Positions 1-64,000 of a stretch of 64,000 nt of DNA are shown here, piece by piece. Below the pieces are notes generated by a model. It saw only the letters and a program-made list of their open reading frames with translations, did no database searches and was not told the origin of the DNA. The stretch comes from Gammaproteobacteria bacterium (GTDB lineage: Bacteria > Pseudomonadota > Gammaproteobacteria > Arenicellales > Poriferihabitantaceae): NCBI GenBank assembly GCA_030432755.1, contig JAUILZ010000010.1:62001-126000 (forward strand), written 5' to 3'. The position numbers and the translations under genes were made by a program. Position 1 is the first letter of the stretch. Each line of letters begins with the position of its first letter.

Positions 1-3000
1 GCGTTGGCCGGCCATGGGGTAATCGCCCGCCTTCATAAAGGAGCATCTCGCCCGGTGTCAGGAACACCTGGTGGCGGCGATAGCCGTGATCCTCGATTTC
101 GAGGGGCCATTCCTCGTCGACGTCCTGCGCGATGTTGAGAATGGCGCTGATGATATGGGTTTTGGGCCGGTCCCGATGCACACCCAGCGTCGTGCCTTCA
201 TGGTAGCGTCGTATGCCGTAAATCGTCGAGGGGAGCAGCTTTTTTCCACACCACTGTTCGCAAATCGGCGCCAGCTCCACGAACAGGCGCTGCTTCAATG
301 CGTCCGGAATCGGTAGCAGGACCGAGGGCGCATTCTCATCCCTGCTGACAAGGCAATGACCATGTTCCGACATGCCTTCCTCGCCGGGAACGCTTGCCAG
401 CGCTGCGCGCAGCGCGTCCATCAGGTCCGCGGGAATGGCGGCCTTTTGAAATCCGGTTGAGGTGTAGGCCTGGATGTATTCCTGGGGATCGCGTTGATAC
501 ATCTCTCCGTCACCCAGGGACCGGAACCACTGGGTCAACAGCATCTTGTCTCCCGACCTGGGTGGCTTTCCCTGGTGCGCGGTATAGTGATTGGGAGTTC
601 CGGACGGTAGCAGGTTGTTCCAGGCAACCAGTTTTCCCTGCCTCGGCACGATTGAGAGCCCCGCCGCGGTAAATTCCGTCGATCCGCCTTCCTCCACGTC
701 GTTCAGGTATACCAGCACCGACCAGGTTCTCTGACCACCCAGTTCGTCATTGGCGTGCTTGTCAAACGTATCGGTTCCGGGCTCGAAGTAATCCGCGTGC
801 GGCTTGTATTCCTGTCCCGGAGTATAGATGTGGCCCTGCAATGCCTCGGCGTAGCTTGGATTGATGCCGAGAAGCCTGGCAATTCGAATAGTCACTTCAT
901 TGGCCAGCGGGCATTGCTCGTCATTGCGACCGAAAAAACAGGTCCGGTTGGTGCGGATTTCCGGGGTGCGCTCTCCCATCGCGGTCTCCGATGGCTGGTG
1001 ACGCGAGCGGATTTCCTCCATCAGTTCACGGCATTCCCGGGGATCCAGGAAGTCATTGACGGAATACATTTCGATCCGCGAGCTGGACACCTTGCGGATA
1101 TTCGGAATCAGCAGCCTGTCGTTGTTCGCCCGAGGCTGCTCGGAGAACGTGACGATATGCTCCAGCGGGATGCTGGGTTCCCAGTTCAGTTCGTTGCGAA
1201 TGGCGTCCCAGGGAAAATCCCTCAACACCAGTTCCTTGAACACCACGTCCCGGGAACACCCCCTGACGTGGATGCTGTGCCAGATCCAGTACTTCCATTC
1301 GTCGGGAAAGACGTGGCCTTCCGCTTGCCCGGCCGGGTGATGACTATCCGCACTCGCCGAACCCTGGCCCAGACTCGCCAGGAAATCTTCCGAGAGCGGC
1401 GGATCGGTTTCAATCGCGATCAGCGAGGATTTGCGGAAGTGAATGACCTGATCTCCCCGATCCCCCATGTTGAGGTAGACCACGCCGTCAGGATCCTGAC
1501 GCTTGTCCATGTGGGATTCGAACAGGCACCTGAGGACCGGGTTGCTTTCCTCGCACACCAGTTCCAGCGGCGGCATGTTCCTCAAATGAATCCTGAGTTC
1601 CAGCACCGCTGACTCCACGTCATTCGATATCGCGGACGCGTACTGCTCCATCAGGGTGACCGGGTCGGGAGGTATGCCATTTACTGCGTCGGGATGAGAC
1701 TCGAGGGTGCTGCAATCCAGTCCGGAATAGATGCGAAAGTCGTTCAGATCCCTCGCAGTGCCTGGTCCGTATCTGCCAAGCCGCTTTTCCGGATCACCCT
1801 GGTACAGCCAGCGAAGTCTTTCGAGCGCGGCTTCGTGAAATTGCTGGACTCTTTCGGGGTCATTGTCGTGCATGAATTTCCGGTTGGGTTCCGGGTGGAG
1901 TCGATGCCACGCCACGATCTGGCTCGGGTCGAAAAGGTCGTACCCGTGGGTGAATGACCGGATGGTCAGGGCAAACTCTTCGCCGGTGTAGAAATGACCG
2001 GGATCCTGGCGCACCTCGTTGTTCCATTGCCCGAGTGTAAACACGAAGGCACCGGATAGAAACCGGGTCCGCCGGGGAAAACGCCGGTTGTTTTCCGGGA
2101 TGACTTTCTGTGGATGATGGATGCCGCCATCGGCGTTCCATCGGTTCAAATACGCGGTGTTGACCTGTGAGAGGTCCTCGATCCTGTGAAAGGTCTTGAC
2201 ACCATTGTCCAGTGTGTACAGGGGAGGGAAACCGGTGATCAGTGGCTTGTTTGCGGGTAGTTCGCGCAACATCTTGATCAGGATGACATCCCAGGACTCT
2301 AGCATCTGGGTGTGGGCGTCGATCTGCAGGGTAAAGCGCTCGTTCTCGTAGAGTTGCTGGGCGATGTTTCTCGCCCAGCAACCACCCCGGGATGCCGTGT
2401 AGGGATACTTCACATACCGGAATCTCAGGTCCCTGGAATACCGGTCCAGGCACCCGGAGCCGGTTAGGGGATCGGACTCGTCAAACTGAAGGCAGATTCC
2501 AAACCGCAGACGCCCGGGGTGCCGCGCCCTGGTAAGACAACTTTCGATCGTCGATACCAGTTCCGGTTCGCAGTAGGCGGCAATCGCGACGAAAATCGTG
2601 TCCTCATCGCTGAGCGTGGTTTCAAATTGCCTGATGGAGGCAAACTCGTCTACCAGTCGTAGCAGGTCGCTGCAATAGGGCTCCTTCGCGTCGGTGGTCG
2701 GGAGCCTGTCCCATGGCTTGTAGGCCTGCTTCCACCAGATCTCTTCTCCGGTGGAATTGTAAATTTTCTGGCAATAGTGGACGAGAGACGCGTTCTCGAC
2801 CTTCGCGTCTGGCCACGGGGTCCATGCGGTATTGTTCTGCAGTTCAAAATGCAGAGCGTGCTCCTGGCAGGCGACGACAAACGCGAACATATCGCTCTCC
2901 CAACCTGCCGTTTTGTTCCTGATGCCCGCTGTCAATTCGATCCACCGGTCGATTATGCGTCGCAGGTCGCCACAGGTGATAAGGGCGGGCCATGTCAGCG

Positions 3001-3433
3001 GGGGCAGGCTGTCGATGTCGACGTCGCTGAGCCCTTCCATGGCCCCGCGAAAGGAGTCGCTGATACCGAAATCCTGCCAGTGTTGTCCGATGGGTAGTCC
3101 GTCTTTGACCTCGATGTTCAGCGGCTTCCTGAATACACAATCGGGATCCAGGATGAGCACTGTTCCCTCAGGCTGATACTCGTCCAGCCACTGGCGAAAC
3201 GAAAAAAGCCGGTTGTAGGGCAGGTAGTGATCGCCGCTCTCGGGATGTATGCTGGTGGGTTCTGTTCTGATGACGCGGGCATACTTGTGCAAGGGCGATT
3301 CTGTGTCCAGGTCACAGGAAACCAGCCTGACAATTTCGCCCTGCTGATTGACGCGACTCCAGCTGTATTCCAGCAGCTCTGACTGCCAGTGCACATTCGG
3401 ACCGTTGTCGGTACAGATGACGGAATGGATCAA
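1..3433 (-). CDS. Multidomain hydroxyproline glycosylation enzyme: HPAT-like GT + GT60 + two P4H-like dioxygenases (3' end cut)
   Basis: From a TTG at 3433 the minus strand stays open for 1,144 codons to the left edge, so the C-terminus is missing. I translated it by hand. Residues 1-245 resemble HPAT/SGT1 peptidyl glycosyltransferases (GT95/GT96): IHSVICTDNGPNVHWQ at 2-17, YNRLFSFRQWL at 73-83, metal motif DPD at 96-98, LVHYCQKI at 217-224. Residues 278-545 resemble GT60, the GlcNAc-transferase family of Dictyostelium Skp1 GnT1: DTIFVAIAAYCEPELV at 278, GGCWARN at 350, QIDAH at 370, GEEFALTIRSFTHGYDLF at 484. Residues 605-681 form a small domain shared with the protein at 4551-5918. Residues 780-970 are a prolyl-4-hydroxylase-like 2OG-Fe(II) dioxygenase: H879xD881, VYLNDVEEGG at 908, distal H953 and 2OG-binding K963. 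Residues 1045-1144 are a second such domain: H1086xD1088 and HGRP with H1140. AGGG lies 10 nt before the TTG. Proline hydroxylation followed by glycosylation is inferred from the families. The native acceptor is unknown. Confidence 0.9.
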   Translation of the reverse strand, partial: MIHSVICTDNGPNVHWQSELLEYSWSRVNQQGEIVRLVSCDLDTESPLHKYARVIRTEPTSIHPESGDHYLPYNRLFSFRQWLDEYQPEGTVLILDPDCVFRKPLNIEVKDGLPIGQHWQDFGISDSFRGAMEGLSDVDIDSLPPLTWPALITCGDLRRIIDRWIELTAGIRNKTAGWESDMFAFVVACQEHALHFELQNNTAWTPWPDAKVENASLVHYCQKIYNSTGEEIWWKQAYKPWDRLPTTDAKEPYCSDLLRLVDEFASIRQFETTLSDEDTIFVAIAAYCEPELVSTIESCLTRARHPGRLRFGICLQFDESDPLTGSGCLDRYSRDLRFRYVKYPYTASRGGCWARNIAQQLYENERFTLQIDAHTQMLESWDVILIKMLRELPANKPLITGFPPLYTLDNGVKTFHRIEDLSQVNTAYLNRWNADGGIHHPQKVIPENNRRFPRRTRFLSGAFVFTLGQWNNEVRQDPGHFYTGEEFALTIRSFTHGYDLFDPSQIVAWHRLHPEPNRKFMHDNDPERVQQFHEAALERLRWLYQGDPEKRLGRYGPGTARDLNDFRIYSGLDCSTLESHPDAVNGIPPDPVTLMEQYASAISNDVESAVLELRIHLRNMPPLELVCEESNPVLRCLFESHMDKRQDPDGVVYLNMGDRGDQVIHFRKSSLIAIETDPPLSEDFLASLGQGSASADSHHPAGQAEGHVFPDEWKYWIWHSIHVRGCSRDVVFKELVLRDFPWDAIRNELNWEPSIPLEHIVTFSEQPRANNDRLLIPNIRKVSSSRIEMYSVNDFLDPRECRELMEEIRSRHQPSETAMGERTPEIRTNRTCFFGRNDEQCPLANEVTIRIARLLGINPSYAEALQGHIYTPGQEYKPHADYFEPGTDTFDKHANDELGGQRTWSVLVYLNDVEEGGSTEFTAAGLSIVPRQGKLVAWNNLLPSGTPNHYTAHQGKPPRSGDKMLLTQWFRSLGDGEMYQRDPQEYIQAYTSTGFQKAAIPADLMDALRAALASVPGEEGMSEHGHCLVSRDENAPSVLLPIPDALKQRLFVELAPICEQWCGKKLLPSTIYGIRRYHEGTTLGVHRDRPKTHIISAILNIAQDVDEEWPLEIEDHGYRRHQVFLTPGEMLLYEGGRLPHGRPT

Positions 3434-3523
3434 CGGAGAGTTACCCTGTAATGCGATTGAAAGGGGGCGCGACGTTGGCCAATCCGACGAAACTCACCAG
3501 GCCTGAACAGAGCGGGCCGTAGG

Positions 3524-3532
3524 ATTCTAGCA
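3524..3532 (-). promoter_or_regulatory. Extended -10 promoter candidate for the giant enzyme
   Basis: On the minus strand TGC directly precedes TAGAAT, an extended -10 element, about 90 nt upstream of the TTG start at 3433. No convincing -35 hexamer lies at the usual distance, which is typical of extended -10 promoters. This is a pattern match only. Confidence 0.3.
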
Positions 3533-3608
3533 TGGGCATCGTGTCCAAATTTCAATTGCTGGTTCGCTGAAACCGGGGCAATGATACGCAACGGAATTGG
3601 TCGAGGTA

Positions 3609-3617
3609 TGCTATAAA
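3609..3617 (+). promoter_or_regulatory. Extended -10 promoter candidate for the small glycosyltransferase
   Basis: TGC directly precedes TATAAA on the plus strand, about 86 nt before the ATG at 3703. With the minus-strand candidate at 3524-3532 it would make the 269 bp intergenic region a divergent promoter. No clear -35 box is visible. Confidence 0.35.
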
Positions 3618-3702
3618 TTCGGCGCTGACGACAGCCCTGGTTCCGCTACTCGACGGATACCGGGCACGGTACGCCTCCGCCCGACGACATGCCATCGCTG
3701 CA

Positions 3703-4497
3703 ATGAAAAAAGTCGCCATCCTGGTTATTGCGGCCACCAATCAACCCGTCTACGAATACTATATCCGGAACTACTGGACCCGTCTGATTGACTACCTGAA
3801 ATCGGTGAAACCACACATCGATGTTTTTCTCCTTTGCGAAAGGGAATTCGACGTGGGTGGGTTTCCCCGGCTCCGGGACAACATCATTCATGATCGCAAC
3901 ACCGACCTGGGCAAGCTGTGTGATCCCGGTTATCACAATTTGATGGTGCCCGGCGTTCTGTCAAAGACCATACTGGCCCTGGAGTTGCTACGCAATGACT
4001 ACGACGTATTCTTCAGGACCAACCTGAGCAGCATCGTCAAGCCCTCGAAATTCGATGAATTCGTGCAGGGCAAAAAGACCTTTTCGTACTCCGGTGCGCT
4101 TGTTTTCCGGGACAGCCTCAGGAAGATGCTGGTGGAGACCGCCTGCGTTGGCCCGGAAAAGAGCGTAGGATCGCTGTCGGAGCTGGATTCCTACAAAGGA
4201 AACACCTTCGTCAGCGGATCCGGGTTTTTTCTGGGTCAGAACGATGTGGAGCACCTGCTGAACAACTTTGCGGATATCCGGTTCGACCTCATAGATGACG
4301 TTTCCATTGGCTTGATGTTCGAGAAATGCGAAACGCTCGAGGGTTTCACCCGGATTATCAATCCGGAACTGCCCCTTGCCGAGAAGCTGAAGGTTTTTGA
4401 GGGCGATGCGGCCTGCCACTTCAGGCTGCAGCATTTTCCCATTGGCGTTGCACAACAGTTCTGGGATGCCGTCGCGCATGCCGATTCCTGGAAGTGA
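3703..4497 (+). CDS. Predicted GT-A-like glycosyltransferase with an RTNLSS motif
   Basis: A 264-residue soluble protein without signal peptide or membrane segment. It opens with a Rossmann-like strand (VAILVIAATNQPVYEYY). YDVFFRTNLSSIV near residue 105 sits where a GT-A enzyme usually has its DxD strand. The same RTNLSS motif occurs, as I recall, in small predicted glycosyltransferases of algal viruses and bacteria. A later segment SGSGFFLGQNDVEHLL resembles the acceptor-side 'G-GF-lS-d-v--l' block of such enzymes, and DDVSIG follows, a common position for a catalytic Asp. It is transcribed divergently from the giant hydroxylase-glycosyltransferase and convergently with the GT77-like gene, which suggests it extends or caps the same glycan. 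Its G+C is low: one hand-counted line, 3721-3780, is 30/60. Donor and acceptor are unknown. Confidence 0.65.
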   Translation: MKKVAILVIAATNQPVYEYYIRNYWTRLIDYLKSVKPHIDVFLLCEREFDVGGFPRLRDNIIHDRNTDLGKLCDPGYHNLMVPGVLSKTILALELLRNDYDVFFRTNLSSIVKPSKFDEFVQGKKTFSYSGALVFRDSLRKMLVETACVGPEKSVGSLSELDSYKGNTFVSGSGFFLGQNDVEHLLNNFADIRFDLIDDVSIGLMFEKCETLEGFTRIINPELPLAEKLKVFEGDAACHFRLQHFPIGVAQQFWDAVAHADSWK

Positions 4498-4550
4498 TGC
4501 ATGGAATCAACAAAGTATCATCGAGCACAGGCCTTTTTCCAATACCGCTT

Positions 4551-5918
4551 TTAACCAGTGCACCTGGCGAGGGTCCGCGGATCCAGGGGTGGAGCCACCT
4601 CGACGCGGGTTATCTCTGAAGCCCTGAGGAACAGGTCGCAGCACTCGTCGTCTTCCATCAGCTGCAAGTGGATGGATGCCGGATCGTTGCCGCCCCGTTC
4701 AGACTGGAAAAACGATTTGAGAATCGCTTCCAGCACGGGGCTGGTTTTCTCGCAGTCCAGTTCGATTTTCTCGCCATCCTTCAGGTACAGGACAACCGTG
4801 TACAGGTCTTCATTTCGGGCGTTCATCGCGGTTTCTCGTGTCGTCATGGCATGGTCTGGTCGTGTTCCTGGCAGGGCTTCGCCGGTTGCCTGTGGATCCA
4901 GGTAGTCAAATCCGAAGGCATTCAGTTTGCTGGTCTTTTCATGACGGTTGCCCGTCCATGAATAGTGGAACACGACGCCATCGGCTTTCCAGTTTTTGGC
5001 GGGTGGAAGCACTCCGCGCTCGAGATTGAACAGGTGGCCGTTGAGAAACATGTGCTCCGGAAGGATATGCAGTCTCAGGATCCGTTGCTCCAGAAAGAAC
5101 CGCAGGATTCTCATGAATACGAACTGGTGCGCGCCAGCGGTCAGGATCGCCGCGGAGTTTCGCAGCGCCGTCTCGAAGAGAGACCGGGTGACCGGGTTGG
5201 ACTGCAGATAGATGAAGCCCGTATTGCCGTAGACGGGCCTGCCTGCCGGGTTAAGGCCATCGTACATGATCTGCATATCGTAGTACTCGCGACCATGCTC
5301 AAGATACTCGAATGGATCCTTCAGCCAAACCATGTCGGTATCCTGGTACAACACCGCCGCACCGAGATCCAGGGCATCGTGAATAATTGCGTTCTTGTAC
5401 AGGACTGTATTGCGAAACCATTCGTCACCAAACGATTCGGATCTGCCGGCCGGGGTGTACAGGTCGGGATCGAGAAAGTAAGACTTGACACCGAGTCCGG
5501 AAGCAAGGCGGAAGGCTTCCCCGTCAAGGCAATAAACGATCAAACGCCCCAGGGGGTTGATCCCGTTGGCGCTGCAGGAAGCCAGCCAGTTTTCGAACAT
5601 CCGAAAGTAGTTCCTGCAAAACATCATGACGACGATGTTGTCGGGACGTCCCAACTCTTCGTAGAACGAACGGATTTCTGCTTGCCGATTGTCCGTTTGT
5701 TCCCGGTACAACCGGTGAAAGGTTTCTGCCTGGTAGATCCTGTGGTCGGGAATCTCCCTGTCCAGCAGGATCAGTTCCGGGCCCACGCGGCGGGACTGGC
5801 CGGGAAGGCTGTCAGCGTGCCGCTCATGCAGTGAGTCGTGCGCAAGGGCCAATGCGCTCTCTGGAACCCGCTGGTGAAGTTCGTACCGCTGTTTTCCAGC
5901 AAGATCGGGGTTGCTCAA
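4551..5918 (-). CDS. GT77-like nucleotide-diphospho-sugar transferase (RRA/XEG113-like) with shared C-terminal domain
   Basis: 455 residues. Residues 93-345 fit the Nucleotid_trans family (PF03407, GT77). They hold DNIVVMMFCRNYFRMFENWL at 93, VYCLDGEAF at 128, the metal motif in YQDTDMVWLKDPF (DTD 193-195), GNTGFIYLQS at 231 and a closing VFHYSWTG near 316. Plant GT77 members RRA and XEG113 add arabinoses to hydroxyproline-linked arabinose on extensins; others act on pectin. That family link plus the P4H/HPAT-like fusion next door suggests glycan extension on hydroxyproline, but the sugar cannot be read from sequence. Residues 373-446 are the small domain also found in the giant neighbour. 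The start is a TTG with GGAGGA 10 nt upstream. The gene begins only 21 nt after the stop of the GMC oxidoreductase on the same strand, so read-through from the mocR-gmc unit is possible. Confidence 0.8.
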   Translation of the reverse strand: MSNPDLAGKQRYELHQRVPESALALAHDSLHERHADSLPGQSRRVGPELILLDREIPDHRIYQAETFHRLYREQTDNRQAEIRSFYEELGRPDNIVVMMFCRNYFRMFENWLASCSANGINPLGRLIVYCLDGEAFRLASGLGVKSYFLDPDLYTPAGRSESFGDEWFRNTVLYKNAIIHDALDLGAAVLYQDTDMVWLKDPFEYLEHGREYYDMQIMYDGLNPAGRPVYGNTGFIYLQSNPVTRSLFETALRNSAAILTAGAHQFVFMRILRFFLEQRILRLHILPEHMFLNGHLFNLERGVLPPAKNWKADGVVFHYSWTGNRHEKTSKLNAFGFDYLDPQATGEALPGTRPDHAMTTRETAMNARNEDLYTVVLYLKDGEKIELDCEKTSPVLEAILKSFFQSERGGNDPASIHLQLMEDDECCDLFLRASEITRVEVAPPLDPRTLARCTG

Positions 5919-5939
5919 GGGTTGTGATCCTCCAGGTTG

Positions 5940-7559
5940 TTATCGGGTTTCGGCGTCGTTCAACATCACGGCGCTCGCTTTTTCACCCACCATGACCGCC
6001 GGCGCATTGGTGTTACCCGAAGGAATCGCGGGAAATATGGAGGCATCCACCACCCGCAGGTTAGCGGTGCCGTGCACCCTGAGTGAATGGTCGACGACGT
6101 TGCCGCCATCATCCGGGCCCATTCGGCAGGTACCGCAGGGATGGAATACCGAACCGCCGCGATTGCGTATATGCGCAAGGAGTCCGTCCTCGTCCCGGAC
6201 GTCCGGTCCTGGTTCGATTTCCTCGGCGACAAGTCTGCGCATGGTGGGCGTTTGACTCAGGGTGCGGAGGAAACGGACACCCTCCAGGGTTTCGCCGACA
6301 TCCCGTTCGGTGTCGAGGTAGTTCGGCCGGATCTCGGGCGGGTCGAGGGGGTTGGTCGATCGCAGTCGGAGTGATCCGCGGCTCGTGGGCCGGCACTGAC
6401 TGACGCCGATCATGAAGGCAGGGTAGGGGTCCGGGTTCATCAGCGGCCTGGTGCCCGGTGGCGCCTTGAGATAGCTGAGCGGCTGGAAGTAGATCTGCAT
6501 GTTTGGCCGGTCGAGTTCCGGCCGGGTGCGGAAGAAGCCGCCACCCTGGTTGAGGCTGATGCCGAGTGGTCCACGGCGCGCCAGCAGGTAACGGATGCCG
6601 GCCCACAGTTTCCCGTGCCAGGGATAGAGAACGTTATTGAGCGTGGACCGGGTCGAACGATAGTAGTGATCCACACCATAATGATCCTGCAGGTTCCTGC
6701 CCACCGCCGGGTTGTCGTGGACTATGGGGATACCGAGAGCTCCCAGTTCCCGCGCGTTGCCCACGCCGGATAGCAACAGCAATTGTGGCGAGTTGATGGC
6801 GCCGGCGGCGAGGATGACCTCGCGTCCGGCGCGGATGCTTTCGATCTTGTCACCCCGGAGAATTTCCACCCCCACCGCGCGCTTGCCTTCGAGCAGTACC
6901 CTGGTCACGTGGGTACCGGTAACGACTTGCAGGTTACGCCGGTTTCTCGCGGGATGGAGATAGGCCCGCGCCGCCGAATGCCGCATGGCGTTACGGATGG
7001 TCAGGTGATAGCGGCCAACACCTTCCTGGGACTCGCCGTTGAAATCACGGTTGTGCGGCAGGCCCGCTTCGCCGCCAGCACGAATGAATTCCGATACGAG
7101 CGGATGCTGGTCGGGCTCGGGATCGCAGATGTGGAGTGGCCCGTCCGCGCCGTGATAATGCGACGCACCCAGTGGATGGGTTTCCATCTTCCGGAACAGG
7201 GGAAGCACGTCTTCCCATCCCCAGCCCGGATTCCCGGCGTGTTCCCAGTCATCGTAGTCCTCGGCCTGGCCACGAACATACACCATCGCGTTGATGCTGC
7301 TGGAACCGCCAAGCACCTTGCCCCTCGGCCAGTAGCTCTGGCGGCCCGCGATGCCGGGATCCGGTTCCGTCAGGTACATCCAGTTGACGCGGGAGTCATA
7401 GAAGGTTTTGCCATACCCCGCGGGCACCTGGATCCAGAAGCGTCGGTCATCGCCGCCGGCCTCCAGCAGCATCACGTTATGGCGGCCATTTTCCGATAAC
7501 CGGTTGGCGAGGACGCAGCCCGCCGAGCCCGCGCCGACGATGATGTAGTCAGGCGTCAT
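5940..7559 (-). CDS. GMC-family FAD oxidoreductase (choline dehydrogenase-like)
   Basis: 539 residues starting at MTPDYIIVGAGSAGCVLANR, the GxGxxG FAD-binding strand-turn-helix. Other GMC landmarks are GGSSSINAMVYVRG near residue 80, AAGAINSPQLLLLSG near 260, the catalytic His segment GSVFHPCGTCRMG near 470 and GNTNAPAVMVGEKAS at the C-terminus. The family oxidises alcohols or amino-alcohols to aldehydes or acids with FAD. The exact substrate (choline, an aryl or alkyl alcohol, a polyol) cannot be decided here. The ATG overlaps the stop of the upstream mocR-type gene by 4 nt (ATGA), so the two are translationally coupled. I chose this ATG rather than longer in-frame starts because everything upstream lies inside the regulator's coding region and does not resemble the family. 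Confidence 0.9.
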   Translation of the reverse strand: MTPDYIIVGAGSAGCVLANRLSENGRHNVMLLEAGGDDRRFWIQVPAGYGKTFYDSRVNWMYLTEPDPGIAGRQSYWPRGKVLGGSSSINAMVYVRGQAEDYDDWEHAGNPGWGWEDVLPLFRKMETHPLGASHYHGADGPLHICDPEPDQHPLVSEFIRAGGEAGLPHNRDFNGESQEGVGRYHLTIRNAMRHSAARAYLHPARNRRNLQVVTGTHVTRVLLEGKRAVGVEILRGDKIESIRAGREVILAAGAINSPQLLLLSGVGNARELGALGIPIVHDNPAVGRNLQDHYGVDHYYRSTRSTLNNVLYPWHGKLWAGIRYLLARRGPLGISLNQGGGFFRTRPELDRPNMQIYFQPLSYLKAPPGTRPLMNPDPYPAFMIGVSQCRPTSRGSLRLRSTNPLDPPEIRPNYLDTERDVGETLEGVRFLRTLSQTPTMRRLVAEEIEPGPDVRDEDGLLAHIRNRGGSVFHPCGTCRMGPDDGGNVVDHSLRVHGTANLRVVDASIFPAIPSGNTNAPAVMVGEKASAVMLNDAETR

Positions 7560-9115
7560 CGTTTTCTTCCCGTTGATTCCTTCACCGGCTTCGAAGCCTG
7601 TTTTTCCAGAACCCGGGCGAGAGTATTGACCCCGGTCGTTATCGCGCCGCGGTCGATGCCGCTGAATCCCATCAGGAGGCCGTTCTCGCGCGAACGGCCG
7701 ATGGAGAAGCGGCTGATCGGCGTGACGGTGATGTTCCTTTCCGCGGCGCCGGCTTCTACATCGGTATCCACCAGTCCCGGGGCGAGGAGGCCAATGGTAT
7801 GCAGGCCCGCATCCGTGGGCTGTACGTCGAGCAGGCCACCGAGCCTGGAGCGGGCGCATTCCATGAACGCATCATAGCGTTCGAGGTAGACCCGGCGCAT
7901 GCGGCGGATATGGGTGGCATAGTGTCCTTCCTCCATGAAGTCCGCGACCAGTGCCTGTGTGTTGGATGGCGCTCCCGGGATATACGCGGCGATCGCCGCC
8001 TGGAATACGTCCACCATGGACTCCGGCGCGAGGAAGTAACCCAGTCGCAGGGCCGGGAACAATGTCTTGCTGAAGGTGCCGACATAGAACACGCGTCCGG
8101 TGCGGTCGACGCTTTTCAGGCTCGGCAGGCGATGGTTACCATAGTAGAACTCGCCATCGAAATCGTCCTCGATGATCCAGGCATCGGCGTTGTCGGCGGC
8201 ATCCAGCAGGGCGAAGCGGCGCGCCAGGCTCATGGTGACGGCCATGGGTTGCTGGTGTACCGGGGTCACGAACGCAAGACGGAATTCCGGCGCGCTGCGC
8301 AGGCCATGCTGTACGTCGATGCCCTCGCGATCCACCCGTACAGGCACCAGTTCGGCACCGGCCGCGAGCAGGGCATTGCGCGCGCCGATGGCGCCGGGAT
8401 TCTCGATCCAGGCCTTCTCTCCCGGCTGCACGATCACCGAGGTGATCAGATGGAATGCCTGCTGCGCGCCGTTGGTTACGAAGATCTGTTCGGCCTCGCA
8501 GGGAATACCGTGGGTCGCCTTGAGATGCGCGGCAATGGCGCGCCTGAGCGGCGCGTAACCGGACGGATCGCCGTAGCCCAGGATGACGTCCCGGGGATTG
8601 CGCCAGTGGCGAGCGTTCTGCCGCGCCCAGAGCGCGAGCGGGAACAGGTCGAGGGCGGGCAGGGCGGTGGTGAACGCGCGTACTTGGTGCGGCAGGCGCT
8701 CGCCGAACGTATTCCATCGCCCGGCCGCGCCACGCGAGTGGGCGAAACACGAGGCCACGCGCGCGCGTTTCGGCGCGCGCGCATTCGCCCGCGGCGCCGG
8801 GCGCGATTGCCCGTTCACCGCCGCCAGGGGTTCCGCCTTGCCTTGCAGCGCCTCGCTGACGAATGTTCCCGCGCCCGTGGTGGAAACGAGCAGGCCTTCC
8901 GCCACCAGTTTCTCAAATGCTTCAACCACTGTGGTGCGGGAGACGCCGAGATCACGCGCCAGGGTGCGGGTGGAGGGTAGCCGGTCTCCCGCCCGCAGAC
9001 CGCCTTCAAGGACGATGTCGCGGATCGACATGGTGATCTGCGCACTCAGCGTGCGTGGCGAATCCTGGTCGATCTCGATCGCGTGCAATAGCGCGCCGGC
9101 CGCTCTCTTGACCAT
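7556..9115 (-). CDS. MocR/GabR-type GntR-family regulator with aminotransferase domain
   Basis: 519 residues from an ATG preceded by AGGGGG. An N-terminal winged helix (about 20-90; LRAGDRLPSTRTLARDLGVS then TTVVEAFEKLVAEGLL) is followed by a fold-type I aminotransferase domain. That domain has NGAQQAFH, a DDFDGEFYY segment and the PLP-lysine segment GTFSKTLFPALRLGYF. MocR proteins use the PLP domain as a sensor for an amine or amino acid and activate or repress nearby genes. It is divergent from the enolase-superfamily gene at 9275, and its 4 nt overlap with the GMC gene makes that gene a likely target. A 48 bp motif in its own promoter region is repeated before the ABC importer, which points to one regulon. 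Confidence 0.92.
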   Translation of the reverse strand: MVKRAAGALLHAIEIDQDSPRTLSAQITMSIRDIVLEGGLRAGDRLPSTRTLARDLGVSRTTVVEAFEKLVAEGLLVSTTGAGTFVSEALQGKAEPLAAVNGQSRPAPRANARAPKRARVASCFAHSRGAAGRWNTFGERLPHQVRAFTTALPALDLFPLALWARQNARHWRNPRDVILGYGDPSGYAPLRRAIAAHLKATHGIPCEAEQIFVTNGAQQAFHLITSVIVQPGEKAWIENPGAIGARNALLAAGAELVPVRVDREGIDVQHGLRSAPEFRLAFVTPVHQQPMAVTMSLARRFALLDAADNADAWIIEDDFDGEFYYGNHRLPSLKSVDRTGRVFYVGTFSKTLFPALRLGYFLAPESMVDVFQAAIAAYIPGAPSNTQALVADFMEEGHYATHIRRMRRVYLERYDAFMECARSRLGGLLDVQPTDAGLHTIGLLAPGLVDTDVEAGAAERNITVTPISRFSIGRSRENGLLMGFSGIDRGAITTGVNTLARVLEKQASKPVKESTGRKR

Positions 9116-9162
9116 GGTGTCCCCCTGGTTGGCCGCGACACGATGGCGCCGGGCGAATGAAG

Positions 9163-9210
9163 TGGTATGGAAAATTATTCGAAATGGACCTTTTGTGCAA
9201 GCCAATTCCA
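9163..9210. promoter_or_regulatory. Operator copy A in the mocR / enolase divergent promoter
   Basis: This 48 bp block matches 10412-10459 without gaps at 33 of 48 positions. The matches concentrate in TGGTATGG at the left, AATGGACCTTTT in the middle and CCAATT at the right. It lies between the ATG of the regulator (9115) and the ATG of the enolase-superfamily gene (9275). The spaced conserved boxes and the location fit a MocR binding site overlapping promoters. Binding by this MocR protein is inferred. Confidence 0.65.
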
Positions 9211-9274
9211 TGACGAACTAACACCAGGCTCCAATGGAACAAGGCCACCCCGGTGGCGGCAGCAAGGCGCAGTC

Positions 9275-10375
9275 ATGAAAATAAAATCCATCGAAACCTT
9301 CAGCACCGAGTTCGTCGGCTTCGTCCGCGTCACCACCGAGGACGGGCAGCAGGGATGGGGCCAGGTCTCCACCTACCACTCGGACATCTCTTCCCTGGTG
9401 CTGCATCGCCAGGTCGCGCCCTATGCGCTGGGTACCGACATCCACGAGTTGTCCGCGCTGATGCAACTCATCCCAGAGCGTGAACACAAGTTCCCGGGAT
9501 CCTACCTGCGGCGCGCCATGGGCGGGCTCGACACCGCGGCGTGGGATCTCTATGGCAAGCTGGAGGGAAAGAGCGTCTGTGAACTGTTGGGGGGCACGCC
9601 GCGGCCGATTCGCGTCTATGCCTCGAGCATGCGGCGCGACATCACCCCGCGGGACGAGGCCGATCGCATGGTCCGGCTCAGGGATGCCCACGGTTACGAC
9701 GCCTTCAAGATCCGGGTGGGAAGCGAGTTCGGCCACGACGTCGACGAATGGCCCGGACGCACCGAGGATGTCATCGGCACAATGCGCAGCGCCCTCGGCG
9801 ACGATGCCGTGCTGCTGGCGGACGCCAACAGCTGTTTTACCGTGGATCGCGCCATCGAAGTGGGCCGGATGCTCGAGGATCGAGGCTTCTGCCACTACGA
9901 GGAGCCGTGCCCGTACTGGGAACTCGAATGGACGCGGGAAGTTACCCGCGCCCTCGACATCGACGTGACAGGGGGAGAGCAGGACTGCGACCTCGCCACC
10001 TGGCGACGCATGGCGGCGATGGGTGTGGTCGATGTACTGCAACCGGACATTCTTTACCTGGGCGGCATCACGCGTACGCTCCAGGTGGCGGACCTCGCTT
10101 TGAACAGCGGCTTGCCCTGTACGCCGCATTCCGCGAACCTTTCTCTTGTCACGGTGTTCACGCTGCACCTCATGGGCGCGATACCGGCGGCGGGTCCCTA
10201 CGTCGAGTTCTCCATCGAGGGCCTCGACTACTACCCCTGGCAGGACGGGCTCTACGAACCTGCTCTGGTAGCGCGGGATGGCAAGGTGGCAATACCCGAC
10301 GGCCCCGGCTGGGGCGTCGAGATCAATCCGGAGTGGCTCGAACGATCACGTTACCAGGTCAGCAGCCTGGACTGA
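9275..10375 (+). CDS. Enolase-superfamily enzyme (mandelate racemase/muconate lactonizing subgroup)
   Basis: 366 residues. The MR/MLE active-site residues are all visible: K145-x-R147 in AFKIRVG, the three metal ligands D183 (LADANS), E209 (YEEPCP) and E235 (GGEQD), Asp258 in [10 protein letters not shown], and His285 in TPHSAN. The His-Asp pair is typical of the mandelate racemase subgroup, whose members abstract a proton alpha to a carboxylate and often dehydrate sugar acids. The substrate is not identifiable. I placed the start at [10 protein letters not shown] because that is the usual first beta-strand of the family. Longer in-frame starts would run through the operator block at 9163-9210. 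It is divergent from mocR and upstream of the ABC importer, so a catabolic role in the same pathway is likely. Confidence 0.88.
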
Positions 10376-10411
10376 ACGATGTCACCTGTAAACGACGGGG
10401 TAAATTCAAAT

Positions 10412-10459
10412 TGGTATGGTAGATTGTTGAGAATGGACCTTTTCATGAGTCCAATTTGG
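10412..10459 (+). promoter_or_regulatory. Operator copy B upstream of the ABC importer operon
   Basis: This is the second copy of the 48 bp block, 110 nt before the ATG of the solute-binding protein. It contains a short inverted repeat, TGGAC and GTCCA, flanking CTTTTCATGA. Conservation with 9163-9210 in TGGTATGG, AATGGACCTTTT and CCAATT is strong for non-coding DNA. It probably lets the MocR regulator control the importer. Confidence 0.65.
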
Positions 10460-10568
10460 GTCGCAGACTAGTTATTACAACAGGACCGGCAGGCCGGCGG
10501 TCCCCGGTTCGCTGCGATCAACCGGCAACAGGCCTTAACCCGATCATCTCGAGCTTGAGGAGTCAAAC

Positions 10569-11651
10569 ATGAAACTGCATAACGAATATTCCGGCGGTAA
10601 ACTGGCCCACACCATCGTGGGCGCCGCCGCAGCCATGCTGGTATCCGGGGTGGCCCATGCCGATCCCGTCACCGTGGTGTCCTGGGGTGGAAGTTACGGC
10701 GAGGCACAGGACAAGGCGCTGTTCACTGATGCGTCGAAGAACTCGGGCATCGAGATCATTCGCGAGTCCGGTGCGAGCATGTCCAAGGCCTGCCTGCAGG
10801 TACAGTCGGGCGCCGTGACCTGGGACCTCGTGGTCACCGGTTCCGGTGGCGCGGCCTCGGCCGCCGCCGAGGGATGCCTGGAGAAGATCGACTACAGCGT
10901 CGTCGACGTCTCCGATTTCTATCCCAACCTGTACACCGACTACTGCGTCGGCGCGGACGTGTTCGCCACCGTGATGGCGTGGAACACGGAAAAGTATGGC
11001 GAGCCCGGCACCGAGGGCGCGCCCTCCACCTGGGCGGACTTCTTTGACGTGGAGAAATTCCCCGGCACCCGCGCCTACCGCGCCAACAACGTGGACGGCG
11101 CGCTCGAGCCGGCGCTGATGGCCGACGGCGTGCCGCCGGAACAGGTCTACGAGGTGCTCTCCACCCGCGAGGGCAAGGAGCGGGCGATCGCCAAGATCCG
11201 GGAATTGAAGCCCCATATCGCGGTGTTCTGGGAATCCGGCGCGATGCAGGCGCAACTCATGAAAGACGCCGAGGTCGACATGACCACCGGCTGGAACGGC
11301 CGCTTCGACAACGCGAAGAAGGATGGCGCCGCCGTGGGCTATACCTTCAACCAGGCGATGCTGGACTACGATTGTTTCGCCATGCCCAAGGGCGCGCCGA
11401 ACAAGGACATGGCGATGAAGTTCCTCGCCGAGGTGTCCAAGCCCGAATACCAGGCCAACCTGCCGTTCCACATCACCTACGGTCCGACCAACAAGAAGGC
11501 CTACGAGGTGACCACCGCGCCCAAGGAACTGATCGAGGCGCTGCCGTCGCATCCGAACAACGTGCCGCTGATGTTGCCGATCAATCTCGACTGGTACGCG
11601 GAGCATCGCGCGGAAGCGCTCGAGCTCTATATGGAACTGCTCAGCGAATAG
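10569..11651 (+). CDS. Polyamine-type ABC transporter periplasmic solute-binding protein
   Basis: 360 residues with GAGGAG upstream of the ATG. The N-terminus has a basic stretch, a hydrophobic core (IVGAAAAMLVSG) and a probable signal-peptidase site after VAHA-DP. The mature part opens with VTVVSWGGSYGEAQ, the hallmark of the PotD/opine class of extracellular solute-binding proteins. An ATPase and two permeases follow in the usual order for spermidine/putrescine-type importers. The ligand cannot be assigned: this class also binds opines, aminoethylphosphonate, mannityl-opines and others. The upstream MocR operator suggests an amine or amino-acid-like substrate. Confidence 0.9.
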   Translation: MKLHNEYSGGKLAHTIVGAAAAMLVSGVAHADPVTVVSWGGSYGEAQDKALFTDASKNSGIEIIRESGASMSKACLQVQSGAVTWDLVVTGSGGAASAAAEGCLEKIDYSVVDVSDFYPNLYTDYCVGADVFATVMAWNTEKYGEPGTEGAPSTWADFFDVEKFPGTRAYRANNVDGALEPALMADGVPPEQVYEVLSTREGKERAIAKIRELKPHIAVFWESGAMQAQLMKDAEVDMTTGWNGRFDNAKKDGAAVGYTFNQAMLDYDCFAMPKGAPNKDMAMKFLAEVSKPEYQANLPFHITYGPTNKKAYEVTTAPKELIEALPSHPNNVPLMLPINLDWYAEHRAEALELYMELLSE

Positions 11652-11674
11652 GCGTATAACGAAGCTTCAAAAGA

Positions 11675-11701
11675 GCCGCCGGACACCTGCTGTCCGGTGG
11701 C
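11675..11701 (+). other. Intercistronic hairpin between binding protein and ATPase genes
   Basis: GCCGCCGGACA pairs with TGTCCGGTGGC (one G-T pair) around the loop CCTGC, an 11 bp stem. No T-run follows, so a strong intrinsic terminator is unlikely. Hairpins here often protect the abundant binding-protein mRNA or attenuate read-through. That role is an inference. Confidence 0.5.
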
Positions 11702-11722
11702 CCGCCTGCATCACTGAATCGA

Positions 11723-12838
11723 TTGACGAACTCTGAAAGTAACGGCGCGGCGTCCACGGCGCTGCCCATCCACATCCAGGGGCTGACCAAGCGCTACGGC
11801 AAACTCCATGCGCTGGATGCCGTCGACCTGGATATCCGGAGCGGGGAGTTCCTTACCCTTCTCGGGCCGTCCGGTTCGGGCAAGACCACGCTCCTGATGG
11901 CCATCGCGGGCTTCAACAGGCCCGATGCCGGCAGCATCCGCTTCGGCGACGAGGAGGTCATCCTCAAGCCACCGCACAAACGCGATGTGGGCATGGTATT
12001 CCAGAGCTATGCCCTGTTCCCCCACATGTCGGTGGCCGGCAATATCGCCTTCCCGCTGAAGCTCCGTGGAGTCAGTGAAAAGGAATGTGCGGAGCGGGTG
12101 AACGAGGCGCTGGAGACGGTACAGCTTTCCGGCCTGGGCGAGCGCGGTATCGACCAACTCTCCGGCGGCCAGCGACAACGCGTGGCGCTCGCCCGCGCCT
12201 TCGTGTTCCGTCCGCGCATCCTGTTGATGGACGAGCCGCTGTCCGCCCTCGACAAGAAGCTTCGGGAGCGGATGCAGATAGAGCTCAAGCACCTGCATCG
12301 ACAACTCGGTGTCACCACAGTGTACGTCACCCATGACCAGCGCGAGGCGTTGACCATGTCCGACCGGATCGCGGTGATCAACCACGGTCGGCTGGCCCAG
12401 GTTGATACGCCGGAGGCGATCTACAACCATCCGGCCAATGCCTTCGTTGCCGACTTCATCGGTGAATCCACGATGGTACCCCTGTCACGGGATGCGTCGG
12501 GTAGCTTGTCCTTCGCCGGTCAGCGTATCACCGACAAGGCATACGAAGACACCGCGGAGGGCTGGTCCCTCGTAGTACGGCCCGAACGCCTGTTCCTGGC
12601 GGATACCGCGGGAGTCGATCCGGAGAAGACCGCAGTGTTCGACGTCACCGTGCGGGAGTCCGTGTTCCAGGGGGAAACCGCCTTCGTTCTGGTGGACATC
12701 GGCGATGACACTGAACTCGCCCTGCGCTTCGGCACCGGATCCGCGGAGGCCACCGGCGGACTCAAACCCGGCGACCGGGCTAGGGTGGGACTCCTGCGCG
12801 AGGACGCCATCGTCATACCCCGGGAACGCCAGCCGTGA
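11723..12838 (+). CDS. ABC transporter ATP-binding protein, PotA-like
   Basis: 371 residues from a TTG start. The nucleotide-binding domain shows Walker A GPSGSGKTT, the Q-loop in VFQSYALFPHMSV, signature LSGGQRQRVALARAF, Walker B ILLMDEPLSALD and the H-loop in VYVTHDQREA. A C-terminal TOBE-like domain (about 280-365; LVVRPERLFL and following) is typical of polyamine, sulfate and iron importers. It powers the inner-membrane importer formed with the two permeases downstream. The stop overlaps the GTG start of the next gene by 4 nt. Confidence 0.95.
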   Translation: MTNSESNGAASTALPIHIQGLTKRYGKLHALDAVDLDIRSGEFLTLLGPSGSGKTTLLMAIAGFNRPDAGSIRFGDEEVILKPPHKRDVGMVFQSYALFPHMSVAGNIAFPLKLRGVSEKECAERVNEALETVQLSGLGERGIDQLSGGQRQRVALARAFVFRPRILLMDEPLSALDKKLRERMQIELKHLHRQLGVTTVYVTHDQREALTMSDRIAVINHGRLAQVDTPEAIYNHPANAFVADFIGESTMVPLSRDASGSLSFAGQRITDKAYEDTAEGWSLVVRPERLFLADTAGVDPEKTAVFDVTVRESVFQGETAFVLVDIGDDTELALRFGTGSAEATGGLKPGDRARVGLLREDAIVIPRERQP

Positions 12839-13743
12839 ACCGGCCGGACGCGGCGGAGGGCGGGAACCGCGACCGCAACGCGGGCATGCTCCGGGCCCAG
12901 GAACGGCGAGAGGAGTGGGGCCTCCTGTCCCTCGCGGCGCCGGCATTGCTCGTCATCGTTCTCGTCATCCTCATCCCCGTGGGCTGGCTGTTCTACCTCT
13001 CCTTCATCGGCGGTGACGGGCAGTTCTCCCTGGAACACTATCGCAAGATGGTGGAGTACAAGTCCTATGCTCGGACTTTCGCCACCACTTTCGAGGTCAG
13101 CATCCTGACTACCGGGATCTGCATCCTGCTCGGCTACCCGCTGGCCTATTTCCTCGCGCTGCTACCGCCCCGCTGGGCGGGAATCTTCATGCTCGCGGTG
13201 CTGTTGCCGTTCTGGACCTCGCTGCTGGTGCGCACCTATGCCTGGCTGGTGCTGCTGCAGCGAAAGGGTATGCTCAACGAGTTCGCGATCCATATCGGCT
13301 TGTGGGATTCCCCGGTCAAGCTGGTGCACAACATGACCGGTACCCTCATCGGCATGGCGCATATCATGCTGCCCTTCCTCGTGCTGCCGCTCTACAGCGC
13401 GATGAAGAAGATTGACCGCGACATGATGCATGCCGCCGCCAATCTCGGCGCCTCCCCCGCGACCGCCTTCCGTCAGGTATACCTCCCGCTCTCCCTGTCG
13501 GGGATGGTGGCGGGTTCGCTGATCGTCTTCATTCTCTGCCTCGGATTCTACGTCACCCCGGCAGTGCTGGGTGGCGGCCGGGTGATCATGGTCTCCACCC
13601 AGATCACGGCGATCCTCGAGAACCAGTTCGATTGGGGGGCGGCAAGCGCGCTCGGCGTGGTGTTGCTGGTTGCAACGCTGCTCGTGCTCTACATCGCCGC
13701 GCGCTTCTTCAAGTTCGACGCGGCGTTATTCGGCAAGGGCTGA
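12835..13743 (+). CDS. ABC transporter permease, PotB-like
   Basis: 302 residues from a GTG overlapping the previous stop. About six hydrophobic segments are visible, the first being LLVIVLVILIPVGWLFYLSFI after a charged cytoplasmic N-terminus of about 35 residues. The EAA loop that docks on the ATPase is AAANLGASPATAFRQVYLPLSLSG near residue 200. It forms the translocation pore with the second permease. The stop shares one base with the next start (TGATG). Confidence 0.93.
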   Translation: MNRPDAAEGGNRDRNAGMLRAQERREEWGLLSLAAPALLVIVLVILIPVGWLFYLSFIGGDGQFSLEHYRKMVEYKSYARTFATTFEVSILTTGICILLGYPLAYFLALLPPRWAGIFMLAVLLPFWTSLLVRTYAWLVLLQRKGMLNEFAIHIGLWDSPVKLVHNMTGTLIGMAHIMLPFLVLPLYSAMKKIDRDMMHAAANLGASPATAFRQVYLPLSLSGMVAGSLIVFILCLGFYVTPAVLGGGRVIMVSTQITAILENQFDWGAASALGVVLLVATLLVLYIAARFFKFDAALFGKG

Positions 13744-14558
13744 TGAACTGGTGGACCACCCCCGCTTCGGATACCCAGGTCACCCATGGCGACCGGTTCT
13801 GGCTGTACGTGGTCGCGGTGATCATCATGTTGCTGCTGGTGATACCGACCTTCATCGTCATTCCGATGTCGTTCTCGGGCTCCCAGTACCTGGAATTCCC
13901 ACCGAACGAATGGTCCACGCGCTGGTATGGCGAGTACTTCGGCTCGGCGAAGTGGATGCGCGCCACGGTGACCTCTCTCCAGGTCGGCGTACTCACGATG
14001 CTCGTGGCGACTCCCCTCGGCACCATGGCCGCCTACGCGCTGTTCGCCTCCGGGCACAGGGCGACGCGGGCGTTCTTCATGCTGCTGATTACGCCGATGA
14101 TCGTGCCGGTGATCCTGGTGGCCATCGGCGCGTTCTACGCCTTCGGCCGGGTAGGTCTCAACAACTCCATCTCTGGCCTGGTTCTGGCGCACACTGCCAT
14201 GGCGACGCCGCTGGTGATCATCGTCATCACCGCGGCGCTGCGCTCATACGATCTCAACCAGGAACGTGTCGCGCGCAGCCTCGGCGCCACGCGGCTAAAG
14301 GCATTCTTCCAGATCACCTTGCCGCAGATCCGGTTTTCCGTGGTCACCGCGGCGCTGCTGTCCTTCCTCACCTCCTTCGACGAGGTCATCATCGCGATCT
14401 TCGTCTCCGGCGGCGCCAACGCGACCCTGACCAAGCACATGTTCAGCTCGCTCCGGGACTTCATCGATCCCACCATCGCGGCGATCTCGACGATCATGGT
14501 CATCGTTTCGTCGGTATTACTGTTGCTGACGCAGTTCCTCGGTAGACGGGGCAAGTAG
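13743..14558 (+). CDS. ABC transporter permease, PotC-like
   Basis: 271 residues from the ATG that overlaps the preceding stop by one base. It has six predicted membrane segments (first around YVVAVIIMLLLVIPTFIVIP) and an EAA motif, RSLGATRLKAFFQITLPQIR, near residue 175. It is the second half of the importer pore and the last gene of the operon. A longer in-frame reading upstream overlaps PotB out of frame and is rejected. Confidence 0.93.
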   Translation: MNWWTTPASDTQVTHGDRFWLYVVAVIIMLLLVIPTFIVIPMSFSGSQYLEFPPNEWSTRWYGEYFGSAKWMRATVTSLQVGVLTMLVATPLGTMAAYALFASGHRATRAFFMLLITPMIVPVILVAIGAFYAFGRVGLNNSISGLVLAHTAMATPLVIIVITAALRSYDLNQERVARSLGATRLKAFFQITLPQIRFSVVTAALLSFLTSFDEVIIAIFVSGGANATLTKHMFSSLRDFIDPTIAAISTIMVIVSSVLLLLTQFLGRRGK

Positions 14559-14591
14559 GGCGCGCATCCAGGGTGCCGCGACAGCGGTGCC

Positions 14592-15392
14592 TCAACCGCT
14601 CGCCACCGCGCCGCCGACCAGCATCGGCAGGCCGAATATCGCCCAGTCGTTCAGCACGTGCACGCCGGTGGAGACCCAGATGTTTTTGGTCAAGAGGTAG
14701 GGCAGTAGCAGCACGATGCGGACCGGTACCAGCCCGATCAGCGCCTGGGGAAGATGCCAGTGGTACGTCGGCAGGTGCGCGAGCGCGAAGATCACCGCGG
14801 CGGCGAGCGCCGCCAGCGCGACGGCAGGCTTGCGCCCCATCCCGCGCTGCGTCAGCCAGCAGAGGATCGCGAGAAAGGGCAGGATGGTGAACAGTTCCTC
14901 GCCAAAGAGCTGTACCCCGGTACGCAGGAAGAACAGAATCTTCTCCAGTCCGGTGGCCGCAGCAACCGTTGCGCCGGCGGGGTTTACCTCGTGGGAGAAG
15001 AATTTCACGATGAGCAATCCGACGGCGATGGTCACGATCCAGTTGAGCACGAAGAACAGGACGATCCACAGCCAGTCGATCCGGCGCATGCGCCGGAACA
15101 GGGCCTTCCAGCCGCTGCCGGCGGCATAAACCAGCGCCGCCAGCGGGATCGCGACGAACAGCATCGCGGGGATGAGCATTGCCGGTCCTTGCGGGAGGAT
15201 GCCCGGCGCAAGAATGAGGACGAAGAACCCGGCCGCTACCGCGGCCATGACGATCCACCATCGCGGGCCGTCTATTGCCACCGGGTCTTCATGGTAGTAG
15301 GGGAAATCGTCTCCCCGGCGTTCGAAGCGGAAGAAATCTCGCGGCGAGGCTTCGGTTGCTTGCCTGGCGCCCTGGTTATCGGTGATGGGCAT
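14592..15392 (-). CDS. CPBP-family intramembrane protease-like protein
   Basis: 266 residues from an ATG with AGGAG four bases upstream; a TTG further out has no advantage. It is strongly hydrophobic with about seven to eight membrane segments. The CPBP (Abi, Rce1-like) motifs are present in a variant form: FGEELFTILPF (the EE pair, but no Arg where EExxxR is usual), FALAHLP (Fxx-H) and a late HVLND. The glutamates and histidines would bind zinc. Members are involved in bacteriocin self-immunity or membrane protein processing, but this one is unassigned. The gene converges on the ABC operon and lies just downstream of the CmcJ-like gene on the same strand. Confidence 0.8.
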   Translation of the reverse strand: MPITDNQGARQATEASPRDFFRFERRGDDFPYYHEDPVAIDGPRWWIVMAAVAAGFFVLILAPGILPQGPAMLIPAMLFVAIPLAALVYAAGSGWKALFRRMRRIDWLWIVLFFVLNWIVTIAVGLLIVKFFSHEVNPAGATVAAATGLEKILFFLRTGVQLFGEELFTILPFLAILCWLTQRGMGRKPAVALAALAAAVIFALAHLPTYHWHLPQALIGLVPVRIVLLLPYLLTKNIWVSTGVHVLNDWAIFGLPMLVGGAVASG

Positions 15393-15445
15393 GCGTCTCC
15401 TCGTCAATTGAAGGGCAATCAGGACCTTTATTTGCCAATTTCAGG

Positions 15446-16426
15446 TTACTGGAACAAGGCCACGCATCGCACCTCGATGCTCCAGCGATCCGGCGCGTCC
15501 ACCGGGGAACCGGGGTCGCGGAAGGCGCTGTGGAAACTGAAGGTGCAGGGGGCGTCGGGATTATCGCCATCCGCCCGCTTGCCCGCCGAACTCGCGAACC
15601 CGCCATCGGAATCCCATTGCTTGATGAGCAGCGCCTCGTCACGGGTGGCCGCGGGATAGAAGTACCAGTGGTGGCGATCGGTATGACGGGCGAAGTAGTT
15701 TTCGCCGATGCGGTTGGCGTAGTGGATCTCGAACACCACGAGGTCACCGGGATCCACGGTGGCGGCGTCGCATAGCGCCAGCGGATTGACGGCAACGGGT
15801 TCGCCGCTGATGTTGCGCCACACGTTGATGATGGCGAAGCGGCCGCCGTCCAGTGCCTGTGTCACTTCATCGTCCCGCAACAACGCTGTTTCGTCTGGTA
15901 GAACCGATGCCAGGGTGTCATTGCCCGTGGGCGGACGCGCGAGGTCTCGCAGGCGCTGGGGTGCGCTGGTGAGGGTGTAGTCGCCGTGGACCACGGAAAT
16001 CGGCTGCTGTATACCCTGACCACCGCGAATGCGTAGTCCTTGTGCGCTACCGGACGCCGAGCGGATGTTGTGATCAAAAGCAACGACCCTGTCCGCACCG
16101 ATAGCATCCTGTACCAGTCCGGCGCAGCGGGGGTAATAGCGACGGACGACGTCCTCATGATCGAGAAAGTCCGGTAATCCTCTTCCCATGGGGTCGACCC
16201 GGCGCTCGAAGCCGTTGCGATGCAGCACGAGGTGGTCGCCTGAGGGCAACGCGCGCGCATCCCTTATCGGCAGCGTGTGCGCCTCGAGATCGGCGCCCAC
16301 CCAGGGCTCGTCGGCGCCATCGGCCAGGCGGCGGGTGAATACCTTGCCATTGCGGTAAAGCGACGGCGCTACTGTCTTCCGCAGGTAATGCAGTTCGCCG
16401 GTCCGGGGGTTTTCGACGGGATTCAC
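15446..16426 (-). CDS. CmcJ/NvfI-family oxidoreductase
   Basis: 326 residues from a GTG. The order of conserved blocks matches the CmcJ/NvfI/AsaB family: LHRNGFERR, YYPRCAGLVQDAIGADRVVA then FDHNIR, VHGDYT, FAIINVWRNI, PLALCDA, RHTDRHHWYFYP, DEALLIKQWDS and a final SIEVRCVALF. Characterised relatives take part in secondary-metabolite oxidation, such as cephamycin 7-alpha-methoxylation and fungal isomerisations. Bacterial homologues outside clusters are mostly unassigned, and no secondary-metabolite synthase is visible here. His and Asp residues that could form an iron site are present in the DHN and HGD segments, but I cannot define the triad with certainty. Confidence 0.82.
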   Translation of the reverse strand: MNPVENPRTGELHYLRKTVAPSLYRNGKVFTRRLADGADEPWVGADLEAHTLPIRDARALPSGDHLVLHRNGFERRVDPMGRGLPDFLDHEDVVRRYYPRCAGLVQDAIGADRVVAFDHNIRSASGSAQGLRIRGGQGIQQPISVVHGDYTLTSAPQRLRDLARPPTGNDTLASVLPDETALLRDDEVTQALDGGRFAIINVWRNISGEPVAVNPLALCDAATVDPGDLVVFEIHYANRIGENYFARHTDRHHWYFYPAATRDEALLIKQWDSDGGFASSAGKRADGDNPDAPCTFSFHSAFRDPGSPVDAPDRWSIEVRCVALFQ

Positions 16427-16804
16427 GTTACGAATCGTTCATTGCGCGATGTGAACTGGATCGCAGATTTGAGCCACCGCTATCGGTGACCTTGGGCAAA
16501 CGGATAATTCCGGATGTATCGCGGGACAGGGTGTCCCGCGAACGGAACTCGCATCTCAAGGGAGTTTGCCATGAATAGTATCCGACCCGATCATCTTGCC
16601 ATCGACGAGGTCTGCCGGATACCAACACGCGCAATTCTTACCCGTTCACATATCAGCGGATTTTCTGTGCTAAATTTTTCTGTCGGGAACTGCCCGCCAG
16701 AGAGGTCCGGACCGGTCCGTGGGGCAGGCGGCCAACGACCGCCCGTGTACCGGCGTTAGCCTTGGGCTGCCCGACATCCACAACTAGATCAAGAGGACTG
16801 AACA
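16427..16804. other. 378 bp divergent intergenic region
   Basis: It lies between the GTG start of the CmcJ-like gene and the TTG start of the sulfatase gene. I see no supported coding sequence. It contains a perfect hairpin (16520-16540). An AT-richer stretch around 16645-16680 has a weak promoter-like pattern, TTCACA, 17 nt, TGCTAA, pointing to the sulfatase. AGAGGA lies ahead of the sulfatase start. Confidence 0.4.
16520..16540. repeat. Perfect inverted repeat (hairpin)
   Basis: CGCGGGACA and TGTCCCGCG form a perfect 9 bp stem around a GGG loop. It has no T-run and sits about 95 nt upstream of the CmcJ-like start, so it may be an operator or an mRNA structure rather than a terminator. Confidence 0.5.
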
Positions 16805-18406
16805 TTGAAGAAAACACACTTTTCCCTGTCTTTACCCCGGCTCGTATATGCGGCCTTTCTCCTGTCGCTCTGGCACGCGACAGCAGTGGTGGCCGCGGAG
16901 AAACCCAACATCCTGGTGATCTGGGGCGACGACATTGGCTGGTCCAACCTCGGCGCCTACAATCATGCCACGATGGGTTACCGGACCCCGAATCTCGACC
17001 GGATCGCCGAAGAGGGGGTCCTTTTCACCGACCACTACGCACAGCCTTCCTGCACTGCGGGGCGGGCGGCGTTCATCACCGGCCAGTACCCGATCCGGTC
17101 CGGCATGACCACGGTGGGGCAGCCCGGCGATGCGCTGGGGCTGCAGAAGGAATCACCGTCCCTCGCTGAACTGTTCAAGGCGGAAGGCTATCGCACCGGC
17201 CATTTCGGCAAGAACCACCTCGGCGATCGCAACGAGCATCTGCCCACGGTGCATGGATTCGACGAGTTCTACGGCAACCTGTATCACCTGAATACCCAGG
17301 AGGAAGCCGAGCAGAGAGACTACCAGAACTTCGGCAACGCATTCTCAGGTAGCCTGGAGGAGTACGAAAGCCAGTTCGGTACCCGGGGCGTCATCCATTC
17401 CTTCGCGACGGATACGGACGACGCCACCGAGGACCCCCGGTTCGGCCCTGTTGGCAAACAGACGATCGAGGACACCGGCCCGCTGACCCAGGAACGGATG
17501 AAAAACTTCGACGCGGGCGAGGTGCTTCCCAAGGCCATGGATTTCATGCAGAAATCCAGCGATGCGGATGAGCCGTTTTTTGTCTGGCTGAATACCAGCC
17601 GAATGCATCTCTACACGCGCGTTGACGACGAATGGCTGCGCAAGGTGGAGACCATCACCAGTGAGATCGACTATCACGGCGCCGGCATGCTCCAGCACGA
17701 CCATGATATCGGCCTCGTGCTGGACTGGCTCGACCAGAACGGGCTTGCGGAAAATACCCTCGTCCTATACTCCACGGACAATGGCCCGGAACACAGTTCC
17801 TGGCCCCATGGCGCCACGACCCCCTTCCGGGGCGAGAAAATGACCACCTACGAGGGTGGCGTGCGCGTGCCGCTGATGGTCCGCTGGCCCGGCAAGATTC
17901 CGGCAGGGACCAAGCTCAACGGGATCCAGGGGCACCAGGACCTGTTCACCACCCTGGCGGCAGCCGCGGGCATCCCGGATGCAGCGGAACGGGTCATGGC
18001 GGAGAAGAACCAGTACATCGACGGCGTCAACAACCTCGATTACTGGATGGGCAATGCCGAGGCGTCCAGCCGGGACCACATCTTCCACTACTACGAGAGC
18101 AAGCTGACCGCGGTGCGTATGGGACCCTGGAAATTCCATTTCTCCACCAAGGAGGACTACTATGCCAACGTCATCCCGCGCACGGTACCGCTGGTGTTCA
18201 ATATCCGCATGGATCCCTACGAGAGCTTCGACAACAAGGATTCCTACGGTCACCTGATGCAGAAGGTGTCCTGGCTGATCCAGCCCATGGGCCGGCTGAT
18301 GGCGGCGCATCTCCAGTCACTGGCCGATTACCCGCCCGTCCAGGGTGGCAAGTCGTTCGACATGTCGAACGTGGTCGAGCAGTTCATCAACAAATCGATG
18401 CAGTAA
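16805..18406 (+). CDS. Arylsulfatase-type sulfatase, exported
   Basis: 533 residues from a TTG with AGAGGA upstream. Residues 1-31 look like a signal peptide ending [21 protein letters not shown] supplies metal-binding Asp residues. The sulfatase signature is C83-T-A-G-R in [16 protein letters not shown], where Cys83 would be converted to formylglycine. A later [12 protein letters not shown] block supplies more calcium ligands. Such enzymes hydrolyse sulfate esters of glycans or aryl compounds in the periplasm. No formylglycine-generating enzyme gene is in the window, so maturation must come from elsewhere. The C-terminal half (residues 330-530) matches arylsulfatases that end with a [15 protein letters not shown] block. 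Substrate unknown. Confidence 0.92.
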
Positions 18407-18425
18407 TAACCGGATCGATTTGACA

Positions 18426-18457
18426 AGGCGGGGCCAGCAGGCAATACGGCTCCGCCT
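18426..18457 (+). terminator. Terminator-like hairpin after the sulfatase gene
   Basis: AGGCGGGGCC pairs with GGCTCCGCCT (9 of 10 Watson-Crick, one G-T) around a 12-base loop, 20 nt after the sulfatase stop. No T-run follows, so termination efficiency is uncertain. Confidence 0.4.
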
Positions 18458-18487
18458 GATGTCAACATGTGCGCTCACACAGGCATA

Positions 18488-18518
18488 CCATCAGGCCCGG
18501 GTTCCCAGGGCCTGATGG
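18488..18518. repeat. Perfect 11 bp inverted repeat upstream of aceE
   Basis: CCATCAGGCCC and GGGCCTGATGG flank a nine-base loop. It lies about 100 nt before the aceE ATG and just after the previous hairpin. It could be a regulator operator, an mRNA leader structure or a second terminator. No T-tract is seen. Confidence 0.5.
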
Positions 18519-18621
18519 CAGGCGTATAGTCTGGAAAGCTTCCGCCCGGCGGAACGTCCTAAGGAGACCCGAGGATCTGGCGAAAGGGTCTGCCGGTCTC
18601 AACAGACAACTGCCCGCAAGA

Positions 18622-21321
18622 ATGACGCAAAATCCCCGACTCCAGTCATCCGACGACTGGGAAATCGAGAAAAAGGAATGGCTCGACGCCATCGATTCTG
18701 TGCTCGAACGTGAAGGGGAGGCGGCGGTACGGGAGATCTTCCGCGTGCTCCAGGATCATATCCTCGCGCACGACATCGCCCTCAACGAGGCGACGCTCAA
18801 TACCCCGTATCGCAATACCATCCCGCCGGCGGATGAGCCGGTGTATCCCGGCAACATCGACATCGAGGAGCGGATCGAGAAGATCCTTCTGTGGAACGCC
18901 GCGGCAATGGTGGTGCGGGCGGCGGACAGCGGTAGTGGCGTTGGCGGGCATATCGCCACCTATGCCTCGGCCGCCACCATGATGGAGGTGGGATTCCACC
19001 ATGTGTTCCGCGCGCCGGCGGAGGACTACGGCGGCGATATCGTCATCATCCAGCCCCACGCCTCGCCGGGCGTCTATGCGCGCGCCTATCTCGAAGGCCG
19101 CCTGACGCGCGCGCAGCTCGACAACTTCCGCCGCCAGCTGGGGCAGGGCGGGGGCCTCAGCTCCTATCCCCATCCGCGCGCGATGCCGGATTTCTGGCAG
19201 GTGCCCTGCGCCTCCATGGGGCTGTCGACGCCAACCGCGATCTACCAGGCGCGATTCATCAAGTACCTCGAGAATCGTGGTCTGAAAAAGAAGAACGGCG
19301 GCAAGGTCTGGTGCTTCATCGGCGACGGCGAATCGGACGAGCCGGAAGTGCTTGGTACCGTCAACATCGCCGCGCGTGAGAAGCTCGACAACCTGGTGCT
19401 GGTGGTGAACTGCAACCTGCAGCGCCTGGACGGCCCGGTGCGCGGCAACGGCAAGATCATCCAGGAACTGGAACGCAGCTTCCGCGGTGCGGACTGGAAC
19501 GTGATCAAGGTGGTCTGGGGCAGCGGCTGGGATCCGCTCCTCGCGCGCGATCACAAGGGCCTGCTGCAGAAGCGCATGGAGGACGCCTCGGACGGCGACT
19601 ACCAGTACCTGTCGGTATCCACGGGCGACCAGCAGCGGGAGATCTGGGTGGAGAACAACCCCGAGCTCCAGGCGCTGATGAACACCCTCACCGACGACGA
19701 GGTGAAAGACATCAAGCGCGGCGGCCAGGATCGCAAGAAGGTCTATGCCGCCTATCACCGGGCGCTCGCGATGACGGGCAAGCCCGTGGTGATCCTGGTC
19801 AAATCGGTCAAGGGCTGGGGGATGGGTCATGGCCAGGGCCAGAACACGGCGCACCAGAAGAAACAGCTGAACCGCGAGGAGCGTATCGACCTCGCCGCGG
19901 CCTGTGGTATTCCGCTGCCGCGGGAAGCGGTGGAGGCGGCCGAGTATTTCCGGCCGGAGGAAGGGAGCGCCGAGCACGACTACCTGCGCGCTCGCCGCGA
20001 CGCCCTCGGCGGTTTTCTGCCAAGGCGCACGGTAAATTGCTCGGCGCTGCCGGCGCCGGGGCTTGACACGTTCGCTGACCAGTTGCGCGGCAGCGGCGAG
20101 CGCGAGGTCTCCACCACGATGGTGATGGTGCGGATGCTGGCGAAGCTGCTGCGCGATCCGCAGATCGGACGTTTCGTGGTGCCCATCGTGCCGGACGAGG
20201 CGCGCACCTTCGGCCTCGAGAGCCTGTTCAAGCACGCAGGCATCTATTCCCCGGAGGGGCAGAAGTACACTCCCGTGGATGGCAACAGCCTGTTGCCCTA
20301 CCGCGAGGAAACCGACGGTCAGATCCTGCAGGAAGGCATCTGCGAGACCGGCGCCATGGCATCCTTTCTCGCGGCCGGCACCGCCTACGCGGTGCACGGC
20401 ATTCCCACGATACCGTTCTACCTGTTCTACTCGATCTTCGGCTTCCAGCGCGTCGGGGACATGATCTGGGCCTGCGGCGACATGATGTGCCGCGGCTTCC
20501 TGCTCGGCGGCACCGCCGGGCGCACCACGCTCAACGGCGAAGGGTTGCAGCACCAGGACGGTCATTCCCAGGTGGTCGCCAACACGGTACCCAACCTGGT
20601 GAGTTACGACCCCGCCTTCGCATACGAACTGGCGATCATCGTGCGCGAGGGCATCCGCCGCATGTACACGGAGCAGGAGAACGTCTTCTACTATCTGACT
20701 TTATATAACGAGAATTACCCGATGCCGGACAGCGCGGACGTGTTGCCGGATGTCGCCGCGTTGCAGGATGGCGTTCTGCGCGGCATGTATTGCTTTCGCC
20801 GCTCTGCAGTCGATGGTGAAAACGATGAAAGCAAGATACATCTTCTCGCCAGCGGGGCGATCTTTCAGCAGGCGCTTGGCGCCGCGACCATGCTGGAAGA
20901 GCGGGGATTCGGTGTCGACCTGTGGAGCGTTACCAGTTTCAACGAACTCTATCGCGATGCCGAGGCCAACCGCCGATGGAACCGGCTTCACCCCGGCGAA
21001 CCGCCGCGGACGAGCTATGTGACGGATCTGCTCGCGGGGGAGACGGGTGTATTCGTCGCGGTGACCGACTACCTGAAAGCGCTCGCCAACAGCATCGGCC
21101 CCTGGATCCCCGGCCCCTACACGGTGCTTGGCACCGACGGCTTCGGCGTGAGCGAATCGCGCGAGGTGCTCAGGCAATATTTCGAGATCAGCCCCGAACA
21201 TATCGCGCTGGCCGGAATGCAGTCGCTGGCGCGCAAGGGCTTGCTCGATGGTGCCGAGGTGGCGGATGCGGCGCGCGCCTTCGGTATCGACCCGGAGAAA
21301 CAGGATCCCGCGCGAGCGTGA
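18622..21321 (+). CDS. aceE: Pyruvate dehydrogenase E1 component, homodimeric type
   Basis: 899 residues, close to the 887 of E. coli AceE. The thiamine-diphosphate motif is GDGE at 234-237 with NCN at 263-265. SGVGGHIATYAS near 105-116 carries the conserved active-site His, and GWGMGHGQGQNTAHQKKQ carries another loop. It decarboxylates pyruvate and passes the acetyl group to the lipoyl domain of AceF. I chose MTQNPRLQSSDDWEIEKKEW because it matches the family's N-terminus; the in-frame extension upstream is arginine-rich and unlike it. No aceF or lpd follows, which is unusual, since the three genes are normally adjacent. A HIT-family gene comes next. Confidence 0.96.
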   Translation: MTQNPRLQSSDDWEIEKKEWLDAIDSVLEREGEAAVREIFRVLQDHILAHDIALNEATLNTPYRNTIPPADEPVYPGNIDIEERIEKILLWNAAAMVVRAADSGSGVGGHIATYASAATMMEVGFHHVFRAPAEDYGGDIVIIQPHASPGVYARAYLEGRLTRAQLDNFRRQLGQGGGLSSYPHPRAMPDFWQVPCASMGLSTPTAIYQARFIKYLENRGLKKKNGGKVWCFIGDGESDEPEVLGTVNIAAREKLDNLVLVVNCNLQRLDGPVRGNGKIIQELERSFRGADWNVIKVVWGSGWDPLLARDHKGLLQKRMEDASDGDYQYLSVSTGDQQREIWVENNPELQALMNTLTDDEVKDIKRGGQDRKKVYAAYHRALAMTGKPVVILVKSVKGWGMGHGQGQNTAHQKKQLNREERIDLAAACGIPLPREAVEAAEYFRPEEGSAEHDYLRARRDALGGFLPRRTVNCSALPAPGLDTFADQLRGSGEREVSTTMVMVRMLAKLLRDPQIGRFVVPIVPDEARTFGLESLFKHAGIYSPEGQKYTPVDGNSLLPYREETDGQILQEGICETGAMASFLAAGTAYAVHGIPTIPFYLFYSIFGFQRVGDMIWACGDMMCRGFLLGGTAGRTTLNGEGLQHQDGHSQVVANTVPNLVSYDPAFAYELAIIVREGIRRMYTEQENVFYYLTLYNENYPMPDSADVLPDVAALQDGVLRGMYCFRRSAVDGENDESKIHLLASGAIFQQALGAATMLEERGFGVDLWSVTSFNELYRDAEANRRWNRLHPGEPPRTSYVTDLLAGETGVFVAVTDYLKALANSIGPWIPGPYTVLGTDGFGVSESREVLRQYFEISPEHIALAGMQSLARKGLLDGAEVADAARAFGIDPEKQDPARA

Positions 21322-21443
21322 CTTTGTTCACAATGCCCGCCGGGCCAATAAAAGGCGGCTTTATCGCGTCATAAAAACGGCGTCCTTGCCCACCCCGGGA
21401 CTGGCACCTATCATTGTCGCGCCCGAATCCACTTGCGTTATTC

Positions 21444-21836
21444 ATGGACCAGCCCGCCTGCCGTTTCTGCAGACCCCGCTCCAGCGACAACACGCTCATC
21501 AGGGGCGAATACGCCAGCGCCCACTGGGACCGGCACCCGGTAAACCCGGGTCACACGCTGGTCATTCCCTACCGTCACTTCTCCAGCTACTTCGACGCGA
21601 CCGCGGAGGAGAAGCGGGAAATCTGGGAACTGGTGGACAGGGCAAGGGAGATCATCGACCGCGAGCACCAGCCGGACGGCTACAACGTGGGCATCAACAT
21701 CGGCGAACACGCCGGACAGTCGATCATGCACCTGCATGTCCACATCATTCCTCGCTACAAGGGCGACGTCGAAAACCCGAAGGGCGGCGTGCGCAGCGTG
21801 ATTCCGGCGCGGCAGAAGTACGTAATACAGGAGTAA
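21444..21836 (+). CDS. HIT-family nucleotide-binding hydrolase
   Basis: 130 residues from the ATG at MDQPACRFC. An N-terminal CRFC pair may bind zinc. The histidine triad is in GQSIMHLHVHIIPRY (HxHxH), with the upstream YNVGINIGEHAG block. HIT proteins hydrolyse or transfer nucleotides from dinucleoside polyphosphates or AMP-conjugates. The specific substrate cannot be given. A longer in-frame start exists but adds ten residues unlike the family. Confidence 0.9.
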   Translation: MDQPACRFCRPRSSDNTLIRGEYASAHWDRHPVNPGHTLVIPYRHFSSYFDATAEEKREIWELVDRAREIIDREHQPDGYNVGINIGEHAGQSIMHLHVHIIPRYKGDVENPKGGVRSVIPARQKYVIQE

Positions 21837-21948
21837 ACAGCGGCAGAATTCCAGCGCGTGGCGGCGCGGGTGAAACGATCCACGTGAACCAATGGCATCG
21901 AGCGTGTGTCAGAATGACGGACAAATTGATTTCACGAGGACGACTGGC

Positions 21949-22329
21949 ATGACAGGACAGGCAGGAAAATGGAAGGCGCTGGCAACAATGGGAACGCTGA
22001 TGGCGATCCTGGCGTTCCCGGCGCACGCGCACCACGGCTGGCGCTGGACCACCGGAGGTAACATCGAACTCACCGGTGTCATTTCCGAGGCAAAGCTGGG
22101 CAATCCCCACGGGGTGCTCAAGGTGGACGTGGAAGGCGAGGAGTGGACCGTGGAGGTTGGCCAGCCCTGGCGCAACGAGCGCGCCGGCATCGGCGACGGC
22201 GACCTCGCGCCGGGAGTCGAACTGAAGGTATCCGGCGAGCCCTCCGCCGACCCGGACGCGAAGTTGCTGAAGGCAGAGCGCCTCTGGCTGGACGGTAACC
22301 TGCACGAGCTTTATCCCGAGAGACAATAG
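21949..22329 (+). CDS. Exported DUF6152-like protein
   Basis: 126 residues. Residues 1-27 are a signal peptide (ATMGTLMAILAFPAHA). The mature protein begins HHGWRWTTGG and continues with a beta-rich domain containing ELTGVISEAKLGNPHGVLKV. The leading histidines and the LGNPHG motif match DUF6152-type periplasmic proteins. It is followed six bases later by a four-helix membrane protein with which this kind of gene often pairs. The histidines suggest metal binding, but that is unproven. The family match is from memory. Confidence 0.7.
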   Translation: MTGQAGKWKALATMGTLMAILAFPAHAHHGWRWTTGGNIELTGVISEAKLGNPHGVLKVDVEGEEWTVEVGQPWRNERAGIGDGDLAPGVELKVSGEPSADPDAKLLKAERLWLDGNLHELYPERQ

Positions 22330-22335
22330 GCGCCG

Positions 22336-22797
22336 GTGGAGGTGCTGCTCGACGGTTGGTACCAGTCGGCGCTCGCCGACTGGGTGCGCCGGTCGCGCTG
22401 GGGCTATGCCGCGATCAATACCGCCCACGTGCTGGGCATCGCGCTCCTGCTGGGCTCGATCGTCCCACTGAACCTGCGACTGCTTGGGCTGTGGCGCCGC
22501 ATCGAGGTGGCGGAGCTCTCCAGGGTACTGGTGCCGGTCGCCGCCTGCGGTCTGATGCTGGCGGTGATCGCAGGGAGCCTGATGTTCATCTCCCGCGCGC
22601 CGGAATACGCGGGGCTGAACCTGTTTCGGATCAAGCTCGTGCTGGTGGTCGCCGGCGCGGCACATGCGCTGGCAGTGCACCTGGGTAGCGGCTTTGGAGT
22701 TGCCCCGGCGAGACAGCGGCGTATCGGCCTCGTGTCGCTCCTGGTCTGGCCGGCGGCGCTGGTCTGCGGGCGGATGCTGGCCTTTGTCGAGGGTTGA
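22336..22797 (+). CDS. Four-helix inner-membrane protein, DUF6644-like
   Basis: 153 residues from a GTG six bases after the previous stop. Four hydrophobic segments are visible, around residues 24-45, 65-86, 96-115 and 130-147. SRWGYAAINTAHVLGIALLLG near the start carries a His within the first helix. The length and first-helix motif match DUF6644 proteins. It is probably cotranscribed with the exported protein upstream. Function unknown. Confidence 0.65.
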   Translation: MEVLLDGWYQSALADWVRRSRWGYAAINTAHVLGIALLLGSIVPLNLRLLGLWRRIEVAELSRVLVPVAACGLMLAVIAGSLMFISRAPEYAGLNLFRIKLVLVVAGAAHALAVHLGSGFGVAPARQRRIGLVSLLVWPAALVCGRMLAFVEG

Positions 22798-22899
22798 TTC
22801 ACCGGCCTCGGTCCACGCGCGGCAATCGAAATACCAGCCGCACTCGCGTTGCCCCACCTGTTTCAGATTGCACCATGTAAAGGCGGTTGAATGGACTGT

Positions 22900-22916
22900 T
22901 GCATCAATCTGGTGCC
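22900..22916 (+). promoter_or_regulatory. NtrC-like binding site upstream of amt
   Basis: TGCATCAATCTGGTGCC matches the NtrC consensus TGCACC-N4-5-GGTGCA at most dyad positions. It lies about 52 nt upstream of the sigma-54 promoter. Further half-sites, TTGCACC at 22868-22874 and TTGCAC at 22931-22936, lie around it. Confidence 0.55.
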
Positions 22917-22967
22917 GGACTGCCCGGGGGTTGCACGAAAAGACGGCATATCGTGGGGCGTTGAATC

Positions 22968-22983
22968 TGGCACGCCGCTTGCT
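22968..22983 (+). promoter_or_regulatory. Sigma-54 promoter of amt
   Basis: TGGCAC-GCCGC-TTGCT is an exact match to the sigma-54 consensus TGGCAC-N5-TTGCW with the -24 GG and -12 GC at the right spacing. It lies 78 nt before the amt ATG. With the NtrC-like site it predicts expression under nitrogen limitation. Confidence 0.8.
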
Positions 22984-23061
22984 CAGACGTAGTCCGTTAT
23001 TCACAATGCCCCGAAATGGCCGGTAGTCGAATCGGCCGTGACAAGGGGCCGGACAACGACC

Positions 23062-24405
23062 ATGCTATTCATGAAGGGGGCGAGCCCGCGTCCCGGGCGT
23101 CCTTTGTCGCGTGCGTTCGCGGCAGTATTGCTTGGCGTCTGCTCGGCGCCCGCGCTGGCGCAGGACCTGGCCGCCGATATCAACACGTTGCGTATCGATG
23201 CCGACGTGGTCTGGCTGTCGGTGGCGAGCGCGCTGGTATTCTTCATGCAGGCCGGATTCGCCCTGCTGGAAAGCGGCATGTCGCGCACCAAGAACGCGGT
23301 CAACGTGCTGATGAAGAACTACATGGATCTCTGCATCGGCACGCTGGTGTTCTGGGCCTTCGGCTACGGCATCATGTTCGGCGAGAATTCCAGCGGCTGG
23401 TTCGGGCATAGCGATTTCCTTCTGAGCGGCGCGGACGACCTCGAGTACACCGCGCTCCTCTTCCAGACCATGTTTGCCGCCACCGCGGTGACCATCGCCA
23501 GTGGCGCCATGGCGGAGCGCACCCGGTTCAGCGCATACATCGTCCTGTCGGTTGTGGTGACGGGACTCATCTACCCGGTATACGGGAGCTGGGTCTGGAA
23601 CGGGGGAGGGTGGCTGGCGGAGCGCGGCTTCGTGGACTTCGCCGGATCCACGGTGGTGCATTCCATCGGTGGATGGTGCGCCCTCGCGGGGATCATCGTC
23701 CTGGGTCCGCGGCTCGGGCGTTTCCCCCCGGGCAAGAAGCCCCACGGCATCGTCGGCCATCACCTGCCCCAGGTGGCGCTCGGCGGATTCATCCTCTGGT
23801 TGGGCTGGTTCGGCTTCAACGGCGGCAGCACCGCCGCCGCGACCACGGCAATCGGCGCCATCAATCTCAATACCCATCTCGCCGCCGCCGCCGGCATGAC
23901 CGGCGCGCTGGCGTTTTCCGTGTTGTGCCGGATTCCCCTGCTCCTCACCAATGCAGTCAATGGCGCCCTCGGTGGACTGGTGGCGATCACCGCGGGCTGC
24001 GCCACCATGGCGCCGGAGTACGCTGTGCTGACCGGATTTATCGCCGCCGCATTCGTCATCGGCGGTTCGGCCCTGCTGGCCTGGTTCGGCCTCGACGACG
24101 TGGTCGGCGCGATCCCGGTACACGGATTCTGCGGCGCCTGGGGTACCTTGGCGGCAGGCCTATTCTACCTTGGCGATCCCTTCAACCTGGAGCGCATCGG
24201 CGTGCAACTCCTCGGCATCGGCGCGGGCATCCTGTGGGCGTTCCCCGTGGCCTGGTTGCTGTTCCGCGTGATCGACCTGTCCATGGGGCTGCGCGTGCCG
24301 CAGCGCTACGAGATGCAGGGTCTCGACTACGCCGAGCACTACGAGATCGCCTACCCGGAGTTCAGCGAGATCCGGCTTCACCGGGGCAAGCCCGGCGTGA
24401 ACTGA
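23062..24405 (+). CDS. amt: Ammonium transporter
   Basis: 447 residues. A signal peptide (about residues 1-34, ending SAPALAQ) precedes eleven membrane helices. Amt landmarks are VFFMQAGFALLESGMSRTKN, DFAGSTVVHSIGGWCALAG with the first pore His, and IPVHGFCGAWGTLAAGLF with the second pore His. It conducts ammonia/ammonium into the cell and is normally gated by GlnK. No glnK gene is adjacent, which is unusual for amt. The upstream sigma-54 promoter and NtrC-like site indicate nitrogen control. I start at MLFMKGASP; an in-frame start eight codons earlier is possible. Confidence 0.95.
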   Translation: MLFMKGASPRPGRPLSRAFAAVLLGVCSAPALAQDLAADINTLRIDADVVWLSVASALVFFMQAGFALLESGMSRTKNAVNVLMKNYMDLCIGTLVFWAFGYGIMFGENSSGWFGHSDFLLSGADDLEYTALLFQTMFAATAVTIASGAMAERTRFSAYIVLSVVVTGLIYPVYGSWVWNGGGWLAERGFVDFAGSTVVHSIGGWCALAGIIVLGPRLGRFPPGKKPHGIVGHHLPQVALGGFILWLGWFGFNGGSTAAATTAIGAINLNTHLAAAAGMTGALAFSVLCRIPLLLTNAVNGALGGLVAITAGCATMAPEYAVLTGFIAAAFVIGGSALLAWFGLDDVVGAIPVHGFCGAWGTLAAGLFYLGDPFNLERIGVQLLGIGAGILWAFPVAWLLFRVIDLSMGLRVPQRYEMQGLDYAEHYEIAYPEFSEIRLHRGKPGVN

Positions 24406-24415
24406 GGGCCTGGCC

Positions 24416-25024
24416 GTGTCTTTGGCGTTGCCCAGGCAGGCGGTCTGTGCCGATATCCTGGCGGGATGGGCCCCGCGGGATGCCGCTGTCGAGACCCTGG
24501 AAAGCATGAAGCCACTGTTCGAAGAAGAGTTCGGCGATCTGCGCGATCTCGCGCGGCGAATCCAGGCGCGTCATCCCCGCGTCGGCGCGGACGCGTTGCG
24601 GATGATCCGCCAGGGCTTGCGCCAGGTCGATGGTGCAAGCGGCTATTTCACCCGGGAATCCTATGCGCCCAGCTTGCGTCGCCACGCGCTTGCGCACCGT
24701 TCCTGCGGTACATTGCTCGACGCCCTGACCGGCAACGGCGCGTTTCGGGGCAGCGGTGGAACAGTTGTCGGCCAGGCAATCCGGGACGAAGCCGGCCTTG
24801 CCGATACACCCACGATCCTCGGGCTTTGGCTGAACCGCGCGGCGGATCGTGCGATCCAGCTGCCCCTGTTGCTGCCCCTTGGCGGAATTGCCCGTATCAG
24901 TGGGCGGATCTACGCCGCGCTCTGCCACCAGGCCGGACCGGCGGACGCGGACCGCGAACTGGCGGACCTCATCAAGGCTGCGCGTCAGGCCGTGCCCGGT
25001 TTCGAGCCTACGGATTACCTCTGA
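24416..25024 (+). CDS. Hypothetical protein, 202 residues
   Basis: I do not recognise this protein. It starts at a GTG 11 nt after the amt stop, so it may be cotranscribed. It is soluble and helix-rich, with an acidic stretch LFEEEFGDLRDLARRIQ near residue 35, a central hydrophobic patch LPLLLPLGGIAR near 148 and a C-terminal YAALCHQAG. No signal peptide is seen. Codon usage resembles its neighbours, which supports its being real. The position after amt does not by itself indicate a nitrogen role. Confidence 0.6.
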   Translation: MSLALPRQAVCADILAGWAPRDAAVETLESMKPLFEEEFGDLRDLARRIQARHPRVGADALRMIRQGLRQVDGASGYFTRESYAPSLRRHALAHRSCGTLLDALTGNGAFRGSGGTVVGQAIRDEAGLADTPTILGLWLNRAADRAIQLPLLLPLGGIARISGRIYAALCHQAGPADADRELADLIKAARQAVPGFEPTDYL

Positions 25025-25104
25025 TCCTGTTAGGTGGGTCCGGGTCTCGTCCCGCGTGCGGTCGCGGGTTAGCATTGCTTTCTGGTGACCCGCCGTAACC
25101 ACTA

Positions 25105-25542
25105 TTGCCCGGATCGTTTCCCTGCGGAGTACTGCTCGCGCGCTGTCTGCTCCTCGCGCTGCTTGCCGGTGGCGCGTGGCTGGCGCTCCAGCCCGAACTC
25201 AATCTTGCGCGCCTTACCCCCAATCGATGGATGCGCGCCCTGGGGATGCCCTACGAGGACATCCTCGCCTACGAGCATTCGGTGCAGTGGGTCTGGCATG
25301 CGCTGGTGGCGTTCGCGCTCACCTGGCTCCTGCATCGTTCACGGCTGTTTCCGGCTATTCGCCCGGCACCCCACTGGATGCCTGCCGCGTTGACGGCGCT
25401 GGTTCTCGTCATCGTCGCAGAGACACTGCAGATCATGGTGGGGCGGGGTTTCGATGTCCGCGACCTGCTTGCCGGGCTGGCCGGCATAGTCATCTCGATC
25501 CCGTTGCTCGGGCACCGCCGGGACAGCCCGGACAACCCGTGA
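25105..25542 (+). CDS. VanZ-like membrane protein
   Basis: 145 residues from a TTG. It has about four hydrophobic segments, with a short hydrophilic insert MRALGMPYEDILAYEHSVQW after the first. ETLQIMVGRGFDVRDLLAGLAG is the VanZ-family C-terminal motif (usually E-xQ---RgfdvxDllaN-lG). VanZ-like proteins are small membrane proteins of poorly known function; only the founder is linked to teicoplanin tolerance. The start codon is uncertain. Confidence 0.7.
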   Translation: MPGSFPCGVLLARCLLLALLAGGAWLALQPELNLARLTPNRWMRALGMPYEDILAYEHSVQWVWHALVAFALTWLLHRSRLFPAIRPAPHWMPAALTALVLVIVAETLQIMVGRGFDVRDLLAGLAGIVISIPLLGHRRDSPDNP

Positions 25543-25634
25543 CCCGTCCCGGTCTCCCGGCTTCCACGTTACGGAATCCGCCGGCGAGACTGTGATAGGG
25601 TTGCCCGCCCATGCCAGTCAACCGGAGAGGCGCC

Positions 25635-25880
25635 ATGTTTGGTGAAAAACACGATCTCGTGCACGAGTTTCCCGAGTACCGGGATCGCATCCACGAACTG
25701 AAGATGAGTGACGCACATTTTGCGCGCCTGTTCGACCAGTACCACGAGGTGGAGCACGAGGTGCACCGGATCGAGCAGGGGGTCGAGACGCCGTCGGATG
25801 ACTATCTCGAATCGCGCAAGCGCGAGCGGCTGCACCTCAAGGACCAGTTACTGGCATTGCTCCGAGATACCGGCGACTGA
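25635..25880 (+). CDS. YdcH/DUF465 family small protein
   Basis: 81 residues from ATG with GGAGAGG upstream. MFGEKHDLVHEFPEYRDRI, then HFARLFDQYHEVEHEVHRIE and KRERLHLKDQLLALL are typical of YdcH/DUF465. It forms a charged alpha-helical hairpin or coiled coil and is soluble. Family function unknown. Confidence 0.85.
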   Translation: MFGEKHDLVHEFPEYRDRIHELKMSDAHFARLFDQYHEVEHEVHRIEQGVETPSDDYLESRKRERLHLKDQLLALLRDTGD

Positions 25881-25891
25881 CCGGCGCGCGG

Positions 25892-26866
25892 TTAGCCACT
25901 GGTGGTGGCGCGCCGGCGCGTGACCATCCGCCAGGCCGGCGTCACCACGAACTGCACCAGCGGGATGATAAGCGCGCCCAGGAGTATGCCGAACACCGAG
26001 GCGCCCAGCGCGCCGACGAGCCATGCGGTGAATCCCGTGAACCCGCTGGCAAGATGGTGGATCCATTCCGCCGGCCCGTGTATCCCGAGGTTCTCGAGGC
26101 CGTGGAGGAAGATGCTGCCGCCCACCCAGAGCATGGCGACGGTGCCGACGATGGCCAGTGCCTTGAGGAACCAGGGCATGCCACGCACCAGCCCGCGACC
26201 GATGGCGCGCCACAGGCCGCCGGCGAAGACATCCTCTCCCACCTGGCTCAATGCCAGGCCGGCGTCGTCCGCCTTGACGATCAGCGCCACCGCGCCGTAG
26301 ACCACGGCGGTGATGCCGACGCCCACTATCGCCAGTACGGCAGCCTGGGTCCAGAACCCGCTGTCCGGCACCGCTGACAGGGTGATCGCCATGATCTCCG
26401 CGGAGAGAATGAAGTCGGTGCGGATGGCGCCCTGCACCCGTGTCTCTTCCAGCGTTACGGGATCGGTGGCGGCGATACCGATCTTCTTCTCGTGGTCGTG
26501 GGCCTGGTGTGGAAAGAACGCTTCGAGGATTTTCTCCGCGCCCTCGTAACAGAGAAACGCGCCGCCCAGCATCAGCAGGGGAGAGATCAGCCAGGGCGCG
26601 AACAGGCTGAGTAGCAGCGCCGCGGGCAACAGGAACAACAGCTTGTTTTTGACTGAGCCAAGCGCGATGCGCCATACGATGGGCAGTTCGCGGTCGGCGG
26701 AGAAGCCCACGACATAGCGTGGCGTGACAGCGGCGTCATCGATGACGACCCCTGCGGACTTGGTGCCGGCCTTTATGGTCTGCGCGGCGACGTCGTCGAG
26801 GGAAGCGGCGGCGACCTTGGCGATGGCCGCAACATCGTCCAGCAGGGCAATGAGGCCCGTACTCAT
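25892..26866 (-). CDS. DUF808/YedI family inner-membrane protein
   Basis: 324 residues beginning MSTGLIALLDDVAAIAKVAAASLDD, the DUF808 N-terminal signature. It continues with KNKLLFLLPAALLLSLFAPW, GGAFLCYEGAEKILE and several further membrane helices, including the LGALIIPLVQFV end. YedI-type proteins are predicted inner-membrane proteins of unknown function. It converges on the ydcH-like gene. Confidence 0.88.
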   Translation of the reverse strand: MSTGLIALLDDVAAIAKVAAASLDDVAAQTIKAGTKSAGVVIDDAAVTPRYVVGFSADRELPIVWRIALGSVKNKLLFLLPAALLLSLFAPWLISPLLMLGGAFLCYEGAEKILEAFFPHQAHDHEKKIGIAATDPVTLEETRVQGAIRTDFILSAEIMAITLSAVPDSGFWTQAAVLAIVGVGITAVVYGAVALIVKADDAGLALSQVGEDVFAGGLWRAIGRGLVRGMPWFLKALAIVGTVAMLWVGGSIFLHGLENLGIHGPAEWIHHLASGFTGFTAWLVGALGASVFGILLGALIIPLVQFVVTPAWRMVTRRRATTSG

Positions 26867-26951
26867 GTCCAGGTTCCGGTAGTTGTGGCGGCGTCAGCGG
26901 ACAACCGGCGGGCCAGCCCGATCCGTGATGCCGATTGTTCAGCGGATGCTA

Positions 26952-27884
26952 TCACAACCCGTCCGCTCCCCCGGTCTTTGGCGGCGTCGCGGGCAGCTGT
27001 TCCCGGCGCCGTTCCCGCCACACGATCAGCAATCCGCCGGCAACGATCAGCAACGCCCCCGGGAAGAGTCGTCCGAAAGGCGCCTCGTCGAACCAAAGCC
27101 AGCCGATGACGAAGGAAAACGGGATACCGAAATACTCGAACGGCGAGAGGTTGCCCGGCCGGGTGAGTCGGTAGGCGGCGACGAGGCAGAACACCGCGCA
27201 TCCCCCCACCATGCCCATGGCGATCAGCCAGGCCCAGTCAGTGACGCTTGCCACGGGCACGTACACGTCCAGGAGGATCATCAGGATCGCGCTGCAGGTG
27301 AGGGTGACAAGCGTGGAGTGCAGGTTGATCACCGTGGTCGGCACGCTGTCGGGAAACAGGCGCACCATGACGCTCGACAGACCGTAGCCGAACGCGGCGC
27401 CAATGGGCAGGATGGCGATCCACTGGAACACCTCGCCCCCGGGCCGCATCACGAGCACCACCCCGGCAAAGCCCACCCCCACCGCGAGCCAGCGCACCAT
27501 GCCGACGTGGTGGCCCAGCAGCGGTACCGACAGCGCGGTGATGAACAAAGGCCCCGCGAAGGCGAGGGTGGACGCGGTGGCGAATTCCATCCGCGTGAGC
27601 GAGAGGTAGAAACAGTACTGCGCAAAGGCGATGGAGATGCCGCGGCCCAATGCGAGGGGCCAGCGGGACAGATGAAACCGGGCGAGGCCTTTCGTCCCAC
27701 GGGTCGCCCAGAGCGCGAGCAGGAAGGAGGGAATCAGGCCAAACAGGTTGCGAAAGGTGGCGATCTGCGGAACCGAGTACCGGTCGCCGAGCATCTTGAT
27801 CATAGCGCCCTGGAGATCGAACAGCAGCACCGCGAGCAACAGGCAGGCCACCGCGCGGCCAAAGCTCTCCCCGCGCGGGTTCAT
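26952..27884 (-). CDS. EamA/DMT-superfamily transporter
   Basis: 310 residues with ten hydrophobic segments in two five-helix halves, typical of drug/metabolite transporters. KMLGDRYSVPQIATFRNLFG and later PLLGHHVGMVRWLAVGVGFAGV are family-typical. It exports or imports small metabolites at the inner membrane; the substrate is not predictable. Its ATG overlaps the stop of the fructosamine-kinase gene by 4 nt, so the two are cotranscribed. Confidence 0.9.
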   Translation of the reverse strand: MNPRGESFGRAVACLLLAVLLFDLQGAMIKMLGDRYSVPQIATFRNLFGLIPSFLLALWATRGTKGLARFHLSRWPLALGRGISIAFAQYCFYLSLTRMEFATASTLAFAGPLFITALSVPLLGHHVGMVRWLAVGVGFAGVVLVMRPGGEVFQWIAILPIGAAFGYGLSSVMVRLFPDSVPTTVINLHSTLVTLTCSAILMILLDVYVPVASVTDWAWLIAMGMVGGCAVFCLVAAYRLTRPGNLSPFEYFGIPFSFVIGWLWFDEAPFGRLFPGALLIVAGGLLIVWRERRREQLPATPPKTGGADGL

Positions 27885-28723
27885 GCGAAGCGATCGAGCA
27901 CCGCGCGCACACTGGAAAGCCAGCCTGCGCCGAACAGGTTGAGGTGGTTGAGCAGGTGGTAGAGGTTGTAGAGCGGGACCCGGTCATCGAATCCGGGCGC
28001 CAGCGGCCGGGCCTCGCGGTAGGCCGACTCCAGCGCGGGGTCGGGGGCGCCGAACAGGTGCGTCATGGCGAGGTCGGCTTCGCCCCAGCCGTGGTGTGCA
28101 GCGGGGTCGATCAACGCGGGACCGCCGCTGCTGAAATGGATATTGCCCTGCCACAGATCGCCGTGGATCAGGGAAGGGGGCTGGTCGGGAATGGATTGAC
28201 GCAGGTTCTCCACGACCCGGTCGAGGCGGGCGCGGTCGCCCGCGGGCAACAGCCCCGCGGCATGGGCCCGATCACCCTGGGCCAACAACCGGCAGCGGGC
28301 GAAAAAATCATGGCCATCGTCGTGGATGGTGTTGGCCTGGGGAGAAAGGCCGCAGAAGTTGTCCGCCGGAAAGCCGAACGACGGCGCCCTGGCATCGTGT
28401 AGCGAAGCCAGTTGCCGCCCCAGCAACGCCGCATCGCCCGGGTGAGCCTGCGCCGGCGGTAGCCATTCGAGCAGCAACCATTCGCCGGCACAATGGTGAA
28501 CGGCCGGAACCCGCACTGTGGCGGATACGCCCAATGCAGCGAGGCCATCCCGCTCCGTCGCAAAGAAGCCCCGGGGCGCATCGTGGCGGGACTTGAGGCA
28601 CCATTCATTGTCGCCCGCGCGCAGGTGATAGACCGCGCAGATGCTGCCGCCGCCCAACGGCTCCATGGCGTCGACACGCTCCCCCAGCCAGGCCGACAAT
28701 TCGTCCTGGAGCCGCTGCGTCAT
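27881..28723 (-). CDS. Fructosamine kinase family protein
   Basis: 280 residues from MTQRLQDELSAWLG. It has an APH-like fold: LGGGSICAVYHLRAGDNEWCLK is the nucleotide-binding loop, LLLEWLPP the hinge, LIHGDLWQGN the catalytic HGD-N, and LIDPAAHHGWGEADLAMTHLFG the metal-binding segment. The family phosphorylates fructosamines or ribulosamines on glycated amines, initiating deglycation. It is coupled by 4 nt overlaps to a 51-residue membrane protein upstream and an EamA transporter downstream. Longer in-frame starts run across that small gene and are rejected. Confidence 0.9.
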   Translation of the reverse strand: MTQRLQDELSAWLGERVDAMEPLGGGSICAVYHLRAGDNEWCLKSRHDAPRGFFATERDGLAALGVSATVRVPAVHHCAGEWLLLEWLPPAQAHPGDAALLGRQLASLHDARAPSFGFPADNFCGLSPQANTIHDDGHDFFARCRLLAQGDRAHAAGLLPAGDRARLDRVVENLRQSIPDQPPSLIHGDLWQGNIHFSSGGPALIDPAAHHGWGEADLAMTHLFGAPDPALESAYREARPLAPGFDDRVPLYNLYHLLNHLNLFGAGWLSSVRAVLDRFA

Positions 28724-28875
28724 CGGTCCCGTTCCCGGGACGCGCGCGCCAGCAGGATGGCAATCAGCGCGCCCAGCAATACGAGGATGCCGAACGGATA
28801 GACCGTCCATCCGAGTAACCAGGCGGCCAGGGTGGCGCCCAGCAACAGTAGGATCACGACGAGGGCCCAGATCAT
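28720..28875 (-). CDS. 51-residue membrane protein
   Basis: Hand translation of the minus strand from the ATG at 28875 gives a 51-residue protein with two hydrophobic helices (WALVVILLLLGATLAAWLLG and YPFGILVLLGALIAILLARA) and a charged tail SRERDR. The stop overlaps the fructosamine-kinase ATG by 4 nt, like the other junction of this operon, which argues that it is translated. No strong ribosome-binding site is visible. Function unknown. Confidence 0.6.
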   Translation of the reverse strand: MIWALVVILLLLGATLAAWLLGWTVYPFGILVLLGALIAILLARASRERDR

Positions 28876-28993
28876 CGCCGGATTCTACTCGCCGACTGGC
28901 ATACCTAGTGTTTTTTTCTCCCCTCAAACCCCCATCACTGGTGTTGCGATATGGCATAATACCGCGCCGAACGCCGGGTCCTTCCCGGTAAAC

Positions 28994-28999
28994 TATAAT
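28994..28999 (+). promoter_or_regulatory. -10 candidate before yajC
   Basis: A perfect TATAAT sits 37 nt before the yajC ATG, in an AT-rich stretch that stands out from its surroundings. No good -35 box is seen at 16-18 nt. A second -10-like CATAAT lies near 28955. Confidence 0.35.
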
Positions 29000-29035
29000 T
29001 TTTTCAATAAGTAACCTGACTTTCAGGGAAATATC

Positions 29036-29365
29036 ATGAACTTTTTTATCCAGGATGCCTGGGCGCAGGCGGGTGGTGGCGGTGGCGCCGGACTCGTTGG
29101 CCTGCTGCCCATGGTCGCCATCTTCGTCATTTTCTATTTCCTCCTCATTCGTCCGCAGCAGAAAAAGGCGAAGGAGCACCGCGCCATGGTGGCCGACCTG
29201 TCCAAGGGGGACGAGGTGGTGACCAACGGCGGCGTGCTCGGCAAGATCACCAGCACCGACGAGAACTTTGTCACCGTCGAAGTGGCCCAGGGCGTCGAGC
29301 TGCGGGTGCAGCGCTTCGCCATCGCGCAGATGATGCCCAAGGGAACCATCAAGGGCGGCGAATAG
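29036..29365 (+). CDS. yajC: Preprotein translocase subunit YajC
   Basis: 109 residues. After a short AQAGGGGGAGL stretch there is one membrane helix, LLPMVAIFVIFYFLLIRPQQ, ending in the RPQQKKAKEH motif. The cytoplasmic domain has LSKGDEVVTNGGVLGKI. YajC associates with SecDF at the translocon. It heads the yajC-secD-secF operon. The tgt gene that often precedes yajC in gammaproteobacteria is absent. Confidence 0.96.
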   Translation: MNFFIQDAWAQAGGGGGAGLVGLLPMVAIFVIFYFLLIRPQQKKAKEHRAMVADLSKGDEVVTNGGVLGKITSTDENFVTVEVAQGVELRVQRFAIAQMMPKGTIKGGE

Positions 29366-29425
29366 CCGCGGTCCCGGCGCGGCTCTACAGGCCGCGCCAG
29401 GCGTCAATACCGGAACCGAGTCCGT

Positions 29426-31309
29426 ATGCTCAACAAGACCCCCTGGTGGAAGTACGCGCTGGTGGCCGTGATCCTGGCCACCGGGTTGTACTACGCATTA
29501 CCCAATATCTTCGGCAATGATCCCGGCATGACCATACGTGGCGCCCGGGGACTTTCCCTGGACGCCGCGGCGCTGGAGCGCGTGCAGGGCATCCTCAACG
29601 CCGAGGAGATCACCCCGCGTTCCCTGGTGCAGGATGATCGCGGTATCCGCATCCGCTTCGCCAGCAGCGAGGACCAGCTGGCCGCGCGCGACGCCATGGA
29701 GCGCAATCTCGGCGAGCAGTACAGCTCCGCCCTGAGCCTGGTGTCGGGCGCGCCGGACTGGCTGCTGGAATCCGGCGCCAACCCGATGTACCTCGGCCTC
29801 GACCTGCGCGGCGGCGTGCATTTCCTCCTCCAGGTGGACATGGAAAGCGCCATCGCCAATGCGAGGGAGCGTTACGAGGACGACATCCGCCTGGTGCTGC
29901 GCGAGGGTGACCTGCGTTATCGCGGAGTACGCCTCGTCACCGATGGCGCGATCGAGGTGACCATGCGCGACGCCGCCGACCGCGAAAGCGCGATGGACCG
30001 GGTGGGACGGGAACTGGGTGAACTGGACGTGGAGGCCGATAAGGATCGCGCCGACGTGTTTTTCGCCTCTCTCGGGGCAAACCAGGTCGCGGAGATCCGC
30101 AAGTTCGCTCTCGAACAGAACATGACCGCGCTCCGTAACCGGATCGACCAGCTTGGCGTCGCCGAGCCGGTGGTGCAGCAACAGGGGGACGACCGCATCG
30201 TGATCCAGCTTCCCGGGGTGCAGGATACCGAGCGCGCCAAGCGCATCCTCGGCCGCGCCGCCACCCTGGAAATGCGCATGGTGGACGAGAAAAATACCGG
30301 CGCGGCGGAACAGAGCGGCCAGTCGCCGCCGGGCGCGCGCCTGTATCGCTTTCGCGACGGCCGCCGCATCCTCCTCCAGCGGAGCATCATCTATTCCGGC
30401 GATAACATCGTAGACGCCGCGGCCAGCATCGACACCCAGACCGGCGCGCCCATCGTCAGCATCACCCTGGACGCCGAGGGCGCGCGCAAGAACAGCCGTA
30501 TCACCGGCGACAACATCGGCAATCGCATGGCGGTGGTCTACGTCGAGAATACCTCCGAGGTCGTGCGCGACGCGAACGGCAATATCGTGCTGGACGAGGA
30601 TGGCCAGGCAGTGCGCGAAAGCAGCAAGATCGAGGAGGTCATCACCGCGCCGGTGATCCGCGACCAGCTCGGCAAGCGTTTCCAGATCGAGGGCATCGGC
30701 AGCGTCGACGAGGCGCGCGACCTGGCGCTGATGCTGCGCTCCGGCTCACTCGCCGCGCCCGTGGATATCATCGAGGAACGCACCGTGGGTCCGAGCCTCG
30801 GCAAGGCCAACATCAACCAGGGCTTCATGTCCGTGGTGGTGGGCTTCGTCGTGGTGCTGGTCTTCATGCTGATCTACTACCGCCTGTTTGGTTTCGCGGC
30901 CAATATCGCCCTCGCCACCAACCTGGTGCTGATGGTGGCGGTGCTGTCCTTCTTCCAGGCGACGCTGACGCTGCCCGGGGTGGCCGGTATCGTGCTCACC
31001 GTGGGAATGGCGGTGGACGCCAACGTGCTGATCTTCGAGCGCATACGCGAGGAGATACGCAATGGCAACTCGCCACAGGCGAGCATCCACCTCGGCTATG
31101 ACAAGGCGCTGTCCACCATCGTCGACGCCAACGTCACCACCCTGATCGCCGCCATCGTGCTGTTCAACTTCGGCACCGGACCGATCAAGGGCTTTGCCGT
31201 GACCCTCAGCATCGGCATCCTGACCTCCATGTTCACCGCGATCCTGCTGACCCGGGTGCTGGTGAACTGGTACTACGGCGGAAAGAACGTCCGCCAACTG
31301 GCTATTTGA
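29426..31309 (+). CDS. secD: Protein translocase subunit SecD
   Basis: 627 residues. It has an N-terminal helix (WKYALVAVILATGLYYALP), the P1 region with LGLDLRGGVHFLLQVD, a large periplasmic domain, and a C-terminal five-helix RND-like half starting at GKANINQGFMSVVVGFVVVL. TVGMAVDANVLIFERIREE contains the conserved Asp of the proton path. With SecF it uses the proton motive force to pull proteins across the inner membrane. secF follows 21 nt later. Confidence 0.97.
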   Translation: MLNKTPWWKYALVAVILATGLYYALPNIFGNDPGMTIRGARGLSLDAAALERVQGILNAEEITPRSLVQDDRGIRIRFASSEDQLAARDAMERNLGEQYSSALSLVSGAPDWLLESGANPMYLGLDLRGGVHFLLQVDMESAIANARERYEDDIRLVLREGDLRYRGVRLVTDGAIEVTMRDAADRESAMDRVGRELGELDVEADKDRADVFFASLGANQVAEIRKFALEQNMTALRNRIDQLGVAEPVVQQQGDDRIVIQLPGVQDTERAKRILGRAATLEMRMVDEKNTGAAEQSGQSPPGARLYRFRDGRRILLQRSIIYSGDNIVDAAASIDTQTGAPIVSITLDAEGARKNSRITGDNIGNRMAVVYVENTSEVVRDANGNIVLDEDGQAVRESSKIEEVITAPVIRDQLGKRFQIEGIGSVDEARDLALMLRSGSLAAPVDIIEERTVGPSLGKANINQGFMSVVVGFVVVLVFMLIYYRLFGFAANIALATNLVLMVAVLSFFQATLTLPGVAGIVLTVGMAVDANVLIFERIREEIRNGNSPQASIHLGYDKALSTIVDANVTTLIAAIVLFNFGTGPIKGFAVTLSIGILTSMFTAILLTRVLVNWYYGGKNVRQLAI

Positions 31310-31330
31310 CAGTGTAGAGATCCAGATATC

Positions 31331-32347
31331 ATGAAATTTCAACTGATCAAAGACACCAGCATCGACTTCCTTGGCAAGCGCCGGGTGGCAATGGTCATCT
31401 CGCTCATCGTGATTGCCGTCAGCATTGGCTCACTGGTTGCCCGTGGACTCAACTTTGGTATCGACTTCACCGGTGGCACCCTGGTGGAGGTGGGCTACGA
31501 GCAGGCGGTGGAGGTGCAGAGCGTTCGTGCCGATCTAGCGGAAGGCGGCTTCGGCGACGCCATCGTGCAGCATTTTGGCACCTCGCGCGATGTTCTGATC
31601 CGCCTGCCGGTAACGGCGGCGCGCGAGGAGATCAAGGCCGCGGAACTGAGCAATGCAGTAATGCAGGCGCTGCGCGCGCCCGTCGGCGAGATACTCGCGG
31701 AGCAGGGTGGTGAAGGCAGCCAGCAATGCAGCCGTGACGGCGCGGTGCAGGACTGTGTGGTGCAGATGCGGCGGGTGGAATTCGTCGGACCCCAGGTGGG
31801 CGATGAACTCAAGGAGCAGGGTGGCCTGGCCATGCTGTACGCGCTCATCGGCATCCTGATCTACGTCACCTTCCGCTTCGAATGGCGATTTGCCGTCGGC
31901 TCCGTGGTGGCGCTGGTGCATGACGTGCTCATTACCGTTGGCGTATTCTCACTGCTGCAACTTGACGTTTCGCTGGCGGTGCTCGCCGCGGTGCTGGCGG
32001 TGATCGGTTACTCGCTCAACGACACCATCGTGGTATTCGACCGCATAAGGGAGAATTTTCGCAAGCTGCGCAAGGCGGAACCGGTGTCGATCATGAACCA
32101 GTCGATCAACGAGACACTGCCGCGCACCCTGCTGACCTCCATTACCACGCTGTTCGTGGTTCTCGCGCTTTTGTTTCTGGGCGGCGAGGTGATTCGCGGT
32201 TTCGCCATCGCGCTGCTGGTGGGTATCCTGGTGGGTACCTATTCCTCCATCTTCGTCGCCAGCCCCACGGTGCTCGCTCTCGGCGTCAGCCGGGACGACC
32301 TGATGCCGGTGGTCAAGGAAGGCGCCGAAGTGGACAGTCAGCCCTGA
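31331..32347 (+). CDS. secF: Protein translocase subunit SecF
   Basis: 338 residues and six membrane helices. LNFGIDFTGGTLVEVGY follows the first helix. VIGYSLNDTIVVFDRIRENF holds the conserved Asp/Arg segment, and NETLPRTLLTSITTL follows. A Cys-containing insert near residue 135 (SQQCSRDGAVQDCVVQMR) could form a periplasmic disulfide. It partners with SecD, directly upstream. Confidence 0.97.
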   Translation: MKFQLIKDTSIDFLGKRRVAMVISLIVIAVSIGSLVARGLNFGIDFTGGTLVEVGYEQAVEVQSVRADLAEGGFGDAIVQHFGTSRDVLIRLPVTAAREEIKAAELSNAVMQALRAPVGEILAEQGGEGSQQCSRDGAVQDCVVQMRRVEFVGPQVGDELKEQGGLAMLYALIGILIYVTFRFEWRFAVGSVVALVHDVLITVGVFSLLQLDVSLAVLAAVLAVIGYSLNDTIVVFDRIRENFRKLRKAEPVSIMNQSINETLPRTLLTSITTLFVVLALLFLGGEVIRGFAIALLVGILVGTYSSIFVASPTVLALGVSRDDLMPVVKEGAEVDSQP

Positions 32348-32365
32348 CGCGCCAGGTTCCAACCG

Positions 32366-32881
32366 ATGCGCTGCCCCTACTGCGCCAGTGCTGATACCCG
32401 GGTGATCGATTCTCGTCTCGGGGACAACGGTGACGCGGTACGCCGGCGGCGCGAATGCCAGGAATGCAGCGAACGCTTCTCCACCCTGGAGCAGGTGGTG
32501 CTGCAGATGCCCCAGGTGATCAAGTCCGATGGCCGGCGCGAGCGATTCGACGAGGACAAACTGCGCCGCGGACTGGAACGCGCGCTGGAAAAACGGCCGG
32601 TGGAAAGCGAAACGGTCGCAGCCGCGATGAACCGCATCATGCGCCGCTTCGCCCACACCGGCGAGCGCGAGGTGGAGGCCAAACAGATCGGCCGCGAGGT
32701 GATGGAGGAACTGCGCGACATCGACGAGGTCGCCTATGTCCGCTTTGCCTCGGTTTACCGCAGCTTCCAGGATCTCGAAGCGTTCAGTGACGAGGTCGAG
32801 CGATTGCGAGAGACACTGAGTGATCGTACCGGCAAGGTGCAGCTTTCGCTGTTTACCGCCGGCGGCGAGCGCAACCGCTAG
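32366..32881 (+). CDS. nrdR: Transcriptional repressor NrdR
   Basis: 171 residues. The N-terminal zinc ribbon is CPYC at 3-6 and CQEC near 31-34. An ATP-cone domain follows ([20 protein letters not shown] and on). NrdR binds NrdR boxes when dATP is bound and represses ribonucleotide reductase genes. It precedes ribD, as in many gammaproteobacteria. Confidence 0.97.
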
Positions 32882-32893
32882 AACCAGTTTCCC

Positions 32894-34081
32894 ATGGCCA
32901 TCTTCACCGGCATCCGCGACCTGAAGGAAAGCATCGGCGCAGCACCGGCCGCGCAACTGGAAATTCCCGAGACCTACGTGCGCCAGCCCGGCGACGATCA
33001 TCGCTTCATGGCGCGCGCGCTCAAGCTGGCGGAGAAGGGTGTCGCCACCACCCATCCCAATCCACGGGTCGGATGTGTAGTCACCCGCAATGGCGTGGTG
33101 GTGGGCGAGGGCTGGCATCGCTTCGCCGGCGAACCCCATGCCGAGGTCAATGCGCTGCGCCAGGCAGGCAAGCTGGCGAATGACGGCACGCTGTACGTCA
33201 ATCTCGAACCCTGCTGCCACCAGGGGCGTACGCCGCCCTGTACCGACGCCATCATCCGCGCCGGTATCAGCCGCGTGGTCTGCGCGATGGAGGATCCCAA
33301 CCCGCTGGTCAATCGCGCGGGCATCTCCGCGTTGCAACGCGCCGGCATCACGGTGGAGGTTGGAACGGGGCATGACCAGGCGAAAACCCTCAACCGGGGT
33401 TTCGTCCGCCGCCTCACCAGCGGGGTGCCCTGGGTCTCGCTCAAGATCGCCATCAGCCTGGATGGCAAGACCGCGCTCGCCAGCGGTGAGAGCCAGTGGA
33501 TCACCTCCGAGGATGCGCGCCGTGACGCCCATCGCCTGCGCGCCGCGAGTTCCGCCATCATTACCGGCATCGGCACCGTGCTCAGGGATAACCCGCGCAT
33601 GACCGCGCGCCTGCCCGGCGTGGAGCGGCAGCCGTTGCGGGTGATTCTCGACAGCCGCCTCAGCACCCCGGTGGACGCGGCCATCCTCGACCAGCCCGGT
33701 GACGTGCTGATCTTCACCGATCCGGAGTATGTCGGCGACGCGGATATCTACGACCGCAAGAACGTCGAGGTCATCGGCTGCGCCATGCGCGCCGGCAGCC
33801 TGGACCTCGACGCGGTGCTGCGCGAACTCGGCGAACGCGAGATCAACGAGGTGATGCTCGAGGCGGGCTCGCGCCTCAGTGGCGGCATGCTTGCCAGCGG
33901 GCTGGTGGATGAACTGGTGGTGTACATGGCGCCGGACCTGCTCGGCGAGGCCGCGCGCGGTATGCTGCGCATCCCGGGCATCGAGACCATGGCGGACAAG
34001 CGCACTCTGACGTTCCGTGACGTGCGACGCATCGGCCGCGACCTGCGACTCGTCCTCGACGTGGGCGGCGCGAAGCCCTGA
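32894..34081 (+). CDS. ribD: Bifunctional riboflavin deaminase/reductase RibD
   Basis: 395 residues. The deaminase domain has GEPHAEVNAL (zinc His and catalytic Glu) and EPCCHQGRTPPC (zinc Cys pair). The reductase domain begins near residue 180 (VSLKIAISLDGKTAL). It carries out the second and third steps of riboflavin synthesis. About 30 residues precede the usual start region DDHRFMARALKLA. A GTG at 32978 would give the normal family length, so the ATG at 32894 may be wrong. Confidence 0.95.
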   Translation: MAIFTGIRDLKESIGAAPAAQLEIPETYVRQPGDDHRFMARALKLAEKGVATTHPNPRVGCVVTRNGVVVGEGWHRFAGEPHAEVNALRQAGKLANDGTLYVNLEPCCHQGRTPPCTDAIIRAGISRVVCAMEDPNPLVNRAGISALQRAGITVEVGTGHDQAKTLNRGFVRRLTSGVPWVSLKIAISLDGKTALASGESQWITSEDARRDAHRLRAASSAIITGIGTVLRDNPRMTARLPGVERQPLRVILDSRLSTPVDAAILDQPGDVLIFTDPEYVGDADIYDRKNVEVIGCAMRAGSLDLDAVLRELGEREINEVMLEAGSRLSGGMLASGLVDELVVYMAPDLLGEAARGMLRIPGIETMADKRTLTFRDVRRIGRDLRLVLDVGGAKP

Positions 34082-34088
34082 GACCGCC

Positions 34089-34712
34089 ATGTTCACCGGA
34101 ATCGTCGAGACCACGGGCCGGGTCTGCCTGAGCCAGCCGTCGGGTGACGGGCTACGACTGGGGATCGATCTCGGCGGACTCGACACATCCGCCATCCACA
34201 CCGGCGACAGTATCGCGGTCAATGGCGTCTGCCTCACGGTGACTACCATCGAAGACGACGCCGGTTCGTTCGACGTGTCCGGTGAAACGCTGGACAGGAC
34301 GCTGATCGGTGAGTGGGCGCCGGACAGGCGGGTCAACCTGGAACCCGCGCTCACCCTGGGCAAGCCCCTGGGCGGTCATCTCGTCTCCGGTCATGTCGAT
34401 GGCTCCGCGTATCTCGACGAACTGCGTCCCGACAGCGACTCCACCTGGATGCGCTTCCGCCTGCCGCGCGCTCTCGGCCGGTTCATCGCGGTCAAGGGCT
34501 CGGTGACCGTGGACGGCGTCAGCCTGACCTCCAACGATGTGACGGACGATGGCGACGATACCCTGTTCGAGCTCACCCTGGTGCCGCATACCCTCGCGGT
34601 CACCACGCTGGGCGATTTACTGCCGGGAGATCGCGTGCATATCGAGGTGGACATGATGGCGCGCTACCTCGAACGCCTGCTGGCGTCCGAACGCGGCAGG
34701 GAAGCGAAATGA
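34089..34712 (+). CDS. ribE: Riboflavin synthase alpha chain
   Basis: 207 residues from MFTGIVETTGRV. The two homologous lumazine-binding domains are visible: the first with GDSIAVNGVCLTVT, the second with GSVTVDGVSLTSNDV near residue 140. It dismutates 6,7-dimethyl-8-ribityllumazine to riboflavin. The stop overlaps the ribB ATG by 4 nt. Confidence 0.96.
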   Translation: MFTGIVETTGRVCLSQPSGDGLRLGIDLGGLDTSAIHTGDSIAVNGVCLTVTTIEDDAGSFDVSGETLDRTLIGEWAPDRRVNLEPALTLGKPLGGHLVSGHVDGSAYLDELRPDSDSTWMRFRLPRALGRFIAVKGSVTVDGVSLTSNDVTDDGDDTLFELTLVPHTLAVTTLGDLLPGDRVHIEVDMMARYLERLLASERGREAK

Positions 34713-35876
34713 GCGAGGCGCATCACGTGGTGGACTCCATCGACGACGTGCTCGCCGACTATCGCCAGGGCCGGATGGTGATCCTGGTGGACGACGAGGA
34801 CCGGGAGAACGAGGGCGACCTGCTGATGGCGGCGGAATGTGTCACCGCCGACCATGTCAACTTCATGGCCTCCCATGGCCGCGGCCTGATCTGCCTGACG
34901 CTCACCGAGGAACGCTGCCGCCAGCTCGACCTGCCGCTAATGGTGAGCCGCAACAACGCCCGGTTCTCAACCAACTTCACGGTGTCCATCGAGGCGGCTG
35001 ACGGGGTCACCACCGGCATCTCGGCCCAGGACCGGGCAATCACGGTGCGCGCCGCGGTGAAGCGCAACGCGCGTCCGGACGATCTCGTCACCCCGGGGCA
35101 CATCTTCCCCATCAAGGCCCAGCCGGGCGGCGTACTGACCCGCGCCGGGCATACCGAGGCCGGCGTCGATCTCGCGCGTCTCAGTGGCTTCGAGCCCGCG
35201 AGCGTGATCTGCGAGATCCTGCGCGAGGACGGCACCATGGCGCGCCTGCCTGACCTGGTGGAATTCGCCCGTCAGCACGATCTCAGGATCGGCACGATCG
35301 CCGACCTGATCAAGTACCGGCTGCGCCACGACCCGACCCTGGAACGCATCGACAACCGCCCGCTGCGCCTGGACCAGGGCGAGTTCAACGCGCTGACGTA
35401 TCATGACGTCGCGGAGGGAGGCACCCACCTGGCGTTGACCTACGGTCGACTCACGCCCGGGGAGCCGGTGCCCGTGCGCGTGCAGGTGCATCGCGGCCTG
35501 CTCGACTCGGTGCTCGATGCGGGCGCGCCGGAAAGCTGGAGTATCGGCTCAGCGCTCTCCGCCATCGTCGATCATGGCGCGGGCGCGCTGATCCTGCTGG
35601 CCTATCACGAGGAGGCCCATGAGCTCGCCTCGCGTATCCAGTTGCGTGGCGGGCCGTCGCGCGCCGAGACAGAGCGCGCCCCGGAAGACCCGGCAAAACA
35701 CAGCCCCGGCGACCTGCGCATGCTCGGCGCGGGATCGCAGATCATCGCCGATCTCGGCCTCGACAAGATCCTGTCTCTCGGCAGGGAATGGCGTACCTTC
35801 GGTTTGTCCGGCTTCGGACTGGAGGTTGTAGAATACCTGCCCGACCGGCAGGCCCTCGAATCCTGGAAACAGAACC

Positions 35877-35884
<8 letters not shown>
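34709..35884 (+). CDS. ribB: 3,4-dihydroxy-2-butanone 4-phosphate synthase with degenerate GTP cyclohydrolase II-like domain (RibBX type)
   Basis: 391 residues. Residues 1-205 are an intact DHBP synthase: [39 protein letters not shown]. Residues 210-391 have the fold-length of RibA but not its catalytic signatures. I find no zinc Cys cluster (CLTGD-fgS-rCdC), no RQEGRGIGL, and only [13 protein letters not shown] in the place of the VHSEC block. The late [21 protein letters not shown] resembles the RibA C-terminus. This matches the RibBX arrangement in which the C-terminal half no longer makes GTP cyclohydrolase II. A separate ribA must exist elsewhere. Confidence 0.92.
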
Positions 35885-36344
<460 letters not shown>

Positions 36345-36356
36345 GGCGGCAGCGGC

Positions 36357-36767
36357 TTGGCAAGAAGCGGACGTCACCTGGCCCGTCGGTGCGTGGTCCA
36401 GGCCCTGTACCAGTGGCAGATGACCGGCCAGTCGCCGGACCAGATCATCGGCAGCTTTATCGGCAACGACAACCTCACCGGTCGCCACCGTGACTGGTTC
36501 CTCGCGCTGGTGGAGAACATCCCGACATACGTTGGGGACATCGACGCCCTGATCGAGCCCCATCTCGACCGCGCGAGCGAGCGGGTGGATCCCATCGAGC
36601 AGGCCATCCTGCGGCTCGGCACCTACGAGCTGCGCTACGATCCCACCGTGCCCACCAACGTGGTGATCGACGAGGCCATCGATCTCGCCAAGACCTTCGG
36701 CTCCGAACAGGGCTATCGCTACGTCAACGGCGTACTCGACAAGGTGGCGCGCTCGGTGCGTGACTGA
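36357..36767 (+). CDS. nusB: Transcription antitermination factor NusB
   Basis: 136 residues from a TTG start (ARSGRHLARRCVVQALYQWQ). ERVDPIEQAILRLGTYELRY and NVVIDEAIDLAKTFGSEQGYRYVNGVLDKVAR are the NusB signature. It binds boxA RNA with S10 for rRNA antitermination. It follows ribH as in many gammaproteobacteria. Confidence 0.95.
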   Translation: MARSGRHLARRCVVQALYQWQMTGQSPDQIIGSFIGNDNLTGRHRDWFLALVENIPTYVGDIDALIEPHLDRASERVDPIEQAILRLGTYELRYDPTVPTNVVIDEAIDLAKTFGSEQGYRYVNGVLDKVARSVRD

Positions 36768-36806
36768 ACGTGTAACGGTGTCATTGTCGAGCCGGCGTGG
36801 CGATCG

Positions 36807-37337
36807 ATGAGCAAACCGTCCGCTAAAGCCGGCGCCCGCGTCGTAACCTCCCGCGACCTGTTCGCGACCCCGTTCAACTTCCTCGCCTTTGGTTTCGGCA
36901 GTGGGCTTGCACCGAAGGCGCCGGGGACTTTCGGTACGCTCGCAGCGGTGCCGCTTTGCTATTTGCTCGACCGTGCGGGGGCGACGATTTATTTGCTGGC
37001 CACGCTGCTGGCGCTCGGTATCGGCATTGCGATCTGCGCCGCCGCCGCACGCCATCTCGAAAGCCATGACCATCCCGCCATCGTCTGGGACGAGATCGCC
37101 GGCTTCCTGGTGACCATGCTCGTGGTGCCCGTCACGCCGCTGACCCTGTTCGCCGGCTTTCTTCTCTTCCGCCTGTTCGACATCCTCAAGCCCTGGCCCA
37201 TTCGCCGGGTTGACCGGCAGGTGCATGGCGGACTTGGTATCATGCTCGACGACCTGCTCGCGGCGGTGATGGCCGGCGCGCTGCTCTTCCTGCTGGCGCG
37301 CAGTGGCCTGATCGGCGGCCTCGCCAGCCTGTCCTGA
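36807..37337 (+). CDS. pgpA: Phosphatidylglycerophosphatase A
   Basis: 176 residues. GSGLAPKAPGTFGTLAAVPL, HPAIVWDEIAGFLVTM, FLLFRLFDILKPWPIRRVD and HGGLGIMLDDLLAAVMAG are the PgpA blocks. It has about four membrane helices and dephosphorylates phosphatidylglycerol phosphate. thiL, usually between nusB and pgpA, is missing. Confidence 0.95.
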   Translation: MSKPSAKAGARVVTSRDLFATPFNFLAFGFGSGLAPKAPGTFGTLAAVPLCYLLDRAGATIYLLATLLALGIGIAICAAAARHLESHDHPAIVWDEIAGFLVTMLVVPVTPLTLFAGFLLFRLFDILKPWPIRRVDRQVHGGLGIMLDDLLAAVMAGALLFLLARSGLIGGLASLS

Positions 37338-37359
37338 ACCTCGATCAACCATTTACATC

Positions 37360-38352
37360 ATGTCTACCTTCCGCGCCTACCGTATCGACCAGACCGAAGA
37401 CAAGACGATCGCCGCGAGCTTCCGGGAATTGACCCTGGACGACCTCACCCCGGGAGAGGTGGTGATCCGGGTGGCCTGGTCCGGGATCAACTACAAGGAC
37501 GTCCTCGCGGCGACGGGCAAGGGCAAGGTCCTGCGCCGGTTTCCGCTCAACGGGGGCATCGACCTGTCGGGCACGGTGGAAAGCTCCACCGATGACCGTT
37601 TCGCGCCCGGGGACGAGGTGCTGGTGGCGGGCTGCGGCCTGTCGGAAACCGCCGATGGCGGCTACGCGGAGATCGCCAGGGTCTGTGCCGACTGCGTGGT
37701 GCCGTTGCCGCAGGGTCTCGACCTGCGCGAGGCCATGGCCATCGGCACCGCGGGCTTCACCGCCGCCATGGCGGTGAGCCGGATGGAACAGAACGGCCAG
37801 ACGCCGGATCACGGCAAGGTCATCGTCACCGGCGCCACCGGCGGCGTGGGCAGCATCGCCATCGATATTCTCGCCGCGCGCGGCTACGAGGTGGTGGCGT
37901 TCACCGGAAAAAGGGAGCAGTACGACTTCCTGCGGGAACTCGGGGCGAGCGAATGCATCGACCGCCACGCCGTGGAGATGGGCGGCCGCCCGCTGGAAAG
38001 CGCCACCTGGGGCGGCGCGGTGGACAATGCCGGCGGCGAGACGCTGGCCTGGCTGACGCGCACGGTGAAACCCTGGGGAAACATCGCCAGCATCGGCCTG
38101 GTGGACGACTTCAAACTCAACACCACGGTCATGCCCTTTATCCTGCGCGGCGTGTCGCTTCTCGGCATCAATTCCATCGACATGCCGAACGCGATGCGCA
38201 ACGCGCTCTGGGAGCGCGTCGGCACGGATCTGAAGCCACGCCATCTCGACAGGATCGTCACCCGCGAGGTGGATCTCGAAGCGCTTCCCGGGACATTCAG
38301 CAGCTACCTGGACGGCAGCAATATCGGCAGGACGCTGGTCCGGGTCGGCTGA
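37360..38352 (+). CDS. acuI: Acrylyl-CoA reductase-type NADPH oxidoreductase (AcuI/YhdH)
   Basis: 330 residues of the zinc-free MDR family. SGINYKDVLAATGKGKVLRRFP, GIDLSGTV, AIGTAGFTAAMAV, the NADPH motif VTGATGGVGSIA, VAFTGKREQYDFLRELGA and a late GINSIDMP match AcuI/YhdH. AcuI reduces acryloyl-CoA to propionyl-CoA, which would feed the propionyl-CoA module at 45-52 kb. YhdH homologues are also found without DMSP metabolism, so the in-vivo substrate is inferred. Confidence 0.9.
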   Translation: MSTFRAYRIDQTEDKTIAASFRELTLDDLTPGEVVIRVAWSGINYKDVLAATGKGKVLRRFPLNGGIDLSGTVESSTDDRFAPGDEVLVAGCGLSETADGGYAEIARVCADCVVPLPQGLDLREAMAIGTAGFTAAMAVSRMEQNGQTPDHGKVIVTGATGGVGSIAIDILAARGYEVVAFTGKREQYDFLRELGASECIDRHAVEMGGRPLESATWGGAVDNAGGETLAWLTRTVKPWGNIASIGLVDDFKLNTTVMPFILRGVSLLGINSIDMPNAMRNALWERVGTDLKPRHLDRIVTREVDLEALPGTFSSYLDGSNIGRTLVRVG

Positions 38353-38371
38353 CCCGTGGCCGCCCGCCACG

Positions 38372-38776
38372 ATGGATGAACAGGGGAAACAGCAGGGTGG
38401 ACTGAACGCGGGCAGGCAGGTGGTTGTCGCGGACGCCATTCTGGCGCTGCACTTCCTGTTCGCTCTCTTCGCGGTGCTCGGCGGGTTCCTCGTGTTGCTG
38501 GACCGGCGGATGATGTGGTTGCATCTGCCGGCCGTGGCGTGGTCCTCCGTGGTGAACCTGGCCCACTGGACATGTCCGCTGACCCCACTGGAAAAAAACC
38601 TGCGCAAGCGCGCGGGCGATCGCGTCTTCGAGGGTGGCTGGGTGCAGCATTACCTCGAACCCCTGGTGCGGCCCCTGGGTATGCCGCGGCGGATGGAACT
38701 CGTTGCCGGGATATCCATCCTGGCCTGGAACGCGGTGGTCTACGCCATCGTGTTCCGTACCGTCGGCCCGGATTGA
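38372..38776 (+). CDS. DUF2784 family membrane protein
   Basis: 134 residues with about four membrane helices. The first, ILALHFLFALFAVLGGFLVLL, is followed by HLPAVAWSSVVNLAHWTCPLTPLEKNL, the DUF2784 signature. GGWVQHYLEPLVRP follows. Function unknown. It begins 20 nt after acuI and may be cotranscribed. Confidence 0.85.
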   Translation: MDEQGKQQGGLNAGRQVVVADAILALHFLFALFAVLGGFLVLLDRRMMWLHLPAVAWSSVVNLAHWTCPLTPLEKNLRKRAGDRVFEGGWVQHYLEPLVRPLGMPRRMELVAGISILAWNAVVYAIVFRTVGPD

Positions 38777-38821
38777 AAGGGCAGGCCACTCCCTGGCCCC
38801 CATCAGCGGCTGGCGTGTAGC

Positions 38822-38858
38822 GACGCGGTTTCGCTCCCGTCCTGACGGAAACCGCGTC
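38822..38858 (+). terminator. Strong hairpin after the DUF2784 gene
   Basis: GACGCGGTTTC pairs perfectly with GAAACCGCGTC. An inner CCGTC/GACGG extends the stem past a four-base bulge. It lies 46 nt after the stop codon and about 80 nt before dps. No clear T-run follows, so it may terminate only weakly or act as a boundary structure. Confidence 0.5.
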
Positions 38859-38864
38859 CAGCCG

Positions 38865-38894
38865 TTGATTTATCCCCGTCCGATAGCATGTAAT
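38865..38894 (+). promoter_or_regulatory. Promoter candidate for dps
   Basis: TTGATT and TGTAAT with an 18 nt spacer, 44 nt before the dps ATG. AGGAG lies before the start. This is a plausible sigma-70 promoter by pattern only. Confidence 0.4.
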
Positions 38895-38938
38895 CCCTTC
38901 ACAACGCTTTTTGAATCACAGATCAGGAGAACTACCAG

Positions 38939-39409
38939 ATGAGCAAGATCGATATTGGAATCGGTGCGAAGGACCGGGAGAAAATCGCGAATGGCCTCAG
39001 CCGCCTGCTCGCAGATTCCTACACCCTGTACCTGCAGACTCATAACTTCCACTGGAACGTCACCGGACCCCAGTTCCGTGAACTGCACCTGATGTTCGAA
39101 GAGCATTACACCGAACTGGCAACCGCGGTGGATGAAATCGCGGAACGTATCCGCACCCTGGGCATCGCCGCACCCGGCACCTACAAGGAGTTCGCCAAGC
39201 TGAGCGCCATCGACGAGGTGGAAGGCGTGCCGGAAGCGGACGAAATGGTCAAGCTGTTGACCAGCGGTCATGAACAGGTGGTCAAGACGTCACGTGACGT
39301 GCTCAAGGTGGCCCAGGATGCCGATGACGAGTCCACGGCCGCGCTGGTCTCCGACCGCATGCGTATTCACGAGAAAACGGCATGGATGTTACGCGCGATG
39401 CGTAACTGA
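38939..39409 (+). CDS. dps: Dps family DNA-binding ferritin-like protein
   Basis: 156 residues with an AGGAG ribosome-binding site. [21 protein letters not shown] then [21 protein letters not shown] carries the ferroxidase ligands (His, Asp/Glu). [21 protein letters not shown] is the C-terminal helix. Dps dodecamers bind DNA and oxidise Fe(II) with hydrogen peroxide. It has its own promoter region. Confidence 0.95.
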
Positions 39410-39486
39410 TTCCCCCAACCGGGCATGGTTATTGCATGAAGCGGAGCATGCGATAATCCGTTTCACCTCAAACCCGGAATGGACTG

Positions 39487-39876
39487 ATGGAAAGTTTTCT
39501 CGCCGCCTGGCGCCCGCGCATCCTGAGCGTGCTGCGTATCGTTTCCGCGTTCCTGTTCATGCAGCATGGCACGCAGAAACTGTTCAGCTTTCCAGCGGAA
39601 GCACGCGGCCCGTTCGAACTGTTGTCCCAGTCCGGCGTTGCCGGGGTGCTCGAGGTGTTCGGCGGATTCCTGCTGCTGATCGGCCTGTTTACCCGACCGG
39701 TGGCATTCGTACTTTCCGGGCTGATGGCATTCGCCTATTTCATCGCCCATGCGCCGCGGGATTTCTGGCCGTTGGTGAACGGTGGAGAACTGGCCGCTCT
39801 GTACTCGTTCCTGTTCCTCTATTTCGCCTGTGCCGGTGGCGGCGCGTGGAGCGTTGATCGGTTTCGTCGGGGCTGA
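39487..39876 (+). CDS. DoxX family membrane protein
   Basis: 129 residues with four membrane helices. LFMQHGTQKLFSF, GVLEVFGGFLLLIGLFTRPV and FAYFIAHAPRDFWPLVNGGE are DoxX-family motifs. It is predicted in the inner membrane. DoxX relatives are linked to redox or thiosulfate metabolism, but most are unassigned. Confidence 0.88.
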   Translation: MESFLAAWRPRILSVLRIVSAFLFMQHGTQKLFSFPAEARGPFELLSQSGVAGVLEVFGGFLLLIGLFTRPVAFVLSGLMAFAYFIAHAPRDFWPLVNGGELAALYSFLFLYFACAGGGAWSVDRFRRG

Positions 39877-39883
39877 GTACCCG

Positions 39884-40294
39884 ATGATCGTGTGCGTCAT
39901 GCGCCACCTGGGTCTGGTCCTGGTACTACTCCTCGCCGGTAGCCAGGCGTTGGCATTCTCGCCCAAGGTGGAAATCGTCGAGCGTTTCGACGATTTTCAG
40001 GTAATGGCGTTTATCGACGCGCAGGACATCCAGGAGAACCCGGCCTGGCAACCGGGGGACGGTGACCCGCCCCTCTCCGTTGCCGGGGCGATCAGCGCGG
40101 TGGGAGGTCTCCAGGACGGCACCATCGCGGTTCGGGATATACGGGAGATCGAATTGCGGCTGATGCCGAGGCATGACAACAGTTGGCATTACCTGGTCCG
40201 GGTTGCCAATGGAGCCATGATCTCGGAGAACGAGATCTTTGTCGTCCTGATGAGTGGCAAGGTGATTCCGGCAATCATACGACCCGGAAACTGA
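39884..40294 (+). CDS. Hypothetical exported protein, 136 residues
   Basis: I do not recognise it. Residues 1-24 look like a signal peptide (RHLGLVLVLLLAGSQALA). The mature part is about 112 residues, beta-rich, with IQENPAWQPGDGDPPLSVAG and LRLMPRHDNSWHYLVRVAN. It starts 8 nt after the doxX stop and may share its transcript. Codon use is like the neighbours. Confidence 0.6.
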   Translation: MIVCVMRHLGLVLVLLLAGSQALAFSPKVEIVERFDDFQVMAFIDAQDIQENPAWQPGDGDPPLSVAGAISAVGGLQDGTIAVRDIREIELRLMPRHDNSWHYLVRVANGAMISENEIFVVLMSGKVIPAIIRPGN

Positions 40295-40340
40295 CCCAGG
40301 AACCCGAAATGCTCCCAGCCAGGCCTGCGAGGAGACAGCG

Positions 40341-40478
40341 ATGACGGATACCGATGGTAATGGGACGACCAACCCCTCCGCGGAGATCGATCGGATCATC
40401 GCCGGACTGGGCGACTGGTGTGATGAGACGTTGGGGCGTATTCGGGCGTCGGTATCGCGCAACCGCAAGGGGAAGTAG
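40341..40478 (+). CDS. 45-residue protein resembling the start of DUF1801 proteins
   Basis: An ATG with GGAG six bases upstream opens a 46-codon frame. EIDRIIAGLGDWCDETLGRI resembles the first helix-turn of DUF1801 domain proteins, normally about 110-140 residues, but it then ends in RNRKGK and a stop. It could be a remnant or a genuine small basic protein. Confidence 0.5.
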   Translation: MTDTDGNGTTNPSAEIDRIIAGLGDWCDETLGRIRASVSRNRKGK

Positions 40479-40553
40479 GCCACCCTGCAGCGGTCACCTG
40501 GTTGCCGCCGCGCGGTGGTACAGTTGCCGCCACCCGCACCGGATCGACACGTC

Positions 40554-41231
40554 ATGAAATCCACCACCGTCACGGAGGCAATCGGGAGCCGCCGCTCGGT
40601 GCGTGCCTTTCTGCCGGACCCGGTGAACACCGGCGCAGTGCGCGCCATCCTGCAAACCGCGGCGCGCGCGCCCAGTGGCACCAACATGCAGCCCTGGCGG
40701 ACATTCGTGTTGACCGGCGCCTCGCGCGACACGCTCTGCGACGCGGTCTGCCGGGCATACGACCACGAACGCGACGAGCATGACGCCGAGGTCCACTACT
40801 ACCCGGAGCGCTGGTTCGAACCCTATCTCGCGCGGCGGCGCAAGGTCGGCTGGGATCTCTATGGTCTCCTTGGCATCGAGCGCGAGGATCGTGCGGGGAT
40901 GCATGTCCAGCACCGGCGCAATTTCCGCTTCTTCGATGCGCCGGTGGGAATGATATTCACCATGCACCGAGACCTTGCCACCGGGAGCTGGCTCGATTAC
41001 GGCATGTTCCTGCAGAACATCATGCTGCTCGCGCGCGAGGCCGGCCTCGATACCTGTCCCCAGGCGGCATGGTCAGACTACCACTCGGTGATACGCAAGG
41101 TCTTGCCGCTGGAGGACTCCGAGGTCGTGGTCTGTGGCATGGCGCTTGGCCATGCGGATCCGGACGCGGTGGAAAACACGCTCGTCACCGAGCGCGAAGA
41201 CGCCGCCGGGTTCGTCCGCTTCCTCGACTGA
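40554..41231 (+). CDS. Nitroreductase family flavoprotein
   Basis: 225 residues from MKSTTVTEA. IGSRRSVRAFLPDPV and ARAPSGTNMQPWRTFVLTG bind FMN phosphate and the isoalloxazine. SWLDYGMFLQNIMLLAREAGL and VVCGMALGHADPDAVEN are family-typical. The family reduces nitro groups, quinones or flavins with NAD(P)H. The physiological substrate is not known. Confidence 0.9.
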   Translation: MKSTTVTEAIGSRRSVRAFLPDPVNTGAVRAILQTAARAPSGTNMQPWRTFVLTGASRDTLCDAVCRAYDHERDEHDAEVHYYPERWFEPYLARRRKVGWDLYGLLGIEREDRAGMHVQHRRNFRFFDAPVGMIFTMHRDLATGSWLDYGMFLQNIMLLAREAGLDTCPQAAWSDYHSVIRKVLPLEDSEVVVCGMALGHADPDAVENTLVTEREDAAGFVRFLD

Positions 41232-41252
41232 AGTTCCAGGCTGTCCCTGGCG

Positions 41253-42692
41253 TCAGCGGCGCCGCCAGCGATGGAACTTTTCCAGCAGTCCGAGGACCCA
41301 CTGCGGCGCATGGGCCTTCTTCCAGTTGCCCGCGGCGAACTTGTTGGCCTCCATCCAGGTGGGATAGGCATGGATGGTGCCGAGTATTTTGTTGAGGCCA
41401 ATGCCGTGCTTCATCGCCAGCACGAACTCCGCGATGAGATCGCCGGCATGGCTGCCGACGATGGTAGCTCCGAGGATGCGGTCTTTACCGGGTACGGTCA
41501 GCACCTTGATCTCTCCCGTGGCTTCGCCGTCCGCCAGCGCGCGATCGAGATCCGATAGCGGATATCGCGTAACCTCGTATGGGATGCCCTGTTCGCGCGC
41601 GTCCAGTTCATTCAGTCCCACCCGCGCCACCTCGGGATCGGTATAGGTTGCCCACGGGATCACGCGATAGTCGACTTTGAATTTCTTCAGCGGCCGGAAG
41701 AGAGCGTTCACTGCGGCGTACCAGGCCTGGTGGGAGGCGACATGGGTGAACTGGTAGGGACCGACCACGTCGCCACAGGCGAAGATGGACGGGTAGCCGG
41801 CCTGCAGGTAGTCGTCGGTCTCGATGGTCCTGCGCTGCGTCAGCGGGATGCCGATGGCGTCGAAGCCCGCGCCTTTCGTGCGTGGCGCGCGGCCCACGGC
41901 GACGAGAATGCCGTCGAACGGGATCTCGAGATTGCCGTCATCGCTCTCGCAATGAAGGACCTTCTGGCCATTCTCCGTGCTGACTCGCGTCGCCTTGTAG
42001 CCGGTATGCAGATCGATCCCCTCGGAGCGAAAGCGATCGGCCATGAACCCGGCGACCTCCTCGTCTTCCCGGATCAGGATGCGCGGCAGCATCTCCACGA
42101 TGCTCACCTTCGATCCGAAGCGGGCGAAACACTGCGCCAGCTCGCAGCCGATGGGGCCACCGCCGAGCACCACCAGGCGGGGCGGCAGTTCCTCGAGCTC
42201 CCAGATATTGTCCGACGTGAGGTAGTCGACTTCATCGAGCCCCGGGATCGGCGGCACGAAGGGTTCCGCGCCGGTGGCGAGGATGATGTTGCGCGTTTTG
42301 ATGACGCGGCCGTTCACCTCCACCTCGGTGGGGGAGCGCACGTTGGCCTCTCCCTGGATGACCTCGACGCCGAGGCCCGTGTAGCGTTCCACCGAGTCAT
42401 GGGGTTCGATGGCGGCGATGACGGACTTCACCCGCGCCATGATGTCGCGGAAGTCGAACTCGGCTTTCGCGGTATGGATGCCCCAGTGTTCGGCGTGGTG
42501 AATGCGGTGCAGAAGCCGCGCGGAAGCGATGAGCGACTTGGATGGCACGCAGCCGGTGTTGAGGCAGTCGCCGCCCATGGCGCCGCGTTCGACCAGGATG
42601 ACCTTTGCCTTCACCGCGGCGGCTATATAGGCGGACACCAGCCCGGCGCTGCCGGCCCCGATCACCACCAGGTTGGCGTCGTAGCTGCTCAA
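41253..42692 (-). CDS. MerA/Lpd-like FAD pyridine nucleotide-disulfide oxidoreductase
   Basis: 479 residues. FAD motif VVIGAGSAGLVSA, redox disulfide GGDCLNTGCVPSK, NAD motif VVLGGGPIGCELAQ and second FAD motif IFACGDVVG are intact. The C-terminal catalytic block reads IHAYPTWMEANKFAAG. Tyr stands where dihydrolipoamide dehydrogenase has the base His in HPTLSE, so it is closer to MerA-like enzymes. It overlaps the TVP38-like gene by 4 nt, a pairing seen in many bacteria. It is probably a membrane-associated redox partner; the substrate is unknown. Confidence 0.9.
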   Translation of the reverse strand: MSSYDANLVVIGAGSAGLVSAYIAAAVKAKVILVERGAMGGDCLNTGCVPSKSLIASARLLHRIHHAEHWGIHTAKAEFDFRDIMARVKSVIAAIEPHDSVERYTGLGVEVIQGEANVRSPTEVEVNGRVIKTRNIILATGAEPFVPPIPGLDEVDYLTSDNIWELEELPPRLVVLGGGPIGCELAQCFARFGSKVSIVEMLPRILIREDEEVAGFMADRFRSEGIDLHTGYKATRVSTENGQKVLHCESDDGNLEIPFDGILVAVGRAPRTKGAGFDAIGIPLTQRRTIETDDYLQAGYPSIFACGDVVGPYQFTHVASHQAWYAAVNALFRPLKKFKVDYRVIPWATYTDPEVARVGLNELDAREQGIPYEVTRYPLSDLDRALADGEATGEIKVLTVPGKDRILGATIVGSHAGDLIAEFVLAMKHGIGLNKILGTIHAYPTWMEANKFAAGNWKKAHAPQWVLGLLEKFHRWRRR

Positions 42693-43453
42693 GCTTCTTC
42701 CCCGGGAGCGCCCCGCCCGCGGCGAATCAATCGCAGGGCGAAGCGGGCAATGTACGGAAACACCGCCAGCAGGGTGAAGGAGGCGATCAGCGCGGGAGAC
42801 AGCAGGCCACCCAGGGATGTCAGCTGGACAAGCTGGGTGCCGGCATTGATGAATACCATGCTGCCCGGCGCCATGCCGACGAGCGAGGCGGCTGCGTAAG
42901 TCAGCGTGCGGATGGACGTCAGCCCCATCAGCAGGTTGACGAGGAAGAACGGGAACACCGGCACCAGGCGCATCGAGAACAGGTAGAGCGCGCCCTCGCG
43001 GCGAAAGTTTTCCTGGATCGGACGCAGGCGGTCACCGAAGCGCGCTTCCACCAGGTCATGAAACAGGTAGCGCGCGAGCAAAAAGGCGATGGTCGCGCCG
43101 ATGGTGGCGGAGATCAGCACCACCACCGTTCCCGTGGCGAAGCCGAAGATCGCGCCGCCGAGCAGCGTCAGCACCAGCGCCCCCGGGATGGAGGCCGCGG
43201 TGGCGACGATATAGATCGTGGCAAAGAGCGCGATGCTGCGTAGCGGGTTGGCCTCACGGTAGGCCTGGATGGCGCCGAGTTGGGACTGCACCCATTCGAG
43301 GGTGAGGACGTGGCGCGGGCCGAACAGGAGAAAGCCGCCAATCAATATAGCCAGCAGCGCGAGCACCAGCAACCTGGACTTCGACATGGCGGGTTTCGCC
43401 GGGGACGATGACGCGGGGGACGATAACACGGGCTTCATGGCGAAGTCCGACAT
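42689..43453 (-). CDS. TVP38/TMEM64 (VTT domain) membrane protein
   Basis: 254 residues with a charged N-terminus and about six membrane segments. The VTT domain is IPGALVLTLLGGAIFGFATG, then ISATIGATIAFLLARYL and RLVPVFPFFLVNLLMGL. VTT proteins (DedA relatives) are linked to lipid transport. It is translationally coupled to the flavoprotein downstream. An internal Met at residue 6 is an alternative start. Confidence 0.9.
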   Translation of the reverse strand: MSDFAMKPVLSSPASSSPAKPAMSKSRLLVLALLAILIGGFLLFGPRHVLTLEWVQSQLGAIQAYREANPLRSIALFATIYIVATAASIPGALVLTLLGGAIFGFATGTVVVLISATIGATIAFLLARYLFHDLVEARFGDRLRPIQENFRREGALYLFSMRLVPVFPFFLVNLLMGLTSIRTLTYAAASLVGMAPGSMVFINAGTQLVQLTSLGGLLSPALIASFTLLAVFPYIARFALRLIRRGRGAPGEEA

Positions 43454-43495
43454 CCGATCCGCGGATTGGTTTCCTCCATGCCCGATCGCGGGCGT

Positions 43496-43526
43496 AAAAA
43501 AAAGGGGAGCCCGGGCTCCCCTTTTT
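43496..43526. terminator. Palindromic bidirectional terminator
   Basis: An A-run (43496-43503), the 18 bp palindrome GGGGAGCCCGGGCTCCCC (43504-43521) and TTTTT (43522-43526) form an intrinsic terminator in both directions. On the minus strand it ends icd transcription and insulates the TVP38-flavoprotein operon. Confidence 0.9.
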
Positions 43527-43559
43527 CCGGCGCGGGGCCGGCAGTCTCGGGCGGCTGCC

Positions 43560-44804
<1,245 letters not shown>

Positions 44805-44951
44805 GTCTGTCTGGTCTCTGTGTCTTGTCTTTAATTCGGGAGCCGGATTGTGCCTGAAATGGCTCGCGGGAGCGATCCGACGAAGTGCGGAAACAGGGCG
44901 CCACAATCGCGGTGCGTTGGGCGTGCACGGAGTTTGCGCGACTTCACAGGG

Positions 44952-44972
44952 CCCGCCTGGAGGCGGGATTTT
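44952..44972 (+). terminator. Weak hairpin upstream of the mutase gene
   Basis: CCCGCC and GGCGGG form a 6 bp GC-only stem with loop TGGA, followed by ATTTT. It lies between the divergent icd and methylmalonyl-CoA mutase genes. It may be a leader attenuator or chance in GC-rich DNA. A TATCAT -10-like hexamer follows around 45032. Confidence 0.3.
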
Positions 44973-45067
44973 CAGACCATGGTAGGCCCGCCGGGCCGCG
45001 CTTTCAAGCTGTTATTGCGGGTTGCTTTCCGCTATCATGTTATGGTGACTAACTGCCTGATAACACG

Positions 45068-47206
45068 ATGAAAATCAATCCGGAAAAGCAAGCCGACTGG
45101 GATCGGCTCGCGGCCAGCGAACTGCGTGACCGGACGCCGGATGATCTCGTGTGGCAGACCCCGGAAGGCATCGCGGTAAAACCGCTGTATACCGCGGCCG
45201 ACCTGGAAGGCCTCGAATTCGTCGATAGTCTGCCGGGCACGCCGCCCTACACCCGGGGGCCGAAGGCGACGATGTACGCCGGCAGGCCCTGGACCGTGCG
45301 CCAGTACGCCGGCTTTTCCACCGCCGAGGAGTCCAACGCCTTCTACCGACGCAATCTCGCGGCAGGCCAGGCGGGTCTCTCGGTGGCGTTCGATCTCGCC
45401 ACCCATCGTGGCTACGATTCGGACCATCCGCGGGTGCAGGGCGACGTCGGCAAGGCCGGCGTCGCCATCGACTCGGTGGAGGACATGAAGATCCTGTTCG
45501 ACCGGATTCCGCTGGAGCGGATGTCCGTGTCGATGACCATGAACGGCGCGGCGCTGCCAGTGATGGCGATGTACATCGTCGCGGCGGAGGAGCAGGGGGT
45601 CGCCCACGGCGACCTGTCGGGGACGTTGCAGAACGACATCCTGAAGGAATTCATGGTGCGCAACACCTATATCTACCCGCCGCGCCCGTCGATGCGCATC
45701 GTGTCCGACATCATCGGCTACACCGCGGAGCAGATGCCGCGCTTCAACCCGATCTCCATCTCCGGCTATCACATGCAGGAGGCAGGGGCCACCTGCGTGC
45801 AGGAACTCGCCTATACCCTGGCGGACGGTCTCGAGTATGTCCAGGCGGCGCTGGACGCCGGCCTCGCGGTGGATCGGTTCGCCCCGCGGCTGTCGTTCTT
45901 CTTCGCCATCGGCATGAACTTCTTCATGGAGGTGGCGAAGCTGCGCGCGGCGCGTACCCTCTGGGCGGAACTCATGACCGAGCGCTTCCAGCCGAAGGAC
46001 CCGCGCTCGTTGATGTTGCGCACCCACTGCCAGACCTCCGGCGTCAGCCTTACCAGCCTCGATCCCTACAACAACGTGATCCGCACCACCATCGAGGCGA
46101 TGGCGGCGGTGCTGGGTGGCACCCAGTCGCTGCATACCAATTCCTTCGACGAGGCGCTCGCGCTGCCGACGGACAACTCCGCGCGTATCGCGCGCAACAC
46201 CCAGCTCATCCTCCAGCACGAGGCGGGCCTGACGAAGGTGGTGGATCCCATGGCCGGCTCTTATTACCTCGAGAATCTGACCAACAGCCTCATCGTCGAG
46301 GCGCGCAGGATGATCGCAGAGGTCGACGAGCTCGGCGGCATGACGCGCGCGGTGGAGGCGGGCCTTCCCAAGCTGCGCATCGAGGAAGCCGCCGCCAGGC
46401 GCCAGGCCCGGGTCGATCGCGGCGAGGAGGTGATCGTCGGCGTCAACCGCTTCCAGCGGGAAACGGAGGATCCGATCGATATCCTGGTGGTGGACAACGA
46501 GGCGGTGCTGCAAAGCCAGGTGGCGCGCCTCGAACGCGTGCGCACGGAGCGCGACCCGCAGGTCTGGCAGAGTGCCATCGACGCGCTGCGTCACGCGGCG
46601 GAATCGGGGGAGGGCAATCTCCTCGAGGTGGCGCTGGACGCGGCCCGTGCGCGGGCGACGGTGGGCGAGATCTCCGACACCCTGGAGCAGGTTTACGGCC
46701 GCCACCAGGCGGAGGTGCGCTCGATCGCCGGGGTCTACAGCGCGCAGTACGAGGGCGATGCCGATTTCGCCTCGCTGCGTGAGCGCATCACGCGCTTCGC
46801 CGAGCGCGAAGGCCGGCGGCCGCGCATGCTGGTGGTCAAGCTCGGCCAGGACGGCCATGACCGCGGCGCCAAGGTGATTGCCACGTCCTTTGCCGACATG
46901 GGTTTCGACGTGGATATCGGGCCGTTGTTCCAGACCCCGGAGGAGGCGGTGCGCCAGGCCATCGAGAACGACGTGCACCTGATCGGCATTTCCTCCCAGG
47001 CGGCTGGACATCGCACCCTCGTGCCCGGCGTGATGCGCGCGCTCGAGGCAGCGGGGGCGGAGGATATCCGCGTCATCTGCGGCGGCGTCATCCCGCCGGA
47101 CGACTACGCCATGCTGCGCGAGATCGGCGTGGCGGCGATCTTTGGTCCGGGCACCAACATTCCGCGCGCCGCCGGCGAAATCATCGACATCCTCGAGGCC
47201 GCCTGA
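45068..47206 (+). CDS. scpA: Methylmalonyl-CoA mutase, fused single-chain form
   Basis: 712 residues. The catalytic barrel has [22 protein letters not shown] and [20 protein letters not shown]. The C-terminal B12 domain has [13 protein letters not shown] (the DxHxxG cobalt-His motif) and [11 protein letters not shown]. It interconverts methylmalonyl-CoA and succinyl-CoA with adenosylcobalamin. It heads the complete propionyl-CoA catabolism run with carboxylase, chaperone and epimerase downstream. Confidence 0.97.
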
Positions 47207-47244
47207 GCGCAAGCCGCGCAGCCCCAAAACCCCTTTCGATCCCC

Positions 47245-48777
47245 ATGCAAGACATCATTCTCCAGCTGGAACAGAAACGCGCCGAGGCCAAACTCGGCGG
47301 CGGCAAGGTGCGAATCGACGCGCAGCACGCGCGCGGCAAGCTCACCGCGCGCGAACGCATCGACGTTTTGCTCGACGAGGGCAGCTTCGAGGAATGGGAT
47401 ATCTTCGTCGAGCACCGCTGCACCGATTTCGGCATGCAGGACAAGTCGATCCCGGGAGACGGCGTGGTGGTGGGCTATGGCACCATCAATGGTCGCCTGG
47501 TATTCGTCTACAGCCAGGACTTCACCGTCTTCGGTGGATCACTGTCCGAGGCCCACGCGGAGAAGATCTGCAAGGTCATGGACCAGGCCGTGAAGGTCGG
47601 GGCGCCGCTGATCGGCATCTCGGATTCCGGCGGCGCGCGCATCCAGGAAGGGGTGGCGTCTCTCGGTGGCTATGCCGAGGTGTTCCAGCGCAACGTCATG
47701 GCCTCCGGCGTGGTGCCGCAGATCTCGCTGATCATGGGGCCGTGCGCCGGTGGCGCGGTGTACTCCCCGGCGATGACAGACTTCATCTTCATGGTGGAGG
47801 AAAGCTCCTACATGTTCGTCACCGGTCCCGAGGTGGTGAAGACCGTGACCCATGAAACCGTGACCGCGGAGGACCTGGGCGGCGCGGGCACACACACCTC
47901 GCGCTCCGGCGTCGCCGACCTTGCCTTCGACAACGACGTCGATGCGCTGCTGATGACGCGGCGGTTCTTCAATTTCCTGCCCTCCAGCAATTCCGAACGG
48001 CCGCCGCACCGGGAGACGGAGGACGTCGAGTCCCGCCTCGAGCGTTCCCTGGACAGCCTGGTGCCGGAAAATCCCAACCAGCCCTACGACATGAAGGAGC
48101 TGATCGTGAAGCTGGTGGACGAGGGCGACTTCTTCGAGCTCAAGCCGGACTATGCGAAGAACATCATCATCGGCTTCGGCCGCATGGAGGGCAACCCGGT
48201 GGGCATCGTCGCCAACCAGCCCATGGTGCTGGCGGGCTGCCTCGACATCAATGCCTCGGTGAAGGCGGCTCGCTTCGTCCGCTTCTGCGACGCGTTCAAC
48301 ATCCCCATCGTCACCCTGGTGGACGTGCCCGGCTTCATGCCCGGTACGGCGCAGGAATACGGCGGCATCATCCGCCACGGCGCCAAGCTGCTGTTCGCTT
48401 ATGCCGAGTGCACGGTGCCCAAGGTCACGCTCATCACGCGCAAGGCCTACGGCGGCGCCTACGACGTCATGGCGTCGAAGCACCTGCGCGGCGACGTCAA
48501 CCTCGCCTGGCCGAGCGCGGAGATCGCGGTGATGGGACCCAAGGGTGCGGTGGAGATCATCTTCCGCGAGGATGCGAAGGATCCGGAGAAGCTCGAGCAA
48601 CGGACGGAGGAATACCGGCGGAAATTCGCCAACCCCTTCGTCGCCGGACGGCGCGGCTACATCGACGATGTCATCCTGCCGCGGCACACGCGCAAGCGCA
48701 TCTGCCGGTCCCTGGCCATGCTGGCGAACAAGGAGGTCGAGAACCCGTGGAAGAAACACGGCAACATTCCCCTGTGA
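47245..48777 (+). CDS. pccB: Propionyl-CoA carboxylase, carboxyltransferase (beta) subunit
   Basis: 510 residues of the acyl-CoA carboxyltransferase family. [60 protein letters not shown] and [20 protein letters not shown] (oxyanion loops), and [18 protein letters not shown] match PccB. It transfers carboxybiotin's CO2 to propionyl-CoA to give methylmalonyl-CoA. The biotin subunit is the next gene. Confidence 0.96.
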
Positions 48778-48819
48778 CCGGTTTCTGAACCGCCTGCCTC
48801 CCGTCCCGATTCACGATCC

Positions 48820-50820
<2,001 letters not shown>

Positions 50821-50845
50821 AGCCGGCCCGATCGGGGTCGACGAA

Positions 50846-51856
50846 TTGATCGACAGGAATAAACTGCGCGCTGGCGACCGGCGAGCTCTCGCCCAGGCCA
50901 TTACCCTGGCCGAGTCCACCCGCGCGGATCACCGCGCGGAGGCGGAGGCATTGCTCGAAGCAATGATGCCGCATACCGGCAATGCGCTCCGGGTCGGCAT
51001 TACCGGCGTGCCCGGCGCCGGCAAGTCCACCTTTATCGATGCCCTCGGGCGCCTGCTGGTGGATCGCGACCATCGCATCGCGGTGCTCACCGTGGATCCC
51101 AGTTCGGCCATCAGTGGTGGTTCCATCCTCGGCGACAAGACGCGCATGGAATGGCTGTCGACCCAGACCAGTGCCTTTATCCGCCCGTCGCCCGCCGGGT
51201 TCACGCTCGGCGGGGTGGCGCGGCGCACGCGGGAGGCGATTCTGCTGTGCGAGGCCGCGGGTTTCGACGTGGTCATCGTCGAGACCGTGGGCGTGGGTCA
51301 GTCCGAGACCCTGGTGGCGGAGATGACCGACGTTTTTCTCCTGCTGCTCATTCCCGGCGCCGGCGATGATCTGCAAGGCATCAAGCGCGGCATCATGGAA
51401 CTCGCCGACCTGGTGCTGGTGAACAAGGCCGACGGTGACCTGGCCACGAGGGCAGGCGTGTCGGTGGCGGACGTCCAACATGCCCTGCATCTCATGCGCC
51501 CGCGCACGACCGACTGGCAGACCCCGGTGCTCGCGATCTCCAGCCTCGAACGGCGCGGCATTGAAGAGGCCTGGGAACAGGTGATCGCGTATCGTGACCG
51601 GCTCGCCAGCGACGGCTCCCTGGAACGGCGACGGCAGTGCCAGGCCGTGGACTGGCTATGGCGCGAGACTGGTGAAATGCTGCTCGAGTCTCTTCGCTCC
51701 AGCCCGGACATGCGAACCGAACTGGCGCAATTGCAAGATCAGGTGCGGGATGGAAAAATACCCCCTTCAGTCGCCGCGGCGCGCCTCGCACAGCGGTTTT
51801 TCGCCACCGCCGGACGTCCCGATACCGGCGCCCCGGACGGCGACGAATCGGCATGA
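50846..51856 (+). CDS. meaB: MeaB/ArgK-type GTPase chaperone of methylmalonyl-CoA mutase
   Basis: 336 residues from a TTG at 50846, with GGGG about 8 nt upstream. Walker [44 protein letters not shown] (switch region) and [10 protein letters not shown] (NKxD) match MeaB. It loads and protects adenosylcobalamin in the mutase. Longer in-frame starts overlap pccA and are rejected; the exact start remains uncertain by some codons. Confidence 0.92.
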
Positions 51857-51887
51857 AACTGACACTGAATACGACTATACGTTCCGC

Positions 51888-52292
51888 ATGATCGGCAAAC
51901 TCAATCACGTGGCCATCGCGGTCCCCGATCTATCTGCCGCCGCGGCGCAGTACCGCGACGTGTTCGGGGCGAAAGTGTCCGACCCGGTGGACCTGCCCGA
52001 TCACGGCGTCACCACGGTGTTCGTCAGCCTGCCGAACACCAAGATTGAACTCCTGCATCCGCTTGGAGAGGATTCCCCCATCGCCGGGTTCCTGCAGAAG
52101 AATACAGCGGGCGGCATCCACCATGTCTGCTACGAGGTCGTGGACATCGGCCTCGCTGCGGACAAGCTGGCCGCATCCGGCATGCGCGTGCTAGGCGACG
52201 GCAAGCCACGCATCGGCGCCCACGGCAAGCCGGTCCTGTTCCTGCATCCGAAGGATGCCCAGGGCACGCTGGTGGAACTGGAGCAGGTCTGA
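51888..52292 (+). CDS. mce: Methylmalonyl-CoA epimerase
   Basis: 134 residues. KLNHVAIAVPDLSAAAAQYRD, VFVSLPNTKIELLHPLGEDSPI, GGIHHVCYEVVDI and VLFLHPKDAQGTLVELEQV supply the metal ligands (two His, a Gln or Glu, and Glu). It epimerises (S)- to (R)-methylmalonyl-CoA between the carboxylase and the mutase. Confidence 0.95.
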   Translation: MIGKLNHVAIAVPDLSAAAAQYRDVFGAKVSDPVDLPDHGVTTVFVSLPNTKIELLHPLGEDSPIAGFLQKNTAGGIHHVCYEVVDIGLAADKLAASGMRVLGDGKPRIGAHGKPVLFLHPKDAQGTLVELEQV

Positions 52293-52344
52293 TTTTTTTC
52301 TTGCGCCAGGTTCGCAAACCGCGGCCGGACCACTGTGAAACTGC

Positions 52345-53070
52345 ATGAGCCAGAGTGACCAACTATACGCCGAGCCGCGGGCTCATCTCGTGGACTTCGC
52401 GTTTGACCAATCCGTGGCGGCGGTGTTTCCGGACATGATCCGACGCTCGGTGCCGGGTTACGAGACCGTCATTTCAGTCCTCGGCCTGGTTGCTGAGCAG
52501 TACTATCAACACGGTCACAAGGTATATGACCTTGGCTGCTCGCTGGGCGCCGCCACGTTGTCCATCTTCCAGCGTCTTGGCACGACGCCCGACTACGTTG
52601 CGGTGGACAGCGCCGCGCCGATGTTGGCGCGTTGCCGGGAAAACCTGGGGTTTCACATGGCCGATGCCCGGGTCAGCTATCACGAGATGGATATCCGGGA
52701 TATTGAAATTACCGGCGCGGGCGTGGTGGTGCTCAATTTCACCCTGCAGTTCCTGCCGCCGGAGGATCGCCAGGTGTTGCTTGAGCGCATCCATGCCGGG
52801 CTCGAGCCCGGCGGCGTGCTGATCCTGTCGGAAAAGGTGCGCAGCGACAGCGAGCTTGAGGAGGAGACGCTCACCGGACTTCATCATCGCTTCAAGACCG
52901 CCAATGGTTACAGCGAGCTCGAGATCAGCCAGAAACGCAGCGCGCTCGAGAACGTGATGCAGCTGGATACCGTCCTGGTGCATCGCCAGCGCCTGGAGCG
53001 CGCCGGTTTCCGCGAGAATCGCCCCTGGTTTCAATGCCTCAATTTCGTCTCGCTGCTGGCGGTGAAATAA
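52345..53070 (+). CDS. cmoA: Carboxy-S-adenosyl-L-methionine synthase
   Basis: 241 residues. FDQSVAAVFPDMIRRSVPGY, VYDLGCSLGAATLS (SAM-binding), VVVLNFTLQFLPPEDR and LSEKVRSDSELEEE are CmoA-specific. It makes carboxy-SAM from prephenate and SAM. cmoB follows immediately; together they make cmo5U34 in tRNA. Confidence 0.95.
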   Translation: MSQSDQLYAEPRAHLVDFAFDQSVAAVFPDMIRRSVPGYETVISVLGLVAEQYYQHGHKVYDLGCSLGAATLSIFQRLGTTPDYVAVDSAAPMLARCRENLGFHMADARVSYHEMDIRDIEITGAGVVVLNFTLQFLPPEDRQVLLERIHAGLEPGGVLILSEKVRSDSELEEETLTGLHHRFKTANGYSELEISQKRSALENVMQLDTVLVHRQRLERAGFRENRPWFQCLNFVSLLAVK

Positions 53071-53080
53071 GCCGCGTCCG

Positions 53081-54067
53081 GTGAGCGGATTCGAGTGTAT
53101 TCACCGCGTGCTCGAGGGCACCCCGGTGTCCGGTATTGCGCCTGCCCTGGAAAGGGCGGCGACGGATGCCTGGTCGGCGAGATCCCATGGCGATCGTGCG
53201 CGCTGGTACAAGGCCATCGACGAGTTGCTGGAGATCCCGGTATCCGCGGTTGATCTGGATCGTGACGCGGTGCGCGTTGCCGCGGCGGAACCGCTGGATG
53301 GAGAAATGCTATCCACCCTGCAGCGCTCGCTGATGGCGCTCCATCCGTGGCGCAAGGGCCCCTTTGAACTCTTCGGCCTTGTCGTCGACGCGGAATGGCG
53401 ATCCGACCGGAAATGGGCGCGTATCGCGCCGCATCTCTCACCCCTCGCGGGACGCACGGTGCTCGACGTGGGATCGGGCAACGGCTACTACCTCTACCGC
53501 ATGCTGGGCGCAGGCGCCGCCGCGGCGGTGGGGGTCGATCCCACGCAGTTGTTCGTCGCCCAGTTCCGGGCGCTGAACCGTTACTTCGCCAGTGACCGCG
53601 CCATCGTCCTGCCGCTGCGCGGCGAGGATCTCGGCGCGCTAGGCGACGGCATCAGTGGATTCGATACCGTGTTTTCCATGGGCATCTATTATCACCGCCG
53701 CTCACCGGAAGACCATCTGGGAGAGCTCGCGGCGCTGCTCCGCCCCGGCGGCGAACTGGTGCTGGAGACACTCGTCATTGCTGGTGACGAGGATGACGAA
53801 CTGGTGCCGGAGAATCGCTACGCGCGGATGCGCAATGTCTGGTCGGTTCCTTCGGTGCCGCGCCTCATTGGCCAACTGGAGAGTAGTGGATTCCAGGATG
53901 CCCGCTGCGTGGATCTCTGCGTGACCACCACCGAAGAGCAGCGCCGCACCGACTGGATGACGTTCGAATCCCTGTCCGACTGCCTTCACCCCGACGACCC
54001 TTCGCTCACGGTGGAGGGTTACCCCGCGCCGCTGCGGGCGGGTATTATCGCCACCCGCGCCGCCTGA
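53081..54067 (+). CDS. cmoB: tRNA U34 carboxymethyltransferase
   Basis: 328 residues from a GTG. LMALHPWRKGPFELFGLVVD, AEWRSDRKWARI, TVLDVGSGNGYYLYRML (SAM site), VGVDPTQLFVAQF and MGIYYHRRSPEDHL are CmoB signatures. It transfers the carboxymethyl group from carboxy-SAM to 5-hydroxyuridine-34 of tRNA. Confidence 0.95.
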   Translation: MSGFECIHRVLEGTPVSGIAPALERAATDAWSARSHGDRARWYKAIDELLEIPVSAVDLDRDAVRVAAAEPLDGEMLSTLQRSLMALHPWRKGPFELFGLVVDAEWRSDRKWARIAPHLSPLAGRTVLDVGSGNGYYLYRMLGAGAAAAVGVDPTQLFVAQFRALNRYFASDRAIVLPLRGEDLGALGDGISGFDTVFSMGIYYHRRSPEDHLGELAALLRPGGELVLETLVIAGDEDDELVPENRYARMRNVWSVPSVPRLIGQLESSGFQDARCVDLCVTTTEEQRRTDWMTFESLSDCLHPDDPSLTVEGYPAPLRAGIIATRAA

Positions 54068-54077
54068 ATCCGACCCC

Positions 54078-55190
54078 GTGAAACGCCCGGATACCGACGA
54101 CTACCGCCAGGTATTTCTCGACGACACTCCGCTCATCGACACCCGCGCGCCGGTGGAGTTCCAGCGTGGCGCGTTCGAGTACGCGGTGAATCTGCCACTG
54201 ATGACCGACGACGAACGCCACCAGGTGGGCACGCGGTACAAGGAGGCGGGACAGGATGCGGCCATCGCCCTTGGCCGGGAACTCGTGGGTCCCGAAGCGC
54301 AGGAAGCGCGCACGCAGAGTTGGCTGGACTTTGCCAGGGCCCATCCGCGCGGCTATCTCTATTGCTTCCGCGGCGGACTGCGCTCGCGCATCACCCAGGG
54401 CTGGATGGCCGAGGCGGGGCTCGAATACCCGTATATCAAGGGTGGCTACAAGGCCATGCGGCGCTACCTGCTGGCACAGACCGAGCGCCTTGGGGGGTCG
54501 TTGCCGCTGGTGCTCGTCAGCGGCCGTACCGGCACCGGCAAGACGATGCTTCTCAATCGGATCCAGCGGTCGCTCGATCTCGAGGGCCTGGCCAATCATC
54601 GCGGCTCGAGCTTCGGTCCGATGGCGGAGCCCCAGCCGACGCCAATCAATTTCGAGAACCGGCTCGCGGTGCGGTTGCTCAAGGTCACACGGAATGACGA
54701 GACATCGCCCCTGTTCGTCGAGGGGGAAGGGCGCCTGGTGGGGAAGCTGACCGTGCCCGATCCGCTGTGGGAAAACATGCAGCGTTCGCCCACCCTGGTG
54801 CTGGAAACCGGCCTCGAGGAGCGGGTGGAGCTGGGGCTCGCTGACTACGTGGTGGACCTGCTTGCGCGCATCCAGAAACGCGTGCCCGGAGAGGCCGGGT
54901 TCGAGGAGTTCGCGGATCGTCACCGCCAGAGCCTGTTCCGGATCCGCAAGCGGCTCGGACTGGAACAATACAGGGAAGCACTCGCCATGCTCGAGGAGGC
55001 GCTCGCCGCACACCGGGATCATGCTGTGCTGGAGGGTTACCGTCCGTTTATCCGCCTGTTGCTCGTGCGCTACTACGACCCGATGTACGACTACCAGCTC
55101 TCCCGCCGCCAGGGAGAGGTGTTGGCCCGCGGTGATGCCGGCGAACTTGCCGACTGGCTGCGCCGGCGGGGCGTCGGCCTGGCGGAATGA
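54078..55190 (+). CDS. mnmH: tRNA 2-selenouridine synthase
   Basis: 370 residues. An N-terminal rhodanese domain has IDTRAPVEFQRGAF and the catalytic Cys96 in YLYCFRGGLRSR. A P-loop domain has Walker A GRTGTGKT at 149-156. MnmH converts 2-thiouridine-34 via geranylthio to 2-selenouridine using selenophosphate. Its stop overlaps the start of the selenophosphate synthetase fusion by 4 nt. Confidence 0.95.
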   Translation: MKRPDTDDYRQVFLDDTPLIDTRAPVEFQRGAFEYAVNLPLMTDDERHQVGTRYKEAGQDAAIALGRELVGPEAQEARTQSWLDFARAHPRGYLYCFRGGLRSRITQGWMAEAGLEYPYIKGGYKAMRRYLLAQTERLGGSLPLVLVSGRTGTGKTMLLNRIQRSLDLEGLANHRGSSFGPMAEPQPTPINFENRLAVRLLKVTRNDETSPLFVEGEGRLVGKLTVPDPLWENMQRSPTLVLETGLEERVELGLADYVVDLLARIQKRVPGEAGFEEFADRHRQSLFRIRKRLGLEQYREALAMLEEALAAHRDHAVLEGYRPFIRLLLVRYYDPMYDYQLSRRQGEVLARGDAGELADWLRRRGVGLAE

Positions 55191-57451
55191 TCGGCGCGCC
55201 GCCGCTGGTGCGGGACCTCGTCCTGCTGGGCGGGGGGCACAGCCACGCCATCGTCGCCCGAATGTGGGGCATGCGTCCCGTTCCCGGGGTGCGGGTGACC
55301 CTGGTGTCACCGGAATCTCTGACCCCGTATTCCGGCATGTTGCCAGGACTCGTGGCGGGACATTACAGCCGCGAGGAAACCCATATCGACCTCGTGCGGC
55401 TTTGCCGCTGGGCCGGCATCCGCTTCGTGCGCGCCGCGGCCAGCGGCGTGGACGCGGACGGGCGCCGGGTGCTATTCGCCGATCGACCGTCCATCGAGTA
55501 CGACCTGCTTTCGATCAATACCGGCGGCGCGCCGCGGCTCGATAACGTGCCCGGCGCGGCGGCACATGCCATTCCGGTCAAGCCGGTGCACAGCTTCCAT
55601 GCCCGCTGGCTGGCGCTGGAAACGCAAGCGCGTGATAGCAACGCCGCGCTGGACATCGGCGTGGTGGGCGCCGGCGCCGGCGGTTTCGAGATCCTGCTGG
55701 CGGCAGATCATCGTCTGAATCACGCTGTCGGTGGCGCATCCAAGGGTGCTCCGCGCCATCGCCTGCACTGGCTGATTCGCGGCGGCGCGCTGGCCGAATT
55801 TCCTGCCCGGGTTCGCGATCTGGCGCTGGAGGCTTGCGCGCGCCGCGGCATTCAATGTCATCATGACTTCGACGTGACGCAAGTCGGGGAATCGGGCGTG
55901 CAATCCGCGCGCGGCGAGTCCCTGGCGCTCGATGCCACGCTCTGGTGCACCGAGGCGGTGGCAGCATCCTGGCCGTCGGAGTCCGCGCTCGAATGCGACG
56001 ACCGCGGCTTTATCCGCATCTCGGACGCGCTGCAGAGCCTCTCCCACGCGGACGTGTTCGCCGCCGGGGATGTTGCCGTGCAGGTCGAGCACCCCAGGCC
56101 CAGGGCGGGCGTGTTCGCCGTGCGCCAGGGCCCTGTGCTGGCGAAGAACCTGCGCCGGGCTCTGCTCGGGCAGTCGCTGGTACGGCATCGTCCACAGAAG
56201 CGATTTCTCACGCTGCTTTCCATGGGCGGGCGCGTGGCCATCGGCAACCGTGGCCCGCTGTCGGTCCATGGTCACTGGGTGTGGCGCTGGAAGCATCATA
56301 TTGATACGAAGTTCATGCGCCGGTTCAATGATTTGCCGCCGATACCTGAGATGAAGTCGGGATCATTGCCTGCGTCGCTGGCAGGCATGATGGGCGCCGA
56401 TTCCGATGGTTCGGGGGTTGCCTCCCCGGGTGGATCGGCGATGCGCTGCGCCGGCTGCGGCGGCAAGGTGGCCGGCGATGTCCTCGAGGCGGTGATGGCG
56501 AGCCTGTCCGTTTGCCGTCGCGACGACCTGCCGGTGGGGCTCGGTGAGCGCGGCGACGTCGCGGTAATCGATCCGGGGGGCAGATCGCTGGCGCAGTCCG
56601 TGGACCAGGTCCGGGCGTTCGTCGACGATCCCTGGCTGTTCGCGCGCATCGCCACAGTGCATGCCCTAAGCGACCTTTACGCCGCGCGCTGCACGCCGCA
56701 GTCGGCGATGGTCATGGTGACGCTGCCCTGGGGACAGGCCGACATGATGCGACGCGAACTGCAGCAGCTCATGCAGGGCGTCGGCGTGGAGCTCGAACGC
56801 GCGGGCTGCGCCCTGTCGGGTGGCCATACCAGCGAGGGCGAGACCTCCCTGGGCTTCGTCGTCAATGGCTATCCCGGCGACGGCGTGGCGATGGACAAGT
56901 CCGGCGCGCAGGCGGGGGACTGCCTGCTGCTCACCAGGCCGCTGGGCACCGGCGTGATTCTTGCCGCGGACATGCAGGCCCGCGCCACGGGTCCGGCGGT
57001 GGACGCCGCCGTCGAGAGCATGCTGATGGACAACGGCGCGGCTTCCGCGATCCTCGGGCAGCACGGCGCCCATGCGATGACCGATGTCACCGGCTTTGGA
57101 CTTCTCGGGCATCTCCTCGAACTACTGCGCGCAGACGAGCTTGGCTGTTGCCTGGAAATGCCATCGATCCCCTTGCTGCCGGGCGCCGCTGCGCTGGCCG
57201 CCGCGGGGATTCGCAGCACCCTGTACCCCGCCAATGTGCGTCTAGCCCGCGCGGGGGGATTCGAAGGAGACCTGGAATCCGTTCCGGACGCTGGTTTACT
57301 CGCCGATCCCCAGACCAGCGGCGGCCTCCTGGCCGCGCTGCCGGAGTCAGCCGCGTCTGCCTGCCTCGATGCGCTCCACGAGGCCGGCTACGACCAGGCG
57401 GCGATCATCGGCCACGTCACCGATATTGGTGACAGTATACTGATTTCGTAG
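55187..57451 (+). CDS. selD: Selenophosphate synthetase fused to an N-terminal FAD-dependent NDH-2-like domain
   Basis: 754 residues. Residues 1-385 are a FAD/NAD(P)-binding reductase (LVLLGGGHSHAIVARM, VVGAGAGGFEILLA, VFAAGDVAVQV). Residues 415-754 are SelD, with catalytic Cys424 and Lys427 in CAGCGGKV (Cys, not selenocysteine), ALSDLYAARCTP, SGGHTSEGETSLG and MTDVTGFGLLGHLLE. It makes selenophosphate from selenide and ATP for the neighbouring mnmH product. The flavin domain may reduce or channel selenium. The last codons, encoding GDSILIS and the stop, lie inside a copy of the repeat arm that forms 57474-57548. Confidence 0.95.
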   Translation: MIGAPPLVRDLVLLGGGHSHAIVARMWGMRPVPGVRVTLVSPESLTPYSGMLPGLVAGHYSREETHIDLVRLCRWAGIRFVRAAASGVDADGRRVLFADRPSIEYDLLSINTGGAPRLDNVPGAAAHAIPVKPVHSFHARWLALETQARDSNAALDIGVVGAGAGGFEILLAADHRLNHAVGGASKGAPRHRLHWLIRGGALAEFPARVRDLALEACARRGIQCHHDFDVTQVGESGVQSARGESLALDATLWCTEAVAASWPSESALECDDRGFIRISDALQSLSHADVFAAGDVAVQVEHPRPRAGVFAVRQGPVLAKNLRRALLGQSLVRHRPQKRFLTLLSMGGRVAIGNRGPLSVHGHWVWRWKHHIDTKFMRRFNDLPPIPEMKSGSLPASLAGMMGADSDGSGVASPGGSAMRCAGCGGKVAGDVLEAVMASLSVCRRDDLPVGLGERGDVAVIDPGGRSLAQSVDQVRAFVDDPWLFARIATVHALSDLYAARCTPQSAMVMVTLPWGQADMMRRELQQLMQGVGVELERAGCALSGGHTSEGETSLGFVVNGYPGDGVAMDKSGAQAGDCLLLTRPLGTGVILAADMQARATGPAVDAAVESMLMDNGAASAILGQHGAHAMTDVTGFGLLGHLLELLRADELGCCLEMPSIPLLPGAAALAAAGIRSTLYPANVRLARAGGFEGDLESVPDAGLLADPQTSGGLLAALPESAASACLDALHEAGYDQAAIIGHVTDIGDSILIS

Positions 57452-57548
57452 ACGCGCCCGCGGATCAATAATTGGTGACAGTATACTTATTTCACGTTCA
57501 GGTCAGATGAACTGCGAGAGCATCTCGCGAAATAAGTATACTGTCACC
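57428..57548. repeat. REP/MITE-like element: 20 bp inverted repeat plus a direct copy inside selD
   Basis: A perfect 20 bp inverted repeat, GGTGACAGTATACTTATTTC at 57474-57493 and its complement at 57529-57548, flanks a 35 bp centre with smaller dyads (GCGAGA/TCTCGC). A third arm at 57428-57447 is identical but for one base and overlaps the selD stop. The GTGACAGTATACT core recalls repeats mobilised by REP-associated transposases; none is nearby. The right arm ends 9 nt before the next ATG. Confidence 0.8.
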
Positions 57549-57557
57549 GTTTTAACC

Positions 57558-58151
57558 ATGACGGGTTCACTGCACATTCCCCTGTTTCCCCTGGCCACGG
57601 TGCTGTTCCCGGGCGGCGTCCTGCCGCTCAGGATATTCGAGCCGCGCTATCTCGACATGGTGGGGAGCTGCATGCGCGAGGACTCGGGTTTCGGCGTCGT
57701 GCTGATCACGGAAGGCCGCGACGCTGGGGAGGCGGCGCAGTTCCACGCCACCGGCACCCTGGCGCGGATCGAGGACTTCGACCAGCTCGACGACGGTCAC
57801 CTCGGCATCACCTGTCGCGGCGTCCACCGCTTTCGCGTACTGCGCTCCGCGGTCCGGGACAACCAGCTCGTGGTCGCCGACATCGAGCCCCTGGGTGAAC
57901 AGCAGTCACCACGATTGCCCGAGCGATACGATGACATGCGCGCGTTTCTCCAGGGGCTGTACCAGCGCGAGGAGCTGCGCGAATGGGCCGCGACGCTCAC
58001 CCCGGAATGGGACAGCGGGCAATGGCTGGCGAGCCGCCTGATCGAGGTCCTGCCGCTCGCCAGCGAGGGCCGCCAGGCGCTGCTCGAGATGGAGGTGGAA
58101 GAGCGGCTCGCCAATCTCGAGCGTGTGATGGACCAGAACGGTATGTTCTGA
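57558..58151 (+). CDS. LON-domain (Lon N-terminal substrate-binding) protein
   Basis: 197 residues from MTGSLHIPLFPLATVLFPGG. LPLRIFEPRYLDMV and GFGVVLITEG are typical of stand-alone LON-domain proteins (YcaP/cereblon-like fold). There is no AAA or protease domain. The start sits just after the repeat element; an in-frame extension into the repeat is rejected. It may bind proteins for degradation or quality control. Confidence 0.9.
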   Translation: MTGSLHIPLFPLATVLFPGGVLPLRIFEPRYLDMVGSCMREDSGFGVVLITEGRDAGEAAQFHATGTLARIEDFDQLDDGHLGITCRGVHRFRVLRSAVRDNQLVVADIEPLGEQQSPRLPERYDDMRAFLQGLYQREELREWAATLTPEWDSGQWLASRLIEVLPLASEGRQALLEMEVEERLANLERVMDQNGMF

Positions 58152-58179
58152 ACGCGGGTTGGCTTCGTGCGCCCGCCGA

Positions 58180-58560
58180 TCAGGTCAACCCCGTCTCCGC
58201 CATCACTTTCTTCGCCACGCGGAAGCACTCCAGCGACTGCGGCACCCCGCAGTAGATCGCGATCACGTGGATGATGGCGCGCAGCTGCTCCTTCGTCACC
58301 CCGTTGGTGATCGCGCCGCGGCAATGCAGTTCCCACTCGTGCATCCGTCCGAGGGCGCCGATCATGGTGAGGTTCATCATCGAGCGTGTCTTGGCGTCGA
58401 TGCAATCATCGCCCCAGCCGAAGCCCCAGCACCACTCGGTCATCATCTCCTGGAACGGGCGGGTGAAATCGTCGGCATTGTCGAGCACCTGCTGCACGTA
58501 GTCGGCGCCCAGGGTAGCCTTGCGCTGCGCGAGGCCGGTTTCGAATCGTTGCTTGTCCAT
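58180..58560 (-). CDS. Carboxymuconolactone decarboxylase family protein
   Basis: 126 residues. KTRSMMNLTMIGALGRMHEWELHCRGAITNGVTKEQLRAIIHVIAIYCGVPQSLE-type organisation matches the gamma-carboxymuconolactone decarboxylase family. No CxxC peroxidase motif is seen, so it is closer to PcaC than to AhpD. No other protocatechuate genes are nearby, so its substrate is uncertain. It converges on the LON gene. Confidence 0.85.
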   Translation of the reverse strand: MDKQRFETGLAQRKATLGADYVQQVLDNADDFTRPFQEMMTEWCWGFGWGDDCIDAKTRSMMNLTMIGALGRMHEWELHCRGAITNGVTKEQLRAIIHVIAIYCGVPQSLECFRVAKKVMAETGLT

Positions 58561-58892
58561 CGGGTATCAGTGAAGTTGGGGAAACCGCGAATGATAGCCC
58601 GATGTTGGTAAACGGGGAGAAATCCTCGCCACCGGAAGGCCTGGTCGCTGAGAGAGGCGGGAAGCCTCGGATCGGGCCGGATCACCCGAAACTCCCGTGG
58701 AATTGACTTATAATCCCCGGGTTTTCAGCGTCCACTGGTATTCCTTCTGCCCACGGGAGAAGTCATCGTCAGCCGGATGACCGGCAAGCGCGGGTCCTCC
58801 TTCCGGACCAACGCCGGGCTCCTCGCGGGGATGGCGCCACGCCCGTCACCCGCCCGGCGCGCAGATCGTTCTGACAGGATAATTCTCAAGAG
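58561..58892. other. 332 bp divergent intergenic region
   Basis: I see no supported gene. On the plus strand TATAAT at 58709-58714 is a good -10 for the epimerase gene, with a poor -35. The segment just before the epimerase ATG has CAAGAG. A GC-rich region 58740-58860 has no clear structure. Confidence 0.35.
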
Positions 58893-59876
58893 ATGAAAGT
58901 ATTTGTAACCGGCGGCACGGGTTTCGCCGGCCACGCGTTGACCCTTCGCCTGATCGAACTGGGGCACGACGTCTCCGTACTCGATACCCGGCCCGGATTC
59001 GAACTCGATACCCTGAAAGCGGCCGGGGCAAACGTCCGGATCGGTAGCGTCACCGATCGCGAGGCCGTGCGCGATATGATCGAGGGCGCGGAGGTGGTGT
59101 ACCACCTCGCCGCTGCGTTTCGGGAGATGAACGTTCCCGACCAGCACTATTATCACGTCAACGTCGACGGTACCCGCCTGATGCTCGAGGAGTCGGAGCG
59201 CATCGGGGTGCGCAAGTTCGTCTATTGCAGCACCTGCGGGGTGCACGGCGATATCGAGAACCCGCCCGCTGGCGAAAATGCCCCCATCGCGGCCGCGGAT
59301 TATTACCAGCAATCGAAGTACGAGGCGGAACCGGTGGTGGAGGAATTCCACCAGCGCGGCATGAACACGGTGATCCTGCGTCCGGCCGCGATCTACGGTC
59401 CCGGCGATCCCGATCGCTTTGGCATGATTTTCCGCCAGGTGAAAAAGGGCTTCTTCCCGATGTTCGGCGACGGCAGCACGCTCTACCACCCATTGTACGT
59501 CGACAATCTCACCCAGGCGTTCATCAACGTGATGCCCGAAGAGGTGGGTAATGGCGGCACCTATCTCATCGCCGATGCCGAGTATCTCAGCATCCGCCGG
59601 CTCGTGGACCTGGTGTCCGAGGTGACAAACATGCCGGTACGCATCGTGACGTTGCCGTTCAAGCCGATGCGCGTGATCAGCCAGGTGGTGGAGGCGGTCT
59701 GCAAGCCGCTTCGCATCAGTCCGCCGATATTCCCGCGCCGGGTGGACTGGTACCGCCAGAACCGCGCATTCGATATCAGCCGCGCGCGCGCCGAGATCGC
59801 CTATGCGCCGGCGGTGGATATCCGCGAAGGGCTGACGAAGACGGCCGAATGGTATTTCAGTAAAGGCATGCTCTGA
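58893..59876 (+). CDS. NAD-dependent epimerase/dehydratase (SDR)
   Basis: 327 residues. VFVTGGTGFAGHALTLRL is the NAD-binding GxxGxxG. A YxxxK catalytic pair is in YYQQSKYEAEP. ILRPAAIYGPGDPDRFGM and PLYVDNLTQAFI are extended-SDR blocks. It modifies a nucleotide sugar or related substrate. It begins a three-gene set with an asparagine synthetase and a hexapeptide acyltransferase, an arrangement common in surface polysaccharide loci. Confidence 0.9.
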   Translation: MKVFVTGGTGFAGHALTLRLIELGHDVSVLDTRPGFELDTLKAAGANVRIGSVTDREAVRDMIEGAEVVYHLAAAFREMNVPDQHYYHVNVDGTRLMLEESERIGVRKFVYCSTCGVHGDIENPPAGENAPIAAADYYQQSKYEAEPVVEEFHQRGMNTVILRPAAIYGPGDPDRFGMIFRQVKKGFFPMFGDGSTLYHPLYVDNLTQAFINVMPEEVGNGGTYLIADAEYLSIRRLVDLVSEVTNMPVRIVTLPFKPMRVISQVVEAVCKPLRISPPIFPRRVDWYRQNRAFDISRARAEIAYAPAVDIREGLTKTAEWYFSKGML

Positions 59877-59881
59877 CGCGT

Positions 59882-61846
59882 ATGTGTGGCATCGCAGGAA
59901 TCGCCGGCCAGGGGCCGAACCGCGACGCGCGGCTCCGGCGCATGATCGAGGTGCTCAGGCATCGCGGGCCTGACGGCGAGGGGTTCTACGACGGCGAGCT
60001 GGCTTGCCTTGGGCAGTCGCGCCTCAGCATCAATGACATCGCCAACGGGCGCCAGCCGATGTTCAGCGACGACGGCAATTTGGTGCTGGTCGCCAACGGC
60101 GAGATCTACAACAGCCCGGAGCTACGCCGCCGCTTCGAGGGCGAGGGCTATCGCTTCGACAACGAGAGCGATGTCGAGGTCATCCTGCCGCTCTACCAGC
60201 GCTACGGCGCGGACTGCGTGCGCCACCTGCAGGGGATGTTCGCCTTCGCGGTCCACGACATCCGCGAGGGCACGCTGTTCCTGGCGCGGGATCATCTTGG
60301 CCAGAAGCCGCTGTTCTACAGCCTTGGCGACCGCGGCCTGTGTTTCGCCTCCGAGATCAAGGCGATCCTCGCCTCGGGATACACCAGCCCGGCGATTCAT
60401 ACCGAGGCATTCTGGCATTACATGTCGATGCGCTACATCCCGGACGACATGACCCTGTTCGCCGGCATCCAGAAACTGCCGGCGGCGACGACCCTGACCT
60501 GGCGCGACGGCCGGGTGACGACGTCGCGCTACTGGGAGCCGGATTTTACACACAAGCATGCCGGGTCCGATGCCGACCTGGTGGCCGAACTCGATCAGCG
60601 TCTCAGCAGCACAGTGGGCTCCCACCTGCTGAGCGATGTGCCGGTGGGCGCGTTCCTGAGCGGCGGGATCGACTCCGGCCTGATCACCGCGATGATGGCA
60701 ACGCGTGACGGCGAGGACTCCGCGCAACCGGATCCCGTCAGGGCGTTCGCCATCGGCGTGCGCGAGCAGGGCTGGAACGAGATTCCCCACGCGCGCCAGG
60801 TGGCGGAGAAGTACGGCATGGATCTGACCGCTGAGGTCGCCTCCGCCGATCTCGTCTCGCTGATCCCCAACATGGTGTATCACCTGGACGAGCCCGCGGA
60901 CCCTTACGGCTTCGGCGTCTACCTGGTGGCGCGCCTCGCGGCGCGCGACGTGAAGGTGGTGCTGACCGGCGACGGCGGCGATGAATCCTTCGCCGGCTAC
61001 GACCGTTATGCCGGGCAGCAATGGGTCGATCTCTACAGCCGGGTGCCGGGTGCATTCCGCAACCAGGTGCTGGGCCGGGCGATCAGGCTGATCCCGGACT
61101 CTTTCGGCTACAAGTCGGTAGCCGCCAAGGCACGCTGGATGACGGACATGGCCAACGTGCCGGCATCGTCGCGCTATGCGCACAGCCTGAGCTACCTGCG
61201 CTTCACCGCGGCGCACAAGGATGCCCTGTTCACCGACAGGGCGCGGACGCAGGTCGCCGTGCAGGACTCCAACGAGAAGATCTTCAAGTACTACAACGCC
61301 GACAATGCCAGCACCCTGGTGGACCGGATGCTGTACACCGACCTGATGACGCGCATCCCGGATCATCTCTGCGCCATCGCCGACCGCATGTCCATGGCGC
61401 ATTCGCTGGAGAACCGCTCGCCGTTCCTCGACCATGAACTCGTGCAATGGGTGGCCGGCCTGCCGGTGCACCTGAAGCTCAAGGGCCACAATCTCAAGGT
61501 CGGCCTGCGCCGGGTGGCGCGCAACTACCTGCCGGACAATCTCGTCAAGCGGCGCAAGCAGGGTTTCGGATTTCCCATCGCCACCTGGCTGCGCGGCGAC
61601 CTCGCGCCGGTACTGCGCAATGCCTTCGCCGAGTCGCGCATGGTGGAGAAGGGGCTGTTCAACCCGGACGCCATCGACCGGCTGACCGACGAACACCTGC
61701 AGGGCAAGGTGGATCACAATTTCCGCCTCTGGATGCTGCTCAATATCGAGGTCTGGCACCGTATCCATATCGAGGGCATGACGCCGACCGAGATGTCCGC
61801 GCAGATCGACCAGTGGATGCATGCCCCGGCGACCCGGTATGCCTGA
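59882..61846 (+). CDS. asnB: Asparagine synthetase (glutamine-hydrolysing) family protein
   Basis: 654 residues. The glutaminase domain starts MCGIAGIAG, with nucleophile Cys2, and has LRHRGPDGEGFY. The synthetase domain has VPVGAFLSGGIDSGL (PP-loop), VLTGDGGDESFAGYDRYAG and SMAHSLENRSPFLDHELVQW. It makes asparagine, or in glycan loci may amidate a sugar acid or other carboxylate. Its stop lies 8 nt inside the next gene. Confidence 0.9.
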   Translation: MCGIAGIAGQGPNRDARLRRMIEVLRHRGPDGEGFYDGELACLGQSRLSINDIANGRQPMFSDDGNLVLVANGEIYNSPELRRRFEGEGYRFDNESDVEVILPLYQRYGADCVRHLQGMFAFAVHDIREGTLFLARDHLGQKPLFYSLGDRGLCFASEIKAILASGYTSPAIHTEAFWHYMSMRYIPDDMTLFAGIQKLPAATTLTWRDGRVTTSRYWEPDFTHKHAGSDADLVAELDQRLSSTVGSHLLSDVPVGAFLSGGIDSGLITAMMATRDGEDSAQPDPVRAFAIGVREQGWNEIPHARQVAEKYGMDLTAEVASADLVSLIPNMVYHLDEPADPYGFGVYLVARLAARDVKVVLTGDGGDESFAGYDRYAGQQWVDLYSRVPGAFRNQVLGRAIRLIPDSFGYKSVAAKARWMTDMANVPASSRYAHSLSYLRFTAAHKDALFTDRARTQVAVQDSNEKIFKYYNADNASTLVDRMLYTDLMTRIPDHLCAIADRMSMAHSLENRSPFLDHELVQWVAGLPVHLKLKGHNLKVGLRRVARNYLPDNLVKRRKQGFGFPIATWLRGDLAPVLRNAFAESRMVEKGLFNPDAIDRLTDEHLQGKVDHNFRLWMLLNIEVWHRIHIEGMTPTEMSAQIDQWMHAPATRYA

Positions 61847-62579
61847 GGGCGGATATCAGAAGACCCAGAAACAGGTTGGCGGTGGCGGGCTCGGCGCCTA
61901 CCAGGACGCCATCGTCGGTTCGCGCTCCCTCGGCTTTACCCTGTATTTCGAGTTCTGCGCCTGGGTCGGCGCGCTGCCCGGCGCGCTCGGCATCCTGATG
62001 CGTGGCTGGTTCTGGCCGCGGCTCTTCGGCGCCTGCGGTCACGGGGTGCGCTTCGGCCGCGGCGTCGTCCTGCGCCATCCACGGCGTATGCGCCTGGGCG
62101 CTCGCGTGGTCGTCGGCGAAGGTTGCGTGCTCGACGCGCGTAACGAGACGATCGAAACCGCGCTCTCGCTTGGCGACGACGTCATGCTGTCCAACTACGT
62201 GGTGATCAACTGCAAGGGCGGCAGCGTGACCCTCGGCAGTCGCGCCGGCATCGGCGCCCACGGCGTGATCCAGTCAGTCGCCGACAGCCCGGTGGTGATG
62301 GGCGACGACGTCATCGTCGGCCCGCGCTGCTACATCGTGGGCGGCGCCTCCTATCACCACGACCGGCTCGACGTTCCCATCAACCAGCAGGGCATCCGCC
62401 CCGACGAGGGGGTGCGCGTCGCGGACAATGTCTGGCTGGGGTCCGGCGTCACCCTGCTGGGTGGTGCGGTGGTGGAATCCGGCGCCATCGTCGCCGCCGG
62501 CGCGCTGGTGCGCGACGTCGTGCCCGCCAACCAGATCGTGGGTGGCATCCCCGCAGCCAGGATCGGCGAGCGCGGCTGA
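61839..62579 (+). CDS. Left-handed beta-helix (hexapeptide) acyltransferase
   Basis: 246 residues. An amphipathic helix near 28-60 precedes hexapeptide repeats from about residue 80 to 240 (GVRFGRGVVLRHPRRMRLG, VVMGDDVIVGPRCYIVGGAS, VRVADNVWLGSGVTLLGGAV). It ends NQIVGGIPAARIGERG, as in WbbJ/NodL-type acetyltransferases. It probably O-acetylates a sugar. It overlaps asnB by 8 nt. Confidence 0.9.
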   Translation: MPEGGYQKTQKQVGGGGLGAYQDAIVGSRSLGFTLYFEFCAWVGALPGALGILMRGWFWPRLFGACGHGVRFGRGVVLRHPRRMRLGARVVVGEGCVLDARNETIETALSLGDDVMLSNYVVINCKGGSVTLGSRAGIGAHGVIQSVADSPVVMGDDVIVGPRCYIVGGASYHHDRLDVPINQQGIRPDEGVRVADNVWLGSGVTLLGGAVVESGAIVAAGALVRDVVPANQIVGGIPAARIGERG

Positions 62580-62682
62580 CCGGGTAACGGCACCCGCTCG
62601 AGGAACGTGAGCGCGTGGCGAGGGAATGGAAGAGCGAAACCGTTAGCCCGAACTATCCACCAGTGGGTCCCAGACCCGGCAT

Positions 62683-64000
62683 CTACTCCACCGTCACGCT
62701 CTTCGCCAGGTTGCGCGGCTGGTCAACGTCGCGGCCCATGCGCACCGCCATGTGATAGGCGAATAGCTGCAGCCCGATGCCCATCACCAGGGGATGGAGC
62801 AGGGGATGGCAGGGCGGCGAGGTGATGACGTCGTCGGCGAGGGCATGAATCTCGGGGTGGTCCGCGTTGGTCACCGCGATCACCGGTCCCTTGCGCGCAC
62901 GTATCTCCTGCAAGGACGACAGCGACTTCGGTAGCAGGTTGTTGTCCGGCAGCACCACCATTGTTGGTGTTTCCGGGTCCACCAGGGCGAGGGGGCCGTG
63001 CTTCAGTTCGGACGCGGGATAGGCCTCGGCGTGGATGTAGGAGATCTCCTTCAGCTTCTGCGCGCCTTCCAGCGCCACCGGGAAGGCATCGGTGCGGCCG
63101 ATATAGAAGGCGTTGCGGATACCGCTGTATTTTGCCGCGAGCACGGCGATGGCGTCGCTTTCTCCCAGCGCGGTATCCACCAGTGATGGCAATGCCTCCA
63201 GCGCGGCAATCATCTCCCCGCCCTGCTGGGGAGAGACATCGCGCACCCGGCCCAGTTGCAGCGCGAGCAGCATGAAACAGCCCAGCATGCTGGAAAACGC
63301 CTTGGTGGAAGCCACCGACACTTCCGGCCCGGCATGCATGTAGATGCCGCCCTCCACCTCGCGCGCGATGCTGCTGCCCACCACGTTGCAGACGCCGATG
63401 ACGCGGCCGCCCTTGCGCCGGATCTCGCGCAGCGCGGCCAGGGTGTCGAAGGTCTCGCCGGACTGGCTCACCACGATGTAGAGGGTGTCGGCCTCGATGA
63501 GCGGGTTGCGGTAGCGGAACTCCGCCGCGGGTTCCGCCGTAGCCGGCAGCCGGGCCACGGACTCGACCAGGTTGGCGCCCGCTATTCCGGCGTAGTAGGC
63601 GGAGCCGCAGCCGAGGATCTTGATGCGGCGAATGTCCAGCAATTCCCGCGGTCCGAGATTGAGACCGCCGAGATGGGCGGTATTGAAGCGCCGGTCCAGG
63701 CGCCCACCGAGGGTCCGGGCCAGCGCCTCGGGCTGCTCCATGATCTCCTTCAGCATGTAATGCGCATAGCCGCCGCGGCTCAGGGATTCGGCGTCGTGGT
63801 CCAGGGTGATCGGCGCGCGCGACGTGACCGCGGAATCCATGGTGCTGAGCGTAAAACCGCGGGCGTCCAGCGCGGCGAGTTCGCCGTCTTCCAGGTGCAC
63901 CACCTCGCGGGTATGGGAGATGACGGCATTGGCGTCCGAGGTGATGAACATCTCGCGCTCGCCCACGCCGATGATCACCGGGCTGCCATTGCGCGCGGCC
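62683..64000 (-). CDS. glmS: Glutamine-fructose-6-phosphate aminotransferase, 3' part (5' end outside window)
   Basis: The coding frame is open to the right edge, so the N-terminal glutaminase and catalytic Cys are missing. The visible part has the SIS isomerase domains: KILGCGSAYYAGIAGANLVE, VVSQSGETFDTLAAL, GPEVSVASTKAFSSML, ELKHGPLALVD, and the conserved C-terminus DQPRNLAKSVTVE. It makes glucosamine-6-phosphate, the precursor of UDP-GlcNAc, which a GT60-type enzyme could use as donor. Confidence 0.97.
   Translation of the reverse strand, partial: AARNGSPVIIGVGEREMFITSDANAVISHTREVVHLEDGELAALDARGFTLSTMDSAVTSRAPITLDHDAESLSRGGYAHYMLKEIMEQPEALARTLGGRLDRRFNTAHLGGLNLGPRELLDIRRIKILGCGSAYYAGIAGANLVESVARLPATAEPAAEFRYRNPLIEADTLYIVVSQSGETFDTLAALREIRRKGGRVIGVCNVVGSSIAREVEGGIYMHAGPEVSVASTKAFSSMLGCFMLLALQLGRVRDVSPQQGGEMIAALEALPSLVDTALGESDAIAVLAAKYSGIRNAFYIGRTDAFPVALEGAQKLKEISYIHAEAYPASELKHGPLALVDPETPTMVVLPDNNLLPKSLSSLQEIRARKGPVIAVTNADHPEIHALADDVITSPPCHPLLHPLVMGIGLQLFAYHMAVRMGRDVDQPRNLAKSVTVE

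What the first reader, a model, noticed from the sequence alone, without database searches (positions are those of the whole stretch)
1..3433. A single bacterial protein joins two hydroxyproline-type glycosyltransferases with two prolyl-4-hydroxylase-like domains
Hand translation shows an uninterrupted frame with an HPAT/SGT1-like domain, a GT60 Skp1-GnT-like domain, a small linking domain and two 2-oxoglutarate dioxygenase domains with complete HxD...H sets (H879/D881/H953 and H1086/D1088/H1140). In eukaryotes these activities are separate proteins acting in sequence: P4H makes hydroxyproline, then HPAT (plants) or GnT1 (Dictyostelium Skp1) glycosylates it. Fusing both branches in one bacterial polypeptide suggests channelled hydroxylation and glycosylation of protein prolines, which I know of in no described bacterial system.
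Basis: partly seen in the sequence, partly recalled or inferred. Interest (0 to 1): 0.95.

Follow-up and report, generated by a model that had tools for sequence, protein, structure and literature searches.

The report
Bacterial maker of sugar-coated proline-rich protein
One very large bacterial protein joins two sugar-transferase-type and two hydroxylase-type domains and is encoded near a small proline-rich protein, which it is predicted to hydroxylate and decorate with sugars much as plants do with their cell-wall proteins; our searches turned up no described bacterial system of this kind.

Summary

The larger finding lies just outside the window. The gene sits in a conserved cluster with a second GT60, O-FucT, GT77 and sulfotransferase-type genes and a small protein with a signal-like leader and an arabinogalactan-protein-like tail. 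A proline-rich protein stands beside the HPAT-type genes in 10 of 14 genomes, and all 10 pass published AGP thresholds as I re-implemented them. A linking domain occurs only in these clusters (18 of 18 hits, 16 genomes). Other lineages add PqqD, a peptide-recognition domain; an Anaerolineae cluster places HPAT, a PqqD-fused proline-rich protein and a UDP-arabinopyranose-mutase-family gene side by side.

Most likely this is a bacterial hydroxyproline-glycoprotein assembly line. Hydroxylation, sugars and export are untested; arabinose is doubtful in this genome. The leader is common elsewhere, and P4H-GlcNAc-transferase fusion has a protist precedent.

The parts
2..3433 (-). Multidomain enzyme gene (1175 aa when completed; last 31 codons and stop lie at contig C10:61906-62001, of which only the last base is in the window)
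2648..3433 (-). HPAT-family (PF23452) glycosyltransferase domain, residues 1-262; D96/D98 invariant 38 of 38
1679..2623 (-). GT60/PF11397 peptide GlcNAc-transferase-type domain, residues 271-585; D372/H374 invariant 38 of 38; fold like polypeptide GalNAc-transferases
1364..1618 (-). LINK domain, residues 606-690, shared with other cluster enzymes and not found elsewhere in 16 genomes
506..1111 (-). Prolyl-4-hydroxylase domain, residues 775-976; best structural match algal P4H with (Ser-Pro)5 peptide
2..478 (-). Second 2OG/Fe(II) dioxygenase domain (DIOX2), residues 986-1144 of 1175 within the window
3703..4497 (+). P264, putative glycosyltransferase (Galactosyl_T PF01762 below cut-off); relatives in 2 further clusters (L043, L039)
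4551..5918 (-). GT77-type protein (PF03407, 81 bits, cut-off 22) with C-terminal LINK domain
4554..4799 (-). LINK domain of the GT77-type protein

Best explanation
This gene encodes a four-catalyst enzyme in a conserved bacterial gene cluster that is predicted to hydroxylate and glycosylate prolines in a small, probably exported, arabinogalactan-protein-like peptide encoded in the same cluster. Proposed order: the substrate (in this genome L008:10234-10545, outside the window: leader, AHA|Q site, then a TP/AP/PP-rich tail) is made in the cytosol. The P4H domain, and possibly DIOX2, would hydroxylate its prolines. The HPAT and GT60 domains would place the first sugars on hydroxyproline (and perhaps on Ser/Thr). 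The second GT60, O-FucT, GT77 and GT92-type enzymes would extend the glycan, and sulfotransferase-type enzymes would sulfate it. The LINK domain on several of these enzymes, and PqqD in other lineages, would hold them to the substrate or to each other. The finished glycoprotein would leave the cell, likely by the Tat route. Shown here: domains, conserved catalytic residues, cluster conservation, the tails' composition and the LINK distribution. Inferred: every reaction, the order, the sugars and the export.
Against: No hydroxyproline, glycan or export was measured. The leader is a large family, 2-20 copies in 13 of 20 genomes, with varied cargo; 4 of 23 such proteins outside clusters pass the AGP thresholds too, three of them in genomes without a match to the enzyme. 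4 of 14 genomes show no proline-rich neighbour (L034, L038, L039, L041; two on contigs under 6 kb). In L029 and L043 leader and proline-rich part are separate ORFs. PF03214 absent from this genome. No PqqD in the own cluster and no Tat model hit for its leader protein, whose peak hydropathy is only 0.75. The own tail is the least proline-rich of three cluster tails (29 percent). In L042's genome a search with the subject protein found only HPAT, no hydroxylase.
Confidence: 0.68

Rival explanations
1. Mucin-like system: the tail is glycosylated on Ser/Thr by the GT60, HPAT/Ser-galactosyltransferase-type and O-FucT domains, and prolyl hydroxylation is a separate stiffening step that carries no sugar.
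For: Six tails together are 21 percent Thr and 10 percent Ser. The GT60 domain resembles Ser/Thr GalNAc-transferases. The one hit of the HPAT profile search that bears a eukaryotic name is a peptidyl serine galactosyltransferase. O-FucT acts on Ser/Thr in eukaryotes (recalled).
Against: P4H and HPAT-type domains are fused or clustered in the loci of the window's type; the GT60 Skp1 enzyme uses hydroxyproline (PMC8724618; that it is GT60 is recalled); a UDP-arabinopyranose-mutase-family gene adjoins HPAT in L042.
Confidence: 0.2
2. The cluster makes a small secreted modified peptide (a RiPP-like product) rather than a surface glycoprotein; the leader is a recognition tag.
For: Small substrates; PqqD fused to HPAT or to the proline-rich protein in other lineages; cluster-only LINK domain.
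Against: No PqqD was found by Pfam in the window's cluster; a member of the leader family reaches the NCBI Tat model (P0104); some homologues carry further residues with Cys after the tail (L029, L035, L043).
Confidence: 0.1
3. The enzyme acts on another host protein or on a surface polysaccharide, and the leader gene is a chance neighbour.
For: Leader genes are frequent in these genomes; the P4H of Pseudomonas putida acts on EF-Tu (PMC7864055, passages).
Against: The proline-rich gene stands directly beside O-FucT on the same strand in own, L030 and L032 and recurs in alphaproteobacterial and Anaerolineae loci; cluster leader proteins pass AGP thresholds 4 of 5 against 4 of 23.
Confidence: 0.1

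Closest known systems
Plant hydroxyproline-rich glycoprotein pathway (P4H, HPAT/GT95, Ser-GalT, GT77 RRA/XEG113)
   Same: P4H plus HPAT-family plus GT77-type enzymes; substrate with AP/SP/TP repeats that meets AGP thresholds
   Different: Fused enzymes without membrane-like segments, Tat-like leader, GT60 and O-FucT partners; no arabinose mutase in this genome. GT95 and plant GT77 roles are recalled
Protist Skp1 pathway (PhyA, Gnt1/GT60, PgtA, AgtA/GT77)
   Same: Cytosolic P4H plus GT60 plus GT77; fucose in the glycan; enzyme pairs often fused in protists (PMC8724618, section 16; that Gnt1 is GT60 is recalled)
   Different: Skp1 is a folded eukaryotic protein modified at one proline; here a repeat tail of a leader-bearing peptide; HPAT, O-FucT and sulfotransferase-type genes added
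Bacterial prolyl 4-hydroxylases (Bacillus P4H, Pseudomonas PPHD)
   Same: Same fold and metal/2OG residues
   Different: Those are stand-alone enzymes (recalled); the algal enzyme with Ser-Pro peptide is the closer structural match
RiPP pathways with PqqD-type recognition elements
   Same: Leader-bearing substrate; PqqD fused to HPAT in alphaproteobacteria and to the proline-rich protein in L042
   Different: Window's cluster has LINK and no PqqD; leader is signal-peptide-like

Membership tests
HPAT family (PF23452) | Profile score above curated cut-off | tested here: met
   45.1 bits against 23.9
HPAT family (PF23452) | Transfers L-arabinofuranose to hydroxyproline | tested here: inconclusive
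   Donor mutase family PF03214 not found in this genome (83 percent complete) or in 13 of 14 HPAT-bearing genomes; present beside HPAT in G462. Other donor routes not searched; activity not testable
GT60 / Skp1 GnT1 (PF11397) | Profile score above cut-off and polypeptide GalNAc-transferase-like fold | tested here: met
GT60 / Skp1 GnT1 (PF11397) | GlcNAc onto hydroxyproline | not testable with these tools
   needs enzyme assay
Prolyl 4-hydroxylase | HxD...H metal triad and 2OG-binding Lys | tested here: met
   H879/D881/H953/K963 invariant 38 of 38; alignment to P4H chains
Prolyl 4-hydroxylase | Hydroxylates proline | not testable with these tools
   needs assay; best structural match is a Ser-Pro peptide complex
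Second domain as prolyl hydroxylase | Closest to prolyl hydroxylases rather than other 2OG oxygenases | tested here: inconclusive
Arabinogalactan-protein-like substrate | PAST content, glycomodule index and number above published thresholds (PMC5266747, passages) | tested here: met
   10 of 10 by my re-implementation; the paper's signal-peptide filter was not run
Arabinogalactan-protein-like substrate | Hydroxyproline-linked arabinogalactan present | not testable with these tools
   needs glycoproteomics
RiPP | RRE/PqqD recognition domain in the cluster | tested here: not met
   Not found by Pfam in the window's own cluster; present in L036, L040, P0185, P0194 and L042. Not filed as a RiPP
Tat substrate | Recognised Tat signal | tested here: inconclusive
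   TIGR01409 reached by family member P0104 (19.5 against 16.7), not by this genome's protein, nor at cut-off by L042's (12.5); TatC in 8 of 8, but also in 11 of 14 controls
Skp1 modification pathway | Skp1 as substrate | not tested
   Skp1 is a eukaryotic protein (PMC8724618); not searched here

The most novel reading that the evidence does not exclude
Bacteria own a complete hydroxyproline-glycoprotein assembly line: a four-catalyst fusion protein and its partners, gathered by a dedicated docking domain (and by a RiPP-type PqqD element in alphaproteobacteria and Anaerolineae), hydroxylate, glycosylate and sulfate the proline-rich tail of a Tat-exported peptide, yielding a bacterial counterpart of plant arabinogalactan proteins or extensins.
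Probability: 0.5. Interest if true: 0.93.

Novelty: new variant of a known kind. Interest (0 to 1): 0.88.

Why it matters
In the review passages I saw, hydroxyproline-linked glycans belong to plants, algae and protists. A bacterial cluster with enzyme and candidate substrate side by side would bring the chemistry into prokaryotes. It would offer a soluble, genetically simple route to hydroxyproline glycoproteins in bacteria, and it makes the origin of the plant and protist pathways directly testable. It also defines an unnamed docking domain and a widespread leader-peptide family.

Tried and rejected
Chance proline-rich frame: GC-rich DNA gives many, so proline content alone was not used. A second GT60/DIOX2 region of G460 (contigs 20 and 32) was not examined. 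Leader as a cluster-specific tag: rejected. Stop-codon readthrough in L029 and L043: leader and tail are in frame, but two and three stops lie between; unexplained. Plasmid copies of the HPAT-PqqD gene: no match. Sulfotransferase nature of the 371-aa and 241-aa proteins: no Pfam hit; the name rests on recalled motifs. Rfam: nothing. LINK not folded alone. First proline test: 3 cluster tails against 23 others, p 0.005, L056 left out and L077 missed by the pattern; 28 resolved of 30 loci fetched of 110 matches, 4 of 5 against 4 of 23, Fisher p 0.015; the profile was built from cluster proteins, so the sample is not random. Papers: searches listed no bacterial hydroxyproline-glycosylation system that I recognised; a cacaoidin paper holding PqqD and hydroxyproline (PMC8068269) was checked in passages and concerns tyrosine glycosylation. 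Most subscription papers are not held. Odds: best explanation raised from 0.66 to 0.68 for L042.
Full report
WHAT IS THERE. Window 2-3433 on the minus strand is one open frame beginning TTG and running off the window edge. The window lies at G000:C10:62001-126000; the contig completes the gene as 1175 aa with its own stop. Pfam gives HPAT (PF23452) at residues 3-230, GlcNAc/GT60 (PF11397) at 339-547 and 2OG-FeII_Oxy_3 (PF13640) at 866-971, all above curated cut-offs. The 8 distinct PDB sequences matched are prolyl 4-hydroxylases (3gze is called 'Predicted protein' there and algal P4H).

HOMOLOGUES. A search of about 5.8 billion proteins gave 62 hits; 38, the query included, were aligned as full-length with the same three Pfam domains. 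D96/D98 (HPAT), D372/H374 (GT60), H879/D881/H953/K963 (P4H) and H1086/D1088/H1140 (second dioxygenase) are invariant in 38 of 38. That D-x-D and D-x-H are donor-binding motifs of these transferases is recalled. Hits also include O-FucT with GT60 (P0058-P0060) and O-FucT with HPAT (P0061) (P0058 and P0061 rechecked).

THE CLUSTER. Neighbours in the own contig (L008; window position = L008 minus 12000) are: second GT60 (3996-5150), a 371-aa protein ending in LINK (5160-6275), a GT2/GT92-type protein (6443-8380), a 241-aa protein read by me as sulfotransferase-like (8385-9110), a Sulfotransfer_2 protein (9226-9912), the small proline-rich protein (10234-10545), O-FucT (10692-11924), the subject, P264 (15703-16497) and a GT77-type protein with LINK (16551-17918). 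Four other loci with the full-length enzyme (L029, L030, L032, L043) keep the second GT60, the 371-aa homologue and O-FucT; GT77, P264 and sulfotransferase-like relatives occur in some. In L035, and in L033 plus L037 (two contigs of one MAG), the same domains are divided differently: GT60-GT60 (with LINK in L035), OFucT-HPAT, and a separate P4H-DIOX2 protein. In the alphaproteobacterial records L036 and L040 an apparent operon reads proline-rich leader protein, PqqD-bearing protein, DIOX2-type, O-FucT-type (below cut-off), LINK with 2OG oxygenase (Pfam-tested in L036), GT60, HPAT. L041 (Planctomycetota record) has DIOX2 fused to O-FucT beside HPAT; L034 (Acidimicrobiales record) has HPAT between GT60 genes. 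L042 (Anaerolineae record) has HPAT (87 bits), then a 196-aa protein with PqqD (52.7 bits, cut-off 23.4), a Tat-like stretch and a proline-rich tail, then PF03214 (164 bits, cut-off 23.8), then DUF6065.

THE CANDIDATE SUBSTRATE. The own small protein has a charged start with RR, a hydrophobic stretch, W-S-K-P-V-I-E-S-V-L-L-P-A-H-A and then a tail rich in T-P, A-P and P-P. Among 14 genomes carrying an HPAT-type gene (own plus 13 behind the 14 loci), 10 have a proline-rich protein there: own, L029, L030, L032, L035, L036, L037 (cut by the contig end), L040, L042, L043. L034, L038, L039 and L041 show none; L038 and L039 are contigs under 6 kb. The leader differs between lineages: PAHA-type in L008, L029, L030, L032, L035, L037 and L043, VFA|Q in L036 and L040, AQA|Q in L042. 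In L029 and L043 a short leader ORF is followed by a separate proline-rich ORF. Six tails together are 37 percent Pro, 21 Thr, 10 Ser, 9.5 Ala. By thresholds taken from Finding-AGP (PMC5266747, passages; my own script) 10 of 10 pass; 39 of 120 listed leader-family proteins (of 172 hits) and 30 of 1205 six-frame ORFs pass, these included. The plant P4H motif quoted in PMC7960765 (passages) fits 43 of 155 prolines of nine tails, mean 23 in shuffles with 0 of 1000 reaching 43, and 2 of 242 prolines of the own cluster's enzymes.

AGAINST IT. The leader is not cluster-specific: 13 of 20 chosen genomes have it, with 2-20 copies. Outside clusters 4 of 23 examined leader proteins also pass the AGP thresholds, three of them (L060, L063, L072) in genomes without a match to the enzyme; inside, 4 of 5 (p 0.015, non-random sample). 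A Tat model is reached by a family member, P0104, not by the own protein, whose hydropathy peak is low (0.75). TatC is present in 8 of 8 cluster genomes but in 11 of 14 controls too.

DOCKING DOMAINS. LINK (about 80 aa) occurs on the subject, the 371-aa homologues, GT77-type proteins, L035's GT60 pair, L037's OFucT-HPAT and, in L036 and L040, on the 2OG oxygenase. A profile of 14 LINK sequences found 18 hits in 16 genomes, all 18 on the cluster contigs of 9 genomes and none in 7 genomes that had no HPAT match. Rows of the profile find themselves by construction; what counts is the absence elsewhere. PqqD accompanies HPAT in 65 of 104 hits of the HPAT profile search. PqqD-related domains bind leader peptides in RiPP pathways (PMC8068269, passages).

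RARITY. PF23452 matched 1 of 398 genomes of the phylum, the own one, and 2 of 199 in the family of G458, both already known; 0 of 14 controls. The scan of one genome for each of 84,980 species gave 14 loci, limited to two peptide patterns. A genus-to-order sample of 60 genomes had full-length copies in 3 besides the own one.

HOW IT LIKELY WORKS. Eight of nine own cluster enzymes lack membrane-like segments; O-FucT has one hydrophobic stretch at residue 45; no signal-peptide program was run. So modification is placed in the cytosol before export. Fusion of steps would favour processive action, the reason suggested for fused Skp1 enzymes in protists (PMC8724618). The sugars are open: PF03214 is in 1 of 14 HPAT-bearing genomes, and there it adjoins the proline-rich gene next to HPAT, so arabinose is plausible in that lineage and doubtful here.

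COMPARISON. The parts list overlaps two eukaryotic pathways: plant hydroxyproline-rich glycoproteins (PMC5371791, abstract and outline; PMC8724618, passages) and the Skp1 pathway. Membership in either is not claimed: substrate, localisation and partners differ. Ten full-text searches brought up no bacterial counterpart; unheld papers could exist.

Noticed in passing
L053-L082 and 20 genomes: A multicopy leader family (RR...GGG...W.KPVV.SV.LPAHA|Q) with 2-20 copies in 13 of 20 genomes and varied short cargo; several members (L057, L067, L073, L080) show a second PAHA- or PxYA-like site downstream. One member reaches the NCBI Tat signal model.
   Followed up: partly
L029:13607-14311 and L043:12762-13475: Leader ORF and proline-rich ORF are separate yet in the same reading frame, with two and three stops between them; both proline-rich ORFs carry a C-terminal part with two Cys.
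   Followed up: partly
L042:2763-5983: Anaerolineae locus: HPAT, a protein joining PqqD to a Tat-like stretch and a poly-proline tail, a PF03214 (UDP-arabinopyranose mutase family) gene, then DUF6065; contig ends there.
   Followed up: partly
L050:6248-8002 and L051:569-1957: Two-domain P4H-DIOX2 proteins in genomes (G024, G003) without HPAT or LINK hits: the hydroxylase pair also exists alone.
   Followed up: no
L036:10259-12361 and L040:3015-5039: O-FucT-type proteins with a C-terminal P-loop region resembling HPr kinase (weak Pfam hit in L040), in the same run as the PqqD-bearing enzyme.
   Followed up: no
L030:15318-17354 and L032:6200-8296: Homologues of the 371-aa LINK protein carry about 300 extra C-terminal residues without a Pfam hit above cut-off.
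   Followed up: no
L029:6829-7800: NAD-dependent sugar epimerase gene between GT77 and O-FucT genes: possible donor-sugar supply in that cluster.
   Followed up: no
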